This document shows, one piece after another, positions 1 through 64,000 of a stretch of 64,000 nucleotides of DNA. The position numbers were made by a program, and so were the translations under genes. Position 1 is the first letter of the stretch. Every line of letters begins with the position of its first letter. The notes below the pieces were generated by a model. It searched no databases and was not told the origin of the DNA. It worked only from the letters and a program-made list of their open reading frames with translations. Source of the DNA: Paraburkholderia ginsengiterrae (lineage in GTDB: Bacteria; Pseudomonadota; Gammaproteobacteria; Burkholderiales; Burkholderiaceae); the NCBI RefSeq assembly GCF_001645125.1, contig NZ_LXKA01000333.1:1-64000 (forward strand), in the 5' to 3' direction.

Positions 1-1
1 G

Positions 2-193
2 GTCGACGGAGCCGAGCACAACGGCGAACGGCGGTGGGAAGCCGGGGGACTGACGACCCAGGTGCGGTGGAAGGGCGAGAGCAAGGGTGTCGCCAGCGTG
101 CTCGGTGTAGGCGGCGCGGCCGACCACGTAGTCACGACCGCAGCGCGTGCGTGGCATGAGGCGCTGCATGTCGAATGTTTCGGACTCAGTTAA
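2..193 (+). CDS. 3' end of an unidentified gene, cut by the window edge
   Basis: One frame is open from the first bases to a TAA at 191-193, giving 63 residues with the GC-rich third positions typical of the neighbours. The peptide carries WKGESKGVASVLGVGG and ends HVECFGLS. I do not recognise the family. It lies 11 bases before the preferred crotonase start on the same strand, so it may be the upstream member of that run. The other two frames have stops or poorer codon use. Too little is visible to assign a function. Confidence 0.45.
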   Translation, partial: VDGAEHNGERRWEAGGLTTQVRWKGESKGVASVLGVGGAADHVVTTAARAWHEALHVECFGLS

Positions 194-204
194 ACCGACC
201 TGAC

Positions 205-1008
205 ATGACTGCATGGATCCGCCGCGCGGCCGAAGAGGGCATCGCGACGCTCACGTTCGACCGCCCCGAAGCATTCAACGCCCTGAACGAAGCAATGGCC
301 GTCGAGCTGAACGCCAAGCTCGCGCGCCTCGCGCACCACGACGAAATCCGCGCCATTGTGCTGACCGGCACCGGCAACGCCTTCATGGCGGGCGGCGATT
401 TGCAGACCATGCGCGCCGCCCTCGACACGAAACCGGTGATACGCGAGCGTACGATCGGCAACCTTGTGCGGCTTGCGCAAACCGTGGTCGAAACCATCAC
501 GCGCTCGCGCAAGCCGGTGATTGCCAGCGTCAACGGCGCGGTGGCGGGCTTCGGCCTGAGCCTCGTCGCGGCCTGCGATCTCGCGATCGCCGCGCAACGC
601 GCCACCTTCACGTCGGCGTACGGACGCATCGGCACCTCGCCCGACGGCGGCGCCACCTATACGCTGCCGCGCGCGCTCGGCGCCAAGCAGGCCGCGCAGT
701 GGCTGTATCTGGGCGAGCGGCATACCGCGGACGAAGCGCTGCGCGCCGGCCTCGTCAACTGGGTCGTGGCCGACGACGAACTCGCGGCGCAAACGCGCTC
801 GCTGCTGCAACGGATCGGCGCGCTGGCGCCGGATGCGTTCGCGCAGACCAAGGACCTGTTGCTGCACGCGCCGCAGCGCAGCTTCGGCGAGCATCTGTAT
901 GCGGAGCAGCGCAGTTTCCTGCACTGCTCCGCCGGCGACGATTTCCGCGAAGGCATCGACGCGTTCTTCGGCAAACGTCAGCCCGTTTTCGGCTCCGGCG
1001 CGCGCTGA
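205..1008 (+). CDS. Enoyl-CoA hydratase/isomerase (crotonase) family protein
   Basis: A crotonase-fold protein of 267 residues, close to the usual 260-270. The N-terminus has the family pattern TLTFDRPEAFNALNEAM. The oxyanion-hole segments are visible as AFMAGGDLQTM and VNGAVAGFGLSLVAACDLAIA, followed by the SPDGGATYTLPRALG stretch. Such enzymes hydrate or isomerise acyl-CoA thioesters in the cytoplasm; the substrate cannot be told. An in-frame ATG at 175 would overlap the preceding gene by 19 bases, so ATG 205 is preferred although neither has a strong Shine-Dalgarno. The ribB-like gene follows 38 bases downstream on the same strand. Confidence 0.85.
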   Translation: MTAWIRRAAEEGIATLTFDRPEAFNALNEAMAVELNAKLARLAHHDEIRAIVLTGTGNAFMAGGDLQTMRAALDTKPVIRERTIGNLVRLAQTVVETITRSRKPVIASVNGAVAGFGLSLVAACDLAIAAQRATFTSAYGRIGTSPDGGATYTLPRALGAKQAAQWLYLGERHTADEALRAGLVNWVVADDELAAQTRSLLQRIGALAPDAFAQTKDLLLHAPQRSFGEHLYAEQRSFLHCSAGDDFREGIDAFFGKRQPVFGSGAR

Positions 1009-1046
1009 CGCCGTTCGCCCTTCTACACACAGCACGGAATCCACCG

Positions 1047-2252
1047 ATGAAACTGGCCTCCACCGACGAGATCGTCGCCGAACTGAAAGCCGGCCGCATG
1101 ATCATTCTGGTCGACGAGGAAGACCGTGAGAACGAAGGCGATCTGCTGATCGCCGCCGATCACGTCACGCCCGAAGCGATCAATTTCATGGCGCGCTTTG
1201 GGCGCGGCCTCGTGTGCCTCACGCTCTCCGCCGCGCACTGCGAGCGCCTGAACCTCACACCCATGGCGCAGCAGAACGGCACGCAATACGGGACCGCGTT
1301 CACCGTCAGCATCGAAGCCGCGCAAGGCGTCACCACCGGCATCTCCGCGGCCGACCGCGCGCATACGATCCGCACCGCAATTCACGCCGACGTGCGCGCC
1401 GAGCATCTGGTGCAGCCGGGCCACGTGTTCCCGATCGCGGCGCGCCCTGGCGGCGTGCTGGTGCGCGCCGGACACACCGAAGCCGGTTGCGATCTCACCG
1501 CGCTGGCCGGCTTGACGCCCGCGGCGGTGATCTGCGAAATCATGAACGACGACGGCACCATGGCGCGCCTGCCGCAACTCGTCGAATTCGCCGAACGCCA
1601 CGGGCTGAAGATCGGCACCATCGCCGATCTGATCCACTATCGCAGCGTCAACGAATCGCTCGTCGAGCGTGTTGGCGAGCGGCCGCTGCATACGCCGTGG
1701 GGACCGTTTCACGCCATTCAGTATCGCGATACCGTGCGCGGCTCCGCGCATCTCGCGCTGGTGCGCGGCGAACCCCAGCCCGATGTGCCCGTGCTGACGC
1801 GCATGCACGAGTGTTTCTCGCTGCTTGATCTGCTCGATGCCGAACCTTCCGCGCATTCGTGGCCGCTGCACGCAGCGCTGCAAAAAATCGACGTGGCCGG
1901 ATGCGGCGTGGCGGTGCTGCTCGATTGCGACATGCACGCCGAACCGGCACGTGCACGTAGCGGCAACAGCGCAGTCACGCGCAAGGACGGCCGCCTCTCC
2001 GGCATCGGCTCGCAGATCTTGCGCGATCTCGGCGTGCGCCGATTGAACGTATTGTCGAGTCCGTTCAGACTGCCCGCCCTGTCGGGTCATGAACTGGAAA
2101 TCATGGCGTTCATTCCGCTCGGCGAAGCGGATCTCGACAATCCGCATGCGTTCGACGTTGCGCCTCTCAAGCCCGCATCCCGTCATCCCGCCGCGCCTGC
2201 ACAGGCAAGCGCCAGGGCCGCGGCGCCCGCACTCCAGGCTACTTCCCGGTAA
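1047..2252 (+). CDS. ribB: 3,4-dihydroxy-2-butanone 4-phosphate synthase with degenerate GTP cyclohydrolase II domain
   Basis: A 401-residue RibBA-type fusion of riboflavin synthesis. The N-terminal half (about residues 1-205) is a canonical DHBP synthase that converts ribulose 5-phosphate: it has ILVDEEDRENEGDL, the TGISAADRAHTI loop and the RAGHTEAGCDL segment. The C-terminal half aligns with GTP cyclohydrolase II but lacks its zinc site: the usual ECxTGDxxxSxRCDC becomes HECFSLLDLLDAEPSAHSW, and the QEGRG motif is lost. Only the RibB activity is therefore expected. ATG 1047 begins the conserved start MKLASTDEIV; the frame is open further upstream only by chance. The SDR gene starts 7 bases after the stop. 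Confidence 0.9.
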   Translation: MKLASTDEIVAELKAGRMIILVDEEDRENEGDLLIAADHVTPEAINFMARFGRGLVCLTLSAAHCERLNLTPMAQQNGTQYGTAFTVSIEAAQGVTTGISAADRAHTIRTAIHADVRAEHLVQPGHVFPIAARPGGVLVRAGHTEAGCDLTALAGLTPAAVICEIMNDDGTMARLPQLVEFAERHGLKIGTIADLIHYRSVNESLVERVGERPLHTPWGPFHAIQYRDTVRGSAHLALVRGEPQPDVPVLTRMHECFSLLDLLDAEPSAHSWPLHAALQKIDVAGCGVAVLLDCDMHAEPARARSGNSAVTRKDGRLSGIGSQILRDLGVRRLNVLSSPFRLPALSGHELEIMAFIPLGEADLDNPHAFDVAPLKPASRHPAAPAQASARAAAPALQATSR

Positions 2253-2259
2253 ATCAACG

Positions 2260-3129
2260 ATGACAACAACACGGAAACAACCCTACGTTGCGCTAGTCAC
2301 CGGCGCCTCGCGCGGCGCCGGCAAAGGCATCGCCCTCGCGCTCGCGGCAACCGGCGCCACCGTCTACGTGACCGGACGCACGCAACGCGAAGGCGACGCG
2401 CCCTTGCCCGGCACGGTCCACGCGACAGCGATCGAAATCGACCGGCTGGGCGGCAAAGGCATCGCCCTCACCTGCGATCACGCCGACGACCGGCAGGTCG
2501 CGGACGTTTTCGCGCATATTCGCGAGACCAGCGGACGCCTGGACATCCTCGTCAATAACGCGACCACGCTGCACGACGAACTGATCCGCCCCGCGCCCTT
2601 CTGGGAGAAACCGCTCGATCTCGTCGACATACTCGAGGTCGGTTTGCGTTCCGGCTACGTGGCGAGCTGGCACGCCGCCCGGATGATGGCCGCACAAGGC
2701 GACGGGCTGATCGCTTTCACGTCGTCGTTCGGGGCGAGCTGTTATATGCATGGCGCGGCTTACGGTGCGCAGAAGGTGGGCGTCGATAAATTCGCCAAAG
2801 ATATGGCAGTCGATCTGAAACCGTTTGGCGTGACTGCCGTGTCGATCTGGATGGGCATGCTGCAAACCGAGCGCACCGCGCGTGTGATCGCCGCGCATCC
2901 CGAGCAGTATGCGGGGTTCAGTGAACTGGCGGAAACGCCGCAATTCACCGGCCGTCTGATCGATGCGCTGTACCGGGACCCGATGCGGACGCAGAAGTCG
3001 GGAATGGTGCTGGTCGGCGCGGAGCTGGCGCACGAGTACGGCATTACCGATGTCGATGGACGGCAACCGCCGTCGCATCGTGAGGCGTTGGGCGGGCCGT
3101 GGCAGGCGCATCCGGCCGTCGTTGCGTGA
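2260..3129 (+). CDS. Short-chain dehydrogenase/reductase (SDR)
   Basis: A 289-residue NAD(P)-dependent oxidoreductase of the SDR family. It has the cofactor motif TGASRGAGKG near residue 16, the structural NNA motif (LVNNATTL), and the catalytic YGAQK with upstream Ser residues (FTSSFG). The C-terminus is longer than in classical SDRs (about 250 residues) and ends in a proline/histidine-rich tail. The overall pattern resembles the DHRS1-like branch. The start at 2260 follows the ribB stop by 7 bases, so crotonase, ribB and SDR are probably one transcript. The substrate is unknown. Confidence 0.85.
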   Translation: MTTTRKQPYVALVTGASRGAGKGIALALAATGATVYVTGRTQREGDAPLPGTVHATAIEIDRLGGKGIALTCDHADDRQVADVFAHIRETSGRLDILVNNATTLHDELIRPAPFWEKPLDLVDILEVGLRSGYVASWHAARMMAAQGDGLIAFTSSFGASCYMHGAAYGAQKVGVDKFAKDMAVDLKPFGVTAVSIWMGMLQTERTARVIAAHPEQYAGFSELAETPQFTGRLIDALYRDPMRTQKSGMVLVGAELAHEYGITDVDGRQPPSHREALGGPWQAHPAVVA

Positions 3130-3195
3130 GCGTTGTGTAAGCGTTGCATCAGTGTTGCGTGATTCGCGCCTTTGCCCGCGCGGTCACGCCCGACG

Positions 3196-3217
3196 GCCGG
3201 CACCGCTGCGTGCCGGC
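3196..3217. terminator. Perfect GC-rich inverted repeat between convergent genes
   Basis: GCCGGCAC and GTGCCGGC pair over 8 bases around a 6-base loop, between the SDR stop (3129) and the end of the minus-strand membrane gene (3227). There is no T-run, so this is a possible bidirectional terminator or RNA-stabilising hairpin rather than a textbook terminator. A 10-base tandem repeat (AGAAACCGCT) follows at about 3219-3238. Confidence 0.4.
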
Positions 3218-3226
3218 TAGAAACCG

Positions 3227-3517
3227 CTAGAAACCGCTGACGACCATCGCGATCACCACCGCCGCGCCGCCCACCGCGCCGAGGAAGGTGAAGCATTGCT
3301 CGTCGGCGCCCGAGCGGCGCGCCCAGATGCGTCCGGCTAGCGCGGCTATGCCGGTAATCCCCAGAAACAGCGACAACGACGAACCCGCTGTGCACACCAT
3401 CCCCGGAAACTCGTCGTTCCACGCGCACTCGTACAGCTGCCGCATGGATACGCCGATCACCCCGATCGCCACCAGCAATGCGGCAATCAGCCCGTCGCGC
3501 TGAACTCTGGATTTCAT
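3227..3517 (-). CDS. Small hypothetical membrane protein
   Basis: A 96-residue protein. The frame is open further upstream, but ATG 3517 is preceded at good spacing by a strong GGGAGGG ribosome site (3524-3530), so I start there. Two or three hydrophobic segments are visible: LIAALLVAIGVIGVSM near residue 12, SLFLGITGIAALAG in the middle, and AVVIAMVV at the C-terminus. A Cys occurs in each of two short loops (YECAW, GMVCTAG). I do not recognise the family. It is a single gene between the convergent SDR and the end of the pilus operon. Confidence 0.6.
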   Translation of the reverse strand: MKSRVQRDGLIAALLVAIGVIGVSMRQLYECAWNDEFPGMVCTAGSSLSLFLGITGIAALAGRIWARRSGADEQCFTFLGAVGGAAVVIAMVVSGF

Positions 3518-3742
3518 TTGCAACCCTCCCGCTTCACGCGTGTCTCCGTCCCTGTGCATGCCCGCGGCCTCGATGTCGGCCACATGGCGTTCTTTGCCGC
3601 AATACGGCGCGCCTGAATTGAGGCTGCGCCGTTTGCCGGTTCATACCGTCATTGACGGCGATTCGGCGCGGGCGGGCATCGTCCGGTTGGACTAGGGTGG
3701 ATTGCGGAGGAGGATTGCGGGGGGGCGTGAACGGACTTCCGC

Positions 3743-4858
3743 TCAGAACCCAAGACGCGGTGCGACATACGCACCATAGTTCGTCGTCGAGACGCCCGTG
3801 CCCTGGGTCGGTATCGTGTAGCCGGCTACGAAGTGCCCCGTGATGGTCTTCCCGCCCTGGTCCGCGGTGTCGATATGAAAAGCGGCAAAGGCGATGATCG
3901 GCACGTATGTCTTGTTCAAGATTTGCGTGCTGACTGGCATGACGACGGTGGTGCCCTGCGGAATGCTCTTGTAGACGGCCGCCTTGACACCCGGTTCGAT
4001 GTAGATGTTGTCGCCGATCGAGAGCGGTGTCGGATTGCCGTTATCGATCAGATTGACGACAGTCGGCGTGTCGTTGGCGACCACGAGGAACGATGTCCAT
4101 TGCCCCGCCTCGCATGTAGCGCCATATTGCGGGCCGTTGCCGATCGTGAACTCTTTAGGTGTACCTGTCGCGTCAACCTTGGGCGCATTCTTCGTCAAGT
4201 CCCAGTATTGGTTGTACACGCATTGATCCATCACCATGGGAAATAGCCCACCGGCAGGCACCGAGGAAGGCGGCGCGATGACCGCCACCGCCGTGGCGGT
4301 TTCGGGCGTTGTCGGCATGCCGAGCAGCGTGCCGAGCAGCAGGTGCACGAGGCCGCCGTTGCTCGTGGCATTGCGGGAAATCGTCACCTGTACCGCGGGT
4401 TCCAGCAAGTGGCCCGCCGGCGCCGGCAGCGTAACGTTGCCCGGCGCGATCAGCGTGGGCGACGACGCGGCGACGTCCCAATACCCCGCCGAGACGGTTC
4501 CGCTCGAAAGCTTGGTGCCGTCCGACGTATTCAACGCAATGGCCGCCGTTGCGGACGATGCTGCGCCCGCCCAGTTCGGTCCGCTCGCGCTGCCTTGCGA
4601 AAGCGCTCCGGCGCCAGCGAGCGCCGCCGCATCGGCGCCGTTTTGCAATTCGCCGCCGACCGTGAAGACGCGCGGCAGATCGATCGCAAATGCCCCGATC
4701 ATCAGCAACGCCGTGAACGTCAACAGGAACCATAGTGTTACCGTACCGCGCTCTTGCGATCGCGCACGCCCGCACAGGCGCGGGCGCCCGTCGCGCCGCA
4801 CAGACGGGTGGCCAAGCATCGCCGCGGTGGCCTGGCCGGAACGCGTTCGCTTATTCAC
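3743..4858 (-). CDS. tadG: TadG-like Flp pilus assembly protein
   Basis: A 371-residue protein, last gene of the pilus operon. After about 37 residues comes the TadG N-terminal signature: a hydrophobic helix (TLWFLLTFTALLMIGAFAID) followed by a segment of LQNGADAAALAGA type, as in pseudopilin-like TadE/TadG membrane anchors. The rest is a probably periplasmic beta-rich domain with no recognised catalytic motif. It starts with GTG at 4858 and overlaps the tadE stop by 8 bases, which fits translational coupling. TadG proteins are thought to act with TadE as minor pilins or assembly factors. Confidence 0.8.
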   Translation of the reverse strand: MNKRTRSGQATAAMLGHPSVRRDGRPRLCGRARSQERGTVTLWFLLTFTALLMIGAFAIDLPRVFTVGGELQNGADAAALAGAGALSQGSASGPNWAGAASSATAAIALNTSDGTKLSSGTVSAGYWDVAASSPTLIAPGNVTLPAPAGHLLEPAVQVTISRNATSNGGLVHLLLGTLLGMPTTPETATAVAVIAPPSSVPAGGLFPMVMDQCVYNQYWDLTKNAPKVDATGTPKEFTIGNGPQYGATCEAGQWTSFLVVANDTPTVVNLIDNGNPTPLSIGDNIYIEPGVKAAVYKSIPQGTTVVMPVSTQILNKTYVPIIAFAAFHIDTADQGGKTITGHFVAGYTIPTQGTGVSTTNYGAYVAPRLGF

Positions 4859-5300
4859 AGTTTTTCACCGCTACGGCCTTCACCGTAATGGGCCCCGTTA
4901 TCACGCTGAATGCCGAGCCGAGCACCACACCGTTGTAGGTGTAGCTGATGTTCACCTGCAGCGGATTGCTGCTGCCGGCCGCTGCGCAGCCGCCCGTTGG
5001 CGTCACGGTCACGGTGGGAGGCGTGGCCGTGCCGCTCGTCACCAGACCGTGGTTCGTATAGGCAAGCGCAACATTCTGGATCTGGGTTTGCGTATAGGAC
5101 GGCACGCGCAGCACGACGCCCTGGCGCGCTGCTTCCCCCGCGGCATTCGTGATCACGGCCTTGTCGCACAGCACCATGCTCACGTCGACGATGCCGAACA
5201 GCACCATCAGCAGGAACGGCGTGACCAGCGCGAACTCGAGCGAAACGCTGCCGCGCGCGTGAGCGCGGGCACCGGAGCCGGCGCGCCCGCGCCCTTTCAT
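4851..5300 (-). CDS. tadE: TadE-like pseudopilin of the Flp/Tad pilus
   Basis: A 149-residue protein with the TadE pattern: a short basic leader, then GSVSLEFALVTPFLLMVLFG, where a processing Gly precedes a hydrophobic helix with Glu at +5 (G17 then S, V, S, L, E). TadE pseudopilins are cut by the TadV prepilin peptidase. The remainder is a small extracytoplasmic domain with two Cys that may pair (GGCAAAGS and the C-terminal VKNCE). The start overlaps the tadD stop by 4 bases (ATGA). Confidence 0.85.
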   Translation of the reverse strand: MKGRGRAGSGARAHARGSVSLEFALVTPFLLMVLFGIVDVSMVLCDKAVITNAAGEAARQGVVLRVPSYTQTQIQNVALAYTNHGLVTSGTATPPTVTVTPTGGCAAAGSSNPLQVNISYTYNGVVLGSAFSVITGPITVKAVAVKNCE

Positions 5301-6217
5301 TGGATTACTCCGCTGGTCGCGGCGCTGGCCGCGGATACCGGCTGTGTTTCAGCCACGCCCGCCACGCCTGCGGCACCCGTAGCGCCGACAAGGCCCGCGC
5401 TGCCTGCATCGCGCCCGGAAGTGCCGAGACGCTCGCGCAGTTGCCGGTAGAAGCGCAGATTGTCGTCCGCCGATTCGGCCGGCATGTCGGTCACGAGGAT
5501 GCGCCTCGCCGCCTCGCTGTTGCCGAGCAAGCCGTACGCCAGCGCGAGGTTTGCGCGAGCCTGCGGCGGCGCGTCAGGCAAGCCGGCGATATCCAGCAGC
5601 ACATTGGCGCCTGCGCGCACATCGCCCGCCAGAATGAGCGACAAGCCGAGATCGGCCTTGAGCCCCGCGACCTCGGGGTGACGCTGCAAGGCGGCCCGAT
5701 AGACCGTCTGCGCTTGCGCGTGCTTACCCTCGAGGTCCAGCGTGGTGCCAAGCCCTTCCGCCGCCACGGCGTGGTCCGGGTGGGACGCGACGAGTTCGCG
5801 GTAGCGCTTCTCGGCTTCGTCGAGCCGTCGCTGGCGCAGCGCGACGCGTGCGAGCCCGAGCATGGCGCGCGCATCGTCGGGCGCTATGGCTGCAACCCGC
5901 CCGTAGAGCACGCCCGCGCGCGCGAGATCGCCACTTTGATACATCGCATCGCCGAGGCCAAGCTGCGCGGCGTTCGATTGCGGGTCGGTCTTCAGCGCCT
6001 TTTCGAAGAGCGACATGGCAAGCTGCGTATCGCCGGCTTCAAGGGCGCTTTCAGCCACATGCATGTCGGCCTGCGCATCGGGCAGATGGGTGGCGGCGGC
6101 AGGTTGTGGCGTCACGAAGTGATTGCTCGCGCATCCGGTGGCGAGCAACGCGGCGGCCAGCGGTGCCAGCAGCGCGGCAACGGTCTTGCGCGCGAGCAAC
6201 GGATGAAATGAGTTCAA
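5297..6217 (-). CDS. tadD: TadD-like TPR lipoprotein of the Flp/Tad pilus
   Basis: A 306-residue protein with a lipoprotein signal (ALLATGCAS near residue 30) followed by tandem TPR units (for example DTQLAMSLFEKALKTDPQS, then further units to about residue 250). TadD proteins are outer-membrane-associated lipoproteins needed for pilus assembly or secretin placement. A TTG start at 6217, preceded by GGAG, gives a normal signal peptide. A TTG at 6247, overlapping the tadC stop, would add 10 residues and is the alternative. The C-terminus is Ala/Gly/Thr-rich and low in complexity. Confidence 0.82.
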   Translation of the reverse strand: MNSFHPLLARKTVAALLAPLAAALLATGCASNHFVTPQPAAATHLPDAQADMHVAESALEAGDTQLAMSLFEKALKTDPQSNAAQLGLGDAMYQSGDLARAGVLYGRVAAIAPDDARAMLGLARVALRQRRLDEAEKRYRELVASHPDHAVAAEGLGTTLDLEGKHAQAQTVYRAALQRHPEVAGLKADLGLSLILAGDVRAGANVLLDIAGLPDAPPQARANLALAYGLLGNSEAARRILVTDMPAESADDNLRFYRQLRERLGTSGRDAGSAGLVGATGAAGVAGVAETQPVSAASAATSGVIQ

Positions 6218-6243
6218 TTTAAGCTCCAGAATCCTTGCAGCGC

Positions 6244-7191
6244 TCAATGGCCTCGAAATACCGCGAGGAGTCGAATGACGGCCGGCCCTGCTGCGATAAG
6301 CGAGACGGTCGGCATGATGAAGAACATCATCGGCATCGTCATCTTCGGTGCGAGCTTCGCGGCCTTTTCCTCGAGCGCGACCATTTGCATGGCCCGCTCG
6401 GTACGCGACAGCGTGCGCAGCGATTGCGTGATCGGCGTGCCGTACTTCTGCGACTGCACCAGTGTGGTCACCAGTGCGCGCATCGTGGACAGGCCGACCC
6501 GGGCCGACATCGCATTGAGTGCCTGCGCAGTGTCGCTGCCGATACTGAGTTCGTCCGCAGTCACAGTGAACTCATCGGCAAGCGGCGGGCAGATCACGCG
6601 CAACTCGCGCGCCACGCGCTTGATGGCAACGACGAGACTATTGCCTGCGTTGGTGCAGACGACCAGCAGGTCGAGCGCATCCGGCAGCGCGGCGGCAATC
6701 GCACTGCGACGATGCCGGATGAAGAAGGCGAGCGCATATTCCGGCAACATCATGCCGACAACGAACGCGCCCGCCATCAGCAGCGCACGAATCGTAAAGT
6801 TCTGGCCGACCTTGGGCAGATGTCCGCCGAGGGCGATGGCGCCGAGCGCGAGACAGGCTCCCACGACGATCTTGAGCCCGGACATGACGGCGATCGCGCG
6901 CCGGTCGCGAAACCCCGCGCTGGCAAGGCGCATCGCCACTTTGGCACGGTCTTCGGCCTGCACGACAGGCAGCCGCTCGCCAAGCGCGGCGATCCGTTGG
7001 GCGAAGCGCTGCGGCATGCGCTTCGTGGCGTCGGCCATGGCGCTGTTGTCAACGCCCACGCGGGCCACGGTTTGCCGTGTACGCTGGGCAATGCGTGCGC
7101 GGTGGCTCGTGTCGCGCAAGACCAGCCACAGCGTGAAGCCCGCGAGCAGGACGAGCAAGGCGGCATTGCGCCAGAAGTCGGCGTTCATCAT
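6244..7191 (-). CDS. tadC: TadC-like inner-membrane platform protein
   Basis: A 315-residue type II secretion F-domain protein. There is an N-terminal membrane helix (AALLVLLAGFTLWLVL), two central helices around residues 100-150, the cytoplasmic T2SF domain (ALPDALDLLVVCTNAGNSL through YGTPITQSLRTLS), and a C-terminal helix after KMTMPMMFFIMPTV. It forms the inner-membrane platform with TadB for the TadA ATPase. ATG 7191 overlaps the tadB stop (ATGATGA), so translation is probably coupled. Confidence 0.9.
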   Translation of the reverse strand: MMNADFWRNAALLVLLAGFTLWLVLRDTSHRARIAQRTRQTVARVGVDNSAMADATKRMPQRFAQRIAALGERLPVVQAEDRAKVAMRLASAGFRDRRAIAVMSGLKIVVGACLALGAIALGGHLPKVGQNFTIRALLMAGAFVVGMMLPEYALAFFIRHRRSAIAAALPDALDLLVVCTNAGNSLVVAIKRVARELRVICPPLADEFTVTADELSIGSDTAQALNAMSARVGLSTMRALVTTLVQSQKYGTPITQSLRTLSRTERAMQMVALEEKAAKLAPKMTMPMMFFIMPTVSLIAAGPAVIRLLAVFRGH

Positions 7192-8174
7192 CGCGAGGTG
7201 TCCAGGTTCGAAATCTTGTTGATCGACCACAGCCCGATCGTGAGCAGCACGGCCGCGAGGGTGAGGATCTTGTGTCCGGCCCGGGTATGCGTGAGCGTGT
7301 CGAGATAGGGCCGGTTGGCGATATAGATAAAGCCCATGAGCGCGAACGGAACGGCTGCGATCATCTTGCTGGCGAGCCGCCCTTCCGCCGTGAGCGCCTT
7401 GCTCTTTGCGCGGATGTCGCGCCGCATGCGCACAATGCCCGCGAGGTTTTCGAGCGTATCGCCGAGATTGCCGCCCGTCTCGCGCTGCAGGACCAGACAG
7501 ACCGAAAAGAACGAGAAGTCGGCGAGCCGCAGGCGGGCCGCTGCCTGCTCGAGCACCTCCTTCAGGTCGGCGCCCACGAGCAGTGCATCGCCCATCGCGC
7601 GGAACGTCGTGCGCACCGGCTCCTCGCTTTCCACCCCGGCGACGCAGATCGCCTGCACAACGGGAATACCGGCACGCACCGCACGAATGATGAGGTCGAT
7701 CGTATCGGGAAAGACGGCGAGGAAGCGGTTCCTGAAACGCGCGATCTGCCAGTGGTAGGCCCAACGCACGAGGAGAACGGGGATGGCGATGCAGGCGAGC
7801 ACGCGCAGCAAGGCCCCCACAGGAGCGAACGCTGTGCCGATTATCGATGCAATGAATGAAGCCAAAGCGATGAGGTAGATCGCGCGAACACCGCCCGGGC
7901 CGCTGACCGTGCGTACGCGTTCGTGCCAGCCCGTGATGACGGCGAAGATTGCGTCCTGGTCCGCGAGGCGGCGCTTGGGGTGCAGCAGTTGCTCCTGAAG
8001 ACTCGCGTCGCGCTCGGCGAGGGCGGCCTTGCTTTCGTCGCGCACCCCGGCCACACGTGCGCGAATGCGTGTGCCCGCTTGTTGGCGTGCGATGCCGCGC
8101 AGCGCGTGCACGATGAGCCCCGCGACCACGAAGGCGAAGAAGGCGCCGAAGCCGATGACGTCCGCGGGTCTCAT
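7188..8174 (-). CDS. tadB: TadB-like inner-membrane platform protein
   Basis: A 328-residue T2SF-domain membrane protein, paralogous to the next gene. It starts with a membrane helix (VIGFGAFFAFVVAGLIVHAL) and has paired helices near residues 90-130. The T2SF domain follows (DTIDLIIRAVRAGIPVVQAI, then RETGGNLGDTLENLAGIVR), with a C-terminal helix last. It works with TadC as the pilus assembly platform. ATG 8174 overlaps the tadA stop by 4 bases. Confidence 0.9.
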   Translation of the reverse strand: MRPADVIGFGAFFAFVVAGLIVHALRGIARQQAGTRIRARVAGVRDESKAALAERDASLQEQLLHPKRRLADQDAIFAVITGWHERVRTVSGPGGVRAIYLIALASFIASIIGTAFAPVGALLRVLACIAIPVLLVRWAYHWQIARFRNRFLAVFPDTIDLIIRAVRAGIPVVQAICVAGVESEEPVRTTFRAMGDALLVGADLKEVLEQAAARLRLADFSFFSVCLVLQRETGGNLGDTLENLAGIVRMRRDIRAKSKALTAEGRLASKMIAAVPFALMGFIYIANRPYLDTLTHTRAGHKILTLAAVLLTIGLWSINKISNLDTSR

Positions 8175-9619
8175 GATTGCATCGCCGTGAGCAGTGCCTC
8201 TTCGAGGCCAAAGTAGGCCGCGCGCACGGCGAACACTGGCCGCAGGGACGAACATTCGAATGTGCCGCGCACCTGCTCTTCGTAAGCGGTTCCGTTGTAG
8301 CGGAACGTGAACAGATCCTGCGTGATGACGACGTCGCCCTCCATGCCCACGATCTCGGTCACATGGGTTACCCGCCGCACGCCGTCGCGCATGCGTTCGA
8401 TCTGCACGATCAGATGGACGGCGCTGGCAATCTGCCGCCGGATCGACATCAGCGGCAAATTGCCATTGGCCATCATCACCATGCTCTCGAGCCGCGTGAT
8501 TGCATCGCGCGGCGTATTCGCGTGGACCGTCGTCATCGATCCGTCGTGGCCCGTATTCATTGCCTGCAGGACGTCGAATGCTTCCGTGCCGCGCGTCTCG
8601 CCAAGGATCAGCCGGTCGGGGCGCATACGCAGCGCGTTGCGAACGAGATCCCGTTGAGAGATTCCGCCAAGGCCTTCGCTGTTTTCAGAGCGCGTCTCGA
8701 GACTGACGACATGCGGCTGTTGCAGTTGCAGCTCGGCGGCGTCCTCGATCGTGACGACGCGTTCGGTTTCGTCGATAAAGCGGGACAGCGCATTGAGCAG
8801 TGTCGTTTTGCCGGAGCCCGTGCCGCCGGAAATGACGACGTTCAGGCGGGACGCGGTGGCGATGCGCAGTACGTCCACCATCTGAGTGGAGATATTGCCT
8901 TGCTGCGCCATCCGGCCGAGTGTGATGTTGCGTTTGGCGAACTTGCGGATCGAGATCGAGGCGCCGCGCAAAGCGATCGGCGGCAGCACGACGTTCACGC
9001 GGCTGCCGTCGGCAAGACGCGCATCGACCATCGGGCTGCTTTCGTCGACGCGCCGCCCGACCGCTGCCGCGATGCGTTGCGCCACGTTGATGACGTGCGC
9101 GTTGTCGCGAAACTTGAGCGACGTCAGTTCGAGGCGGCCGCCGCGCTCGACGTAGACCTGGTCCGGACCGTTGACGAGGATATCGGTCACGCGCTCGTCG
9201 GCGAGCAGCGGCTCGATCGGCCCGATGCCGAACATGTCGTTGAGAATCTCGTCGACCACGAGCGTCTGCTCGGCCAGTGTCAGCGACAAACGCTCGCGGA
9301 TGGTCGTCTCCGCTGCGACCAGCTCGATGCCCGTGCGTACCTCGCTGCGCGACATCATGAGCGCCGCCGACATATTCATCGACGCAAAGACGGCCGACCG
9401 AATCGCCTTGAACGTCTCGGAGCGAATCAGCGCCTCATTGCGGTCCGCCGCCGAGTGACTCGCGGCTGCGGATGCCGCGCTCGACGAGGCCAGCGGCGCC
9501 TCGCGCCTGCCCGCTTCCGGCTCGTCCGCCGCGGAACCAGCGACGGCCCCGGATCCCCGAGGCTCGTCGTGATCGGCGAGCGACGTATCGGTCGAGAGAG
9601 GATTGCGCCGGCCGAACAT
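8171..9619 (-). CDS. tadA: TadA/CpaF pilus assembly ATPase
   Basis: A 482-residue GspE/VirB11-type ATPase that powers Flp pilus assembly from the cytoplasmic face. It has a Pro/Ser/Ala-rich N-terminal tail of about 65 residues and an N-terminal domain with [12 protein letters not shown] and [17 protein letters not shown]. Walker A is GGTGSGKTT near residue 265, the Walker B region [11 protein letters not shown] near residue 335, and the His-box segment is [11 protein letters not shown]. The chosen ATG at 9619 overlaps the tadZ stop by one base (TGATG), although the frame stays open 13 codons upstream. Confidence 0.93.
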
Positions 9620-10845
9620 CAGCTCGCTCTCCGCGTGGGCAACAGGCGTTGGTACCACGGCTCGCGGGCCACTGCCGTTTCGCTGCCCGTGATCGCGTCG
9701 GCCAGCGACACGATGGCCGCTGCGAACGGCGAGCGATTGGCGTGGGCAAGCGTTCCTGCTTCACCGAGGTTTTCAGCGAGGGCAAGGCTCTGCGGCTCGT
9801 AGGGCAGCGAATGCACGGACCCGCGTGCGAGCGCGCTGATGAAATCGTCCTCGCGAACGCGCCCGGACACGGGCTGCCGTGCTTCGTTGAGCAGCACCGT
9901 GATGGCGGGCGCGGCGTCGAGGGTTTGTGCGAAACGGCAAAGCCGCGCGGCCTCGCGCGCCGAATGCACGGAGAAATCCGCAACGACGTGGATCGTCGAA
10001 CTGGCATCGAGGGCTTCCTCGACGAGCCTGCCCGCACGCCCAGGCAGATCGAGCATGATGTAGTGGAAGTGATGCTTGAGCATCGTGACAAGCTCGCTCA
10101 GCGCGCCCGAACGCAAGGCGAACTCCTGGTTGTACGGGAGTTCCGCCGCAAGCACGAGAAGACGGTCGCTCTGGGCAACGAAAGCCTGATTGATCAATTG
10201 CTGGTCGAGCCGCTGCGGGTTCTGCAGCAATTCGATGAGCCCGTTGTTGGCGGCGACGCCGAGCATCGAGGCGGCCGCGCCACCGTACGGGTCGAGATCG
10301 ATATAAGCAATCCGGCGCCGCGTTTTGTCGGCAAGATGAGAAGCGAGCGCCGTGGCGATCGTCGTGACGCCGACGCCGCCTCGCGCGCCAACGAATGAGA
10401 GCACCTTGCCCATGCGCGCCGAGGTACCGCCGTCGCTGGCCGTCAGCGCGCGCCGGACGAGTTCCGCGGTGAGCGGCTTGACGAGATAGTCCTGCACGCC
10501 GGCGTGCAGCAGGCTGCGAAAGAGCCCGACATCGTTGCGCTCGCCAATGACGATGACAGCGACGGAAGGGTCGACGACTTCGGCGAGGCGCTCCAGATCG
10601 GAAATCGGCATGGCCGACCCCGTCACATCGACAATCAGGTGGCGTGGCGATTCCTTCAGTGAAGTCATGATCCCGATCGCATCGTCGAGCGAACCGAGCG
10701 TGACGTACGAAGTTGCGATGCCCTGATCGACAACGACGCTCTTGATGACCTCGATGCTTTGGGCTTCGGAGACAACCGCAATAAGTTTTTCGGCGCCGGA
10801 CGGTTGCGCCCGGCGTTTGAGGATGTTCGATTCGAAAACGCCCAT
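9619..10845 (-). CDS. tadZ: TadZ/CpaE-like localisation ATPase homologue
   Basis: A 408-residue protein. An N-terminal receiver-like domain (about 20-135) is followed by a ParA/MinD-fold domain that positions the pilus machine at the pole. The P-loop reads GARGGVGVTT near residue 150. The signature Lys of the ParA deviant Walker A is Arg, and the Lys before Thr is Val, so ATP hydrolysis may be lost. The switch region IAYIDLDPYGG and the segment YIMLDLPG are present. GGAG lies 9 bases before ATG 10845. It is 14 bases after the CpaD-like gene. Confidence 0.85.
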   Translation of the reverse strand: MGVFESNILKRRAQPSGAEKLIAVVSEAQSIEVIKSVVVDQGIATSYVTLGSLDDAIGIMTSLKESPRHLIVDVTGSAMPISDLERLAEVVDPSVAVIVIGERNDVGLFRSLLHAGVQDYLVKPLTAELVRRALTASDGGTSARMGKVLSFVGARGGVGVTTIATALASHLADKTRRRIAYIDLDPYGGAAASMLGVAANNGLIELLQNPQRLDQQLINQAFVAQSDRLLVLAAELPYNQEFALRSGALSELVTMLKHHFHYIMLDLPGRAGRLVEEALDASSTIHVVADFSVHSAREAARLCRFAQTLDAAPAITVLLNEARQPVSGRVREDDFISALARGSVHSLPYEPQSLALAENLGEAGTLAHANRSPFAAAIVSLADAITGSETAVAREPWYQRLLPTRRAS

Positions 10846-10859
10846 GTGTGCAATCTCCG

Positions 10860-11288
10860 TTAGTGCGATCCCGGCGACGAGGGCGCCGCCGAGTTCGACG
10901 AAGATGACGAAGAACTCGAATAGTCAGAGTTCAGCGGTTTCGCCCGGTCTTCCTCGTAGCGCCGCACCGCACTCGCGGCGAGCGGCGCGTCCGCGCCCGC
11001 ATAGGGCAGCGGCGCCACGAGGTCGGCCGGCCGCGCGAGCATCGCGGCCAGATTCGAGTAGGTCGCACAGCCGAACGCCACGCCAGGCCGCCTGAATCCG
11101 GCATCGCGCATGCTGGAGCGCTGCGTGAGCGTTCCGCAGTCCGGCGGCATCGCGTGTCCGCCGTCGCCGGGCGTAAAGCCGATCACGGACGCATCGGGCA
11201 TACCGAGCGGCGGATGCGAGCACGACGTAAGGCCGACGCAAGCCACACCGGCGAGTATCGTGGCAATGAGGGAGAGCCGGGGATTCAT
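10860..11288 (-). CDS. cpaD: CpaD-like pilus lipoprotein with serine-rich tail
   Basis: A 142-residue lipoprotein. The signal sequence ends GLTSCSHPP near residue 23. The core matches the CpaD pilus-biogenesis pattern: GVAFGCATYSNLAAMLARP followed by DLVAPLP and a C-terminal Arg/Tyr-rich helix. The protein ends in an unusual Ser run (about eight consecutive Ser, then NSAAPSSPGSH). CpaD proteins are thought to help the secretin in the outer membrane. The start at 11288 has GGAGACC upstream. The secretin gene ends 13 bases before it. Confidence 0.75.
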   Translation of the reverse strand: MNPRLSLIATILAGVACVGLTSCSHPPLGMPDASVIGFTPGDGGHAMPPDCGTLTQRSSMRDAGFRRPGVAFGCATYSNLAAMLARPADLVAPLPYAGADAPLAASAVRRYEEDRAKPLNSDYSSSSSSSSNSAAPSSPGSH

Positions 11289-11301
11289 TGTGGTCTCCAT
11301 A

Positions 11302-12735
11302 TCAATAGACGAAGCCCGCGGCGCCAATCAGGCGGGGCGAATTGCCCACAAGCGGGTCGATCGAAAGCGACTGGCGCACCGCATATTCGACGTCGCTGCT
11401 GGGGGTGATGACATCGTCCAGCGCGCCGCGCAGCCGGCCCGGCCCTGTCGGCCCGACAATGTACGGTGTCACGATAACGACGAGCTCCGACTTGTTGTTC
11501 TGGTATTTCTTCGACGAGAACAGCTTGCCGAGAATGGGCAACTGGCCAAGGCCGGGAAGCTCGGAGAGCACGTCGCTCGTCGAGCTCTGCAGGAGTCCGC
11601 CGATCGCGAAGCTCTGGCCGCCCGACAGCTCGACGGTGGTTTCCATGCGGCGCACGGTCAGCGCCGGCACCACGATCGAGTTCAGCGTGATGCTGTTGCT
11701 CGGATCGATCTGGCTGACTTCAGGCCGCACAGTGAGGCTGATACGGTTGTCGGCGAGCACGGTCGGGGTGAAGTTCAGCGCGACGCCGTAGGGTTTGTAA
11801 TCGATCGTGATCGTGCTCGTCGTGCCGCTCTGGGGCACGGGGATTGGCAGCTCGCCGCCTGCGAGGAAGCTCGCGGACTGACCGGACATCGCCGTCAGAT
11901 TCGGTTCGGCCAGCATCGTCAGCAAACCTTCCTGATCGAGCGCATCGAGCACGCCTTCGATCGTCGTGCGGCCGGCCTTGAATCCGCCCACTACCGAGTA
12001 CACACCACCGGACTGAAGGTTGAACAGATTGGTCGTCGCGTCGAAAATTGCCCGTCCGTTGAACAGGCCGCCGAAGAAGTTGCCGTTCGCGCCAAGAGCA
12101 TTCCAGTTGATGCCGAGCTGCTGCGTAATGTTGCGATCCACTTCGGTGATGCGCACGCGCAGCAGCACCTGGATCGGGTGCGCGATCGAGAGGCGGTTCA
12201 CGAGCTGCTCGTTGGCGTGCAGATACGGCTGCAGCGTTTGCACAATGGCATCGGCATCCGCCGCGCTCGGTACCGCGCCCGTTACCATCAACGAGCCGGG
12301 CGCACCCGACACGGTGACCGCGAGTTTGGGGAAGCGCGCGTCGATAAGACGTTGAATCGAAGCCGTATCCGTCGACACACTGATCGTCTTGCGCAGAATT
12401 TCCCGATTGTTCGGCCCGAGTGCAAAGAGTGTCGTCGTGCCGGACTTCTTGCCGAGCACGAAAACCGAACGCGGCGTCGGCACATGGACATCGGCAACGC
12501 TGGGGTCGGCCACGAAGACGGCAACGGCGGCCTGCGGCAGTTGGATCAACGTGCCACTGCCTGCCGCAACCGACAGCACTTCGGCAGGCTCGCTCGCCGT
12601 TGCCGCCCCCGCTACGGGGCCGCAAAGCGCGGCGATGACAAGCAGCACCGCGCCAACGCCGGTGACTGCAGGACGGCCGCCTGCGCAACACCGTGCGCAG
12701 CGCGAAAACAGCTTGCCGTGTCTAAGGCTGAACAT
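11302..12735 (-). CDS. rcpA: RcpA/CpaC secretin of the Flp/Tad pilus
   Basis: A 477-residue outer-membrane secretin. After a signal region come the N-terminal pilus/BON-type domains: VFVADPSVADVHVP, then SVFVLGKKSGTTTLFALG. The secretin core runs from VLLRVRITEVDRN through ALDQEGLLTMLAEPNLTAMSG to LPGLGQLPILGKLFSSKKY near the C-terminus. It forms the outer-membrane channel for the Flp pilus. ATG 12735 has AGGA upstream, and the rcpC stop lies 8 bases before it. Any longer N-terminus in this frame would only run into rcpC. Confidence 0.92.
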   Translation of the reverse strand: MFSLRHGKLFSRCARCCAGGRPAVTGVGAVLLVIAALCGPVAGAATASEPAEVLSVAAGSGTLIQLPQAAVAVFVADPSVADVHVPTPRSVFVLGKKSGTTTLFALGPNNREILRKTISVSTDTASIQRLIDARFPKLAVTVSGAPGSLMVTGAVPSAADADAIVQTLQPYLHANEQLVNRLSIAHPIQVLLRVRITEVDRNITQQLGINWNALGANGNFFGGLFNGRAIFDATTNLFNLQSGGVYSVVGGFKAGRTTIEGVLDALDQEGLLTMLAEPNLTAMSGQSASFLAGGELPIPVPQSGTTSTITIDYKPYGVALNFTPTVLADNRISLTVRPEVSQIDPSNSITLNSIVVPALTVRRMETTVELSGGQSFAIGGLLQSSTSDVLSELPGLGQLPILGKLFSSKKYQNNKSELVVIVTPYIVGPTGPGRLRGALDDVITPSSDVEYAVRQSLSIDPLVGNSPRLIGAAGFVY

Positions 12736-12743
12736 GTGTCGTC

Positions 12744-13754
12744 CTATGATCCTGCGGAGATGGGGGGCGCGGCGGGCGGCATGCCGGTGGGCAGCGGCGG
12801 CACGCCCGGCGCGCCTGTCGCGCTCGTCGGTGGGCCGCCGGGCAATTCGCCGTCTGACTGCTCGACCTTCGAGCCACGGTAGATGACGACATGCGGCGCC
12901 GGCCCGGCTGTTTTCACCGAGTGCGGCACTGCCGGTGCGCTCACCGCGCGCAATGCGTGCGAGACATCGCCAGCCCACACGGGACGTGCGCGCGTCATGG
13001 CGACATCCTCGACATCCGGCGTGTGCCGTTCACGCGTGGCAAAACTGCGCAGTGCAAGCGAGAGCGTGCCGAGGTGAGCCGCCACCGTGATCGACTCTGC
13101 GCTTGCCGGCGTGACTTCGATCGTCACGGTACGAGCAGTCGCGGGCGTGGCATTGGTGCCCGACGCGCTGTCGTCATCCTTCGGACGACGAAACGCTGTC
13201 CCAACCGCGAGCACGCGCACACGTTCGGCGACCGTTTCCGATTCGACCGCGCGCGCGGGATCGACCTGGGCGCCTGGTTCGTTACGCATCTGCTGGGTCA
13301 ACAGGATATCGACGTAATCGCCGGGCTGAATGAGCCCTGCATTGCCCGACACGTCGTCAACGGCAACCGAGATCGCGCGCATGCCAGGCTTGAGCGCAGC
13401 TGCAAGAAATCCTGGGGCGCTCGGCAAAATCACGTCGGCAACGCCGAGCGGCGTCCCCGCACGTACCGCGTGCCGCAGCAGATCGCCTTTGAGGTCTTTT
13501 CCGTCGCTGCTGTTCGCGGGCTCTTCGATGAGCGCGCCTGCCGGGACCTGTTCGCGCGGCATCGTTTTCCATACGAGGTCGACGTCGCGCAGCAGCAGTC
13601 CGTCGGGCAAATCGTCGGCTGCGGCGCGCACGTGCACCATCGACGTGTGCTGTGCCACGTGCGGGCTCGATGCCGTAATGTACAGCGCGCGGATAGTGAA
13701 GGCGCCAATTGCGGCGATGACTACGAGCGCGGCTAGCTTGATGAAGTTTTGCAT
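12744..13754 (-). CDS. rcpC: RcpC/CpaB pilus assembly protein (SAF domain)
   Basis: A 336-residue protein with one N-terminal membrane helix (IKLAALVVIAAIGAFTIRAL). A SAF-type domain follows (VHVRAAADDLPDGLLLRDVD, then GTPLGVADVI), then the CpaB/RcpC core with MRAISVAVDDVSGNAGLIQP and GDYVDILLTQQ. The last 45 residues are Pro/Gly-rich. CpaB/RcpC proteins are periplasmic partners of the secretin. ATG 13754 starts the conserved hydrophobic N-terminus. The gap to tadV (13755-13838) is AT-rich and holds the short repeat GGTTAACTAA/GATTAACTAA. Confidence 0.88.
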   Translation of the reverse strand: MQNFIKLAALVVIAAIGAFTIRALYITASSPHVAQHTSMVHVRAAADDLPDGLLLRDVDLVWKTMPREQVPAGALIEEPANSSDGKDLKGDLLRHAVRAGTPLGVADVILPSAPGFLAAALKPGMRAISVAVDDVSGNAGLIQPGDYVDILLTQQMRNEPGAQVDPARAVESETVAERVRVLAVGTAFRRPKDDDSASGTNATPATARTVTIEVTPASAESITVAAHLGTLSLALRSFATRERHTPDVEDVAMTRARPVWAGDVSHALRAVSAPAVPHSVKTAGPAPHVVIYRGSKVEQSDGELPGGPPTSATGAPGVPPLPTGMPPAAPPISAGS

Positions 13755-13838
13755 AGGGTCGGCATTGTGTTCAGTGCAAGCAGCGCGCGGCTCGTGCGGC
13801 AATAACCTTAGGTTAACTAAAAAACCAATCCAGATTAA

Positions 13839-14366
13839 CTAAACTAATAACCTAACCATGGCGAGCGACATGCGATGATCGGCTGTGGGTTGCAGCAAGA
13901 CTGCGACGATGCCGCCTAACGCGAGCGCGACGCCATAGGGCACGCCGCGCGCCGGCGCGATCCAGTCAAGCCGCGCGCTCACGCCGGCAAGGGCGGGAAT
14001 TCGCTGCATGCCGGCCACTGCGACCACGGCCAGGGCAACAAGCAATCCACACAGCGAAACGACCACCAACACCGGCCAGGATTCGGGCCCTGCCCAGAGA
14101 AAAACCCCGGCGGCGAGCTTCACATCGCCGCCGCCGAGCCAACCCAATCGAAACATCAATGCAGCCACGGCAAACGATGCCGCACCCGCGGCCAGATGAA
14201 TGTCCCATGCCGCAAGGCCGAACCCGGCCATGGCGGCGTTGACGAAATACAGGGCGACAAACGCGGCCACGGCGGCATTAGGCAGACGCCGCATGCGCAG
14301 ATCGAAACCTGCAAGCATGATGAGGGTCGCGCAGGCACCCGCTTTCACTACACCCGGGGCTATCAT
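13839..14366 (-). CDS. tadV: TadV/CpaA prepilin peptidase
   Basis: A 175-residue A24-family aspartic peptidase that cleaves the Flp prepilin and pseudopilins. Both catalytic Asp are in place: D22 in GFDLRMRRLPN and D81 in GGGDVKL. It is all-helical in pattern and lacks the N-methylation domain, as usual for the short Tad peptidases. ATG 14366 places D22 after the first helix as expected. It lies 73 bases downstream of the flp pilin gene. Confidence 0.9.
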   Translation of the reverse strand: MIAPGVVKAGACATLIMLAGFDLRMRRLPNAAVAAFVALYFVNAAMAGFGLAAWDIHLAAGAASFAVAALMFRLGWLGGGDVKLAAGVFLWAGPESWPVLVVVSLCGLLVALAVVAVAGMQRIPALAGVSARLDWIAPARGVPYGVALALGGIVAVLLQPTADHRMSLAMVRLLV

Positions 14367-14439
14367 CGTTTTTCGAATGTGCCGAGGAAAGTGGTGTCCG
14401 GCTCGCACGTGCTCGTGCCGCGCCGGCGCATCACGACCA

Positions 14440-14619
14440 CTAGATTGCGTTGTTTGCCGCCGTGAGCAGCTTCTGGAACACGGCCTGGAAGCCCGTCGTG
14501 CCAGACAGGAACGTGCCGAGTGCGACCAGCACGGCGACGATGATGCCGCCAAGAACTGCATATTCCAGCGAGCTGACACCGCGCTCGTCGCGCGAAAGGG
14601 TTTGGATAAAACGCAGCAT
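14440..14619 (-). CDS. flp: Flp pilin (major subunit, 59 aa)
   Basis: A very short gene, first of the tad operon. It begins MLRFIQTLSRDERG, followed at the processing site by VSSLEYAVLGGIIVAVLVAL. Cleavage after Gly14 would place Glu at +5 and Tyr at +6 of the mature pilin, the hallmark of Flp pilins, followed by one hydrophobic helix. GGAG (AAGGAGTC) lies 7-10 bases upstream of ATG 14619. The stop is TAG at 14440-14442. It should be the major pilus subunit, cut by TadV. Confidence 0.93.
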   Translation of the reverse strand: MLRFIQTLSRDERGVSSLEYAVLGGIIVAVLVALGTFLSGTTGFQAVFQKLLTAANNAI

Positions 14620-14642
14620 GGGAAGACTCCTTGTTAAGTAAC

Positions 14643-14657
14643 GCCTGCATAGCAGGC
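14643..14657 (-). promoter_or_regulatory. Hairpin in the flp leader
   Basis: GCCTGC and GCAGGC form a 6-bp stem with a 3-base loop, 23 bases upstream of the flp start codon and just ahead of its ribosome site. It may stabilise or control the pilin mRNA. No clear sigma-70 or sigma-54 promoter could be fixed by eye. Confidence 0.35.
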
Positions 14658-15094
14658 TTGCTACGCCGATTTGCTACGAAGGAGGACTAACTCATCCCCC
14701 AAACACGTCTAACGGCAATTGGCCGGCAAAGTTGAGCCCATTGCGCGTGGACTGGGGTTCGGTGTGGACGCCCTTCCTCAATACACAGCGTATGTCCGGT
14801 CGCGGCAACGCGATCCATTGAATAGAGGCATAAAACCGTTCCAGTTTCTTTCTTATAGAAGCCCCAAAGATCAGACGAATAGAGCGTTCGCGGTAACGTT
14901 GAAGGCTTCAGGAGTGCGTCTGACTTCAACTGCCCGTGTCGAACAAACGTTGCCGTTCAAATGGACATGCAGCCCAACGGAAAGACATGCCCCGTTCTTT
15001 CCCTACCCTTTTGTAGGATATCTACCCATCGGTGCCGTCAAAGGCTTGCGGGACAATCGTCTACAACACACTAGCCGGTCGGTCCGTCAAGATC
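14658..15094. other. Intergenic region between flp and the DUF2946 run
   Basis: About 440 bases between divergent transcripts. It should hold the promoters for the tad operon (minus) and the DUF2946/TlpA run (plus). Short open frames on both strands show no family signature or good ribosome site. A small palindrome GTAGGATATCTAC is seen at about 15013-15025. No gene is supported. Confidence 0.4.
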
Positions 15095-15370
15095 ATGCCT
15101 CGCCTTTTCCATTTGAAGACTGGCGGCATTCTCAGATTGCTTGCAATCCCGATGGCAATGCTCGCACCGCCGGTCTCGCAAACTCTTTCGGCCGACCAAA
15201 CTGTCGATCTGATTACGGGTGCTTTCTGTTCCTCGCGAAACGGTCCTGTCTTTCAGTTACCCAACGAAGTACCTGCCCGGCCGATCCGGTCCATTCCGGC
15301 TGATGGCCTGCATAAAGGAAGTGCTACCCAGGTCCGCTATCCGATGGATAGAATCCTGAAAAATTTTTGA
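15095..15370 (+). CDS. DUF2946-like small secreted protein, degenerate copy
   Basis: A 91-residue protein with an N-terminal hydrophobic signal (ILRLLAIPMAMLAPPVSQ). Its segment APPVSQTLSADQTVDLITG then AFCS parallels APLVSQLLVASRADEPVS then AICS in the next gene, so the two look like tandem paralogues. This copy keeps only one Cys (C45) and lacks the ACGYC/HH part of DUF2946. The start at 15095 is chosen because the hydrophobic segment follows it directly; the ribosome site is weak. The stop lies 6 bases before the next ATG. Confidence 0.55.
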   Translation: MPRLFHLKTGGILRLLAIPMAMLAPPVSQTLSADQTVDLITGAFCSSRNGPVFQLPNEVPARPIRSIPADGLHKGSATQVRYPMDRILKNF

Positions 15371-15376
15371 CTACTC

Positions 15377-15742
15377 ATGAAGCTCGGCGCCCACAAACAC
15401 TCTGTCGCATGGCTTGGCCTCATCGCCATGTGGCTCGTCGTTTTCGCGCCGCTCGTGAGTCAGCTGCTCGTTGCGTCCCGCGCCGATGAGCCGGTCAGTG
15501 CCATTTGTTCGGCAGTCGACAGCGGCACTTCCGCCGCACACCATGCGTCTCCGGACAAGATCGCGGCGTGCGGATACTGCGATTTCCTCGCTCATCATGT
15601 AGCCGCTCTGAGCGTCTCGCCGGCCGGTCTCGTTGCAACGGTATTGTTAGCGGATGCGCAAGTATCGGCGCCCCCTCCGTTTGTCCCTCATGCCGCCGCG
15701 TTTCCCTCTGGCCGGCCTCGCGATCCTCCCGTCTTTTCCTAG
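15377..15742 (+). CDS. DUF2946 family protein
   Basis: A 121-residue protein with an N-terminal membrane/signal helix (VAWLGLIAMWLVVFAPLVSQ) and the DUF2946 pattern of Cys and His: C44, H55-H56, then ACGYCDFLAHH with C65, C68, H73 and H74. This looks like a metal-binding periplasmic or membrane-tethered module. The family has no established function; it is often met near copper genes, which is general knowledge and not shown here. Its neighbours are a Cys-rich barrel and a TlpA-like protein. Confidence 0.75.
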   Translation: MKLGAHKHSVAWLGLIAMWLVVFAPLVSQLLVASRADEPVSAICSAVDSGTSAAHHASPDKIAACGYCDFLAHHVAALSVSPAGLVATVLLADAQVSAPPPFVPHAAAFPSGRPRDPPVFS

Positions 15743-15877
15743 CCGTTGCTCTGTCAGTCGCAGCGTCGGCCTGCTTCGTAATCAGGCCGTCGCCGCAGTC
15801 TGTCGTCTCAGGAAAACACGCACGTCCTTTCACCCGAGGGGGGATGACGCGCGTCCGTATCGAGCGGAGAGGAAATC

Positions 15878-16936
15878 ATGTCAACCAACCAGAACACCCT
15901 ATTGCGCTGCACGCTGCCTTTCGTCATGGCCGCGATCTTTCCGGCTGCGGCTCACGCATGCGCCACTTGCGGCTGCTCCTTGAGCACCGATGCAGCGATG
16001 GGCTATTCCGCCGCCCCAGGCTGGCGAATCAACATCGAATACGACTTCATCAATCAGAACCAGTTGCGCAGCGGTACCAGTTCAGTGCCGAACACGCAGC
16101 CCGCCAGTATCAATGACGCTGGTGGCAGCCAGGAGGTGGAGCGCCAGACGATCAATCGATACATCAATCTCGGCATCAGCTATAGCCCCAGCGCGAGCTG
16201 GAACTTCAGCGCTCTCATTCCGTACGTTTACCGTAGCCATACGACTTACGGCAACGCGACGACAGACCAGCTCACTCCCGACAACTTGAGCGGCGCAACC
16301 AGCAAAGGCCTGGGAGATATCAAGCTCATCGCAAGCTATCAGGGGTTTCTGCCAACGCACAATCTTGGATTGCAGCTTGGCGTCAAGTTACCCACGGGCC
16401 GGTACGGCGGTCAGAATGTCGACACCGGCGCAACCGTTGGGCACAATCCCGTGTTCTTCTCGAACGGCCCCAATGCGGCCGCAGGCCAGGCGCTCGACAC
16501 CAGCTTGCAGCCCGGCACCGGCAGTACCGACCTTATCGTCGGCGCCTACTATTACCAGGCGATCAGCCAGAACTTCGACGCGTTCATTAACGGGCAATTC
16601 CAGTCCGCAATCGTCGAAAATCTCGACCATGAAGGCGCGACATACCGCCCCGGAAATCTGGCCAGCTTGAGTGCCGGATTGCGCTATGAAGCGAACCCGA
16701 AGTGGGTTCCGCAGTTGCAAATCAACGTTACTCGCAAGAGCCACGACCAGGGCACGCTCGCGGATACGGCGAACACAGCGGGAACTGTCGTTTATCTCAG
16801 CCCCGGCGTCACCGTCAACGTGTGGAAAAACCTGGAGGTGTACGGCTTCGTGCAACGTGCGATATACAGCAAGCTCGACGGTTATCAGGTGTTTCCACGC
16901 TGGACCGGCAACGTGGGGATGAGCTATGCGTTCTGA
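15878..16936 (+). CDS. Outer-membrane beta-barrel (transporter-like) with N-terminal CATCGC motif
   Basis: A 352-residue protein with a signal peptide likely cut after AHA27, so the mature protein would start CATCGC (C28, C31, C33). The remainder has alternating amphipathic strands (RINIEYDFIN, NLGISYSPSASWNFSALIPYVY, FDAFINGQFQ). It ends with aromatic-terminal strand GNVGMSYAF, typical of outer-membrane barrels of the phenol-degradation MetA/'transporter' type. AGAGGAAATC precedes the ATG. Three Cys at the mature N-terminus suggest metal binding or a thiol redox site. The TlpA-like gene overlaps its end by 11 bases. Confidence 0.8.
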   Translation: MSTNQNTLLRCTLPFVMAAIFPAAAHACATCGCSLSTDAAMGYSAAPGWRINIEYDFINQNQLRSGTSSVPNTQPASINDAGGSQEVERQTINRYINLGISYSPSASWNFSALIPYVYRSHTTYGNATTDQLTPDNLSGATSKGLGDIKLIASYQGFLPTHNLGLQLGVKLPTGRYGGQNVDTGATVGHNPVFFSNGPNAAAGQALDTSLQPGTGSTDLIVGAYYYQAISQNFDAFINGQFQSAIVENLDHEGATYRPGNLASLSAGLRYEANPKWVPQLQINVTRKSHDQGTLADTANTAGTVVYLSPGVTVNVWKNLEVYGFVQRAIYSKLDGYQVFPRWTGNVGMSYAF

Positions 16937-17510
16937 CGTATCGCGAGCGCAACCGGCGCATGAGGACACCGCATCCTCGATATCGACTGCGCGGCGCGCG
17001 TGGTTGCGTGCCGTGCTGGCAGTGTCTCTAGGTGCAGGCGGGTTGGGCCGGCCCTTGGCAAGCCGCGCTGCCACGCTGGCCGTTGGTCAACCTGCTCCGC
17101 CTCTGGTCCTTCATACACTGGATGGCCGGGACATCGACACCGCCGATCTGCTCGGCAAAGTGGTTATTCTGACGTTCTGGGCGACCTGGTGCGAGCCGTG
17201 CCGTGAGGAACTGCCTCTTTTGTCCGCTTACGCCGCGCGCAATTCGGACCGGGGGCTGCAAGTGCTCGGGTTCAGTCTGGATGGAGCTGACGATCTGTCT
17301 GCGGTTCGCGAGGCTGCAGCGGGCTTGAGCTTTCCAGTGGGCCTGCTGGGCAGCGCGTGGGCAGGCGACTATGGGCGAATGTGGCGCATTCCAGTGAGCT
17401 TCACGATCGGACGATCGGGTCTCCTGGTGGACAACGGCTGGGACGACAAATATCCCGTTTGGACATCCGAACGCTTGCAACGCGTCGTCACGCCACTTCT
17501 GAGGCAATAG
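16926..17510 (+). CDS. TlpA-like thioredoxin-fold thiol oxidoreductase
   Basis: A 194-residue exported protein. The N-terminus has twin Arg (R23-R24, ARRAWLRAVLAVSLGAGG) ahead of a hydrophobic stretch, so Tat export is possible. The thioredoxin domain has the active site WATWCEPCREELP with C89 and C92, preceded by LLGKVVILTF; a cis-Pro is visible in WRIPVSFTI. TlpA-like proteins reduce periplasmic disulfides, often in metal insertion. The overlap with the Cys-rich barrel gene suggests the barrel or the DUF2946 proteins as clients; that is inference. Confidence 0.85.
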   Translation: MRSDVSRAQPAHEDTASSISTARRAWLRAVLAVSLGAGGLGRPLASRAATLAVGQPAPPLVLHTLDGRDIDTADLLGKVVILTFWATWCEPCREELPLLSAYAARNSDRGLQVLGFSLDGADDLSAVREAAAGLSFPVGLLGSAWAGDYGRMWRIPVSFTIGRSGLLVDNGWDDKYPVWTSERLQRVVTPLLRQ

Positions 17511-17668
17511 ATAGGTAAGTGCCCGATTCGACGAGATGAATGACCGCTGTACCCAAAAGCGGCCGAAGAAGTGACACCTGACCCACAGGCCGAAGTGGGT
17601 CCAGGTGCAACTTCGCCGATGCAGTTGCGCGCACGACGAGCCATACGCACATGCTCCAAAAAAGCGCG

Positions 17669-18796
17669 CTAAAGGATACTGTCCAAAGCGTTGGCAAGCC
17701 TCGCGACCGCGCCCTCGACGTCATGCAGCTTGTCCAGGCCAAATAATCCGATGCGGAAAGTCTTGAAGTCTTCAGGCTCGTCGCATTGAAGGGGAACGCC
17801 GGGTGCGATCTGCAAGCCGGCATCGGCGAATTTCTTGCCGGATCGTATGCCGTCATCGTCGGTATAGCTGACCACGACGCCCGGAGCCTGAAGACCTTCA
17901 GCCGCCACGCTCCTGAAACCCTTGGCGCTCAGAAGTGCGCGAACGCGAGTGCCGAGTTCAACCTGCTCCGCTCGCACTTTGTCGAAACCATATGCCTCGG
18001 TTTCCTTCATGACGTCGCGCAGCGTCGCGAGACTATCCGTGGGCATCGTCGCGTGGTACGCGAACCCGCCGTTCTCGTAGGCTTCCATAACCTGCAGCCA
18101 CTTGCGAAGATCGCAAGCGAAACTGCTGCTGGTTGTGGCGTCGATTCTTTCGCGGGCGAGAGGACTGAGCATGACCAGTGCGCAGCAGGGTGACGCGCTC
18201 CATCCCTTTTGCGGCGCGCTGATCAGGACATCGACGCCGCTGGCCTGCATGTCCACCCAGATCGTACCGGAGGCGATGCAATCCAGTACAAACATGCCAC
18301 CGACCGCATGCACAGCGTCGGACACCGCGCGTAAATAGGCATCAGGCAGCATCATCCCGGATGCCGTTTCGACATGTGGCGCAAAGACCAGATCCGGTTT
18401 GTGTTCCCTGATCGCAGCGACCACCTCTTCAATCGGCGCCGGCGCATACGCGGCCTGCCTTCCCTGTTCGACAGGACGCGCCTTCAACACTATCGATTCA
18501 GACGGAATGCTGCCCATGTCGAAAATCTGCGACCAGCGGAAACTGAACCAGCCGTTGCGAATCACCAGACACTTCCTTTGCGTCGCGAACTGCCGGGCGA
18601 CGGCTTCCATGCCGAAAGTCCCGCTGCCTGGGACGATAACGGCCGATTGCGCGTTGTAGACCTTTTTCAGGGAGCCGGATATATCCCGTACGACTCCCTG
18701 AAAAAGCTGCGACATATGGTTGATGGATCGGTCGGTGTAAACGACTGAATATTCGAGGAGTCCCTCGCGGTCGACATCGGGGAGTAACCCTGGCAC
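17669..18796 (-). CDS. Class V aminotransferase (alanine-glyoxylate aminotransferase-like)
   Basis: A 375-residue PLP enzyme. Visible are VIVPGSGTFGMEAVARQF, the PLP-Asp region FVLDCIASGTIWVDM and the Schiff-base Lys in ISAPQKGWSASP (near residue 196), followed by a C-terminal domain ending FRIGLFGLDKLHDVEGAVAR. GTG 18796 has CGGAGG 5 bases upstream and gives a normal-length protein; the frame stays open 46 codons further but without a family match. It is divergent from alanine dehydrogenase, which suggests alanine/pyruvate/glyoxylate exchange. Confidence 0.85.
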   Translation of the reverse strand: MPGLLPDVDREGLLEYSVVYTDRSINHMSQLFQGVVRDISGSLKKVYNAQSAVIVPGSGTFGMEAVARQFATQRKCLVIRNGWFSFRWSQIFDMGSIPSESIVLKARPVEQGRQAAYAPAPIEEVVAAIREHKPDLVFAPHVETASGMMLPDAYLRAVSDAVHAVGGMFVLDCIASGTIWVDMQASGVDVLISAPQKGWSASPCCALVMLSPLARERIDATTSSSFACDLRKWLQVMEAYENGGFAYHATMPTDSLATLRDVMKETEAYGFDKVRAEQVELGTRVRALLSAKGFRSVAAEGLQAPGVVVSYTDDDGIRSGKKFADAGLQIAPGVPLQCDEPEDFKTFRIGLFGLDKLHDVEGAVARLANALDSIL

Positions 18797-19159
18797 GTTC
18801 GCCTCCGGTAATAGACGAATAAAAGGATCGAAAGCAGATTCTAACGAAAGCCACGTGCATAAGCATTGGTCGAGACGCCCCGTTACCTTTTCGGCCTCCA
18901 CCGCGGCTATCTTCGTGCGAAGCGCGCAAGTCATTTCCGCTCGTCCCTACCCGGACGAGTTGTTGAGACAAAGAAAACTTGGAGGAGACGGAACTAGATA
19001 TAAACCCTTAGGCCTGCGATTCAAGGTAATAAACGAACACCGCCTAATTCAGGTGTTTCAACCAAATTTCACCACAATTACATTAACAACCCCTGTCACA
19101 CAGTCGATAGTATTGGGGAAATAACTACTAGTAGCCGGATATAGCACCCAGGAGGCAAT
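18797..19159. other. Divergent promoter region, aminotransferase / ald
   Basis: A 363-base gap between divergent genes. Bases 19000-19150 are clearly AT-richer than the surroundings and should hold the ald promoter; AGGAGG sits at 19150-19155, before the ald ATG. I see no gene in it and no obvious long palindrome. Confidence 0.45.
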
Positions 19160-20281
19160 ATGCGCATAGGTGTTCCGAAGGAGATCAAGAACCACGAGTA
19201 TCGTGTCGGTCTCACGCCGTCTTCCGTGCGTGAGATCGTCGCGCATGGACACAGCGTGGACGTCGAAACAGGCGCCGGCGCTGGCATCGGCGCAACGGAC
19301 GACGCGTACCGGGCGGCGGGCGCGCAGGTTGCGCCCAGCGGTGAAGCGGTGTTTGCCGCTGCGGACATGATCGTCAAGGTGAAAGAGCCTCAGGCGCCTG
19401 AGCGTGCAATGCTGCGACGAGGACAGATTCTTTTCACCTACTTGCACCTCGCGCCGGACCCCGAGCAGTGCGCCGATCTCGTCAGAAGCAACGCGGTCTG
19501 CATCGCTTATGAGACCGTCACGCAACGCGGCGGCGGACTGCCTCTTCTTGCGCCCATGTCCGAGGTGGCAGGCCGCATGTCGATTCAGGCGGGCGCGTTC
19601 AGCCTGGAACGCGCGCACGGTGGCAAAGGCATCCTGCTTGGCGGCGTAGCGGGCGTGCCTCCCGCGAAGATTGTGATCCTCGGCGCCGGCGTGGTCGGCA
19701 CCAATGCCGCGCAGATGGCTGTCGGCACGGGTGCGCAGGTTGCCGTACTCGACCGCAATGTCGACGCGCTGCGACGCATGGACCGCCTGCTGGGCGCGCG
19801 CGTGATTACCGTGTATTCGAATCAGGACAACATCGAACGACACGTGCTCGATGCCGACCTAGTGATCGGCGGCGTGCTCGTGCCCGGCGCCGCGGCGCCC
19901 AAACTCGTCACGCGCAAGATGGTTGATGCAATGAGCCCCGGCTCCGTTATCGTCGATGTCGCGATCGACCAGGGAGGATGCTGCGAAACCGCGAGGCCCA
20001 CCACTCACGCCGACCCCACGTACAAAGTTGGCGAAGTCGTCCACTACTGCGTCGCAAACATGCCTGGCGGTGTGCCGCGCACTTCCACTTATGCTTTGAA
20101 CAACGCGACGCTGCCCTTTGTTCTGCAAATCGCCAACCAGGGCTGGCGCAAGGCGCTGACCCTCGACGAACATCTGCGTCGTGGTCTGAATGTCGCGTTC
20201 GGTAAAGTGACCTGTCCCGAGGTCGCGGAAGCACTGGGCTACACCTGCGAGGATGCAGGTGCCATCGCCGCTGAATCGTAA
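19160..20281 (+). CDS. ald: Alanine dehydrogenase
   Basis: A 373-residue NAD-dependent L-alanine dehydrogenase that deaminates alanine to pyruvate and ammonium. It shows the family start [20 protein letters not shown], catalytic Lys75 (KVKEPQ) and His96 (YLHLAP), and the nucleotide motif [13 protein letters not shown] near residue 175. The IDQGGCCET segment and the [11 protein letters not shown] loop are also present. Length and motifs are canonical. A strong ribosome site (CAGGAGG) precedes the ATG. The divergent class V aminotransferase points to alanine catabolism. Confidence 0.95.
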
Positions 20282-20298
20282 GCACATCGAGACGAAGC

Positions 20299-20320
20299 GC
20301 GCGCCTTGGAAAAGGCGCGC
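20299..20320. terminator. Bidirectional terminator-like hairpin between ald and the reductase gene
   Basis: GCGCGCCTT and AAGGCGCGC form a 9-bp stem around a 4-base loop, immediately between the ald stop (20281) and the stop of the convergent minus-strand gene (20321). Its position fits a shared terminator. Confidence 0.6.
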
Positions 20321-21010
20321 CTATTCATTTCTTCCATCCCCGAGCACGATTCTCTGGATATTGGCCGGATACACCCAGTCGCGCGCATGGCGCTCGATGA
20401 GATCCATAAATGCGAGGGGACCGCTGCAGTAGATCTGGGTGTTTGCATGCGCTGGGCGCATTGCGTGAGAGGTTGCCTGCCCCACTCGGTCGGCATCGAG
20501 ACCAAAATGGCGAAAGACCTTGCCTTTGCTTTTAAGCGCATCAAGTTCTTCCCGAAACACCGCGCGTTCAGGTGAACGAGCGAAGTTGTGCAACTCGAAC
20601 ATCTGACCGGCCAGGGCTAGTCGATTCGCGATTCCCGCGATCGATGCCGTGCCGACGCCACCAGCAAAAAGTATCGACCGTACGCGACTGTCCAGAATAA
20701 CTGTAGGACTCCGTGGCGTTCCGACAAAAGCTTCGTCTCCTTGACTCAACGAAAGGTCTGCTGCTTTTCTGTTTGTGTCCCCGTCATCTTGCCGCACGGC
20801 GATTACATAGGAACGCGGGCGAGACGTAGAACGGCACAGGGGATAGATTCTTTCCTTGTTGACGACGTTGTTGAGAACAAGCGTGACGCAGGCTCCATCG
20901 TCAAACGACGGAAGCTCCAGTTGGGACCTGGTTTGAAGTTCAACGGCATGGTAATTCTCAGCGAGTTGCCATTTGCGTGTAACGATGACTGAGAGGAGGT
21001 TGTCGTGCAT
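20321..21010 (-). CDS. Truncated or degenerate flavin reductase (VanB/phthalate dioxygenase reductase-like)
   Basis: A 229-residue protein resembling the FAD/NAD part of class IA dioxygenase reductases. It has an N-terminal beta domain (AVELQTRSQLELPSFDDGACV), the nucleotide segment ILFAGGVGTASIAGIANRLA, FELHNFARSPERAVFREEL and IYCSGPLAFMDLI. The usual FMN-binding RxYSLC is changed to RIYPLC, the GGSxxxH loop is missing, and the C-terminal 2Fe-2S domain (about 90 residues) is absent. No oxygenase subunit is nearby. Base composition is lower in GC than the neighbours. It may be a decaying gene or a ferredoxin-dependent variant. Confidence 0.65.
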   Translation of the reverse strand: MHDNLLSVIVTRKWQLAENYHAVELQTRSQLELPSFDDGACVTLVLNNVVNKERIYPLCRSTSRPRSYVIAVRQDDGDTNRKAADLSLSQGDEAFVGTPRSPTVILDSRVRSILFAGGVGTASIAGIANRLALAGQMFELHNFARSPERAVFREELDALKSKGKVFRHFGLDADRVGQATSHAMRPAHANTQIYCSGPLAFMDLIERHARDWVYPANIQRIVLGDGRNE

Positions 21011-21348
21011 GTCTTCTCCAACGGGAGCTTCGTCGTCCGGAATCGGAAGTTAGTCGGTGTACGGATTGCGTGAGATGGCCGGTCCAGGAAATGGTTGGAA
21101 GGATGGCTGAATGTGAGATTCAGATTAGGGCGGACGATATTCACCAGCAAGGCGTGCAACGCGAATACCACTTATACGACTGCGCTGATAGTCTTCTGTA
21201 CCCTACCGCGCACGCGTTTCGCCCTTGCCTCATCGAGGCAGAATCGCACGGACGGAAATTGGGACCGGATTAGGCCGCACGTCCCCAAACGGCGCGATCA
21301 CGCCAACAGAATCGACAAATCACCCAAGGCCCCCTTTGCGCGCCACAC
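21011..21348. other. Intergenic, no supported gene
   Basis: 338 bases upstream of the minus-strand reductase gene and after the AraC stop. Short open frames on both strands have no recognisable signature. It presumably holds the reductase promoter. Confidence 0.35.
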
Positions 21349-22320
21349 TCAGTGCGACGAGACATACGTTGCATCGGCGAATGCTGCCGGGACAGCGAAG
21401 CTCTCACGCATACGCTTCGACTCGGCGGCCGGCGTCAAGCCGAACAGCCGTTTGAATTCCCTGCTGAACTGGGACGGACTCGTGTAACCCACAGCATGAC
21501 CCGCCGCCTCCGCGGTCAGGTCCTCGCGCACCATCAAGAGACGAGCCTGATGCAGACGCGTCGACTTCACGTACTGCATCGGCGAGACCTGTGTAATTGC
21601 CTTGAAGTGACTGTGGAAACTCGGAATGCTCATACCCGCTTCGTCGGCCAGTTGTGCGACGTCGAGGGGTTGCGCATAGCTTGCATGGATCAGACGGAGT
21701 GACCGGCCTATCCGGCCGAACTGTCCTCGCATCGCCAACGCCTCACGCATCGAGTTCCCCTGGGCTCCGGTGAGCACCCGGAAATACAGTTCACGCAGCA
21801 AGCCGGGGCCCAACACTACCGCTTCGAGTGGCCGACGCATCGCCTCGAGAAAGCGCAACACGGAGGTCTGCATCGCGTCATCCATCGGCGTCGACATCAT
21901 GCTCCGAGGCGCTTGCACGCGCTCCGTTTCGCCTTCGCGGTCGATCTGCTCCGCCAGTTCGGCGGCCAACGTGAAATCGAGGTGCAGATACAGCGCGAGC
22001 AGCGGGCGCTCCTCGCTCGCGTCGGTCTCCATGCTGAACGGCACAGGCACGGACACGGCGAGGTAGTGACGCTCATCGTACAGATAGAGCTGCCCGCCAA
22101 AGTAACCCCGCTTGCGGCCCTGACAGACGATCACGATGCCGGGGTCGTACAGAACCGGCGTGCGCGACAGTGCACGGTTCGAACGCAGGATGCGGACGCT
22201 CGGCAGGGCCGTCAGGTTGTAGCCCTCTTCCGGCGCCAGCGCGCGCAGCAGGGCCACCATGCGTTTCTGGCTTCGGGAAGATCGGTCTGGATGCTGGATC
22301 GAGGTGTGCACCGTGCTCAT
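21349..22320 (-). CDS. AraC-family transcriptional regulator
   Basis: A 323-residue regulator. The N-terminal domain is of the AraC type I cupin kind (YDPGIVIVCQGRKRGYFGG, YLAVSVPVPFSMET). The C-terminal domain has two helix-turn-helices: PLDVAQLADEAGMSIPSFHS and TAEAAGHAVGYTSPSQFSRE, the latter leading into FKRLFGLTPAAE. It is divergent from the SDR gene (93-base gap), and regulators of this subgroup usually control the neighbouring oxidoreductase. The inducer is unknown. Confidence 0.9.
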   Translation of the reverse strand: MSTVHTSIQHPDRSSRSQKRMVALLRALAPEEGYNLTALPSVRILRSNRALSRTPVLYDPGIVIVCQGRKRGYFGGQLYLYDERHYLAVSVPVPFSMETDASEERPLLALYLHLDFTLAAELAEQIDREGETERVQAPRSMMSTPMDDAMQTSVLRFLEAMRRPLEAVVLGPGLLRELYFRVLTGAQGNSMREALAMRGQFGRIGRSLRLIHASYAQPLDVAQLADEAGMSIPSFHSHFKAITQVSPMQYVKSTRLHQARLLMVREDLTAEAAGHAVGYTSPSQFSREFKRLFGLTPAAESKRMRESFAVPAAFADATYVSSH

Positions 22321-22413
22321 AGTTTTATGCGAGATAATCAGCGAAACGTGGCTTATTTTGCCTCGTTCGTCAGACTAGTATGCATTCTCCAATCGACATC
22401 CGGGAGAAGCTTC

Positions 22414-23247
22414 ATGGCATCCAGCAAAACTCTGCTCATCACCGGCGTCAGCAGCGGCTTCGGGCGCGCGCTCGCCCAGGAAGCGCTGGCGGTGGGTCAC
22501 AAAGTCATCGGTACGGTGAGAAGTGCGCAGGCGAAGCGCGATTTCGAGTCTCTGTCCGCGAATGGCGCCTGGGGACGTGTGCTCGACGTGACCGACTTCG
22601 ACGCGATCGACGGTGCCGTCGCGCAAATCGAGGCAAGCGTCGGACCCATCGACGTGCTGGTCAACAATGCCGGCTACGGTCACGAGGGCATCATGGAAGA
22701 ATCGCCTCTGTCGGAGATGCGCCAGCAATTCGATGTGAACGTATTTGGCGCGGTCGCCATGATGAAGGCCGTACTCCCCTTCATGCGTGCACGCCGCCGC
22801 GGCCACATTCTGAACATCACGTCGATGGGCGGTTACATCACCATGCCGGGCATCGCTTATTACTGCGGAAGCAAATTCGCGCTGGAGGGCATCTCCGAAG
22901 CACTGGGCAAAGAGGTCAAGCCGTTCGGTATTGCGGTGACAGCCGTGGCGCCGGGCTCGTTCCGCACGGATTGGGCGGGCCGCTCGATGACGCGGACGCC
23001 TCGCTCTATTTCAGACTACGACGATATCTTCGACCCCATCCGCAGAGCCCGTGAGGAAAAAAGCGGCAAGCAATTGGGGGACCCCGTGAAAGCGGCGCGC
23101 GCGATGCTCGCCGCGATTGCCGCGGATCAACCGCCCGCGCATCTTTTGCTCGGCAGCGATGCACTCGGACTCGTGCGCGGCAAGTTGTCCGCATTGGAGG
23201 ATGAGATCCGTGCGTGGGAGGCTGTTACGGTCTCGACGGACAACTAA
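22414..23247 (+). CDS. Short-chain dehydrogenase/reductase (SDR)
   Basis: A 277-residue classical SDR. It has TGVSSGFGRALA near residue 11, NNAGYGHEG, catalytic Ser in NITSMGGYI and YCGSKFALEG with the Tyr-Lys pair, and a C-terminal extension with PGSFRTDWAGRS. GGGAGAAGC precedes ATG 22414. A longer open frame upstream would run through the divergent AraC gene and is not used. It is probably activated by that regulator; the substrate is unknown. Confidence 0.9.
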   Translation: MASSKTLLITGVSSGFGRALAQEALAVGHKVIGTVRSAQAKRDFESLSANGAWGRVLDVTDFDAIDGAVAQIEASVGPIDVLVNNAGYGHEGIMEESPLSEMRQQFDVNVFGAVAMMKAVLPFMRARRRGHILNITSMGGYITMPGIAYYCGSKFALEGISEALGKEVKPFGIAVTAVAPGSFRTDWAGRSMTRTPRSISDYDDIFDPIRRAREEKSGKQLGDPVKAARAMLAAIAADQPPAHLLLGSDALGLVRGKLSALEDEIRAWEAVTVSTDN

Positions 23248-23336
23248 AGACCGCAGCACGGGCTTTGCCTTCAAACTACTTTTAACGCGCAAGCGGCTCA
23301 CGTGCAGATGACACGCGCCGCTTCGCGCACACTCAA

Positions 23337-24094
23337 TCAGCTCTTGAGCCGATACCCAGTCTTGAAGATCCACGCCACGATCGCCAGGAACACCGCGAGA
23401 AATAGTGCGGTCATGCCAAGGCTGACCCCAACGTGCACATCCGCGAGCCCATAAAAGCTCCAGCGAAATCCGCTAACCAGATAAACGATCGGATTAAACA
23501 GCGTCACGACCTTCCAGAACGGCGGCAGCATATTGACCGCATAAAAGCTCCCGCCAAGAAACGTCAGCGGCGTGATGATCAGCAGCGGCACAAGTTGCAG
23601 CTTCTCGAAGCTGTCCGCCCAGATACCGATGATGAACCCGAGCAGACTGAACGTCACCGCGGTGAGCACCAGAAACAGGATCATCCAGAACGGGTGCTGC
23701 ACTTGCAGCGGCACGAACAGGCCCGCTGTCGCCAGAATGATCAGCCCGAGCAGAATCGATTTGGTGGCCGCTGCGCCCACATAACTCACCACGATCTCCA
23801 GATACGAAACCGGCGCCGACATCAACTCGTAGATCGTGCCGGTAAAGCGCGGAAAGTAAATCCCGAACGACGCGTTCGAAATGCTTTGCGACAGCAGCGA
23901 CAGCATGATCAGCCCCGGCACGATAAACGCGCCGTAGCTGATGCCGTCCACTTCCTTGATGCGCGAGCCGATCGCCGCGCCGAATACGACGAAATACAGC
24001 GAGGTCGAAATCACCGGCGCGATGATGCTCTGCATCAGCGTGCGCCAGGTGCGCGCCATCTCGAACTTGTAGATCGCGCGAATTGCGTAGATGT

Positions 24095-24098
<4 letters not shown>
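23337..24098 (-). CDS. ABC-2 type exporter permease (YadH-like)
   Basis: A 253-residue integral membrane protein with six predicted helices and the ABC2 signature region FGAAIGSRI then [20 protein letters not shown]. The stretch [19 protein letters not shown] and the following [15 protein letters not shown] are very like E. coli YadH. It forms an exporter with the ATPase gene, whose stop it overlaps by 4 bases (ATGA). The substrate is unknown; YadGH-type exporters are poorly characterised. Confidence 0.9.
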
Positions 24099-25042
<944 letters not shown>

Positions 25043-25265
25043 CGTTGTTTGATTGGTGGGATTGGTGCTGAAACAGCACTGTTACCGCAATGTAATGGAA
25101 AGTGCGAAAGCGTGCACCGCCCTGAGGCGCCAGACCGGAAACCCGTAGGATCGGAATCACGCGCGCACGGGCACGGCGGCGCCGTCAGCTTCGCAAATGA
25201 AATGCTCTGTTGCGGGAATCGCCCTATTAGCGAGGCACGGCAGGTATCGAACGGGGCCGCGCCCG

Positions 25266-26936
25266 TCACGGCTCGGCACACACAAAACTGCTGGCGAGAT
25301 TGAGATTGCCCTTGCCGCTATAGCGCGGAAACAGCGGGTAACGGCACAACGGACGCGAGCGTCCGTTGGTGGCCGCCGCGATATCGACCGCCGTGAGCGT
25401 TTCGGGCGACGCGCCGTGCGTGACCCAGTTATCGAGCGCGCTCAGCAGATCCACCGAGGGAATGAACGCCCCGCTGCCGTGTTGAAATCCCGGCACCATG
25501 TACAGCCGCATGAAACCGTTCACCTGGTCGCTGCCGAAGCGATCGACCAGCGCGTCATAGTAGGCAATCGTCTGGTTCGGGCTGATGACTTCGTCGGCGA
25601 GACCGTGCAGCGTGATGAGCTTGCCGCCGCGCCCAATGTAGCGCGTGAGGTCGGTGTTCATCGCGCCGATCGTCTGCGATAACGCGATCAGCTGTGCGCG
25701 ATATTTTCCCGGGTGTTGCGGGTCGAACCTGAGCGAGTCGAATGACGCATCGCGCGCGACGAAGTACCGGAGATAGCCGTCGCCTTGCGCGAACAGATAG
25801 CCGTTGGCGAAGAACGTCGGCATCGGCAAGCGCTCGGGCTGGTGTCCGAGGCCAAGCATCCCGGTCAGATGCGCGCCCTGAAAAATGTTGTAGCCGGAGT
25901 AACCGGTGACGTCCCATGCCAGCTTGTAAGGCAGGGATAGCCCGTCACGCATCACGAGCAAGGTGGAGAGTTGCGCGTCCGTGAGGCAGTCATCGTGTGA
26001 CGGCGCGCGTCCAGCGCAGCGCAACGATTCGATGATCTCCGCTTCGTGTTCACGGCATGCGGCGACGTCGCTGACAATGCCGTCCGCGGCGCCGTCGAGC
26101 CGGTCGCACACAGCAAGGGTCCGCTGGTACACGTGCTCGAGCAGCAACGGCGGAATGAAGCCGCCGGGCGCCGCATATTCCGCGCGGCCGAGCTTCACGC
26201 CGAGCAGACGCACGCCGGAAAAGTTGAGCGCGGGGGAATTGGCGATCACGCCGTCGTAGTCGTCGGGGTAGCGCTGCATCACCGTGTAGCCTTCCCGTCC
26301 GCCGGTGGAACCGCCCGCAAAATACATCCGCTGCGGCGGCCGTCCGTACGCGCGCGCAATCAGGGCGAGCACGGCGTCGTGCGTTTTCTTCAGATGGGCA
26401 TAGCCGAAGTTGACGACCGCTTCATCGACCAGACCGAACACCGCGAGCGATGAATCACCCACATGCCCTGAGTCGTCGCCGAAGGTCGCATAACCTTGCG
26501 CGAGCGGCGCGCGGTTCGGTGAAAACGGCATCACGCCGGTGCCGCTCACCACCACGCCGTTATAGCCGCCACCGCCAATCTGCAGCGCGCGGCCGTTCCA
26601 GCGGCGCGGCAGATTCAGATCGAAACGGATATCGGGCGTGGTGGGCGTAAGCCCTTTGATGCGGCCGGTGATACGGCAGTACTCGCCACCCTGCTGATTG
26701 CCGGGCGCGGTGGCGCCGATCATCGCGGCGCTTTCGATCTGCGCGCCGGCCGTCGGCAACGCGATGAGTTCCGGCGGCAGCACGGCGCCGGCGAATTCCG
26801 CGCAGCGCAAGGCGAGCGGGGCTTCATTGGGCGCAGCCAGTGCGGGGTGAGCGGCGAGCCACAATATGGCGCCGAGGAAGCGGATTGCCGCGCGCGAGTC
26901 TCCGATCACACGCCCGCGGCGCCCCCTCGACCTCAT
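25266..26936 (-). CDS. Tannase/feruloyl esterase family protein
   Basis: A 556-residue secreted alpha/beta-hydrolase with a signal region (AAIRFLGAILWLAAHPALAAP). Typical tannase-family features are EYCRITGRIKG, LQIGGGGYNGVV, the nucleophile Ser in YFAGGSTGGREGYT, and GKLITLHGLADEVISPNQT carrying the acid Asp. Catalytic His is in VPGFQHGSG; flanking Cys near CAEF and LCRYP are of the kind that form the family's disulfides. It would hydrolyse aromatic esters in the periplasm. ATG 26936 overlaps the opgC stop by 4 bases. Confidence 0.88.
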   Translation of the reverse strand: MRSRGRRGRVIGDSRAAIRFLGAILWLAAHPALAAPNEAPLALRCAEFAGAVLPPELIALPTAGAQIESAAMIGATAPGNQQGGEYCRITGRIKGLTPTTPDIRFDLNLPRRWNGRALQIGGGGYNGVVVSGTGVMPFSPNRAPLAQGYATFGDDSGHVGDSSLAVFGLVDEAVVNFGYAHLKKTHDAVLALIARAYGRPPQRMYFAGGSTGGREGYTVMQRYPDDYDGVIANSPALNFSGVRLLGVKLGRAEYAAPGGFIPPLLLEHVYQRTLAVCDRLDGAADGIVSDVAACREHEAEIIESLRCAGRAPSHDDCLTDAQLSTLLVMRDGLSLPYKLAWDVTGYSGYNIFQGAHLTGMLGLGHQPERLPMPTFFANGYLFAQGDGYLRYFVARDASFDSLRFDPQHPGKYRAQLIALSQTIGAMNTDLTRYIGRGGKLITLHGLADEVISPNQTIAYYDALVDRFGSDQVNGFMRLYMVPGFQHGSGAFIPSVDLLSALDNWVTHGASPETLTAVDIAAATNGRSRPLCRYPLFPRYSGKGNLNLASSFVCAEP

Positions 26937-28066
26937 CCGTAGCGCGCGCCGCGGGCAGGCGCACCCGCCTGTTGCCCTTTCCAGCCGTTCCAGCCGCGCG
27001 CGATCATCAGCACAGCGCCAATGGCGACGAGATCGCCGCCCAGTCCGATCAGCACACCGCGAAAGCCATGGAACGTATGCGGCGTCGCCGTATCGACGAT
27101 CAATGAGACCAGTGTGCCCGCAACGAAACACACGAGCCCCGTGCGGCCGACCGTCACCACGGCGGGCAGCCGCTGGGCGAGCCGCGCAATGCTGCCCATG
27201 CGCACGAATTGCGCGGCGAGCCAGGCGATGACGATGAAGTTGATCACGCGGTCGGGAGAAAGATTCTGTTTAAACGCGCCGGGCAACGGTTGCGTCAGCA
27301 CGAAGAGCTTGACTATAGCAAACGCCAGCACGGCGATCGCCGCACCCCACGTCAACCAGCGCGCCGTGCTGCTTGCTTGAAAGCGCTCGCTGACGGGTTG
27401 TACCCGGCAGAGAATGCCGAGCACCAGCATCAGTTGCCATGCAAACGGATTAAAAGCCCAGTCGGCCACGCCGTCAATGCTGAAGAGCGCGGCAAGCGGC
27501 CGTGCGAGCGCCCAGACCGCGAGGCTCAAACCCAGCGCGGTGAGCGGCGAACGGCGCGCCAGCGGCACCGCGAACGGCACGCACAGCGCGAAGATCACAT
27601 ACATGGGCAACACGCTCGACAGATAAGGCTGACGCCGCAGCAATAGGATGTCGAACGCCGCGCGCAGCGGCTGACTCGCGAAAGGCAGCCAGCCGGTGAG
27701 ATCGACCATGGAACGGTTCATATGCAACGCGGCAAGGACGGCGCCGGACAGCAGCGTCAAGACCGCCGTCAACAGGTACGCGCGATAGATTTCCCAGCAG
27801 CGCCGGAAAAAGCGCATCTTCGCCGCGCTCTCGCCACGGTGCGTGAGCACTGCCGTGTAGGCCGCCGCCGACGCATAGCCGCCGAGAAACACGAACACTT
27901 CGGCTGAATCGCAAAGCGCGTAGGCGTGCAACATCAGATGCGACAGCGTGCTGCCCGGCATGTGATCCAGCACGATGACGATCAGCACGACGCCACGAAA
28001 GAAATCCACTTCGATCGAGCGCCCCCCAAGGGGACCTCCTCCTGGGCGGCCGCGACGGATTTCCAT
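26933..28066 (-). CDS. opgC: OpgC-family membrane acyltransferase
   Basis: A 377-residue protein with about ten hydrophobic helices and the OpgC pattern: IEVDFFRGVVLIVIVLDHMP then DSAEVFVFLGGYASA near the N-terminus, and LSPDRVINFIVIAWLAAQF later. OpgC enzymes add succinyl groups to periplasmic glucans in the inner membrane. The substrate here is not certain, since no opgGH genes are in the window and the coupled downstream gene is a tannase. The gene ends in a basic tail. Confidence 0.82.
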   Translation of the reverse strand: MEIRRGRPGGGPLGGRSIEVDFFRGVVLIVIVLDHMPGSTLSHLMLHAYALCDSAEVFVFLGGYASAAAYTAVLTHRGESAAKMRFFRRCWEIYRAYLLTAVLTLLSGAVLAALHMNRSMVDLTGWLPFASQPLRAAFDILLLRRQPYLSSVLPMYVIFALCVPFAVPLARRSPLTALGLSLAVWALARPLAALFSIDGVADWAFNPFAWQLMLVLGILCRVQPVSERFQASSTARWLTWGAAIAVLAFAIVKLFVLTQPLPGAFKQNLSPDRVINFIVIAWLAAQFVRMGSIARLAQRLPAVVTVGRTGLVCFVAGTLVSLIVDTATPHTFHGFRGVLIGLGGDLVAIGAVLMIARGWNGWKGQQAGAPARGARYG

Positions 28067-28404
28067 TCAGATTCTCGCAGGATGGCGTGCGCATGCGGCA
28101 CGCCGTTTTCATAGGAACAGCAAGGCGGTAAAACGTTCCCGCCGATGCCGCCACTGACAATCGCCGCGTGCTGACAACCTGCTTCGATATTGAAATCGCG
28201 TGGCAGCAAACTGAAATTCAGCTGTCGGCATGCAGTAATGCTGATTTATTGCGTATGCCATTCGCGGCAAGATTTGCGGATTAGGAACGTCACACGCGAA
28301 TGCAATCGGTCACGACTGCGGAAATAAATCGCCAAATACGATGCACGGTTTTTTTCGCTTTTTTTCATCGTAGGATGGCTTCATGCGCCTTGGAAGACGA
28401 CCAC
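28067..28404. other. Divergent promoter region opgC / acyltransferase
   Basis: 338 bases between divergent genes, AT-richer from about 28190 to 28360. A T-rich stretch (TTTTTTTCGCTTTTTTTCATC) lies at about 28349-28369. It should hold promoters for both directions. No gene is supported. Confidence 0.4.
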
Positions 28405-29544
28405 ATGGAATACAGAATTGCGGGCTTCGATGGGTTGCGCGCAATCGCAGTCCTGATGGTATTTGTTCAGCACCGGCTGTTTGGCGACATCGGCGAGATC
28501 GGTCATCTCGGTGTGTGGATTTTCTTCGCGCTGAGCGGCTTTCTGATTATCGGCATTCTCTCAGCGCAACGCACACGGATCGAAACCGGCGCCAGCGGAT
28601 TCGCGGCTGAATTAAGGCGCTTTCTGTTTCGCAGAACGCTGCGCATCTTTCCTGTTTACTACCTGATGCTGACAGTGTCGTGCGTGCTGATGGCATTCGG
28701 CTTGGCCAGTCCTGAACTGGCGAGCGGCATGCCGTTTCACTTCGCCTATCTGTCGAACATCTGGATCGGCTCCGTGCTGCATTATTGGCCGGGGCGTTAC
28801 TCGCATTTGTGGAGCCTCGCCATCGAGGAGCAGTTTTATCTCGTGGTTGCGCCACTCCTGTTGCTGCTTGCCGCGCGCTGGCATCGCGCGGCGTGCGTCG
28901 CGATCGTCGCGGCCGGTCTGGTTTCGCTGCTGGCAATGCGCGCGTGGCATTGGCAGGACATCACGATCTACACGCACCCGCTCTCCAATTTCTGGCTGCT
29001 GGGGTTGGGTGGCGTCGGTGGCCTGATGATCGCCGGAAGAACGAACCGCTTGCGCGCGTGGCTCGGGCACGGCGCGACGCTTTTCGTGCTGAGTCTGACC
29101 TTGGTTGGTTTGTGCGCGACCGAGCCGCGGTGGAGCCAGGTGAGCGATGCCGCACTGTTCACGGCGGTCAGCGCGCTATACGGCATGTGTATCGCGGCGC
29201 TGGTGTGTTCGATTGCCTGCTGCCGCAACGCCGCCGTGACCGGTTTGCTCGAAACCCGCTGGCTGGCCGGCTTTGGGCGTATCAGCTATGGCTTTTATCT
29301 GTACCACAACCTGATTCCCGACCTGACCCGCAACCATCGCGCCGTGGCATTCTTCGGCGGCACGGTGCCGATGTGGGCCCACGTCGCGGGCATTGCCGGG
29401 TCGTTTGCGATTTCGCTGGCAACGGCCATGCTGTCCTGGCGGCTGATCGAGGAACCGATTCTTCGCTTGAAGACGCGGCGCGCGCCGGACACCGCGCCCC
29501 GTCCCGCTCAGGTGCAAGCGCCTGCCACATCGGACGTGGTCTGA
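28405..29544 (+). CDS. Acyltransferase 3 family membrane protein
   Basis: A 379-residue, roughly ten-helix protein with the acyltransferase-3 signature: FDGLRAIAVLMVFVQHRLFG, then HLGVWIFFALSGFLI and RRFLFRRTLRIFPVYY. YSHLWSLAIEEQFYLV follows. Such enzymes O-acylate lipopolysaccharide, exopolysaccharide or other cell-surface glycans; the target is unknown. In the first motif the usual catalytic His is in VQHR. ATG 28405 has GGAAGACG upstream; an in-frame ATG at 28375 would add 10 residues. Confidence 0.88.
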   Translation: MEYRIAGFDGLRAIAVLMVFVQHRLFGDIGEIGHLGVWIFFALSGFLIIGILSAQRTRIETGASGFAAELRRFLFRRTLRIFPVYYLMLTVSCVLMAFGLASPELASGMPFHFAYLSNIWIGSVLHYWPGRYSHLWSLAIEEQFYLVVAPLLLLLAARWHRAACVAIVAAGLVSLLAMRAWHWQDITIYTHPLSNFWLLGLGGVGGLMIAGRTNRLRAWLGHGATLFVLSLTLVGLCATEPRWSQVSDAALFTAVSALYGMCIAALVCSIACCRNAAVTGLLETRWLAGFGRISYGFYLYHNLIPDLTRNHRAVAFFGGTVPMWAHVAGIAGSFAISLATAMLSWRLIEEPILRLKTRRAPDTAPRPAQVQAPATSDVV

Positions 29545-29732
29545 CGCAAGCAATCCTTACGTTTTTATTACCATCGTCGCAAGCTACGGCACGGTATCAT
29601 GCGGCCTCAACTGGCCGGCCGCTTCCAGCCTTGCGCGACACGCGGGCACCGAACTGGCCGAACGACAACAACACGCCATTGCCCGCGACGTCCGGTCCCT
29701 CCGTGCGCGCGGCCGGCTCGCGGATTCCAACG

Positions 29733-30527
29733 ATGTCGCATTTCACTCTCGCCGACGGCGTGCTCGGCGCAAGCCTGCAGGTGCTCGACTTTTACGCGTT
29801 GCTCGGCATCGTCGCCGCGCTCCTGCTTGGCGGAATGGTCAAGGGCGTGGTCAGCATCGGCGTGCCGCTCGTGGCGATGCCGATCCTCAGCCACTTCCTG
29901 CCGATCAAGGCAGCGGTTCTGCTGCTGTCGATGCCGATCATCCTCGGCAATATCCCGCAAGCGCTCGAAGGCGGCCAACTATGGCAAACGGTCCGGCGCA
30001 TCGGCGCGCCGCTGGTCGGCACGGTGATCGGCAATATCGTCGGCGTGGCGGTGCTGGTCTCGCTGGCGCCGCATGGCGCGCAGGCGGCGGCCGGCGCTCT
30101 GTTGATGGTCGCTGCGCTGCTGTTGCTGGCCTCCCCGCGGCTGACGCTGTCGCCGACGTGGGCCAAGCCGGTGGGCGTCGCGCTGGGATTCGGCGCTGCC
30201 TTGATGGAAAGCATTGCGTCGGTGCCGGGTCCGTTGCTGGCCATGTATCTGATTGCCACGGGCGCCACGGGCAAAGCGTTCACGAAGCAGATCGCCATCA
30301 TTCTGGTGGTGTCGATCCTGACACTGGTCGCGACATTCAGCGGCGGCGCGCATGCCAGCTGGACCGACCTGGCGATTTCGGCCGCCGCGAGCGTGCCCGT
30401 GATTATCGGCATGCTGCTGGTGCGGCCGTTGCGGGACAAGCTACCGCCTGCGGTGTTTCGGATTCTGGTGCTGGTGTTCGTGCTGGCGGCTGCGGCGCAG
30501 ATGATCTGGAAGTCTGGGGTTTTATAA
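29733..30527 (+). CDS. TauE/SafE-type membrane exporter
   Basis: A 264-residue inner-membrane protein with about eight hydrophobic helices. The first repeat has GIVAALLLGGMVKGVVSIGV and the second PVGVALGFGAALMESIASVP, the paired pattern of TauE/SafE (anion or organosulfur export). ATG 29733 starts just ahead of the first helix; the frame is open further upstream through the previous gene but without similarity. The substrate cannot be told from context. Confidence 0.85.
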   Translation: MSHFTLADGVLGASLQVLDFYALLGIVAALLLGGMVKGVVSIGVPLVAMPILSHFLPIKAAVLLLSMPIILGNIPQALEGGQLWQTVRRIGAPLVGTVIGNIVGVAVLVSLAPHGAQAAAGALLMVAALLLLASPRLTLSPTWAKPVGVALGFGAALMESIASVPGPLLAMYLIATGATGKAFTKQIAIILVVSILTLVATFSGGAHASWTDLAISAAASVPVIIGMLLVRPLRDKLPPAVFRILVLVFVLAAAAQMIWKSGVL

Positions 30528-30652
30528 GTATTCTTCCCGCGACGCTTATTCGAAATCGAATTGGCAATATGGTTCGAATTCCGAAATATATAACAGCGCG
30601 CTGTCCGCATTCCCGATGCGGTAGTTCATCAGCATCGAACATGGGCTGATGT

Positions 30653-30679
30653 GCGACGGGCCTCTTCGGGCCCGTTCGC
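30653..30679 (+). terminator. Hairpin, possible terminator after the TauE/SafE gene
   Basis: The segment GCGACGGGCC, TCTTC, then GGGCCCGTTCGC folds into a strong stem (core CGGGCC/GGGCCCG). It lies about 125 bases after the exporter stop and 110 bases before the end of the minus-strand gene. A T-run (TTTTTTT) follows only at about 30711, so strength is uncertain. Confidence 0.45.
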
Positions 30680-30790
30680 ATCATCGCCACTTTCTCTCAG
30701 GTCCCACAGTTTTTTTATTCCGATGCTGGCCTGCACCGGTTTGGTTCTCCCCTACTAAACACAGCCCTTACACAATCTTTCCCAGCAGAC

Positions 30791-31075
30791 TCAGGCAGCG
30801 GTGCGCCGCTTCAGCGCGATTTGCGCTTCGCTCGCGAGCTTTTCGAGGAGTTTCGTCACGCGTTGCCGCTGGCTGGCAAGCAGTTCGTACGACCCTTCCA
30901 GCGCACGAATGCGCTTTTCCCAATACTCGTGGTCAAGCGCATAAGACCCGCCAGACGCATCCTTGCGCGTCACGTACTCCACCACGCTTTCGAAATGTTG
31001 CAACTGGCTATCCACCAGACTGGCCGGTTGCCGCGCGCCGCGTTGCGCGGACGGTTGCCTGTTTACGCCGCTCAT
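30791..31075 (-). CDS. Small hypothetical protein, helical
   Basis: A 94-residue cytoplasmic protein with no signal peptide. After a basic, Gln/Ala-rich N-terminus, it is predicted helical: HFESVVEYVTRKDASG, then HEYWEKRIRALEGSYELLAS and VTKLLEKLASEAQIALK, with a heptad-like pattern. GGGGTG precedes the start. I do not recognise the family; the composition and codon use look like a real gene. It sits alone between convergent and divergent neighbours. Confidence 0.6.
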   Translation of the reverse strand: MSGVNRQPSAQRGARQPASLVDSQLQHFESVVEYVTRKDASGGSYALDHEYWEKRIRALEGSYELLASQRQRVTKLLEKLASEAQIALKRRTAA

Positions 31076-31365
31076 CTTTCACACCCCGTGAATTACCTGC
31101 TGGCCAAGCGAAACCTTCACGCCTTGACTCCGCAAAAAGCGGATCGGCGCTCTTTTGCGCGCAGTTGCGATTCCAGTCCGGAAGTGGCGGTCGAAAACCT
31201 GCCGCGCCGTCGGCGAAAGCGATCTGCATCTAATCATGTAACGTTAAAGCAGGTTTTTTGTTAGGCTTTACCGTCCGTCTCAAAACTCCACGACGGAACG
31301 TGAATATGCGCGCAAAACGCGTCATTCTTACCGGATTTGCAGTCCCCGCACGTAGCAACTGATTC

Positions 31366-32406
31366 ATGAACCAGCGCACCCTGCCACCACACCTGGCTGC
31401 GGCCGCCGCAGCGAATTCGCGCTCCGTCATTTCGACGAGCCGTTTCAGCACGCACGGCATCACGCCAGGTGAGCAGTTTCTCGCCTGGCGCCAACGCGTG
31501 GGCCATGTGGTCGACGCGCCGCCTTCGAAGGCGCAGGTCGCGGGGGGATTTCGCGGGGAAATCGATTTATTTGCGGTCGGCGGGATGGTTTTGACCGACT
31601 GCAGCACCGATTCCATGCTGCTGGAACGCTCCGTGGCACGCGTCTCCACGGATTCGCGGCGCGACTACGTGTTTCAGCTCTTCGTGGAAGGGGAAGTCGG
31701 CCATGTGAGCGGCATGCGCAAGAAACGCAGCGCGCCGGGTTCGGTGCAAGGCATCGTCGCTTTCGATCTGAATCAGCCGTTTCGCGTTGAACGCCCTGAA
31801 TGCCGCCTTCTGAGCCTGTTCGTACCGGCCGCGGTAGTGGACGAGGCGTTGCGCGACGGCGCGTCGCTTCACGGCCGTATCCTGCAGCAAGGCTCGCCGC
31901 TGACCGGTCTCGTCATGGATCACATGACGGCGCTCGTGCGCGACATGCCCCGGCTCGACCCGGCCAGCGCCATCGGCGCATTGCAGGCGGGTGCGCAGTT
32001 GCTGGTGGCCGCGTTTCGCAAGGAGGCGCGCCTGACCGGCACGGGCCGCGCCGCGCTGCAGGCTGCGGTAATGGGCCGGGTGCGCCGCTATATCGAGGCC
32101 AATTTGCACCAGGGCGACCTCACGCCGGGCGGCGTGGTCGACGCGCTGCAACTGAAACGCGCGACGATTTATCGCTGGTTCGAGCACGAAGGCGGCCTCG
32201 GCGCTTATATCCGCCATCGCCGTCTGCGGGAAGCGGCGGACGAACTAGTCCGTTTCCCGCATCTTCAGGTGACGGAAATCGCGTACGGACTAGGTTTTCA
32301 GAGCCCGTCCGATTTCACTCGCGCGTTTCGCCGCGCCTTCGACATGAGTCCGCAGGACATGCGCGCCCGCGCCTTGGATCTGCAGCTAGGCAACCTCGTG
32401 CCCTGA
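31366..32406 (+). CDS. AraC-family transcriptional regulator
   Basis: A 346-residue regulator. The N-terminal part (about 30-210) is the AraC-binding-like domain with FLAWRQRVGHVVDAPPS and RDYVFQLFVEGEVGH. The C-terminal domain has two helix-turn-helices, one with VVDALQLKRATIYRWFEHEG and one with VTEIAYGLGFQSPSDFTRAF, leading to FDMSPQDMRARA. It ends 3 bases before the stop of the convergent MFS gene, so a functional link with that transporter is possible but unproven. Confidence 0.88.
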   Translation: MNQRTLPPHLAAAAAANSRSVISTSRFSTHGITPGEQFLAWRQRVGHVVDAPPSKAQVAGGFRGEIDLFAVGGMVLTDCSTDSMLLERSVARVSTDSRRDYVFQLFVEGEVGHVSGMRKKRSAPGSVQGIVAFDLNQPFRVERPECRLLSLFVPAAVVDEALRDGASLHGRILQQGSPLTGLVMDHMTALVRDMPRLDPASAIGALQAGAQLLVAAFRKEARLTGTGRAALQAAVMGRVRRYIEANLHQGDLTPGGVVDALQLKRATIYRWFEHEGGLGAYIRHRRLREAADELVRFPHLQVTEIAYGLGFQSPSDFTRAFRRAFDMSPQDMRARALDLQLGNLVP

Positions 32407-32409
32407 TGC

Positions 32410-33720
32410 TCAGGCGGGCGGCTGCGAACCGCAGGTGATGTGCGCGCCCGCCGACGTTTTCTCCGGAAACCCCTTCAGCGCGCAGAGCGTGAGCAGCGTT
32501 GCACCGATCAAATACCACGCGGGAACCATCGGGTCGCCGGTCCGGTTGATGAGCCACGTCACCAGAAACGGCGAAAATCCGCCGAACAGGACCACGCCGA
32601 AGCTGTAGATCACCGACATGCCGGCCGCGCGCCGCTCCGCCGGGAAGGCTTCCAGCATCAGCACGGAATTGGCGCCGGCGTTGTTGACCGCCAGCGCCAC
32701 ATAAGCGGTGATGATGACCAGCGCGGCGAGATCGCCGGCACCGTGGGTCAGCGCCCAGAAAACCGGCCAGGCTGTCACCAGCGACGCCACCAGCGTCGCG
32801 TATTGCAGCGTCTTGCGGCTCGCGAGCCGGTCAGCCGCATAGGCGACGAGCGGCGTCACCACGAGAATCACGATGCCCGAGAGGCAGGCCGTCAGCAGGC
32901 TGATCGCCAGCGGGCGGTGCAATGTACGGACCAGGTAGGCTGGCATGTAGAACACGGTGAGATAGATGCTCACTGACGGCGCCGCCATCATCAGGATGCC
33001 GCAGACGAGCGGACGTGTGTGCTCCGCGAACATGCGCCGCGGGCTGAGCCGGGTGCGCCGTTGCGGCGCGGCCGCCGGCATATGGCGGCGCAGATACCAG
33101 CCGACCGGGCCGATCAGCCCTCCCAGCACGAACGGCACGCGCCAGCCCCACGCATGCATGGCGGCGGGCGACAGGAGCGCCGTGGTGGCCGCACCGACCA
33201 GCGCGGCCACAAAAGCCGCCGCGCCCTGGCTCGCCCCGCGCCAGCTCACCATGAAACAGCGGTGCCGGTAGCCCGCGGACTCCATCAGCGAGGCGGACGC
33301 CGGGCCGATCTCGCCCCCTGCCGCCAGCCCCTGCATCAGGCGCGCGAGCACCATCAGCACGGTTGCGATGGGGCCGATCGCGGCATAGCCGGGCAGGCAC
33401 GCGATCAGCCACGTGCCGAGCGTCATCAGCGTGAGCGACACGGTGAGGCCCGCTTTCCGGCCACGGCTGTCGGCAATGTGGCCGATCAGGATTGCGCCGA
33501 GCGGACGCATGGCAAAGCCGGCGCCGAAGGTGGCGAGTGAGAGCAGGAACGACGACGCGGGATTCGCCGACGGAAAGAAAAGATTGCCAATCGCGACGGC
33601 CGCGAAGCTATAGACGGTGAAGTCGTACGCGACGAAGCCATTGCCGATCACGATTGCGGCGATGACACGCCGGAGTTCGGCGCGGGACAGCGGGGCCGCA
33701 TTGCCGGCAGCACTATGCAT
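32410..33720 (-). CDS. MFS transporter, metabolite:H+ symporter (MHS) type
   Basis: A 436-residue twelve-helix permease. MHS hallmarks are FVAYDFTVYSFAAVAIGNLFF at helix 1 (with some change), GAILIGHIADSRGRKAGL as the loop 2-3 motif, and RLMQGLAAGGEIGPASASLM in helix 4. The region LLSPAAMHAWGWRVPFVLGG also matches. These import organic acids or osmolytes with protons. The substrate is unknown. The gene stands alone, convergent with the AraC regulator. Confidence 0.88.
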   Translation of the reverse strand: MHSAAGNAAPLSRAELRRVIAAIVIGNGFVAYDFTVYSFAAVAIGNLFFPSANPASSFLLSLATFGAGFAMRPLGAILIGHIADSRGRKAGLTVSLTLMTLGTWLIACLPGYAAIGPIATVLMVLARLMQGLAAGGEIGPASASLMESAGYRHRCFMVSWRGASQGAAAFVAALVGAATTALLSPAAMHAWGWRVPFVLGGLIGPVGWYLRRHMPAAAPQRRTRLSPRRMFAEHTRPLVCGILMMAAPSVSIYLTVFYMPAYLVRTLHRPLAISLLTACLSGIVILVVTPLVAYAADRLASRKTLQYATLVASLVTAWPVFWALTHGAGDLAALVIITAYVALAVNNAGANSVLMLEAFPAERRAAGMSVIYSFGVVLFGGFSPFLVTWLINRTGDPMVPAWYLIGATLLTLCALKGFPEKTSAGAHITCGSQPPA

Positions 33721-33974
33721 GAGTTGCAGTCGACGAATTCGCCGAGGTAGTCAGGTCAGAAAGGAAGCAAAAAAGCAGAATCTCTCTTCCTTAACGGTCC
33801 GGCGCGGCGCAACTTGAGGTAGAGCGGCGTGTTCGGCCAGGTCGAGGTCAAGGCCGCATGAGAACACACTTCCCTGCCGGAACTCAAGGGCGCCTGCACT
33901 GCTACACTTGCGCAACCCCTGCGCTACCGCGCCGTACGGCGCGGCAACGCTTCTTCTGATACACGCTCCAATTC

Positions 33975-34601
33975 ATGCTTCGATTCGACAACCTCAGCAA
34001 GCGCTATGGCGAACGCCTCATTTTTCAGGGGCTGCACTACGACACGGCGTCAGGATGCGTGGCATTGAACGACGAGTCCGGCAGCGGCAAGTCGACGTTG
34101 CTCGGCATATTGGCCGGTACGATCGAGCCGGACACGGGCGAGGTCTGGCTCGGCGGACATTCGTTGCGCCGTGCGCCGCTCGCCGCGCAGGCGGTGCTCA
34201 CCTATGTGCCGGAAGACTGCATGACGTATCCGGACCAAACCGGCCGGACCTATCTGAACAACGTGGCAGCGGCGAGAAACACCGCCGTTACGAGCGATAC
34301 GCTGGATCTGGCGGACCGTTTCGGTCTCACGCCCCATCTCGACAAACGCTTCGAGCAAATGTCGTTCGGTACGCGCAAGAAGTTCTTTTTAACCTCGGCG
34401 GTGCTCGGTGAAACGCAGGTTTTAATCGCGGACGAACCCGTTGGCGGACTCGACGCCGCCGCACGCGGAGTGCTGGCGGAGCTGTTCAGGAAGCTGGCGC
34501 AAACGCGCACGGTGTTTTTCTCGAGCTACGACACGGCTTTTACGGAAGCCTGCGAGGCGCGTAGCGTCGATTTTGCCGGGCTTCGGACGCCCAGCCTTTA
34601 A
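33975..34601 (+). CDS. Orphan ABC ATPase with altered Walker A
   Basis: A 208-residue ABC nucleotide-binding domain. The P-loop is NDESGSGKSTLL near residue 36: the first Gly of GxxxxGKS is Asp. The signature helix reads MSFGTRKKFFL in place of LSGGQ, and Walker B is VLIADEPVGGLD. The H-loop position holds Tyr-Asp (SSYDTAF) instead of His. With these changes hydrolysis could be weak. No permease gene is adjacent; the following gene is a convergent UspA. It may belong to a CcmA- or LolD-sized ATPase group. Confidence 0.75.
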   Translation: MLRFDNLSKRYGERLIFQGLHYDTASGCVALNDESGSGKSTLLGILAGTIEPDTGEVWLGGHSLRRAPLAAQAVLTYVPEDCMTYPDQTGRTYLNNVAAARNTAVTSDTLDLADRFGLTPHLDKRFEQMSFGTRKKFFLTSAVLGETQVLIADEPVGGLDAAARGVLAELFRKLAQTRTVFFSSYDTAFTEACEARSVDFAGLRTPSL

Positions 34602-34638
34602 CCACTACGACAGCGGAGCCGCCGCGCGTCGGCCAAGC

Positions 34639-35055
34639 TCAGTGCACCATCGTCACGGGCGTGACGGTGCGTCTTGCCAGCGAGGCGAGCATCGCCAGGC
34701 GCCGGAAGAAGCTCATATGACTGGCGTCGATCACCATCACATCGGGCCGGGACGTTGCCGCGTAGGCCGCGATCGCTTTCGTGCTATGGCCGAATACGCG
34801 TTTCCAGTGGTAAGGCACGCCAGCCTCTTCGAGGATAGTGCGCGCGTCGATCAGCGCCTTGAGCATGGTGCGCTTTTCCTGCCGCAGCAGCGAGCTTCGC
34901 GTGTGAAACGCGGCGGCGCGCCCTTGATCGACGGGTTCGAGCACTTCCAGCAATTCGACTTCAGTCACGCAGCGTTCGAGATACATGAACGCCGCAAAGC
35001 GCGCGGCTTCGGCTGCACCGGCGTGATCGAGCACAGGAATCAACATTCTTAACAT
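34639..35055 (-). CDS. Universal stress protein (UspA family)
   Basis: A 138-residue UspA-fold protein: MLIPVLDHAGAAEAARFAA at the start, a linker of about 60 residues, then FGHSTKAIAAYAATSRPDVM ahead of a degenerate nucleotide loop (SHMSFFRRLAMLASLARRTV instead of GxxGxxxxxxGS). The change suggests it does not bind ATP in the classical way. ATG 35055 has GGGAG 7 bases upstream. It is followed by a possible KdpE-like repeat in its promoter, similar to one at the kdp operon. Confidence 0.8.
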   Translation of the reverse strand: MLRMLIPVLDHAGAAEAARFAAFMYLERCVTEVELLEVLEPVDQGRAAAFHTRSSLLRQEKRTMLKALIDARTILEEAGVPYHWKRVFGHSTKAIAAYAATSRPDVMVIDASHMSFFRRLAMLASLARRTVTPVTMVH

Positions 35056-35103
35056 CTGGCACTCCCGGCCACTGTGGGTAGTTTGAGCTTAGCCAAAGCG
35101 GCA

Positions 35104-35120
35104 TTAAAAGCGCGTAAAAG
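35104..35120 (-). promoter_or_regulatory. TTTTA/TTTTAC repeats upstream of the UspA gene
   Basis: On the minus strand the segment reads CTTTTACGCGCTTTTAA, two T-rich half sites 10 bases apart. The kdp upstream region has similar CGTTTACGGA / CTTTACTAC / CTTTTACCAC elements. Shared control by KdpE is a guess from this resemblance. Confidence 0.25.
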
Positions 35121-35130
35121 TATTGGCCGT

Positions 35131-35475
35131 CTACGCGCGGATCGCCGCGGGATTCAGTTCGATATGCAGGATCACGAGCCAGCGCTTCGGGCAGTCCTGT
35201 GCGATCTGCAGCGGCTGGGCGCCCTCGCCGCCGGTTTTTACGAAACCCTGCGCACGCGCGAAGCCGAATGCCCGCCGCGCGTCGGCCTGCAGCCACAAGG
35301 TCAGCAGTCCGCAGGTCACGCAACTGAACAGCCAGCTCGCGTCACTGGGGAGCGGCGAGCCGAGTTGCTGGACGGCGTACGTAAAGATCGTCGTGAGCAC
35401 CTGGTTGGTGACGAAGGCAATGGCAATGACCTTGCACATTCCCCTGAAAATCATCGCGGGTGGCGAGGGCATCAT
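35131..35475 (-). CDS. Small hypothetical membrane protein
   Basis: A 114-residue protein with at least two hydrophobic segments (KVIAIAFVTNQVLTTIFTYA and WLFSCVTCGLLTLWLQA) joined by a short loop, then a basic C-terminal tail. Its exact start is uncertain: two internal Met (residues 8 and 13) are possible and none has a clear ribosome site. Codon use looks coding. I do not recognise the family. It lies just upstream of the UspA gene on the same strand. Confidence 0.45.
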   Translation of the reverse strand: MMPSPPAMIFRGMCKVIAIAFVTNQVLTTIFTYAVQQLGSPLPSDASWLFSCVTCGLLTLWLQADARRAFGFARAQGFVKTGGEGAQPLQIAQDCPKRWLVILHIELNPAAIRA

Positions 35476-35781
35476 GAGCCGCTATCCTGAGCAGCGAACG
35501 TGCGAGCCTCAACGCTTACACTTCCTTGGGTCTGTTTGAAGGCCATGCAGGCTCCAGCAAATTTCGGTCTCGTTGCGAGGCGCAACGTCAGTGATGCACT
35601 TTACGGATCGCGCCGTAAACACCACGAAGGAATCGCGGGGGCCGACATAAAAATGTCGTGAAGATTGCGGCGAAGGGGCGCCGCCGCATAATCGCGTCGA
35701 GCCGGCATCAAAAAACCCCCTTGACCTTACCGCCGTGGGAAGGTCCACGATCGAGGCATGACTTCTCACTGGAGGCAGGAC
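35476..35781. other. Divergent promoter region of the copper mini-locus
   Basis: 306 bases between the minus-strand membrane gene and the + strand HMA gene. An open frame on the minus strand here is a shadow of the HMA and DUF305 genes. The region carries the CueR-type operator at 35724-35744. Confidence 0.5.
35721..35751 (+). promoter_or_regulatory. CueR/MerR-type copper operator and promoter
   Basis: The -35 TTGACC (35721-35726) overlaps the left arm of a 21-base inverted repeat, ACCTTACC...GGGAAGGT (35724-35744). Its arms ACCTT and AAGGT match the CueR/CopR type of MerR-family operator. With the long 19-base spacer typical of such promoters, a weak -10 CACGAT falls at 35746-35751. It precedes a copper-chaperone-like gene with a GGAGG ribosome site. 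Confidence 0.8.
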
Positions 35782-35979
35782 ATGGAACTCACCATACCCG
35801 ATATGTCGTGTGGCGGATGCGCCAACGCCATCAAGCGCGCCGTCACGAGTCTCGACCCCGCTGCGCGGCTCGATATCGATGTCGCCGTTAAAATCGTCAA
35901 GGTCACGTCGACGCTGGCGCCCGAGCGGCTCGTCGAGGCCATTGAGGCGGCGGGCTTTCATCCGTCGCAACGAACCTGA
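35782..35979 (+). CDS. copZ: CopZ-like heavy-metal-associated (HMA) protein
   Basis: A 65-residue HMA-fold metallochaperone. It has the metal site MSCGGCANAI (C11 and C14, CxxC) within beta-alpha-beta-beta-alpha-beta pattern (MELTIPDM, LERL-type helix, ERLVEAIEAAGFHP). It would carry Cu(I) in the cytoplasm. ATG 35782 has GGAGG upstream. It is under a CueR-type operator and followed 43 bases later by a DUF305 gene, so the two probably form a copper-induced unit. No copA or cueR lies in the window. Confidence 0.9.
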   Translation: MELTIPDMSCGGCANAIKRAVTSLDPAARLDIDVAVKIVKVTSTLAPERLVEAIEAAGFHPSQRT

Positions 35980-36022
35980 GCCAGACCCGCATACACCAAC
36001 GCTTTTCCAACAGACTTCCACC

Positions 36023-36421
36023 ATGACAAACCTTCGCGCGTTTCGAGCCTTATGCCTTATTAGCGGCGTCCCGTTCGCGGCCGCCGCCCTGCCCGTCCAC
36101 GCCCAGCAACCGGCCGCCATGCCCGGCATGGACATGTCCGCTTCCGCGGACGCCGGTTCGGGCAATTCGACACCGGCATTCAAGGCCGCCGACGAAAAAA
36201 TGATGCAGGACATGAGCGCCCCCGCCTACACCGGCGACGCCGACAAGGATTTTGTCGCGCACATGATTCCGCATCATCAAGGCGCGATCGACATGGCGCA
36301 GGTCGAATTGAAGTACGGCCGCGACCCGGAGTTGAAGCGGCTAGCGCGAAACATCATCAAGGCCCAGCACGATGAAATCGCGTTCATGAAACGCTGGCAG
36401 GCACAGCACGGGGTGAAGTGA
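36023..36421 (+). CDS. DUF305 family periplasmic protein, putative copper-binding
   Basis: A 132-residue protein with a signal peptide (MTNLRAFRAL... to HAQQ near residue 28) and Met-rich stretch PAAMPGMDMSASADAG. DUF305 core FVAHMIPHHQGAIDMAQVEL carries H80, H84 and H85. The C-terminal helix DEIAFMKRWQAQHG is also typical. DUF305 proteins are four-helix metal-binding proteins common near copper genes. The stop at 36421 is 2 bases from the kdpE stop on the other strand. Confidence 0.88.
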   Translation: MTNLRAFRALCLISGVPFAAAALPVHAQQPAAMPGMDMSASADAGSGNSTPAFKAADEKMMQDMSAPAYTGDADKDFVAHMIPHHQGAIDMAQVELKYGRDPELKRLARNIIKAQHDEIAFMKRWQAQHGVK

Positions 36422-36423
36422 CG

Positions 36424-37137
36424 CTATTGACTGTGATGGTCGGTCACGCCGACCACCATGTAGCCGACGCCAGTCTCGGTAATGATGTACTCCGGCTGTG
36501 CCGGGTCCAGTTCGAGTTTCTGGCGAAGGTGCCCCATGTAGATGCGCAAATAGTGGTAATTGGTCGCCTGTGACGGACCCCACACCTCCTGAAGCAACTG
36601 CTGATGCGTCAGCACCCGCCCCGCATGCGACAGCAGTGCCGACAGCAGCCGGTACTCGATCGGGCTGAGATGAATGATCTGGCTGTCACGCGTGACTCTC
36701 CGGTCAACCAGATCGACCGTAATCCCGCCGAAATGCACCTTGTGCAACTCGGGCCGTCCACCGCAGGTTTGCCGCCGCAAATGCGCGCGGATTCGCGCGG
36801 TCAGCTCCGGCACGCCGAACGGTTTGGTCAGATAGTCGTCGGCGCCGGCATCGAGCGCCGCGACCTTGTGCTCTTCATGGGTGCGTGCCGAGAGGACAAT
36901 GACGGGCAGCGTCGACCAGCCGCGCAATTCGCGGATCACGTCGATGCCGTCCATATCCGGCAAACCGAGATCGACGATGATCAGATCGGGCCGCCGCGTC
37001 GCCGCGTGGATCAGCCCCTCGCGCCCTGTCTCCGCGTCGAGGACCGACATGCCAGCGGCTTCCAGCGACGTGTGCACGAAACGGCGAATGTGTTTGTCGT
37101 CCTCGATCAGCACTACGGTAACCGTCGGGTCGCTCAT
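36424..37137 (-). CDS. kdpE: KdpE response regulator
   Basis: A 237-residue OmpR-type regulator. The receiver domain has VVLIEDDKHIRRF with the acidic pair, the phospho-Asp region in LIIVDLGLPDMDG, LSA and a Lys in YLTKPF. The C-terminal winged helix has PIEYRLLSALLSHAG and VLTHQQLLQEVWG. It activates kdpFABC in other bacteria. GGAA precedes ATG 37137, only 2-3 bases away; an in-frame ATG at 37170 overlapping kdpC is an alternative. No kdpD gene lies between kdpC and kdpE. Confidence 0.93.
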   Translation of the reverse strand: MSDPTVTVVLIEDDKHIRRFVHTSLEAAGMSVLDAETGREGLIHAATRRPDLIIVDLGLPDMDGIDVIRELRGWSTLPVIVLSARTHEEHKVAALDAGADDYLTKPFGVPELTARIRAHLRRQTCGGRPELHKVHFGGITVDLVDRRVTRDSQIIHLSPIEYRLLSALLSHAGRVLTHQQLLQEVWGPSQATNYHYLRIYMGHLRQKLELDPAQPEYIITETGVGYMVVGVTDHHSQ

Positions 37138-37166
37138 TTTCCTTCGGATACCTGCCGGTACTGTCA

Positions 37167-37751
37167 TCATCCGTGCATCGGCTTGAGGTCGTCGAGCGCG
37201 AGGTTCAGCTTCAGCACATTCACGCGCGCCTCGCCCAGAATCCCCCACTGCCGCGCGGAGGTGTAGCGGGACACGAGCGCGTTAACCTGGTCGGCCGTCA
37301 GGCCCCGCGCCTTGGCGACGCGCGCCGCCTGGTACGCCGCCGCGGCAGGACTGATCTCGGGATCGAGCCCGCTGGCCGACGACGTCACCAGATCGACCGG
37401 CACGGGCTGCGACATATCGGTGCCGGCCGCCTTCAGGGCGTCGATGCGGCCTTTGATTTCATCGGCGAGTGCCGGGTTGGTCGGGCCGAGATTCGAGCCG
37501 CCCGAGTTCTGCGCGTTGTACGGCATCGGCGTAGTGGCCGACAGGCGTCCCCAGAAATAGTATGGCGCGTCGAACTGCTGGCCGATCACGGCCGAACCCA
37601 CCAGCTTGCCGTTATGCTCGATCAGGCTGCCGCTCGTCTGACTCGGAAATACTGCATGCCCGATGCCGGTCACGACGAGCGGGTACACGACACCCACCAT
37701 CACGGTTAGAAGGACGAACAGCACGATTACTGGCCGAATCACGTTTTTCAT
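37167..37751 (-). CDS. kdpC: KdpC, K+-transporting ATPase subunit C
   Basis: A 194-residue inner-membrane protein with one N-terminal helix ([20 protein letters not shown]) and a periplasmic-facing domain. Family features include [29 protein letters not shown] and [16 protein letters not shown]. It is needed for assembly and K+ affinity of the KdpFABC pump. The gene starts 18 bases after kdpB and its stop lies 29 bases before kdpE. Confidence 0.95.
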
Positions 37752-37769
37752 GATGGTTGCTCTATCGGG

Positions 37770-39899
37770 TCAAACCCAGCCGAAGGCCTTGAGGATCACG
37801 TCGATCAGCTTGATGAACGGGAACGGCAACAGGATGCCGCCCAGCCCGTAGATCAGCAGATTGCGGCGCAGCAGCGACGCCGCGCCCAGCGCCCGGTATT
37901 TCACGCCTTTGAGCGCGAGGGGGATCAGCGCGACGATGATCAGGGCATTGAAAATCACCGCCGACAGAATCGCCGACGACGGCGAATTCAGATGCATCAC
38001 GTCCAGCACGCGCAACTGCGGGTAAGTCGTCGCGAACGCGGCCGGGATGATCGCGAAGTACTTGGCGACGTCGTTGGCAATCGAGAACGTAGTGAGCGAG
38101 CCGCGTGTCATCAGCATCTGTTTGCCGATCTCGACGATCTCGATCAGCTTGGTGGGATTCGAATCGAGGTCCACCATGTTGCCGGCTTCCTTCGCCGCCT
38201 GCGTGCCCGAATTCATCGCCACCGCGACGTCCGCCTGCGCGAGCGCCGGCGCGTCGTTGGTGCCGTCGCCCGTCATGGCGACGAGCCGGCCCTCGCCCTG
38301 ATGCGAGCGGATCATCGACAGCTTCGCCTCCGGTGTCGCTTCGGCGAGAAAGTCGTCGACGCCCGCCTCGGCGGCGATGGCCGCCGCGGTCAGCCGGTTA
38401 TCGCCCGTGATCATGACGGTCTTGATACCCATCTTGCGCAGCTCGGCAAAACGCTCCTTGATGCCGCCCTTGACGATGTCTTTCAGCTCCACCACGCCGA
38501 GCGCGCGCACCACGTCGCCCTGCCGGTCCGCTACCACGAGCGGTGTGCTGCCGCGCCGCGCGACGTCCGCCACGGCGGCGTCCAGTTCGGCCGGAAAGCG
38601 CCCGCCGTGGGATTCGACATACTGCTTGACCGAATCGGCGGCACCCTTGCGGATCTCGCGGCCGGGCAAATCGACGCCGCTCATGCGCGACTGCGCGCTG
38701 AAGGCGAGGAACGTCGCGTGCAACGAACCCATGTCACGCTCGCGCAGGTTGAAGCGCTGCTTGGCCAGCACCACGATGCTGCGGCCTTCCGGTGTTTCGT
38801 CGGCGAGCGATGACAGCTGCGCGGCATCCGCCAGCTCCTGCTCGGAGGTCCACGGCCCGGGCATGAACGCCGATGCCTGGCGGTTACCCAGCGTGATCGT
38901 GCCGGTCTTGTCGAGCAGCAGCACGTCCACGTCGCCCGCCGCCTCGACGGCGCGGCCTGACGTTGCGATCACGTTCGCCTGCATCATGCGGCTCATGCCG
39001 GCCACGCCGATCGCCGACAACAGCCCGCCGATGGTGGTCGGAATCAGGCACACGAGCAGCGCGACCAGCGCCGTGATCGTCACCACGTGACCGGCCTTCA
39101 TGGTCTGAACCGAGAACATCGAGAACGGCAGCAGCGTCGCGGTGGCGAACAGCAGAACCAGCGTGAGGGCGACCAGCAGGATGGTCAGCGCGATTTCATT
39201 CGGCGTTTTCTGGCGCTTCGCGCCTTCCACCATCGCAATCATCCGGTCGAGAAACGCCTCGCCCGGGTTCACGCTCACGCGCACGACGATCCAGTCGGAC
39301 AGCACGCGCGTGCCGCCCGTCACCGACGAGAAGTCGCCGCCCGATTCGCGGATCACCGGCGCGGACTCGCCCGTGATCGCCGATTCATCCACCGACGCGA
39401 CACCTTCGATCACCTCGCCGTCAGCCGGGACCACGTCGCCGGTTTCGATCAGTACGACGTCGCCTTTGCGCAGATCGGTCGAGGCGACGATCTGGATCGG
39501 CGCCTTGGGATGCGGCGCGTTGAGCTTCTTGGCCACCACGTTGTGCTTCGCACTGCGCAGCGACGCAGCCTGCGCCTTGGAGCGCCCCTCCGCGAGCGCC
39601 TCCGCGAAGTTGGCGAACAGCACCGTGAACCACAGCCATAACGCAATCGCGAGGATGAACCCGGCGGGCGCCTCGGCCTGGCCGCCGAGCGCGGCGAGCC
39701 AGAGAATGGTCGTGAGAATGCTGCCGATGTACACGCAGAACATCACGGGGTTGCGCAACTGTGTGCGCGGCGCAAGCTTCCTGAACGAATCGACGAGCGC
39801 GGGCCGGACGATCGCCGGATCGAACATCGAACGCGCCGCGGTGCGCGCCTGACCGATATTGTCGGGCTGATGAACCGGCGGTTGAGTACGGGTAGTCAT
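37770..39899 (-). CDS. kdpB: KdpB, K+-transporting P-type ATPase subunit B
   Basis: A 709-residue P-type ATPase that drives K+ uptake. Phosphorylation site [10 protein letters not shown] lies near residue 330; TGES is in [11 protein letters not shown], and the hinge [16 protein letters not shown] is present. The membrane helix NIVA-type segment is [15 protein letters not shown], and KdpB-specific stretches such as [18 protein letters not shown] and [13 protein letters not shown] are seen. It starts 13 bases after kdpA. Length is typical. Confidence 0.97.
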
Positions 39900-39912
39900 G
39901 CTTTCCTCGATA

Positions 39913-41721
39913 TCAGTGGCCCGGGAACATCATCAGATGTTCGACGACCGGACCGAGCGCGAGCGCCGGCACATACGTGAGCGCGCCGACCAGCACCACC
40001 GTGCCGAGCAGCAGCACGACGAACAGCGGGCCGTGCGTCGGCAACGTACCGGCGGTCACGGCAATGCGCTTCTTGCCGGCGAGCGAGCCGGCAATGGCCA
40101 GCACGGGAATAATCGACCCGAAGCGGCCAAACCACATGACGATGGCTAGCGACACGTTGTAGAACGGCGTGTTGACCGACAGCCCGGCGAATGCGCTGCC
40201 GTTGTTGTTCGCGGCCGAACTGAACGCATAGAGGATTTCGGAGAACCCGTGCGGGCCCGGGTTGGCGATACCCGCCGTGCCCGCGCTCGAGAGCACGCCG
40301 ACCGACGCCCCGACCAGCACGAGCAGCGGCGTGAGCAGCACGGCGATCGACACCATCTTCATCTCGTAGGCTTCGATTTTCTTGCCCACATACTCAGGAG
40401 TGCGTCCGATCATCAAACCGGCAACGAAAACCGCGAGCAGCGCGAACACCAGCATGCCGTACAGGCCGGAACCGACACCGCCGAAGATCACCTCACCAAG
40501 CTCGATCAGCAGCAGCGGCACGAGGCCGCCCATCGGCGTCAGCGAGTCATGCATGGTGTTGACCGCGCCGCACGATGCCGACGTTGTCGCGACCGTGAAG
40601 ATGCCCGACTGTACGATGCCGAAGCGCGTTTCCTTGCCTTCCATGTTGCCGCCCGCCTGCGTGGCGGTGGCGCTCTGGTCCACATGCAGCGACGCCAGCA
40701 GCGGATTGCCACCCTGCTCCGCGGAAATCTCCACCCAGCATGCCGCCGCAAAGGCGATCGTCATGGCGGCGAGCACGGCGTAGCCCTGGCGCTGGTCACC
40801 CACCATGCGGCCGAACACGAGACATAACGCCGCGGGAATCACGAGCATCGCGATCATCTGCACGAAGTTCGCGAACGGCGTCGGGTTTTCGAACGGATGC
40901 GCCGAGTTCGCATTGAAGAAGCCACCGCCATTGGTGCCTAGCATCTTGATCGCTTCCTGCGACGCGGTCGGCCCCATCGCAATGGTCTGCTTGTCTGCCT
41001 TGTTGTCCACCATCACCGGATTGCCCTTCGCATCCTTCACCGGATTGCCTTGAGCGTCGGTCTTCGGCGTCTGGTAGGTCGTGACCTGGACCGTGGCGAC
41101 ATCCTTGTAAGACTCGAAGTTCTGGATGGCGCCCTGGCTGATGAACAGCAGCGCGATCACCACCGAGAGCGGCACGAGGATGTACAGCGTGATGCGCGTG
41201 AGGTCGACCCAGAAGTGGCCGATGGTCTTCGTGGTATGGCGCGCAAAGCCGCGCACCAGCGCCACGACGACCGCAATGCCGGTAGCGGCCGAGAAGAAGT
41301 TCTGCACGGTGAGCGCGGCCATCTGCGTCAGGTAGCTGACCGTGGACTCGGGCGTGTAGTCCTGCCAGTTCGTGTTGGTCACGAAACTGATGGCCGTGTT
41401 GAACGCGGCATCGGGTGTCATCGGGCCGAAACTCTGCGGGTTGGCCGGCAGCCATTGTTGTACGCGCAGAAATCCATATACCGCGAGCACGCCGAGCACA
41501 TTGAAGGCAATCACCGCGAGGGCGTAATGCGTCCACGACATTTCGGCTTCCGGATCGACACCGGCAAGCTTGTACAACACCGCCTCGATCGGCCGGCCCA
41601 CACGCCGCACCACGACGGATGAACCATCGAGCACGGCGGTCATGTAGCGGCCCAGCGGAATCGCCAGTGCGATCAGCACGACGATATAGAGACCGGTCTG
41701 GAACAGGTCATTGGTCGTCAT
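39913..41721 (-). CDS. kdpA: KdpA, K+-binding subunit of the Kdp pump
   Basis: A 602-residue membrane protein of about ten helices with four pore-like loops. Recognisable are [20 protein letters not shown] (first filter region), [20 protein letters not shown] (second), [20 protein letters not shown] (third) and [20 protein letters not shown] (fourth). ATG 41721 overlaps the kdpF stop by 4 bases (ATGA), so the long open frame extending further upstream is not used. It binds and selects K+. Confidence 0.97.
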
Positions 41722-41813
41722 TCGAGGGCCTCCGCGCGCAGCAGGGCATACACGAGGTAGACAAACAGCACGAGCGTGGACGCAGCCGCGAGCCACAGCG
41801 TCCAGAGCATCAT
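41718..41813 (-). CDS. kdpF: KdpF small regulatory subunit
   Basis: A 31-residue single-helix protein beginning MMLWTLWLAAASTLVLFVYL and ending [10 protein letters not shown]. Length and pattern match KdpF, which stabilises the pump and is often missed. GGGAGGCCGG precedes the ATG. Its start overlaps the stop of the upstream 34-aa gene by 4 bases, and its stop overlaps kdpA by 4 bases. Confidence 0.9.
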   Translation of the reverse strand: MMLWTLWLAAASTLVLFVYLVYALLRAEALE

Positions 41814-41914
41814 GGCCGGCCTCCCGGAGCACGGCGGAGCTTGTCGCAACCGATGGCGCCCGCCACGACAAGGCCCCCGAAGGCGGCGATTGCAAGGAGA
41901 TAAAGCAGATCCAT
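41810..41914 (-). CDS. Small ORF upstream of kdpF (34 aa)
   Basis: A 34-residue protein beginning MDLLYLLAIAAFGGLVVAGA, a single hydrophobic helix, then a Cys and a short basic tail (IGCDKLRRAPGG). GGGAGGGT lies 7-14 bases upstream of ATG 41914, a strong ribosome site. Its stop overlaps the kdpF start (ATGA), so translation is coupled. I recall similar tiny membrane proteins at this place in other kdp operons, but no function is established. Confidence 0.6.
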   Translation of the reverse strand: MDLLYLLAIAAFGGLVVAGAIGCDKLRRAPGGRP

Positions 41915-41961
41915 GGCCATACCCTCCCATGACGGTCCTTCCTAACCTGAAGCCTAGGAAA

Positions 41962-42020
41962 AGAGTGGTAAAAGCCGTGGCAAGACTCCATGCCGAGTAG
42001 TAAAGAATCCGTAAACGCGC
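41962..42020 (-). promoter_or_regulatory. Putative kdp promoter repeats
   Basis: Reading the minus strand, three T-rich half sites appear: CGTTTACGGA, CTTTACTAC and CTTTTACCAC. Known KdpE sites are also T-rich, but I could not fix a -35/-10 pair, and the assignment is weak. Confidence 0.3.
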
Positions 42021-42085
42021 ATGGCTTGCTGGTTTGTTTTCCGCTGCGGCGGGTTGCGTCGAGGTGATCCGGTGGAGTCGTTACA

Positions 42086-42832
42086 ATGGCCCGGATGAAT
42101 CACCGTCAAAAGTTTCAGATGCCAGACTCGCTGATCTCCTACTTCTGGAGTGACGACGCCATTCGCAGCCGGTGCGTGAGCGACATCGTGCTATCCGGCA
42201 GGCTCGACGTGCCTGCGCCTCCCGTGCGCCTGCTTGCGGATTGGGACAGAGAGATCGCGTCGAACGTCGTGCTGGATCCCGGCGACGTCGAGCCACTGCC
42301 GCTGCCGCGAGCGCGGGCACGCTGGCCGGACTACACGCTCTGCGTGCGGGCCGTGTCCGAGTGGACGCGTGAACTGGGACTGCCTGAGGTGCTGGCCGCA
42401 AGCGACGTTGCGCTGATGGCCTGCCGCGGCGCGAGGTATCACCATGACGGCAACCAGTATGGCCATGCAGCCTTTTGCAATCTCTTCATGAGTGACGACA
42501 AAGGCCTGGACTTGCACTTCCCCGCTTTGGACCTTCGCATTCCGTTGACACGGGGAACAGCCGTGATATTCGATACCGGCCAGCCGCATGGCGTCATTCA
42601 GCGCGGCAGCCGCGGTTTTGACGAAGCCGACTTCGCGCCGGCGCAGGATAACGTCCAGATCTTCCTGACCTGGGAGCTTCCCATCGAAGAAGTCCATGTC
42701 GCGCGTGCGCTTCAGGTCGCCTTCGACATCGCCCCTTCGGTCTCGAAGCAACTGGGCGCCGGGCAGATTCGGCTGAACGGCGAACGGGTCACGGTCTGCC
42801 CGGATTCCGGCCGGTGGCGCCGGGCCGAATGA
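42086..42832 (+). CDS. 2OG-Fe(II) oxygenase-like hypothetical protein
   Basis: A 248-residue soluble protein. A candidate non-haem iron triad is visible: H119 and D121 in [11 protein letters not shown], and H168 in [15 protein letters not shown] with R173 as the possible 2-oxoglutarate contact. This spacing and the jelly-roll-like pattern resemble 2OG-Fe(II) dioxygenases. I do not recognise a subfamily. It starts at ATG 42086 (an ATG 9 bases on is equally possible) and lies 124 bases before ppnP. Confidence 0.65.
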
Positions 42833-42956
42833 TGGTCATCACGGTCACGCCGCGGCGTTGAACGGTATGATGGCGGACTCGCGCCCGGCCGGACGCCCAT
42901 ACTGGCTGTCCGCGGCGCTCACGCATTCATTCATGACGATCAGGAGGAAGACCCCC

Positions 42957-43277
42957 ATGACGGCCAGCACGCAATTCGATCAGGTTTCCGTTGTTAAACG
43001 AGCCAACGTCTACTTCGACGGAAAATGTGTGTCGCACACGGTGCTGTTCGCCGACGGCACGCGCAAGACGCTCGGCGTGATCCTGCCCGGCGCCCTCAAC
43101 TTCGGCACCGACGCGCCGGAACTCATGGAAGTGCAGGCAGGCCAATGCCGCATCCGTCTCGAGGGCAGCGACGAATGGAAGACGTATGGCGCGGGCGAGT
43201 CCTTTTCGGTGCCGGGCAAGAGCCGCTTCGACATCGACGTGATCGAAACGCTCGACTACGTCTGCAGCTATCTGTAA
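42957..43277 (+). CDS. ppnP: Pyrimidine/purine nucleoside phosphorylase PpnP
   Basis: A 106-residue small cupin of the YaiE/PpnP (DUF1255) family, which phosphorolyses many nucleosides. The pattern [19 protein letters not shown], then [14 protein letters not shown] and [17 protein letters not shown] is characteristic. AGGAGG lies 11 bases upstream of ATG 42957. A strong rho-independent terminator follows, so it is probably the end of its transcript. Confidence 0.93.
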
Positions 43278-43307
43278 AGACGCACAGGTCCCGCCAAGGG
43301 GTCAACG

Positions 43308-43346
43308 AAAACGGCACCGCACAACTTCCCGGTGCCGTTTTTATTT
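43308..43346 (+). terminator. Rho-independent terminator after ppnP
   Basis: AAAACGGCACCG and CGGTGCCGTTTT pair over 12 bases around a 10-base loop, followed by a T-rich tail (TTTTTATTT). It lies 30 bases after the ppnP stop. Confidence 0.88.
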
Positions 43347-43369
43347 GAGGAGAGCTGAATCCGTGCGAA

Positions 43370-43633
43370 TCAGGCCCCGCTGCGCGCCTTGGCGATAGCT
43401 TCATCGCGAACCTTCGCGGCCGCCGCCTTCTGCCTGTCATAAACCTTCTTCGCCGCAGCGACTTTCCGGTTGTATTCCTTATTGGCTGCTGCGATCTGCA
43501 TCCGCATTTTCACGATCTCATCGGAATTGGCGCCTGGCGCCGCGTTCGCGGCGGGCTCCGATGCAGTCTGTGCCCACGCTGACGGCGCGAGCGCCGCTGT
43601 GCACAGACAGACCGTTGCGATGAGCTTCTTCAT
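43370..43633 (-). CDS. Small periplasmic hypothetical protein
   Basis: An 87-residue exported protein: MKKLIATVCLCTAALAPSAW is a signal peptide likely cut after AWA. The mature part is short and charged, with a coiled-coil-like helix (RMQIAAANKEYNRKVAAAKK and RQKAAAAKVRDEAIAKA). GGAGATA precedes ATG 43633. I do not recognise the function; small Lys/Ala-rich periplasmic proteins like this are common in Burkholderia. Confidence 0.7.
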   Translation of the reverse strand: MKKLIATVCLCTAALAPSAWAQTASEPAANAAPGANSDEIVKMRMQIAAANKEYNRKVAAAKKVYDRQKAAAAKVRDEAIAKARSGA

Positions 43634-44317
43634 AAATATCTCCGGTTGGACTGCGTTCAGGATTAACGGCGAATGCACTGGGTATGGTGTCGCGGATGCC
43701 GCCAACCCAATGTATCTGGAATGGAATTATCCCGGCATCCGATATGTCATGGCTAAATCAGGTTCCGTTCGACTGCCGGATTTCATCCACAAAATGCGTA
43801 AATGGATGGTGAATGCTGCGCATTCAAACGGGCGATAACGCCCGCCTGTAAACACACTCTCAAACCTTTGGCATCTCGAAGTTATATGCGACGGTTTATC
43901 CGTGTGCAAGAAAAATTCCGCATCGAATGCGAAATGAATGAAAAAGGTAACTGATTCATACATTCCATGATGCGATTCGAATGTCACAGTTAGCGAATAT
44001 GTGTTGAATCAATGTATTCGATATGACATCTGCGGCAATTACAAATAATCGCGATGGCATTCGAGCTTCAAACATGCAAATCCGGATGCATAGAAATAAT
44101 TCATTAACTCGACTTATGGTGGTCACCGATCCACTGAATATCAACGTGCTGTGTGAGAGGTGATCGACTCGCCGGCCGTCCGTAAGGCTCAAGTTCTCGC
44201 CCGTTGCGCCGTAGTCCGTAAAGGTGGCGCTAAAACCATGGCTCGGTTCGGGTCGAGCCGACGTGCCACATCAGGCATTCCGATTCGTGCAGCACTTTTC
44301 CACTCTTCACGGCATCC
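43634..44317. other. AT-rich intergenic region
   Basis: 684 bases clearly lower in GC than the rest of the window, especially 43850-44140. Short open frames on the minus strand (43727-43987 and 43956-44192) have no signature, odd composition and no good ribosome site, so I do not call them. It may contain the chemoreceptor promoter and remains of a lost gene. Confidence 0.4.
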
Positions 44318-46132
44318 ATGATTTCCTCACTTCGAACCCGCATCCTGATCATTTCCTCGGCTACCGTCATCGGCGCGCTCGCGCTCTCAGGCGCCGCTGC
44401 GTACACCACTGTGCGCGCCAACACGATGGAGACGATCGCACAGAACCTGAGCGCCATCGCCGGCGCCAATACGCTGGCCATCGACAAGTGGGTGGCGGCC
44501 AAAGCGCAGGCCGTGAAAGTGACCGCCGAAGAGGTGGAACACGGCGATCCGCAGGGTTTCGTCAAGCATCTGAGCCGCGCGGACGACTTCCCGATCACCA
44601 CGGTGGGCTGGACCGACAAGACCTATTTCTCGACCAGCAACACTACGCCCAAGGACTACGACCCGACCGCGCGGCCCTGGTATAAGGCAGCCATCGCTGC
44701 CGGCAAGCTGATTGTCACGAAGCCATATGGCGACGCGTCGACGGGCGTGCCTTACGTGTCGTTTTCCGCGCCGATGATCCGCAATGGCGAGGCGACCGGC
44801 GCGTTGAGCGGCGCCGTGCCGCTCGACGGCGTGCGCGAAGTGGTCGCCGCCGTGCATCCGACCCCCTCGAGCCTCGCCTTCGTGGTGACGCGCGACGGTC
44901 AGGTGATCGCCCATCCGAATGCGAAGCTGATCCTCAAGCAGGCGGCCGACATTTCCGCCGCGCTCACTCCCGACGCGCTGGCCTCGCTCGTGCAAGCCGG
45001 CGCGCCCATGGAAGTCGAGCTGGGCGGCGTCGCGAAGCTGCTCAAAGCGCAACCGGTGCAGGGCACCGACTGGTATATGGTGGTCGCGCTCGACAAGGCG
45101 GAGGCCACGGCCGGTCTCGCCAACGTGCTGCGGGCGCTCGGCGTGGCGATGGTGCTGCTGACGCTGGCGGCGGTGGCTATTGCTGCGTTCTTCACGTCAC
45201 ATTCGTTCCGCGGCCTCTCGCAGGTGCGCGACGCCATGGACACCATCGGCTCGGGCAGCGGCGATCTTTCGCATCGCCTGCCGGTCGTGGGCAAGGACGA
45301 AGTCGCGCAGATTTCCGCGTCGTTCAATGCGTTTGTCGACAAGATCGGCACGGTGCTGCTGGAAGTGCGCGCCGGCGTGGAGAACATGAAGACGGCCACC
45401 AGCGAAATCGAAATGGGCAACCGCGACCTGTCGCAGCGCACGGAAACGTCCGCCTGCAATCTGCAGAACACCTCGGCGGCGCTCACGCAACTGACCGCCA
45501 GCGTCAAGCAGTCAGCCGAAGCCGCGATGGAGGCCACGCGGCTCGCGACCTCCGCGAGCCAGGCCGCCGCGCGCGGCGGCGAGGTCGTGACGAGCGCGGT
45601 CAGCACGATGGATGAGATCGCCAAATCCTCGGCCCGTATCACCGAAATCATCGGCGTGATCGACAGCATTGCGTTTCAGACCAATATCCTTGCGCTGAAC
45701 GCCGCCGTCGAAGCGGCCCGGGCCGGCGAGAACGGCCGCGGCTTCGCCGTGGTGGCGGGCGAAGTCCGCACGCTGGCACAGCGCTGCGCGACCGCCGCGC
45801 GCGAGATCAAGGACCTGATCCAGGCGTCCGAAGCCAGCGTCGGCACGGGCGCGCAGCGCGTCCAGGCCGCCGGCGCGGCGATGCACGAGATCGTGGCTGG
45901 GATCGACCGGGTGAATCGCGTGATCGGCGAAATTGACGGCGCCATGAACGAGCAAAGCGCCGGCATCAGCCAGATCGACCGCAGCGTCGCCGAGATGGAC
46001 CAGGCGACGCAGCAGAACGCCGCCCTCGTGGAGCAATCGACCGCCGCGTCCGCCACGCTGAACGAGCAGGCGCACGGCCTGTCGCGTATCGTGGGGCTGT
46101 TCAAACTACGCCACGCCGACGCCCACGCGTAA
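44318..46132 (+). CDS. Methyl-accepting chemotaxis protein with Cache domain
   Basis: A 604-residue chemoreceptor. A first membrane helix (about 8-30) is followed by a periplasmic dCache-like sensor with [20 protein letters not shown] and [16 protein letters not shown] second helix near 275-297 leads to HAMP. The cytoplasmic hairpin has the conserved tip [20 protein letters not shown] then [17 protein letters not shown]. No C-terminal CheR-docking pentapeptide is seen. Cache sensors of this kind bind small ligands such as organic acids or amino acids; the ligand is unknown. It is a single gene. Confidence 0.93.
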
Positions 46133-46148
46133 GCAGGCCGGCAACGTT

Positions 46149-46174
46149 CGCGTGCCGCCGATCGACGGCACGCG
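46149..46174. terminator. Hairpin between convergent chemoreceptor and LysR genes
   Basis: CGCGTGCCG and CGGCACGCG pair over 9 bases around an 8-base loop, 16 bases after the chemoreceptor stop and before the end of the minus-strand LysR gene. Its place suggests a bidirectional terminator, though there is no T-run. Confidence 0.6.
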
Positions 46175-46202
46175 ACACCACGCATCGCTTCGGCGCGCCG
46201 CT

Positions 46203-47111
46203 TCAGGCCCTGTCCCACGGCGGCACGCCTGCGAACGCGTCGACCAGAAAATCAATCGCCGCACGCACCTTCGCGCTCACGTGCCGGCGGCTCGGATATA
46301 GCGCGAGCACGTCGATATCCGGCAGCCGGAATTCAGGCAGCACCCGCACGAGCCGGCCGGCGCGCAGGTCGTCGCCGATCATGAAGGTCGGCTGCCAGAT
46401 CACGCCCTGCCCTGCAAGCGCCGCCGCGCGCGCCGTATCGCCGTTATTGGTGCGCATGTGGCAGTTGACTTCGACGGCGTGCGTCTTACCGTTGCTGTCG
46501 ATCAGTTGCCATTCGTCCCCGGTGGCGGAATAGGAATAGCCAATGCAACGGTGTCTCGCGAGATCCGCCGGTGTTTGCGGATGTTCCCAACGGCCCAGAT
46601 AGTCCGGGGAAGCGCAGAGGATGTTTCTCGAGGTCGCCAGCTTGCGGGCCGCGTGGTCAGCCGTGCCGGCACGCGAGATACGAATGGCGAGGTCGAAGCC
46701 CTCCTCCACAATGTCGACGACTCGATCGATCAGAGCAACCTCGAGTTCGACATCGGGATACTTCTGCATGAACTGAGGCCATAGCGGCGCCAGATGCAAA
46801 ATGCCGAAGGTAACCGGCGCATTGATGCGCAGCCGTCCGCGCGGCTCGATCGAGGTCGTCGATACCAGCCCTTCCGTTTCGGCGACGTCTTCCAGAATGG
46901 TGCTGCAGCGGGCGTAAAGCGTCTCGCCGCCCTCGGTCAGCGACAGCTTGCGTGAGGTGCGGTTGAGCAAGCGCGTGCCGAGATGCGCTTCCAGTTCATT
47001 CACGTAGCGGGTCACGTTCGCGGGCGACGTGTCGAGCGCGTCGGCCGCGCGCGCGAAGCTGCCGCGATTGACCACGGTCACGAAGACCTCAAAGGCGCGC
47101 AATCGGTCCAT
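46203..47111 (-). CDS. LysR-family transcriptional regulator
   Basis: A 302-residue regulator of the CrgA-like LysR subgroup. The N-terminal helix-turn-helix (DRLRAFEVFVTVVNRGSFAR, then AADALDTSPANVTRYVNELE) and the LLNRTSRKLSLTEGG turn are canonical. The effector domain has RGRLRINAPVTFGILHLAPL. It lies divergent from an SDR gene with a 136-base gap and probably controls it. Confidence 0.92.
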   Translation of the reverse strand: MDRLRAFEVFVTVVNRGSFARAADALDTSPANVTRYVNELEAHLGTRLLNRTSRKLSLTEGGETLYARCSTILEDVAETEGLVSTTSIEPRGRLRINAPVTFGILHLAPLWPQFMQKYPDVELEVALIDRVVDIVEEGFDLAIRISRAGTADHAARKLATSRNILCASPDYLGRWEHPQTPADLARHRCIGYSYSATGDEWQLIDSNGKTHAVEVNCHMRTNNGDTARAAALAGQGVIWQPTFMIGDDLRAGRLVRVLPEFRLPDIDVLALYPSRRHVSAKVRAAIDFLVDAFAGVPPWDRA

Positions 47112-47247
47112 GCTTCGCCCCTACATTCATAAAAGCTGAATGATACCGCCATTATTTTGGCCTTTCCGCCACAAGGTGGAAATCCTATAGTGCTCTCACT
47201 GACCGACGCACTGGGGCTCGGTCCACCAACTCAGCCGGAGATAGAAC

Positions 47248-48012
47248 ATGCAACGCTTGACAGGAAAAGTCGCCATCGTGACGGGCGCAAGCGCAGGGAT
47301 TGGCCGTGCCGCGGCAAAGCTGTTCGCCGCGGAGGGCGCCAAGGTCGTCGTGGCCGCGCGCCGCCAGGCCGAACTCGACACGCTAGTTACGGAGATCGTC
47401 AGCGCAGGTGGCGAAGCTGCCGCACTCGCAGGCGACGCGCAATCCGAGGACTTCGCGAAGTCGCTGGTCGCATTCGCCGTAGAACGCTTTGGCCGTCTCG
47501 ACATCGCTTACAACAATGCCGGGACGCTAGGGGAAATGGGGCCGTCCACAGGCGTATCCGAAGACGGCTGGTCCGCCACGATCGCGACCAATCTGACCAG
47601 CGCGTTTCTGGGCGCAAAGCATCAGATTCCTGAAATGGTCAAGCATGGCGGCGGATCGATTATCTTCACGTCGACGTTCGTCGGCTACTCGTTCGCCTTC
47701 CCGGGGACTGCCGCCTATGCGGCGAGCAAGTCCGGCCTGATTGGCCTGACGCAAGCGCTCGCGGCCGAGTACGGGCCGCAAGGTGTGCGCGTCAACGCAA
47801 TCCTTCCGGGCGCGGTGGACACGGAAATGTATCGCGACATGAACGACACGGCTGAATCGCAAGCGTTCGTGACGAACCTGCACGCGCTCAAGCGCGTCGC
47901 CAGGCCGGAAGAGATCGCACGGTCGGCGCTCTATCTGGCCTCCGACGATTCGTCCTTCGTGACGGGTACGGCTTCGCTGGTTGACGGTGGCGCCTCGATT
48001 ACGCGCACCTGA
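47248..48012 (+). CDS. Short-chain dehydrogenase/reductase (SDR)
   Basis: A 254-residue classical SDR: TGASAGIGRAAAKLF, NNAGTLGEMG, FTSTFVGYSFAFPGTAAYAA with catalytic Tyr and YAASKSGLIG, and a C-terminal VTGTASLVDGGASI. Length and pattern resemble glucose/3-oxoacyl-ACP reductase-type enzymes. GGAGATAGAA precedes the ATG. It is divergent from and probably regulated by the LysR protein. Confidence 0.9.
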   Translation: MQRLTGKVAIVTGASAGIGRAAAKLFAAEGAKVVVAARRQAELDTLVTEIVSAGGEAAALAGDAQSEDFAKSLVAFAVERFGRLDIAYNNAGTLGEMGPSTGVSEDGWSATIATNLTSAFLGAKHQIPEMVKHGGGSIIFTSTFVGYSFAFPGTAAYAASKSGLIGLTQALAAEYGPQGVRVNAILPGAVDTEMYRDMNDTAESQAFVTNLHALKRVARPEEIARSALYLASDDSSFVTGTASLVDGGASITRT

Positions 48013-48085
48013 GTGGTGTGATGGCGGAGTCTGGCGCGCGGCAGGCAGTCGAAGTGCTGTTCGGCTACCGCGCGCCGAAGTCACC

Positions 48086-48117
48086 GCTGGCCGACGCCAT
48101 AACAGGCGTCGGCCAGC
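48086..48117. terminator. Perfect 13-bp inverted repeat between convergent SDR genes
   Basis: GCTGGCCGACGCC and GGCGTCGGCCAGC are exact complements around a 6-base loop (ATAACA), 74 bases after the + SDR stop and 25 bases from the end of the minus SDR gene. Position and strength fit a bidirectional terminator. Confidence 0.7.
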
Positions 48118-48141
48118 GTCATCTTGCCGGAGGACGGCAGT

Positions 48142-48897
48142 TCACCCGCCAAACAGCTCCACCGCCTGCGCATTGAAGCCATTGACGAACGCATGCTCGC
48201 CAGGGCCCGGGTTCGCGCGCATCGGCTTCGCACCTTCAACCAGAACCTCATCCACGTCCGTTCCAAGCACTGCCATCGTTTCATTGATGAAGTCGTCGAG
48301 CGGCATCGCCTGTTCGGCCTCGCGGCTGTTCATCAGGTCCGTGCGCACCCAGGGCGGCGCGATCTCGAGCACGCGAACCTTCGAGTTCCGCAGCATGAAG
48401 CGTTGCGAGAGAACGTACGAATGCAGTGCCGCCTTGGTCGACGAATACACCGACGTCACGGCCAACGGCACGAAGGCCAGTACCGAACTCGTATAGGCCA
48501 CCACCGCGTCGTTTTTCGTCTTGAGGTGGTCGATCAGCGCCGACGTCATGCGGATCGGGCCGATGAGGTTGGTCGTGACGGTGTCCACCAGCAGCGCATC
48601 GTCGATATGGCCGCCCGCCTGGTCGGGCTGCATGATGCCGGCGTTATTGATCAGCACGTTCAGGTCCGGATAGTCGGCGATCAGTTGCGCCGCAACCTTC
48701 TCGATGCTGGCCGGGTTGGTAATGTCGAGTTCGACTGCCGACATGCCGGGATTCGCCGCCACCACCTCGTCGAGATGGCTGCGCCGGCGGCCGCTGATGA
48801 TGACCTTGTTGCCGCGCTGATGGAGCGCCTCGGCGAGCCCGCGGCCAATGCCTGAACCGCCGCCCGTAATGAAGATCGTGTTTCCAGTGAGTTTCAT
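48142..48897 (-). CDS. Short-chain dehydrogenase/reductase (DltE-like SDR)
   Basis: A 251-residue SDR: TGGGSGIGRGLAEALHQRG, NNAGIMQPDQ, YTSSVLAFVPLAVTSVYSST with YSSTKAALHSY catalytic Tyr/Lys, and EIAPPWVRTDLM. It matches oxidoreductases of the DltE-like group. GGAAGCG precedes the ATG. It is the second gene of a pair with the SnoaL-like protein 42 bases upstream; both lie beside a broken TetR gene that may once have controlled them. Confidence 0.88.
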   Translation of the reverse strand: MKLTGNTIFITGGGSGIGRGLAEALHQRGNKVIISGRRRSHLDEVVAANPGMSAVELDITNPASIEKVAAQLIADYPDLNVLINNAGIMQPDQAGGHIDDALLVDTVTTNLIGPIRMTSALIDHLKTKNDAVVAYTSSVLAFVPLAVTSVYSSTKAALHSYVLSQRFMLRNSKVRVLEIAPPWVRTDLMNSREAEQAMPLDDFINETMAVLGTDVDEVLVEGAKPMRANPGPGEHAFVNGFNAQAVELFGG

Positions 48898-48939
48898 GAT
48901 CGCTTCCTTTGGATGCTTAAGTGATGAGTGATGGCGTGC

Positions 48940-49341
48940 TCAGGCAGGGAACCGGTCGCCGAACATCGGCAGGCCGCTTGCCGATTCCGCCTTGGTGGCT
49001 TCGTCCTGCAGGACGTCCCAGTGCTCGGCCAGCTTGCCGTTTTCGAAGCGAACGACGTCGGCCGCGATCCATGACGCGGGCCGGCCATGGCCGGAGAAGC
49101 GCCCGTGTGCAATGACATAGTCGCCCTCGGCCAGGATCAGATGGTTCTCGTAGCGCAAGGTATCGGGCAGCGCGCGGACCAGATTGAACAGGCCGTCGCG
49201 TCCGGGCGGGATATGCGCGCTGTGCTGAATGTAGCTGTCGGACCAGAAGCGCTCGGCCGCGGCGTAGTCGCGCTTGTTGAACAGCGCCTCGAACGCTTCC
49301 AGCACTAAAGCCTTGTTCTGCTCGGCGGTTGTCTTCGTCAT
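48940..49341 (-). CDS. SnoaL-like (NTF2-fold) protein
   Basis: A 133-residue NTF2-fold protein: KALVLEAFEALFNKRDYAAA, YIQHSAHIPPGRDGLFNLVR, and HGRPASWIAADVVRFENGKL then AEHWDVLQDEA. These are typical SnoaL/polyketide-cyclase-like scaffolds. The family includes isomerases and cyclases, but many members have no known activity. AGAGAGT precedes the ATG. It is the first gene of the pair with the SDR. Confidence 0.85.
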   Translation of the reverse strand: MTKTTAEQNKALVLEAFEALFNKRDYAAAERFWSDSYIQHSAHIPPGRDGLFNLVRALPDTLRYENHLILAEGDYVIAHGRFSGHGRPASWIAADVVRFENGKLAEHWDVLQDEATKAESASGLPMFGDRFPA

Positions 49342-49444
49342 GATGGGACTCTCTTCAAAGATTCAGGTAACGACGCCCTCAGGCGCCGGTTAGACATCGT
49401 GCCCCCTGCTATCTGGAGGTCCAGTTCAGGAAGGTCATACTTAA

Positions 49445-49466
49445 GACAATGGTGAATGACATTGTC
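49445..49466. promoter_or_regulatory. TetR-type operator copy 1
   Basis: GACAATG and CATTGTC form a 22-base inverted repeat with an 8-base spacer (GTGAATGA). It lies in the gap between the SnoaL gene and the TetR remnant, about 105 bases upstream of the SnoaL start. Confidence 0.6.
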
Positions 49467-49500
49467 GTTGAGATGGATTCTGCGCGGCCACCCACGCAAT

Positions 49501-49522
49501 GTCAATGGTGATCGACATTGTA
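49501..49522. promoter_or_regulatory. TetR-type operator copy 2
   Basis: A near match to the repeat at 49445: G(T)CAATGGTGA then GACATTGT with the same 8-base spacing, differing in few positions, 56 bases away. It overlaps the start region of the decayed TetR gene, as expected for autoregulation. Confidence 0.6.
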
Positions 49523-49796
49523 TTTTTCGATGGAATTGATTGGGACGCTGTGGGCCGTTGTGGGCCGCTCTGGGCTTTTTTTGGCCGAAGGGAGGGAGAT
49601 TGGGTGTTTTTCAGGCAGCGGGCGGGCGAAAAACCGCCGCGCGATCACGGCGGCGGCCCGCTTCAGGCAAAGCGGTGTCTACAACCACTTCACGTCAAAA
49701 GACGCGTAGGTCGCTTTGGTGATGGAAAAGCAATGGAAGAAGGCCGGGAGGCTGGCGCCTCCCGGAGCCGCGCGAACTCAGCCGTTCACGATGCGG
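49518..49796 (+). pseudogene. Wrecked TetR-family regulator
   Basis: A short frame carries RAKNRRAITAAARFRQSG directly joined to VYNHFTSKDA, which look like helix 1 and the last helix of a TetR DNA-binding domain. The middle (about 20 residues, helices 2 and 3) is missing, and a TAG follows where the next residues (VALV) would continue SKDA. The region before it is AT- and G-rich and holds a tandem TGTGGGCCG repeat (about 49549-49569). No C-terminal ligand domain remains. It sits beside two operator-like palindromes. Confidence 0.65.
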
Positions 49797-50813
49797 TCAT
49801 TCGGCGCCATGCGGGAATAGCTTGCGCTGCCGCTTTTCGCGGTACATAGCGGCGTCCGCCAGTTCCAGCGCCTGATCGACGGTGACGAGTCTGACAGCGA
49901 TCACACCCGCGCTCACGCCGGCGTAATCAATGGCCCTGCCGCCGAGCGCGTAGAGCCCGCGAGTCGCCTCGGAAGCGCGTTTCTGCAACTGCTCCGCTAC
50001 GCGGTGCGCCTGCTTTTCGCCGACCGGGCCGGGCGCCACCATGGCGAATTCATCACCGCCCACGCGCGCCAGCATGTCCATGTCGCGCACAATGCCGGCA
50101 AGACGTTTTGCACACTCGCCCAGGAAGTGATCGCCGATGACGTGGCCGTATGAATCGTTAATGCTCTTGAAGTCGTCGAGATCGATGATGCCGACGATGA
50201 CGTACGAGCCGTCCCTCGCCGCCCGCGCCAATAGCCTGCCGAGTTCGTCGTGGAGAGCCCGCCGGTTGGGCAGGCCGGTCAGCGAGTCGGTCAACGCGAA
50301 GTTCGCGAGGTATTCGTTTGATCGCCGGAGCTCCTCGAGCAAACGCTCCCGCTCGACATGCTGCCCGATCAGCTTCGAAAAGATGTTCAAGGCGCTGAAC
50401 GCTTGCGGATCGAGCGACTGGCTGTGCTTGCTCGCCCCACACAACGTACCGATCACCGCCCCATTACTCGCGCGAATGGGCGCGCTTGCGTAGGTCTCGA
50501 TCCCGAGAGCCCGCGCCGCTTCCGAATCGCCCCAGATCTCGCTCGCGTTGGACGTAAACCGGCGCCCTTCTTCCAGACAGCGTTTGCATAGCGTGTCGGA
50601 CCATGGGACAGTCAGTCCCTCGGGGATCAGGAGTTCACCCGTGTTTCTTACGTAGTCGACGGACTGCACGCCCGCCTCTTCATCAATCGTGGTCAGGTAC
50701 ACGGATTCCAGGCCAGTGATCAGTTCGAGCATTTCCAGCAATGGCCTCGCGAGCTGCTCCAGACTCTCGGCCGAAGCAACCGACTCGGATAGCCGCTCAA
50801 GCGTCAACTCCAT
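49797..50813 (-). CDS. GAF-GGDEF diguanylate cyclase
   Basis: A 338-residue protein. The N-terminal GAF domain (about 20-160) has TGLESVYLTTIDEEAG and PWSDTLCKRCLEEGRRFTSN; its CxxC is noteworthy. A linker coil (GQHVERERLLEELRRS) joins the GGDEF domain with LTGLPNRRALHDEL and the active site RVGGDEFAM near residue 250. No RxxD inhibitory site is clear. It would make cyclic di-GMP in the cytoplasm in response to a GAF signal. It is a single gene. Confidence 0.92.
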   Translation of the reverse strand: MELTLERLSESVASAESLEQLARPLLEMLELITGLESVYLTTIDEEAGVQSVDYVRNTGELLIPEGLTVPWSDTLCKRCLEEGRRFTSNASEIWGDSEAARALGIETYASAPIRASNGAVIGTLCGASKHSQSLDPQAFSALNIFSKLIGQHVERERLLEELRRSNEYLANFALTDSLTGLPNRRALHDELGRLLARAARDGSYVIVGIIDLDDFKSINDSYGHVIGDHFLGECAKRLAGIVRDMDMLARVGGDEFAMVAPGPVGEKQAHRVAEQLQKRASEATRGLYALGGRAIDYAGVSAGVIAVRLVTVDQALELADAAMYREKRQRKLFPHGAE

Positions 50814-50966
50814 GTGAACCTCTTATTCGCTAATTGACTTTTTCGACTCAGGATCGCTGGCTGCCGCCACCCAGTCGATTCCTCGGTCAGAACCCCTCCG
50901 GTGGCTCAGTGTACTGGGCCAGCTTAGTATATTTGACTCGGGTATTCCACAACACGCCAACAAGAA

Positions 50967-51197
50967 TCAAACTACCGTGTCAGTAATGCGAACGTGAGCA
51001 TCGGTGATATGGAAGCCATGCTTCTCGATGTCGTCCAGACACGCCGCCGGATCGACGCCGGGGGTGGGTTCGTCGCGGTTCAGTTCTACTGACTTAAATG
51101 GGACCCAAGGCGAGAACTTTGCCGGCAAATTCGCTGCTGCAGCATCCGCCGTAAAGCCGAACACACGGCCAGGCCCCCGAAATATATGAACAAGCAT
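50967..51197 (-). CDS. Small conserved-looking hypothetical protein
   Basis: A 76-residue protein. ATG 51197 has AGGAG 8 bases upstream and begins MLVHIFRGPGRVFGFTADAA. The rest includes LPAKFSPWVPFKSVELNRDE and CLDDIEKHGFHITDAHVRIT. The frame stays open further upstream without similarity. No signal peptide or helix is evident. I do not recognise the function; the layout looks like a real small gene. Confidence 0.65.
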   Translation of the reverse strand: MLVHIFRGPGRVFGFTADAAAANLPAKFSPWVPFKSVELNRDEPTPGVDPAACLDDIEKHGFHITDAHVRITDTVV

Positions 51198-51252
51198 TTC
51201 GCACACTCCTGTAACGGCCAAACACGCTCGGCCGAATTGGCATCTGGACAAT

Positions 51253-51870
51253 TCAACGGCCCTTCTCAAACGCTAGTCGCGTCCATAACACCCCCTCGTT
51301 CCGGTTCACCTGCTGAATCGATTGGATTCGAAGCTCGAGCACGGGTCGCAACGCGTGGAGGCCCGCGAGCTGAATGGTCTCGTTCGCGGAAACGTCGAAC
51401 ATGCGCCGGCCTTCGGGAACGGGTCCATGCCGCAAGGACATGATCAACACACCACCATCGAGCAACAGGGAACTGACCGTGTGCATGGCTCGACGGCGCT
51501 GCTCGGCATCAAGGTGCATCCATACGGCTGTGAGCATGACCACATCGAATGTTTCCGGCCTCGAACGCAGGACGGCGAGCTCAGGGAGACTGTCATCGAG
51601 CCATTCAACCTGGCATGACGGACACAGATTGATTCCGGCGGCACGCAGTTGATCGACCGGCTCAACGGCCACGACCGAGTGGCCCATCGCTGCAAACGCG
51701 GCCGCATCCACCCCTGCCCCGGCGCCAACATCGAGAATGCGAGACGGAGCATTGGGTATCAGGTGCAGAACCGGCTTGTGTTGCCCGGCAAATGGAATGC
51801 TCCGCCAGCGCCTGATAAGCGACTGCGCATGCTCCGCGTAACCTTCCGTGCCGCTTACGTTGATGGACAT
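51253..51870 (-). CDS. SAM-dependent methyltransferase
   Basis: A 205-residue class I methyltransferase. Motif I is RILDVGAGAGVDAAAFAAMG near residue 45, the acidic motif II region VVAVEPVDQL follows, and DVVMLTAVWMHLDAEQRR is the post-motif segment. The N-terminus has YAEHAQSLIRRWRSIPFAGQ. It would methylate a small molecule; the substrate is unknown. It lies between the small gene and the Amj-like gene on the same strand, so they may be co-transcribed. Confidence 0.88.
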   Translation of the reverse strand: MSINVSGTEGYAEHAQSLIRRWRSIPFAGQHKPVLHLIPNAPSRILDVGAGAGVDAAAFAAMGHSVVAVEPVDQLRAAGINLCPSCQVEWLDDSLPELAVLRSRPETFDVVMLTAVWMHLDAEQRRRAMHTVSSLLLDGGVLIMSLRHGPVPEGRRMFDVSANETIQLAGLHALRPVLELRIQSIQQVNRNEGVLWTRLAFEKGR

Positions 51871-51915
51871 CGATCGCGCTTCGGATCACCGTGGTTTCCG
51901 AAGTTTGCCATATTG

Positions 51916-52719
51916 CTAAATGAGTTCCGCGACACGCACGATAACGAGTGCCGCTGGAACGAGCGCCGCCTGCGCACACAGTGTGTCGAGAACGCGCGCG
52001 CCCGCGAGCGTTGTGATGGCACGCCTGAAACTGTTTTCGGAGATCCGGCCTTCAATGACGTCGTCCGTCATCACTGAAACTTGCGGGTCGATGACGACTG
52101 CCAATACGACCGTCGCGAAGCCATTGATCACTGACGACAGATTGGCGCATGTCACTCGCAAATCGGGTTTCAGGTATCCGGCATAGAGCGACGCAAAAAC
52201 GCCTACCGTCCAGATCGCCATCGCGAGAACGTTCAGCCCTATCACCTTCCAGGAAACACCCGCGCCTGCGGTCAGTTGCGTGACGTTGTGCCGGGAAGGA
52301 AGCCGCGCGCCGGTCCGGATATAGTTGACGCCTCCGCGACTGAAGATATGGAGCAGCAGACGGGAAATCGAGCGGTTAGCCTGAAAGTGATCGACGGCGC
52401 GGCTGAAATAACGCTGGAATGTGGGAATAAGAAATGTCCCGACGATGCTCGCCACTGTGGCGGCCAGCAGGAAAAGCCGAAAGTCGCCGAGCAGGCCATG
52501 CTCCATGTGGCGCGCGATATCGAGTTCAACCCGCTTCGCTATGAATGGCCCCTGAAAAGAATTCGCCGTTCGCGAGACCAAGGCAATGATCCCGAATAGA
52601 GAAAATGACAAGGCGACCCGGCGTGTGCGAACACCGGCGATCCGCACGGCATAGGCCAGTGTCGCGATCACATGGATTACAAATGTAAGCCCGCAGATGA
52701 TCAGAAGCTGAGTATCCAT
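51916..52719 (-). CDS. amj: Amj-type lipid II flippase (DUF2837)
   Basis: A 267-residue, multi-helix membrane protein. The N-terminus LTFVIHVIATLAYAVRIAGV, RTRRVALSFSLFGIIALVSR and TANSFQGPFIAKRVE are strongly like the Amj family (alternate to MurJ), which moves peptidoglycan precursor lipid II across the membrane. The C-terminal part GFATVVLAVVIDPQVSVMTD fits too. Amj is best known from Gram-positives; a copy here is unusual but the similarity is clear. The methyltransferase lies 45 bases downstream. Confidence 0.8.
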   Translation of the reverse strand: MDTQLLIICGLTFVIHVIATLAYAVRIAGVRTRRVALSFSLFGIIALVSRTANSFQGPFIAKRVELDIARHMEHGLLGDFRLFLLAATVASIVGTFLIPTFQRYFSRAVDHFQANRSISRLLLHIFSRGGVNYIRTGARLPSRHNVTQLTAGAGVSWKVIGLNVLAMAIWTVGVFASLYAGYLKPDLRVTCANLSSVINGFATVVLAVVIDPQVSVMTDDVIEGRISENSFRRAITTLAGARVLDTLCAQAALVPAALVIVRVAELI

Positions 52720-52776
52720 GCTGTCGCCGCGAGGTTGGCAGGAGCACCAGTCTACCGGAGCCCCTCCCCGCTGCCG

Positions 52777-53961
52777 TCAGAAAGTGTGGCGGATTGCAGC
52801 GCGAACGAGCACCTGCCGCGACGTTGACGAAAGGTCCTGCGCACCGGGCACGTAGGCACGATCGAGCGACGAACCAGTCCGATCGCCGGCCACCAGCTGA
52901 TACATGCCCTGCAGATAAATATCCGTTCGCTTCGACAGGTTGTAATCCGCCATCAGTCCGGCTGTGTGAATGCCTGGCTTCGCGCTGCCCGCCGTCGTGT
53001 CGAAGCGTTCGATGGTGTAGACATACTCCGCGCCAACGAAAAACGCCGGCGTGAACTGGTATTTGCCGTTCAATTCGAAATTCTGAAACTTCAGTGAAGT
53101 CAGCGTACCGCCGGCAAGCGGTCCCGCGACAGGCTGAATTGTTTCCGCCCCGCTCAGATAGGCGACGTTGGCGGTGGGCTGGTCCATGCGCGTGTTCGTG
53201 TAGGCAAAACCGATCGTCGCCAACCCGGCCGTGTAGTTGACGCCGGCTCCGAATATCTGCAACTTCGACGAAACGAAATTGCCATCTGCACCCAGCGAGC
53301 CGCCCGCGCCGGAAATGGCGCCGCCGGGCGTGGCCGCCGGGTTGTTCGCATTGAGGTAAGCCGCTGCAAAGAGCCAGTCACCGACCGCATATTGCGCGCC
53401 CACGCTCATCTGCCGATTGTTGGCAAAGCCCGCATCGTTGCTGAAGCTATACGTTCCGCCGAATGAAAAGCCGCCGAAGGTTGGGCTGGCGTACTTGACC
53501 GTGTTGTTCACGCGAAACGTATTGTCGGTGTTGTCGTTATCGTAAGGATGCGAGAACGCGTAGCCGCCCCAGTTGCCATTCGCCGTGGTCTGCGCGAGAT
53601 AGTCGACGACCGAATCGTACTGGCGGCCCAGCGTAATCGTCCCGAAGCGCTCGCTGGACAGGCCGACGAACGCCTGACGTCCGAACTCGCGGCCACCTTG
53701 CGCAAACGCCCCGTTGCTGGCGTTGAAGCCGCTTTCCAGCTGGAACACCGTGCTTAAGCCGCCACCAAGATCTTCGGTCCCCTTCAAACCCCATCGGCTC
53801 CCCTGCGCATAACCGCTGGTCATTTCGTAGACCTGGTGGCCGTCCGAGTTGTTCGTGAAATCGATACCCTCATCGATCAAACCATACAACGTCACACTGC
53901 TCTGGGCTAACGCGGGGACGGTGGCACTGCACAAGACTACAGCCGAGATTATCTTTTTCAT
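52777..53961 (-). CDS. Burkholderia-type outer-membrane porin
   Basis: A 394-residue general porin: signal peptide MKKIISAVVLCSATVPALAQ, then SSVTLYGLIDEGIDFTNNSD, GSRWGLKGTEDLGGGLSTVF, the FGRQAFVGLSSERFGTITLG strand and LGRQYDSV. The end has VLVRAAIRHTF with the terminal Phe needed for barrel insertion. It is very typical of the OmpC-like trimeric porins of Burkholderia. It is a single gene with the substrate-binding protein 108 bases upstream on the same strand. Confidence 0.95.
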   Translation of the reverse strand: MKKIISAVVLCSATVPALAQSSVTLYGLIDEGIDFTNNSDGHQVYEMTSGYAQGSRWGLKGTEDLGGGLSTVFQLESGFNASNGAFAQGGREFGRQAFVGLSSERFGTITLGRQYDSVVDYLAQTTANGNWGGYAFSHPYDNDNTDNTFRVNNTVKYASPTFGGFSFGGTYSFSNDAGFANNRQMSVGAQYAVGDWLFAAAYLNANNPAATPGGAISGAGGSLGADGNFVSSKLQIFGAGVNYTAGLATIGFAYTNTRMDQPTANVAYLSGAETIQPVAGPLAGGTLTSLKFQNFELNGKYQFTPAFFVGAEYVYTIERFDTTAGSAKPGIHTAGLMADYNLSKRTDIYLQGMYQLVAGDRTGSSLDRAYVPGAQDLSSTSRQVLVRAAIRHTF

Positions 53962-54069
53962 GTAGCTTCCATTTTTTTCGTCATGCTAAATATTTACGAT
54001 GGCGACTATGCTTGCCTTCTTCCTTGCTCACCGACCGCATGCCTTGCAGGCCAATGCGGTTCGGCATAG

Positions 54070-54864
54070 TTACTTCGCGCCGTAAATGTCGAAGTCGAAA
54101 TACTTTTTGTTGATGCGCGCGTAGGTGCCATTTGCCAGTATCGTCGCGAGCGCCTGGTTGAATGCGTCGCGTAACTCGACGTCCTGCTTGCGCAGTCCGA
54201 GGCCATCGCCCTGACCGAAATACTTCGGGTCGTCGATCGACGAACCCGCGAACTCGAAGTCCTTGCCTTCAGGTTTTTTCAGGAAGCCGTCGCTGGCTTC
54301 AATCGATGCCTGGAATGCCGCATCGAGACGCCCCGACATCAGATCGGCGAACACCTGATCCTGGTTCTGATAGGCCACGACTTCAACCCCGGCCGGCTGC
54401 CACATGGCACGCGCGTAGTCTTCCTGACTCGAGCCCTGCTCGACGCCAACGCGCTTGCCCTTGAGCGAGGACGCAACCGGCAGCAGCGGCGAGCCACGCC
54501 TCACCACGAGCCGCGCCGGGGCGTTCGAGATTTTGTTGGAAAAAGCGATCTGCTCCATGCGTTTCGGCGTGATCGTCATGGATGAGGAAATCACGTCGAA
54601 CTTGCGCGCGATGAGGCCGGGAATCATGCCGTCGAAACTCATCTCCACCCACACACATTTCGCATGCATCTGCGCGCACAACGCGTTCGCAATGTCCACG
54701 CCGAAGCCGGTCAGTTTGCCGTCCGGCGTTTTGTACTCCAACGGCGGATAGGTCGGGTCGACGGCAAGCCGGATCTCCCTGCCGGTCCAGTCGGCCGCGT
54801 GCGCCGCGCCGGATATAGCCGCGCAGGCAAGAGCAAGCGTAATCGTCCAGTTCTTCATTTGCAT
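54070..54864 (-). CDS. Amino-acid ABC transporter substrate-binding protein
   Basis: A 264-residue periplasmic binding protein of the lysine/arginine/ornithine type. Signal peptide MQMKNWTITLALACAAISGA to AHA, then EIRLAVDPTYPPLEYKTPDG, FGVDIANALCAQMHAKCVWV and FDVISSSMTITPKRMEQIAF are typical. No permease or ATPase gene is adjacent. It precedes nothing else on its strand but lies just downstream of the M20 hydrolase (45-base gap), so it may deliver an amide or amino-acid conjugate to be hydrolysed. Confidence 0.9.
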   Translation of the reverse strand: MQMKNWTITLALACAAISGAAHAADWTGREIRLAVDPTYPPLEYKTPDGKLTGFGVDIANALCAQMHAKCVWVEMSFDGMIPGLIARKFDVISSSMTITPKRMEQIAFSNKISNAPARLVVRRGSPLLPVASSLKGKRVGVEQGSSQEDYARAMWQPAGVEVVAYQNQDQVFADLMSGRLDAAFQASIEASDGFLKKPEGKDFEFAGSSIDDPKYFGQGDGLGLRKQDVELRDAFNQALATILANGTYARINKKYFDFDIYGAK

Positions 54865-54908
54865 ATCTCCTTCTGTTGTATGAATGGTTTAGCCGGCATG
54901 TGTGTGCG

Positions 54909-56081
54909 TCACCTAAGAATTCGCTCGGCGAGCATGACCCAGTAGTTCGCGCCGATCGCGAGGCAATCGTCGTTGAAATCGTATTCGGGGTGATGGAGCG
55001 AACAATTGCGCGCGGTGTCGCCGTTGCCAATCGACACATAGCTGCCCGGACAGCGCTCGAGCATGTACGCAAAATCGTCGCTTGCCATAAGTGGACACAG
55101 ACCGTCCATCAACGCGTCGGGGCCGCCCCAGTCCAGTGCAACCTGGCGCGCGACTTCGGTCTCCGCCGCATGATTGATCAGCACCGGATAATCGTGGTGA
55201 TAGTCGATCTCTACACGTGCGCCGTAACTGGCTGCCTGACCCTGCGCGGTCTCGCGAATCCGTTTTTCGAGCAGCGCGCGCACTTCAGGCGAGAGCGCGC
55301 GCACGCTCAGCAGCAGGTCCGCGTGTGCCGGGATCACGTTGGACGCAGCGCCCGCATGGATCGCGCCGGCGGTAACGACCGCCGGATGCCGAGGGTCAAC
55401 GTTGCGCGCAACGATGCTCTGCAAGGCCATGACGATCGACGCACAGACGACGACAGGGTCGATCGTATGCTGCGGCGACGCTCCGTGACCGCCGCGCCCG
55501 ATCACGCGGATGGTCACTTCATCGGCCGAGGCCATGAACGGGCCGTCGTGAAACCCTAGACGCCCGGCTGGGAAGCCGGGCACGTTGTGCATCGCGTACA
55601 CCGCATCGCATGGAAAGCGCTCGAACAGGCCGTCTTCGATCATCTTGCGAGCGCCGCCCAGCCCTTCCTCGGCGGGCTGAAAAATCAGATTCAACGTACC
55701 TTGCCATTCGGTGCGTTGCGCAAGACATTTCGCCGCCGCGAGCAGCATCGCCGTATGGCCGTCGTGACCGCATGCATGCATGACGCCATCGATTCGGCTC
55801 GCGTGAGGTAAGCGCGTCATCTCGTGGATCGGCAAGGCATCCATGTCAGCGCGCAGGCCGAGGCTGTAACCGTGACCGCGCGTAAGCGTCCCGACCACAC
55901 CCGTTTCGCCGACCCCGCGCGAGACGCGATATCCCCATTCGGCGAGCGACGTCGCGACGAACCCGCTCGTCGCGTGCTCGTTGAAACCCAGTTCCGGATT
56001 CGCATGCAGCTTGCGACGCACCGCGATCATCTCGCGCTCGATCGCTTTAATTTCCGGCAATACCCGCTCTGCTTCCACCAT
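54909..56081 (-). CDS. M20 family amidohydrolase (hippurate hydrolase-like)
   Basis: A 390-residue zinc amidohydrolase. Metal-binding and catalytic residues are visible in HACGHDGHTAMLLAAAKCLA (near residue 105), FQPAEEGLGGARKMIEDG with the Glu pair, and GRGGHGASPQHTIDPV. The active-site His of the lid is in this segment and a C-terminal metal ligand is in HHPEYDFNDD. Such enzymes cleave acyl-amino acids, aminoacyl or indole conjugates. GGGAGGGATGG precedes the ATG. It is divergent from a LysR regulator, which probably controls it. Confidence 0.93.
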   Translation of the reverse strand: MVEAERVLPEIKAIEREMIAVRRKLHANPELGFNEHATSGFVATSLAEWGYRVSRGVGETGVVGTLTRGHGYSLGLRADMDALPIHEMTRLPHASRIDGVMHACGHDGHTAMLLAAAKCLAQRTEWQGTLNLIFQPAEEGLGGARKMIEDGLFERFPCDAVYAMHNVPGFPAGRLGFHDGPFMASADEVTIRVIGRGGHGASPQHTIDPVVVCASIVMALQSIVARNVDPRHPAVVTAGAIHAGAASNVIPAHADLLLSVRALSPEVRALLEKRIRETAQGQAASYGARVEIDYHHDYPVLINHAAETEVARQVALDWGGPDALMDGLCPLMASDDFAYMLERCPGSYVSIGNGDTARNCSLHHPEYDFNDDCLAIGANYWVMLAERILR

Positions 56082-56242
56082 CCCTCCCTGATATGAAACC
56101 GTTGGTCGTCACCTGACCCGATTTCTGGCGGCGGTGACGACGTGCAGTGAGGCGGATCGTATGCAGCGAAAATACGCGGAACCAGCCAGCGTTTTGTTAT
56201 GATGACAACCTCTCGTTGTCTCCCCAGATCGAATTCCGGCTC

Positions 56243-57196
56243 ATGAAGCTGCATCAACTGGAAGCGCTGGTCGCCAGCGCAGACGCTGGCAGCATCCGCG
56301 GCGCCGCACGCGCTCTCGGGCTTTCGCAGGCCGCCGTCACGCGCGCGCTGCGCGAGCTGGAAGCGAACGAGCGCTTGCCGCTCCTGGTTCGCGCGCCGGA
56401 AGGCATTGGCTTCACGGAACACGGCAAGGTTCTGCTCACTCATGCGAGGCTCGTGCTCAACCAGCTGGAGCATGCTCAAAGCGACCTCGAAAGACTGCGC
56501 GGGCGCATTGAAGGGCGCCTCATGGTCGGCGTGACACCATGGGTCACGCTGACATTCCTCCCCGAAGCCGTGCTGCTGTTTCGCAAGCAGATGCCCGAGA
56601 TTCGCCTTGAACTATTCGAAGGGCTAATGGCCGTGGCGCAACCGCTGCTGCGCGAAGGCAGCATGGACTTTGCGATCGGGCAACTGCCGCCCGCCGCCGG
56701 CACCCAGGAATTCGCGTGCGAGCCCCTGCTCACCTACGAATCGTCGGTCATGGTGCGTGCCGGACATCGGCATCAGCATGCAAGCTCGATTCACGAGCTG
56801 CTCGATAACGATTGGGTGCTGAACTTCCCGGCGGATGGACAGGCCGGCCTGGTGGACTATCTCTTCACACGGCATGGCGCGCAGATCGACGAGCGCCGCA
56901 TAGTGCGAGCCCAGTCGGTTGCGATGCTTCAGACCATGGTGGAACAGGCGGACATGTGCACCTGGAGTCCGACCGTGCTGAGCCTCGTGCCTCCCTTCGG
57001 TGGCCGGTTGCGCGCGCTCGCATTGAAAGAGCATTTCGAATCCAGACAACTGAGCATTGTCAGCCGGCGAAATAGCACGTTGAGTAGTGCCGCGGTCTGT
57101 TTTGTCGAGTGCCTGTTGAAAGTGATTCGCCGGCATTCGCGCTCGGCGAGGAAGGACGATCTCGCGTTATTCGCGACGTTGACGCTTTTGATCTGA
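56243..57196 (+). CDS. LysR-family transcriptional regulator
   Basis: A 317-residue regulator: helix-turn-helix KLHQLEALVASADAGSIRGA, ARALGLSQAAVTRALRELEA, and the wing LPLLVRAPEGIGFTEHGKVL. The effector domain has GRLMVGVTPWVTLTFLPEAV. ATG 56243 begins the conserved N-terminus; the frame is open about 32 codons further but without similarity. It is divergent from the M20/binding-protein genes with a 161-base gap. Confidence 0.92.
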   Translation: MKLHQLEALVASADAGSIRGAARALGLSQAAVTRALRELEANERLPLLVRAPEGIGFTEHGKVLLTHARLVLNQLEHAQSDLERLRGRIEGRLMVGVTPWVTLTFLPEAVLLFRKQMPEIRLELFEGLMAVAQPLLREGSMDFAIGQLPPAAGTQEFACEPLLTYESSVMVRAGHRHQHASSIHELLDNDWVLNFPADGQAGLVDYLFTRHGAQIDERRIVRAQSVAMLQTMVEQADMCTWSPTVLSLVPPFGGRLRALALKEHFESRQLSIVSRRNSTLSSAAVCFVECLLKVIRRHSRSARKDDLALFATLTLLI

Positions 57197-57273
57197 CTTA
57201 GGTGTGTCTACAGCGAACTGATCGTCGTTGCCGTCTTCCAGTGACGAAGACAGCGCCGTGTATGGCGACCTCA

Positions 57274-57663
57274 TTAACGCGGCCACGCGGCGTTCTGCAA
57301 GACGGTCCGGTAACCGTCGAAATCCTCGAACGTTTGCCCCGAAACGGCCCAATAGGGGTTGAATGAGCGCACGCGAACGAATCCGTGCTCATCCAACCTT
57401 GCACAGGCGGACTGCCATGTTTCTGCGTCGGGAAGGTACAAGACGAGCAGATCCTCGTGAGTGGGCGCAGGCGTCACCGGAGCCGTTCGGCACTGCGTGA
57501 ACTCCAGGTGATAGTCCATGCCGGCTGGGCCAATCATCACGCCGTCGAAGCCCTGGTGATCCGCAAACCTCCCCATCACCGAAAAACCCAATCCCGCGCA
57601 ATACATTTGCTCGGCTCTGGCAAGGTCGCTCACAGGTCTGGCGATTCTCAGATGTGCTTGCAT
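57274..57663 (-). CDS. VOC superfamily (glyoxalase-like) protein
   Basis: A 129-residue vicinal-oxygen-chelate fold protein: LRIARPVSDLARAEQMYCAG then LGFSVMGRFADH, MDYHLEFTQC, and the second half FNPYWAVSGQTFEDFDGYRT. The metal ligands are only partly in the usual places (H52 in DYHLEF; Glu in FEDFDG). It could be a dioxygenase, bleomycin-resistance-like or binding protein. No partner is obvious. Confidence 0.82.
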   Translation of the reverse strand: MQAHLRIARPVSDLARAEQMYCAGLGFSVMGRFADHQGFDGVMIGPAGMDYHLEFTQCRTAPVTPAPTHEDLLVLYLPDAETWQSACARLDEHGFVRVRSFNPYWAVSGQTFEDFDGYRTVLQNAAWPR

Positions 57664-57712
57664 CCGGACATCTCACATGGTCGGTTTGGAGGCCAGATAG
57701 TATGCCGAATTT

Positions 57713-58459
57713 TTATTGCCGACCGTTCAGCAACCGCTCAAGCGCTTCCGGCAAGCCCCGGTTCGGCTTGACCGGCGGCTGGGTAAAGCTGCCTTTCGTG
57801 GCTTTTTGCGGACTGAGCCGGATGAGGCCCTCCAGTTGGGTAATCGCGCTCGATACGCCATCCACCACCGGCACCGGCAACTCGTTGCGGATCTCACGTG
57901 CGAGCCCAGCCAGCGGCGCGCCGGCGATGATGATGACGTCCGCACCATCTTCGTCGACCACCTGGTTGCACAGCGCCTTCAGTCTTGCTGCGTAGTCCTG
58001 CTGCACGCTGCCGATATCGCGCAACGGCTCCTCGAGCGAGCGGATGCTGGCGAGCCGCGTCGCCAGATGGCTGCGTTCGACCGTCTCGCGGTACCACGCC
58101 TTGATGCGCGGCGAGATGGCGATGATCGAGAAGCGCTGCCCGAGCGTGGCGGCCGTCATGAGGGAAGCCTCGGTCAGGCCGACGACCGGCACGTCGAGCA
58201 GCTCCTTGATGCCTTGCAGGCCCGGATCGCCGAACGCTGCGACCACCACACCGTCGAAGCTGCCGTGCCGTTCAGCCGCGACGCACGCGGTCGCGTACCC
58301 GCCCACCAGCGCCTCGAAGCGGGTCTCGATGTAAGCCACGCCGAACGGCGCGGTCGCGACTTCGATCTCGGTGCCGGGAGACGCGCTGCGCTGCGCCTCC
58401 GCCTGAATCAGCGTCGAGACGCTCTCGGAGATATTGGGGTTGATCACGAGGATCTTCAT
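57713..58459 (-). CDS. Asp/Glu/hydantoin racemase-family protein lacking catalytic cysteines
   Basis: A 248-residue protein of the hydantoin/allantoin racemase fold: MKILVINPNISESVSTLIQA, GVVVAAFGDPGLQGIKELLD and VIIIAGAPLAGLAREIRNEL. In true racemases Cys occurs near residues 76 and 181 (ACFxDPGL and GCxG); here they are Ala (A75 and the AGAP stretch near 179-182), so Cys-based racemisation is not expected. GGAG lies 8 bases before ATG 58459. It follows the hydantoinase gene with overlap of their ends and is the last gene of the cluster. Confidence 0.82.
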   Translation of the reverse strand: MKILVINPNISESVSTLIQAEAQRSASPGTEIEVATAPFGVAYIETRFEALVGGYATACVAAERHGSFDGVVVAAFGDPGLQGIKELLDVPVVGLTEASLMTAATLGQRFSIIAISPRIKAWYRETVERSHLATRLASIRSLEEPLRDIGSVQQDYAARLKALCNQVVDEDGADVIIIAGAPLAGLAREIRNELPVPVVDGVSSAITQLEGLIRLSPQKATKGSFTQPPVKPNRGLPEALERLLNGRQ

Positions 58460-58473
58460 GCTGCGCTCCGGCT

Positions 58474-59889
58474 TCAAAGGTCGACGTACTGCGGTTTGCC
58501 GGCGGCGAGAAAGCGGCCCCGGCCTTCCTGCGGCTCAAGATAGCGGCCACCCTCTACCAGCAGTTCGCCGCGCGACAGGCAATGCTTCGGCCAGCCTTGA
58601 ACGGTGCGGCCCTCGTACGGCGTGTAATCGACGTTGTGATGCAGCGCATCGTTGGCAATTACGACCTGCTTGTTCGGGTCCCACAGCACGATGTCGGCGT
58701 CGGCGCCGACCGCGATCGTCCCTTTGCGCGGATAGAGGCCGTACAGCTTCGCGGGATTCAGCGAGGTCAGCTCGACGAACTTGTGCAGTGACAGCTTGCC
58801 GCGATTGACGCCATCGAATAGCAGCGCCAGCCGTGTCTCGATGCCGGGGATGCCGTTCGGAATGTGCTCGAACGACACTTCCTTGCCACCGGGCTTCTTG
58901 CCCTGCGGATCGTCATAGGAAAACGGCGCGTGGTCGGAAGAGAACACGCTGAATACGCCACGCTTGAGCGCGCTCCATACCGCCTTCTGGCTGAACGAGT
59001 CGCGCGGCGGCGGGCTGCACACGCATTTCGCGCCGTGATAGCCGTCTTCCTGGCCGAGATCTTCGGCGGTCAGATACAGATACTGCGGGCAGGTCTCGGC
59101 GTAGATGTTGAGGCCGCGCTGCTGCGCCCATTCGATCTGCTCGATCGCGTCCTGGCCCGACACGTGAACGATCAGGATCGGCACGTCGACGAGTTCGGAG
59201 AAGGCAATCGCGCGATGCGTCGCCTCGCGCTCGACCACCGCCGGGCGCGACAGTGCGTGGTACTTCGGCGCGTAGTTGCCGGCTTCGGTGAGCTTGTCGG
59301 TCAGCCACGCGATGCAGTCCGAGTTCTCGGCATGCACCATGACCAGTGCCTGGTTGCGGCGCGCCACGTCCATCACCTCGAGAATCTCGCGGTCGCTGAG
59401 CTTGAGATCGTCGTAGGTCATGTAGATCTTGAACGACGTATAACCGGCCGCGATCAGTTCCGGCAGCTCGCGCTCCAGCACCTCGGGCGTGGGATCGGAG
59501 ACGATCAGATGGAACGCGTAGTCGGTGACGGCGCGTCCCTCGGCGCGGCGATGATAGTCGGCCACTGCCGCCTTGAGCGATTGGCCCTTGGCCTGCGCGG
59601 CGAACGGGATCACCGTCGTGGTGCCGCCGCACACGGCCGCACGGGTGCCGCTCAGGAAGTCGTCGGCCATTCTCAGGCCTTCAGGCATGGGCTGGTCGAG
59701 ATGGCAGTGCGCGTCGATGCCGCCGGGCAACGCCAGCAGGCCTGTGGCGTCGATCTCGCGCTTGCCCTCGCCCAGCTCGCGGCCCAGCGCGACGACAACG
59801 CCGTCCTTCACGCCAATATCGCAGTTAAAGCGCTCGGACGCGGTGACCACGTCGGCGTTACGGATTATCAGGTCGTACACGGTAGTCAT
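58474..59889 (-). CDS. Dihydropyrimidinase/hydantoinase
   Basis: A 471-residue cyclic amidohydrolase with all metal ligands in place: GGIDAHCHLDQP (the His-x-His), the carboxylated Lys in SFKIYMTYDDL, His in ALVMVHAENSD and ILIVHVSGQD, and Asp in VFSSDHAPFS. It opens cyclic ureides or imides such as hydantoins, dihydropyrimidines or a related substrate. ATG 59889 is chosen as the family start MTTVYDLIIRNADVV. It sits between two racemase-fold genes in one minus-strand run. Confidence 0.93.
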   Translation of the reverse strand: MTTVYDLIIRNADVVTASERFNCDIGVKDGVVVALGRELGEGKREIDATGLLALPGGIDAHCHLDQPMPEGLRMADDFLSGTRAAVCGGTTTVIPFAAQAKGQSLKAAVADYHRRAEGRAVTDYAFHLIVSDPTPEVLERELPELIAAGYTSFKIYMTYDDLKLSDREILEVMDVARRNQALVMVHAENSDCIAWLTDKLTEAGNYAPKYHALSRPAVVEREATHRAIAFSELVDVPILIVHVSGQDAIEQIEWAQQRGLNIYAETCPQYLYLTAEDLGQEDGYHGAKCVCSPPPRDSFSQKAVWSALKRGVFSVFSSDHAPFSYDDPQGKKPGGKEVSFEHIPNGIPGIETRLALLFDGVNRGKLSLHKFVELTSLNPAKLYGLYPRKGTIAVGADADIVLWDPNKQVVIANDALHHNVDYTPYEGRTVQGWPKHCLSRGELLVEGGRYLEPQEGRGRFLAAGKPQYVDL

Positions 59890-59899
59890 GGCGGATCTC

Positions 59900-60628
59900 T
59901 TACACAACTTCGGAAAACAGCCGGCCCCAACCCGTCACGCGGGTCGTGTCGTAGCCGGCGAGCTTCAGCGATTTCCACACCACCGTGGAGATCGTGTCGT
60001 AGAGCGGGATGCCGTGGTTCTGCTCCACTTCGGCGGCCAGATGCGCGGCGCGCAGGTTGGTGCAGAACGTGACGATCGCTTCCGGGCGCTGCGTCGCGAC
60101 TTCGCGGATCTGTTCGCGCAGCGTATCTTCGGTTACTTCGGAGAACTCAAAGTTCACCTTCAGGCCGAGATGGTTTTCAGAAGCGCAGTCAATGCCGTTG
60201 TCACGATAGTTGGCGACGATTTTCTGCTGGACCTCCTTGAGATAGGGACTCACCAGACCGAATTTCTTCACGCCGGTCTGTTCCAGAATCTCGTTCAGCG
60301 CCAGCACCGACGTGGTGGCCGGAATGCCTGTCGCCTCCTCGATCTCGCGACACAGGCGGCGGTCGGTGTCGAAGCCGAGCCAGCCGGACGAAGTGCCGTT
60401 CCAGGCGATCACATCGACCTTGGCGTCGGCCAGCAGCTTCGCGGCCTGAATGATGTGAGTGGTGTCGAACTGGCCTAGCGCCGTCTCCGACAGCGAAATC
60501 TCGGTCACCCGGAAGCGCGAGAAATGGGCACTGACGCCGGGCAGCTGGGCCACCATCGCGCTCGTGATCGGTTCGAGCGCGGTGTTGGACGACGGGGTAA
60601 GCATGCCGAGCAGGACGCGTTTGCTCAT
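59900..60628 (-). CDS. Arylmalonate decarboxylase/maleate isomerase-like protein
   Basis: A 242-residue Asp/Glu-racemase-fold protein: LLGMLTPSSNTALEPITSAM, VDVIAWNGTSSGWLGFDTDR, and PEAIVTFCTNLRAAHLAAEV, ending VTGWGRLFSEVV. Cys189 is kept, but the first catalytic position is Gly78 (NGTS). This Gly/Cys pair is the state of arylmalonate decarboxylase (G74/C188), whereas maleate isomerase and racemases have Cys at both. So a decarboxylase or single-Cys isomerase is likely. The gene ends 10 bases before the hydantoinase start. Confidence 0.8.
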   Translation of the reverse strand: MSKRVLLGMLTPSSNTALEPITSAMVAQLPGVSAHFSRFRVTEISLSETALGQFDTTHIIQAAKLLADAKVDVIAWNGTSSGWLGFDTDRRLCREIEEATGIPATTSVLALNEILEQTGVKKFGLVSPYLKEVQQKIVANYRDNGIDCASENHLGLKVNFEFSEVTEDTLREQIREVATQRPEAIVTFCTNLRAAHLAAEVEQNHGIPLYDTISTVVWKSLKLAGYDTTRVTGWGRLFSEVV

Positions 60629-60684
60629 GATGAATCCAGCAATGAATAGTTAAGTATGAAAACAGCGGGTGCGGAACGCCTGGC

Positions 60685-61980
60685 TCAGACCGGCAGCTTG
60701 CGTTCGTAGTCGATTAGCGTCGAACAGACGAACAGGCCCACGCCAGCCGCCGCGAAAAACATCAGCGCCAGAAAATACGAGCCGGTGGTCTGCACGATCA
60801 GGCCGACGATGATCGGCACGAGGATCCCGCCGATATTGCCGCCCAGGTTCATCAATCCGCCGAGAAAACCGATCTTGTTGCGTGTGCCGAGAATGGAAGG
60901 CAGGCACCAGTACAGACCGCACCAGCGCAGGAAGAACAGCGTGGAAGCTAGCAGGACGACGACCGTCACCGCATTGCCGACATAGGCGACCGAGAAGATC
61001 GACACGGTGGCCGCCACGGCGGCGATACCAAACAGCGTGCGCATGACGCGGTTGGGCGAACCGCCGGCTGCCTTCCACTTGTCGGCAATCCATCCGCCGA
61101 CCAGTTCGCCGACGAAGCCGCTGAAGAAGATCGCGAAGCTCGCGCCGCCCATCTGCTGGATGTTGAAGCCGTGCACCTTGTTCAGATAGTTAGGCATCCA
61201 GGTGAGCAAGCCGTAGAACACGGAGTTGAAGCACATCCAGCCGAAAAACATGCCCCATACCGAGCGGTACTTGAAGAAATCCAGACTGCGTCCGCTGGCA
61301 TTAACCGGCTCGCTGCGGTGCTCCTCCGCGAGAGCCGCTTCGAGATATTCCGCTTCGGCCTCATTGACTGACGAATGCTCACGCGGGTTGTTACGGATGT
61401 AGTACCAGGCAAACAGGCCGGCCAGCATGGTGCCGACACCGGCCACCACGAACGAGGTGCGCCAGGAGCCGAACTCGCTGATCAGCCCGGAGATGATCAC
61501 CGCACCGAGCGCCGCGCCGAGCGGAGCGCCGCCGTCGAGCAGTGTCGCGCCGCGGCCGCGTTCGTGCCGGGTCATCCACATGGCGTTGAGCTTGCCGCCC
61601 GCCGGATAGATCGGCGCTTCGGCGAGACCCAGCCCCAGGCGCGTGAGAATCAGCGCGGTGGCCGTCGAGCAGACAGCGGCAATGCCCTGAAAGAAGCCCC
61701 AGAACAACGTGGCGCACGCGATCACGATACGCGGCTTGAAACGGTCAGCCAGCATGCCGCCCGGGATCTGCATGAAGGCGTAGGTCCAGAAGAACGAGCT
61801 GAGGATCAGCCCCTGCACGGCCGGGGCGATGTGAAACTCCTTCGCGATCAGCGGCATGGCGACGGACAGCGAAGCCCGGTCCACATAGTTGATCGAAATC
61901 AGCATCAGCATGATCAGAAAGATTTTCCAGCGTACGCCGGTCCTGACCTCGGCCTGCACGGCCGCATTTACAGTTCGCAT
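60685..61980 (-). CDS. MFS transporter, anion:cation symporter (ACS) type
   Basis: A 431-residue twelve-helix permease: SINYVDRASLSVAMPLIAKE, MQIPGGMLADRFKPRIVIAC, and TRLGLGLAEAPIYPAGGKLN are ACS hallmarks (as in glucarate, phthalate and tartrate carriers). WSLIRYSLA-type loop is replaced by MTRHERGRGATLLDGGAPLG. It probably imports the organic anion or its cyclic relative used by the downstream enzymes. It is the first structural gene of the run; the GntR gene is divergent across a 229-base gap. Confidence 0.9.
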   Translation of the reverse strand: MRTVNAAVQAEVRTGVRWKIFLIMLMLISINYVDRASLSVAMPLIAKEFHIAPAVQGLILSSFFWTYAFMQIPGGMLADRFKPRIVIACATLFWGFFQGIAAVCSTATALILTRLGLGLAEAPIYPAGGKLNAMWMTRHERGRGATLLDGGAPLGAALGAVIISGLISEFGSWRTSFVVAGVGTMLAGLFAWYYIRNNPREHSSVNEAEAEYLEAALAEEHRSEPVNASGRSLDFFKYRSVWGMFFGWMCFNSVFYGLLTWMPNYLNKVHGFNIQQMGGASFAIFFSGFVGELVGGWIADKWKAAGGSPNRVMRTLFGIAAVAATVSIFSVAYVGNAVTVVVLLASTLFFLRWCGLYWCLPSILGTRNKIGFLGGLMNLGGNIGGILVPIIVGLIVQTTGSYFLALMFFAAAGVGLFVCSTLIDYERKLPV

Positions 61981-62209
61981 CGATGTCTCCTCCGTTCGCC
62001 TGATTTCGGCCTTCGGGTTTCATGTCTGTGACCGGGACCGCTCCCGGCCCGGTGCGCTGCATGCGCGAAAGCAGTATATGATGCCTAATTATGAATTACA
62101 AGCTCTGTAGTTAATTGATTTTGTTGTGTTTTTATTTTTATAGCTCGCCTCGGGATTCTGTACGACAATTAAGCGGAGATTGAAGACGCAACTGGGAAGC
62201 AAAGGCAAC
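61981..62209. promoter_or_regulatory. Divergent promoter region of the hydantoinase cluster and gntR
   Basis: A 229-base, AT-rich gap (notably 62065-62150, with TATATGATGCCTAATTATG) between the MFS and GntR genes. It should hold both promoters and the GntR operator; I could not fix a clear palindrome by eye. Confidence 0.4.
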
Positions 62210-62908
62210 ATGGACATGAAGTCACTACCGGCGGACACACGCAAGCGCATCAGCCTGCGCGGCACGGGCATGTACGCGGCGATCGCGGAGCGCTTGCGCG
62301 AGATGATTCTCGAAGGGGAATTACCGCCCGGCGAGCACATCGACGAGAAAGCGCTGTGCGAACAGTTCGACATCTCCCGCACGCCGCTGCGCGAAGCACT
62401 CAAGACGCTGGTGACCGAGGGCCATGTGACCCACCGGCAGCACATGGGCTTTCAGGTCGCGCCGATCAATAAAGACGAGATTGCCGCCATCTTCGAAGTG
62501 CTGCATGGCCTCGAAGAGACGGCCGGCCGGCTGGCCGCGCAGCGTATCGACGACAAGCAGATGAAGGTACTGCTGGAGCGCCATCGCACCATGGAAACCT
62601 ATCACCGCGAAGGCAAGCGCACGGCCTACTACCGCGCGAACCAGAAAGTGCATCAGCAGATCGTCGATGTCGCCGGGAACCCGGTGCTATCCGATCTGTA
62701 TGCATCGTTGATGAGCAAGATCCACCGCGCGCGAGGCGCGGCCAATGCAGACGTGCTCCGCTGGGCTGAGTCTCTCGGCGAACACAGCGACATTCTGGAT
62801 GCGCTCGCCAAACGCGATGGTGCGCGCCTCATCCGGTTGCTGCGCGAACACTCCGAGCACACGGCAGCGGAAGTGATGAAAGTGCTGAAGGCCACCAGCG
62901 GGGATTAG
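62210..62908 (+). CDS. GntR-family (FCD) transcriptional regulator
   Basis: A 232-residue FadR-type regulator. The winged helix has MYAAIAERLREMILEGELPP, EHIDEKALCEQFDISRTPLR and EALKTLVTEGHVTHRQHMGF. The FCD domain holds the metal-site helices with H150 (KVHQQIVDVAGN), then HRARGAANAD and LLREHSEHTAAEVM, the last with two His. A TTG at 62180 would add ten residues; ATG 62210 is preferred with GGGAAG 10-15 bases upstream. It is divergent from the MFS/hydantoinase run and likely represses it until its ligand is present. Confidence 0.9.
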   Translation: MDMKSLPADTRKRISLRGTGMYAAIAERLREMILEGELPPGEHIDEKALCEQFDISRTPLREALKTLVTEGHVTHRQHMGFQVAPINKDEIAAIFEVLHGLEETAGRLAAQRIDDKQMKVLLERHRTMETYHREGKRTAYYRANQKVHQQIVDVAGNPVLSDLYASLMSKIHRARGAANADVLRWAESLGEHSDILDALAKRDGARLIRLLREHSEHTAAEVMKVLKATSGD

Positions 62909-63095
62909 CGAAGGCCAATGAAATATGCGCTCTGACTTAAGGGCGTGAATGACAAGTGCAACGCTTGTCAGCGACGAATTTCCATTGGCGATTGGCGGCC
63001 GGCGATTGGCCCGTTTGCCGATGTGCAGCGCCAGAGCAAACCGATTCGAGTCATGGCAGAATCCGCGGTGGTGCATTCACCGGGGAGCCTCCCTA

Positions 63096-64000
63096 ATGAG
63101 TGATTCGATCTCTGACAGATTCGCTGTCGAACACCTGATTCAAGACTTCACCGCGCCCGCGCTGCCGCAGCACGGTGCCGACCGGGCCGCTCTCGACGTG
63201 GCGGACAGCAACGCGCGGCAGTGGACGAGCAGCGTCGCCGGCCCGATGAAGCCGGGCTCCGACGTGCATCGCCGCGAGATGTGCCGGATGTTTCTCGAGA
63301 CCTTCAATCCGTACCGTCCGGCCGTGCTCGAATGGCCTCATCTCGAGCCCGACGCGCTCCAGCGGATTGTTTCCCTGCCGATATGGGACATCGCCGTGCA
63401 GACGGAAGGCAAGGCACGACTGCGCATGGCGGCGTATGCCGCTACCCTCGCCGAATCTGACGTGCGCGAAGCGCTCGCGCTGAACGCTTGGGAAGAAAAC
63501 CGCCACAAGGAAGTGCTCACACGGATGGTGGCCGCATACGGTATTCCGCTCGAGAGCGAAGCGCCCTACGTCCACCCCAAAGACACCGAGTGGGCCTACC
63601 TCGTGACAGGTTACAGCGAGTGCATCGACAGCTTCTTCGCCTTCGGCCTGTTCGAAGTCGCCCGGCGCTCGGGGCTGTTCCCGCCCGAACTGGTCGACAC
63701 CTTCGAGCCGGTTATGCAGGAAGAGTGCCGCCATATCCTGCTGTTCGCAAACTGGGTCGCGTGGCATCGCGCGCAACTGTCCTGGTGGCAACGGATCCGC
63801 TTCAAACTGAGAGTGGCCGCCGTGTGGGTGTTTCTCGGCTGGGAGCGGATGAATCTCGCGCGCACGCTCGATGCCGACGGCAACGAGCACACACACAAGC
63901 GCAACTTCACGGTGAACGGTGCGCAAACCGTGTCCTCCACCCCCACCAGCGTGCGTGAACTGATGACGCTGTGCCTCACGGAAAGTGAACGGCGCTTCTC
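63096..64000 (+). CDS. Ferritin-like (di-iron) domain protein, cut by the window edge
   Basis: An open frame of 301 codons with no stop to the end of the window. It has no signal peptide and begins MSDSISDRFAVEHLIQDFTA. Two helices with EENRHKEVLTRMV and QEECRHILLFANWVAWH carry the ExxH pairs of a ferritin-like four-helix bundle, and a third, ATLAESDVREAL, precedes them. GGGGAG lies 13-17 bases upstream of ATG 63096. A minus-strand frame opposite it is a shadow. It probably stores or oxidises iron, or is a di-iron oxygenase; the C-terminal part is missing. Confidence 0.8.
   Translation, partial: MSDSISDRFAVEHLIQDFTAPALPQHGADRAALDVADSNARQWTSSVAGPMKPGSDVHRREMCRMFLETFNPYRPAVLEWPHLEPDALQRIVSLPIWDIAVQTEGKARLRMAAYAATLAESDVREALALNAWEENRHKEVLTRMVAAYGIPLESEAPYVHPKDTEWAYLVTGYSECIDSFFAFGLFEVARRSGLFPPELVDTFEPVMQEECRHILLFANWVAWHRAQLSWWQRIRFKLRVAAVWVFLGWERMNLARTLDADGNEHTHKRNFTVNGAQTVSSTPTSVRELMTLCLTESERRF

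What the first reader, a model, noticed from the sequence alone, without database searches (positions are those of the whole stretch)
15095..17510. Candidate undescribed metal/thiol system: two DUF2946 proteins, CATCGC barrel and TlpA
Four genes in a tight + strand run encode two small exported proteins (one with ACGYC and HH ligands) and an outer-membrane barrel whose mature N-terminus would be CATCGC. The fourth is a TlpA-like reductase with an 11-base overlap with the barrel. The simplest reading is metal (perhaps copper) capture at the envelope with the TlpA protein keeping the Cys reduced. I know no described pathway with this set.
Basis: inference. Interest (0 to 1): 0.7.

Follow-up and report, generated by a model that had tools for sequence, protein, structure and literature searches.

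The report
Copper-switched operon with Cys-tipped barrel
A small operon in a soil bacterium appears to begin with a known type of copper-sensing stall peptide that controls an outer-membrane pore with a cysteine-tipped end and a thiol-reducing partner, which suggests a little-studied route for handling scarce copper.

Summary
The four + strand genes are real; their reading changes. The second gene (15377-15742) is a genuine DUF2946 protein with the sequence hallmarks of CruR, the copper-responsive arrest-peptide uORF of Bordetella: CGYC, an RDPP tail 3 residues from the end, 46 residues between, and a 135-nt gap. It is most likely a cis-acting sensor, not an exported metal binder. The "other DUF2946" (15095-15370) is a sub-threshold partial match without either motif, weakly constrained, seen only in close Paraburkholderia. 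The payload is a COG4313-like barrel with an N-terminal CATCGC and a TlpA/ResA-like thioredoxin. Of 76 named barrel loci scanned, 60 have an upstream ORF ending RxPP/RxSP; TlpA lies nearby in 63 of 80. Eleven loci place a PCuAC copper chaperone between barrel and TlpA; one is a cruR-PepSY-PCuAC-TonB receptor-barrel-TlpA copper locus. The same genome has two more CruR units (TonB receptor-PepSY; CopC). Best reading: a CruR-controlled copper-supply module with a barrel family not described in the papers I found. Stalling, metal binding, direction of regulation and transport are inferred. New variant of a known kind.

The parts
14992..15094 (+). Conserved block upstream of the run: putative promoter and 5' leader
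   Evidence: About 100 nt aligned nearly without change in five Paraburkholderia while the sequence further upstream is unrelated. No sigma-70-like site was found here by consensus scan.
15095..15370 (+). 91-aa leader ORF, partial DUF2946-like N-terminus; probable decaying cruR copy or translated leader
   Evidence: 23.5 bits against cut-off 23.7, positions 3-41 of 117; no CxxC, no PP tail; dN/dS 0.40-0.87; 91 aa in L054-L057, 70 aa in L058.
15377..15742 (+). cruR-like uORF (DUF2946, 121 aa): signal/TM segment, CGYC (65-68), RDPP (115-118), 3-residue tail
   Evidence: PF11162 55.5 bits, 55 bits in the genome search; motifs and spacing.
15724..15873 (+). Possible RNA stem: 15724-15732 (over the two Pro codons) with 15864-15873 (barrel ribosome-binding site)
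   Evidence: RNAalifold on 7 sequences; overall covariation term unfavourable, +2.17. Strong in 11 of 54 loci, not a family-wide trend. A lead only.
15878..16936 (+). Outer-membrane barrel of COG4313-like fold, 352 aa, CATCGC at 28-33
16926..17510 (+). TlpA/ResA-like thioredoxin, 194 aa, WCEPC, twin-Arg-like RRAWL in the signal region
   Evidence: PF00578 64 bits; ResA, CcmG, TlpA relatives in PDB; RRx-motif in 52 of 64 homologues.

Best explanation
A copper-responsive operon of the CruR kind. The DUF2946 gene is a sensor uORF. When copper is scarce the ribosome stalls at its RDPP tail, which keeps transcription and/or translation of the downstream genes open; when copper is present it binds the CGYC of the nascent chain, stalling is relieved and the operon is shut. 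The payload is an outer-membrane channel of COG4313 fold whose mature N-terminus begins with CATCGC, next to the segment that in the solved relative folds into the barrel from the periplasmic side. I propose that these cysteines bind Cu(I) at the periplasmic mouth or plug, and that the co-expressed TlpA-like protein keeps them (or a receiving chaperone such as PCuAC) reduced, so that the module brings in or hands over copper when it is limiting. Shown here: gene order, motifs, predicted fold, conservation and copper-gene context. Inferred: stalling, copper sensing, direction of regulation, metal binding by the barrel, redox partnership, transport.
For: CruR hallmarks in the second ORF against PMC9426467; RDPP reported as partly arrest-permissive and CruR as stalling in vitro (PMC12992588 passages). 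Of 76 named loci scanned plus the window, 60 plus the window have an upstream ORF with an RxPP/RxSP tail. CxxC-to-R spacing is 43-47 residues in 41 of the 44 such ORFs that have a CxxC, without any spacing filter. TlpA nearby in 63 of 80. PCuAC in 13 loci, 11 of them between barrel and TlpA (PF04314 confirmed on six, four of them between). L061: cruR, PepSY_TM, PCuAC, second DUF2946, TBDT, barrel, TlpA. L060: barrel, TlpA, CopC, CopD. Two other CruR units in the same genome: TBDT-PepSY_TM, and a 318-aa gene with CopC. CrtA and CrpH, the Bordetella partners of CruR, serve copper supply (PMC12914433, PMC13038864; passages).
Against: No expression, stalling or metal data for this operon. 17 of the 61 uORFs have no CxxC, and 14 loci show no such uORF. 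The Rho C>G signal is high in the window (top 0.09% of windows) but not family-wide (38 of 74 loci, p 0.17). COG4313 channels are thought to carry hydrophobic molecules. Only 15 of 80 loci hold a further gene of seven families tested, and two of the seven (TBDT, PepSY_TM) are not copper-specific. CutF, also called DUF2946-like, is turned on by copper, so direction cannot be read from family alone. PMC13038864 says P120A+P121A in cruR raised expression, whereas Roy reports loss with P141A+P142A; I did not resolve this.
Confidence: 0.55

Rival explanations
1. Same uORF logic but the other way round: a CutF-like switch turned on by copper, the barrel and TlpA serving copper tolerance (sequestration or export, PcoB/CopB-like).
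Against: Tail position and CxxC spacing match CruR. Neighbours include PCuAC, TBDT and PepSY_TM, which serve supply. PcoB ranks far below COG4313 channels.
Confidence: 0.2
2. The barrel is an ordinary COG4313 channel for a hydrophobic or organic ligand (for example a copper-binding metabolite), or exports a substrate as FapF does; copper regulates it but does not pass as an ion.
For: Fold: 4rl8 and FapF are the top matches; FapF is the only weak sequence match in PDB, E 0.0045; COG4313 proteins are implicated in uptake of hydrophobics. 19 of 51 relatives match Phenol_MetA_deg at E<=0.1.
Against: The conserved N-terminal cysteines and the linked TlpA have no role in that reading; no catabolic genes are linked in the loci examined by clustering (families in at least 4 loci).
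Confidence: 0.15
3. General thiol/oxidative-stress module without metal specificity.
For: AhpC-TSA/TlpA domain beside a Cys-tipped exported protein.
Against: CruR-type uORF and copper-gene neighbours; ResA/TlpA-like WCxPC site.
Confidence: 0.04

Closest known systems
CruR-CrtA-CrpH operon of Bordetella pertussis (PMC9426467, PMC12914433, PMC13038864)
   Same: DUF2946 uORF first, CxxC and RxPP tail at the same spacing, long gap, exported outer-membrane barrel next; this genome also has the TBDT-PepSY_TM version (L135)
   Different: Payload is a COG4313-like barrel with N-terminal cysteines and a TlpA instead of a TonB receptor and PepSY_TM
CutF-CutO-CutG of Rhodobacter capsulatus (PMC9973294)
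   Same: DUF2946-like nascent sensor in cis; stem over the next gene's ribosome-binding site
   Different: CutF raises output with copper and controls a multicopper oxidase; gap, tail and payload differ
COG4313 / Phenol_MetA_deg (PF13557) channels, for example Pput2725 (4rl8)
   Different: N-terminal C-x-x-C-G-C motif, copper uORF, TlpA partner; window protein itself has no PF13557 match
TlpA-PCuAC-Sco route of CuA-site assembly (recalled; mentioned in a passage)
   Same: A TlpA-like reductase and, in 11 loci, PCuAC in one gene run
   Different: Linked here to an outer-membrane barrel and a copper uORF; Sco genes were not looked for

Membership tests
CruR uORF (second ORF) | DUF2946 (PF11162) over the cut-off | tested here: met
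   55.5 bits, whole profile
CruR uORF (second ORF) | CxxC and RAPP-like tail 3 residues from the end, about 45 residues apart | tested here: met
   CGYC, RDPP, 46 residues, tail 3; RDPP instead of RAPP
CruR uORF (second ORF) | First gene of a copper operon, long gap to the next | tested here: inconclusive
   135-nt gap; copper genes in relatives' operons, not in this one; a further ORF precedes it by 6 nt
CruR uORF (second ORF) | Ribosome stalling and copper-dependent Rho termination | not testable with these tools
   C>G peak at 15672 in the window, not family-wide
CruR uORF (first ORF) | DUF2946 over cut-off, CxxC, RxPP tail | tested here: not met
   23.5 against 23.7 bits, no CxxC, no PP tail
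COG4313 / PF13557 channel (barrel) | PF13557 sequence match | tested here: inconclusive
   None for P0003; 19 of 51 relatives at E<=0.1, best 1.7e-7
COG4313 / PF13557 channel (barrel) | Barrel fold of 4rl8 | tested here: met
COG4313 / PF13557 channel (barrel) | N-terminus occluding the lumen | tested here: inconclusive
   Residues 19-41 have pLDDT under 50
TonB-dependent copper receptor (CrtA, OprC) | Plug domain and large TonB receptor barrel | tested here: not met
   352 aa, no Plug or TonB-receptor match in Pfam up to E 1
TlpA/ResA-like thioredoxin | AhpC-TSA/Redoxin fold with WCxxC and export signal | tested here: met
   PF00578 64 bits, WCEPC, N-terminal RRAWL and hydrophobic stretch; none of the NCBIfam TlpA, ResA or DsbE cut-offs is reached

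The most novel reading that the evidence does not exclude
A widespread family of copper-gated outer-membrane channels independent of TonB: a COG4313-type pore whose cysteine-tipped N-terminal plug is the metal site and is kept reduced by a dedicated TlpA-like protein, placed under copper control by arrest peptides whose sensing heads are exchangeable (CxxC DUF2946; heads in Thiomonas and Chlorobiaceae that no Pfam model recognises) while the RxPP-type tail is kept.
Probability: 0.35. Interest if true: 0.75.

Novelty: new variant of a known kind. Interest (0 to 1): 0.52.

Why it matters
Few outer-membrane copper importers are known, and the copper-specific ones named in the papers seen here are TonB-dependent receptors. 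A barrel of another kind that travels with a copper arrest peptide, a TlpA and sometimes PCuAC would be a second route and is directly testable. It would also give a likely role to many unannotated barrels: the window protein has no Pfam or NCBIfam match. That the same payload sits under differently headed RxPP uORFs makes the family a natural test set for how arrest-peptide sensors are swapped.

Tried and rejected
Rejected: two DUF2946 effectors (the first ORF fails the tests). Rejected: TonB-dependent receptor.

Tried, negative or weak: Rho C>G bubble across the family (upstream exceeds both controls in 38 of 74 loci, p 0.17). PP codons as a general anti-ribosome-binding-site arm (mean duplex energy not better than a codon-matched null, fraction 0.10, both for all 54 and for 35 thinned loci). 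Rfam on 14600-17800: no match up to E 1. Promoter/terminator scan of 14640-17720: one promoter-like site inside the barrel gene (expected 0.7), no terminator. Plasmid collection: 5 records, one covering over 80% of the barrel at 28.6% identity. Structure by sequence: the barrel profile finds only FapF, E 0.0045-0.0075, and not 4rl8. First ORF in 100 genomes of the family: 15 genomes (own included) match at E<=0.001, the others only over parts within residues 3-71 at 36-51% identity, so no orthologue was seen. Literature: copper starvation in Cupriavidus, 0 papers with all five terms; MetA-pathway channels with copper, 2 papers, unrelated by title and abstract start.

No paper seen describes this barrel in a copper setting. 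That rests on searches of a library that lacks most subscription journals, and on word searches inside PMC9426467, PMC9973294, PMC12914433 and PMC6769254. Supplementary tables (for example Table S1 of Roy 2022) could not be read, so the barrel may be listed there.

Counting details: the 80 named loci were found with two DNA patterns, one of which (ACA[TS]CGCSL) contains the Cys motif, so motif conservation among them is partly built in. One search examined 76 of the 80 (not L099, L104, L110, L115) plus the window; it mis-picked the tail in L120 (another ORF there ends RAPPMLPQAA) and took RPPP instead of the final SQAPP in L123 and L124. One search accepted only spacings of 35-65 and took the one nearest 47, missed RDSP tails and gave one spurious row (L104); one search repeats the spacing without that filter. 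The TlpA distance filter missed L102 and L127, which one search shows. Of the other 15 loci without TlpA, five (L077, L083, L119, L121, L133) have under 170 nt after the barrel. In one search the L091 stretch was in a wrong frame; one search repeats it in frame. The thinning was by hand.

Full report
What is there. The window lies in an 8.5-Mb genome of 393 contigs; the closest barrel relatives in named genomes are Paraburkholderia. Between RcpC/CpaB and leader-peptidase genes on the - strand and a class-V aminotransferase on the - strand stand four + strand ORFs: 15095-15370, 15377-15742, 15878-16936 and 16926-17510. The last two overlap by 11 bases.

The DUF2946 genes. Only the second ORF is a DUF2946 protein (55.5 bits, whole profile). 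The first gives 23.5 bits against a cut-off of 23.7 over profile positions 3-41 and has neither CxxC nor a PP tail. Among the named loci it is 91 aa in four Paraburkholderia and 70 aa with its end in another frame in P. lacunae. Its dN/dS is 0.40-0.87 in ten comparisons, against 0.13-0.42 (six comparisons) for the second ORF and 0.04-0.08 (ten) for the barrel. I read it as a decaying copy or a translated leader.

The second ORF as CruR. Roy et al. (PMC9426467; abstract, sections 9-11 and passages seen) showed that Bordetella CruR, a DUF2946 protein, is a uORF: its CxxC is needed for copper control, its RAPP for expression, 45 residues separate the motifs with a variation of one or two in the family, and long gaps usually follow. 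The window protein has CGYC at 65-68, RDPP at 115-118, 46 residues between and 3 after, then 135 nt. Fujiwara et al. (PMC12992588; passages) report that CruR stalls in vitro and that RDPP is a partly permissive arrest variant. So this protein is most likely a cis-acting switch.

Other CruR units in the genome. PF11162 hits three places. Besides the window, one heads a TonB-dependent receptor and a PepSY_TM gene (the crtA-crpH arrangement), and one heads a 318-aa gene without Pfam match and a CopC gene.

Distribution of the barrel. Of 200 genomes of the family, 20 match at E<=1e-3, 14 of them strongly, the own genome counted in both. Of 398 genomes spread over the phylum, 14 match at E<=1e-10, own included. 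In named genomes 139 stretches encode a relative and the best 80 were kept: Paraburkholderia, Pandoraea, Ralstonia, Cupriavidus, Burkholderia, Glaciimonas, Herbaspirillum, Thiomonas, Polaromonas and others, with bins labelled Chlorobiaceae or Chlorobium among them.

Conservation of the unit. A script given 76 of the 80 loci and the window found an ORF with an R-x-PP or R-x-SP tail ending 20-420 nt before the barrel in 60 of the 76 and in the window (three tails mis-picked, see Tried and rejected). By eye I add L060 (tail RAQPPP) and L061 (cruR further upstream in the same run); three Chlorobium-type loci have a degenerate version; 14 show none, one of which has only 406 nt upstream. Under the strict rule (R-x-PP in the last 12 residues, ORF of 60-260 aa) it is 50 of 79 loci, or 50 of 111 ORFs in the upstream stretch against 32 of 3868 elsewhere in the same loci. 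The loci are related, so the Fisher value there is not a true probability; at least six of the 32 are themselves cruR-like genes. Of the 61 uORFs, 44 have a CxxC before the tail, and in 41 of these a CxxC lies 43-47 residues before the R: 25 times 45 and 10 times 46 as the nearest (no spacing filter). 17 have no CxxC. TlpA lies nearby in 63 of 80, five of them on the other strand, with two more visible.

Copper context. PCuAC is found in 13 loci, in 11 of them between barrel and TlpA (PF04314 confirmed on six of the 13). L060 (Glaciimonas soli) continues with CopC and CopD. L061 (Burkholderia guangdongensis) reads cruR, PepSY_TM, PCuAC, a second DUF2946, TonB receptor, barrel, TlpA, with CopC, CopD, an MbnB/TglH/ChrH-type enzyme and DUF2282 on the other strand nearby. 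In all, 15 of 80 loci hold a further gene of seven families tested, of which PepSY_TM and TonB receptors are not copper-specific.

TlpA. WCEPC, with ResA, CcmG and TlpA among its PDB relatives; 52 of 64 homologues carry a twin-Arg-like RRx motif before the mature domain, so Tat export is plausible, not shown.

RNA level. A stem pairing 15724-15732 (over the PP codons) with 15864-15873 (the barrel's ribosome-binding site) is predicted for seven related sequences. It recalls the stem-loop over the cutO site in the CutF system (PMC9973294 section 5); a stalled ribosome would cover one arm. The overall covariation term is unfavourable and the pairing is no family-wide trend, so it is a lead. The first proline codon of the motif is CCT or CCA in 22 of 35 hand-thinned loci against 22% of other uORF prolines.

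Different heads, same tail. The uORFs of L076 and L092 (Thiomonas), L091, L102 (unnamed proteobacterial bins), L099 and L110 (Chlorobium-type) have no Pfam match at E<=0.1, and that of L077 matches DUF2946 below its cut-off, while those of L067, L071, L086, L123 and L130 are DUF2946. Of the eight other uORFs tested outside the Paraburkholderia, this is a hand-made sample. Either the head has been exchanged or it has diverged beyond recognition while the tail stayed.

Verdict. The operon is a CruR-type copper unit with a payload that I could not find described. My estimates: copper control 0.8; supply 0.55 against tolerance 0.2; the bold reading, a copper-gated channel with exchangeable sensor heads, 0.35.

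Noticed in passing
L099, L110, L115: Loci labelled Chlorobiaceae or Chlorobium carry the barrel (CAACGC) at about 60% identity, with a CCGHC small ORF upstream and no TlpA in the 6 kb after it; looks like transfer between phyla.
   Followed up: partly
L134:4686-6531: Second CruR unit of this genome: cruR, a 318-aa exported-looking protein without Pfam match, CopC. A similar protein start (HAxxGDRVFPxTxAVDDPGVGDE) is seen in L061 9015-9914.
   Followed up: no
L076-L081, L084, L087, L092, L101, L120, L125 upstream ORFs: uORFs with a RAPP tail but no CxxC at CruR spacing and, in the two tested, no DUF2946 match; a shared LPYC or similar and His residues may be another sensor head.
   Followed up: partly
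uORF RxPP motifs, 35 thinned loci: The first proline codon of the arrest motif is CCT or CCA in 22 of 35, against 22% of other prolines in the uORFs; may matter for stalling or for RNA pairing.
   Followed up: partly
16926-17000 and homologues: TlpA homologues carry twin-Arg-like signal motifs in 52 of 64, unusual to my knowledge for this family (recalled).
   Followed up: no
   Followed up: no
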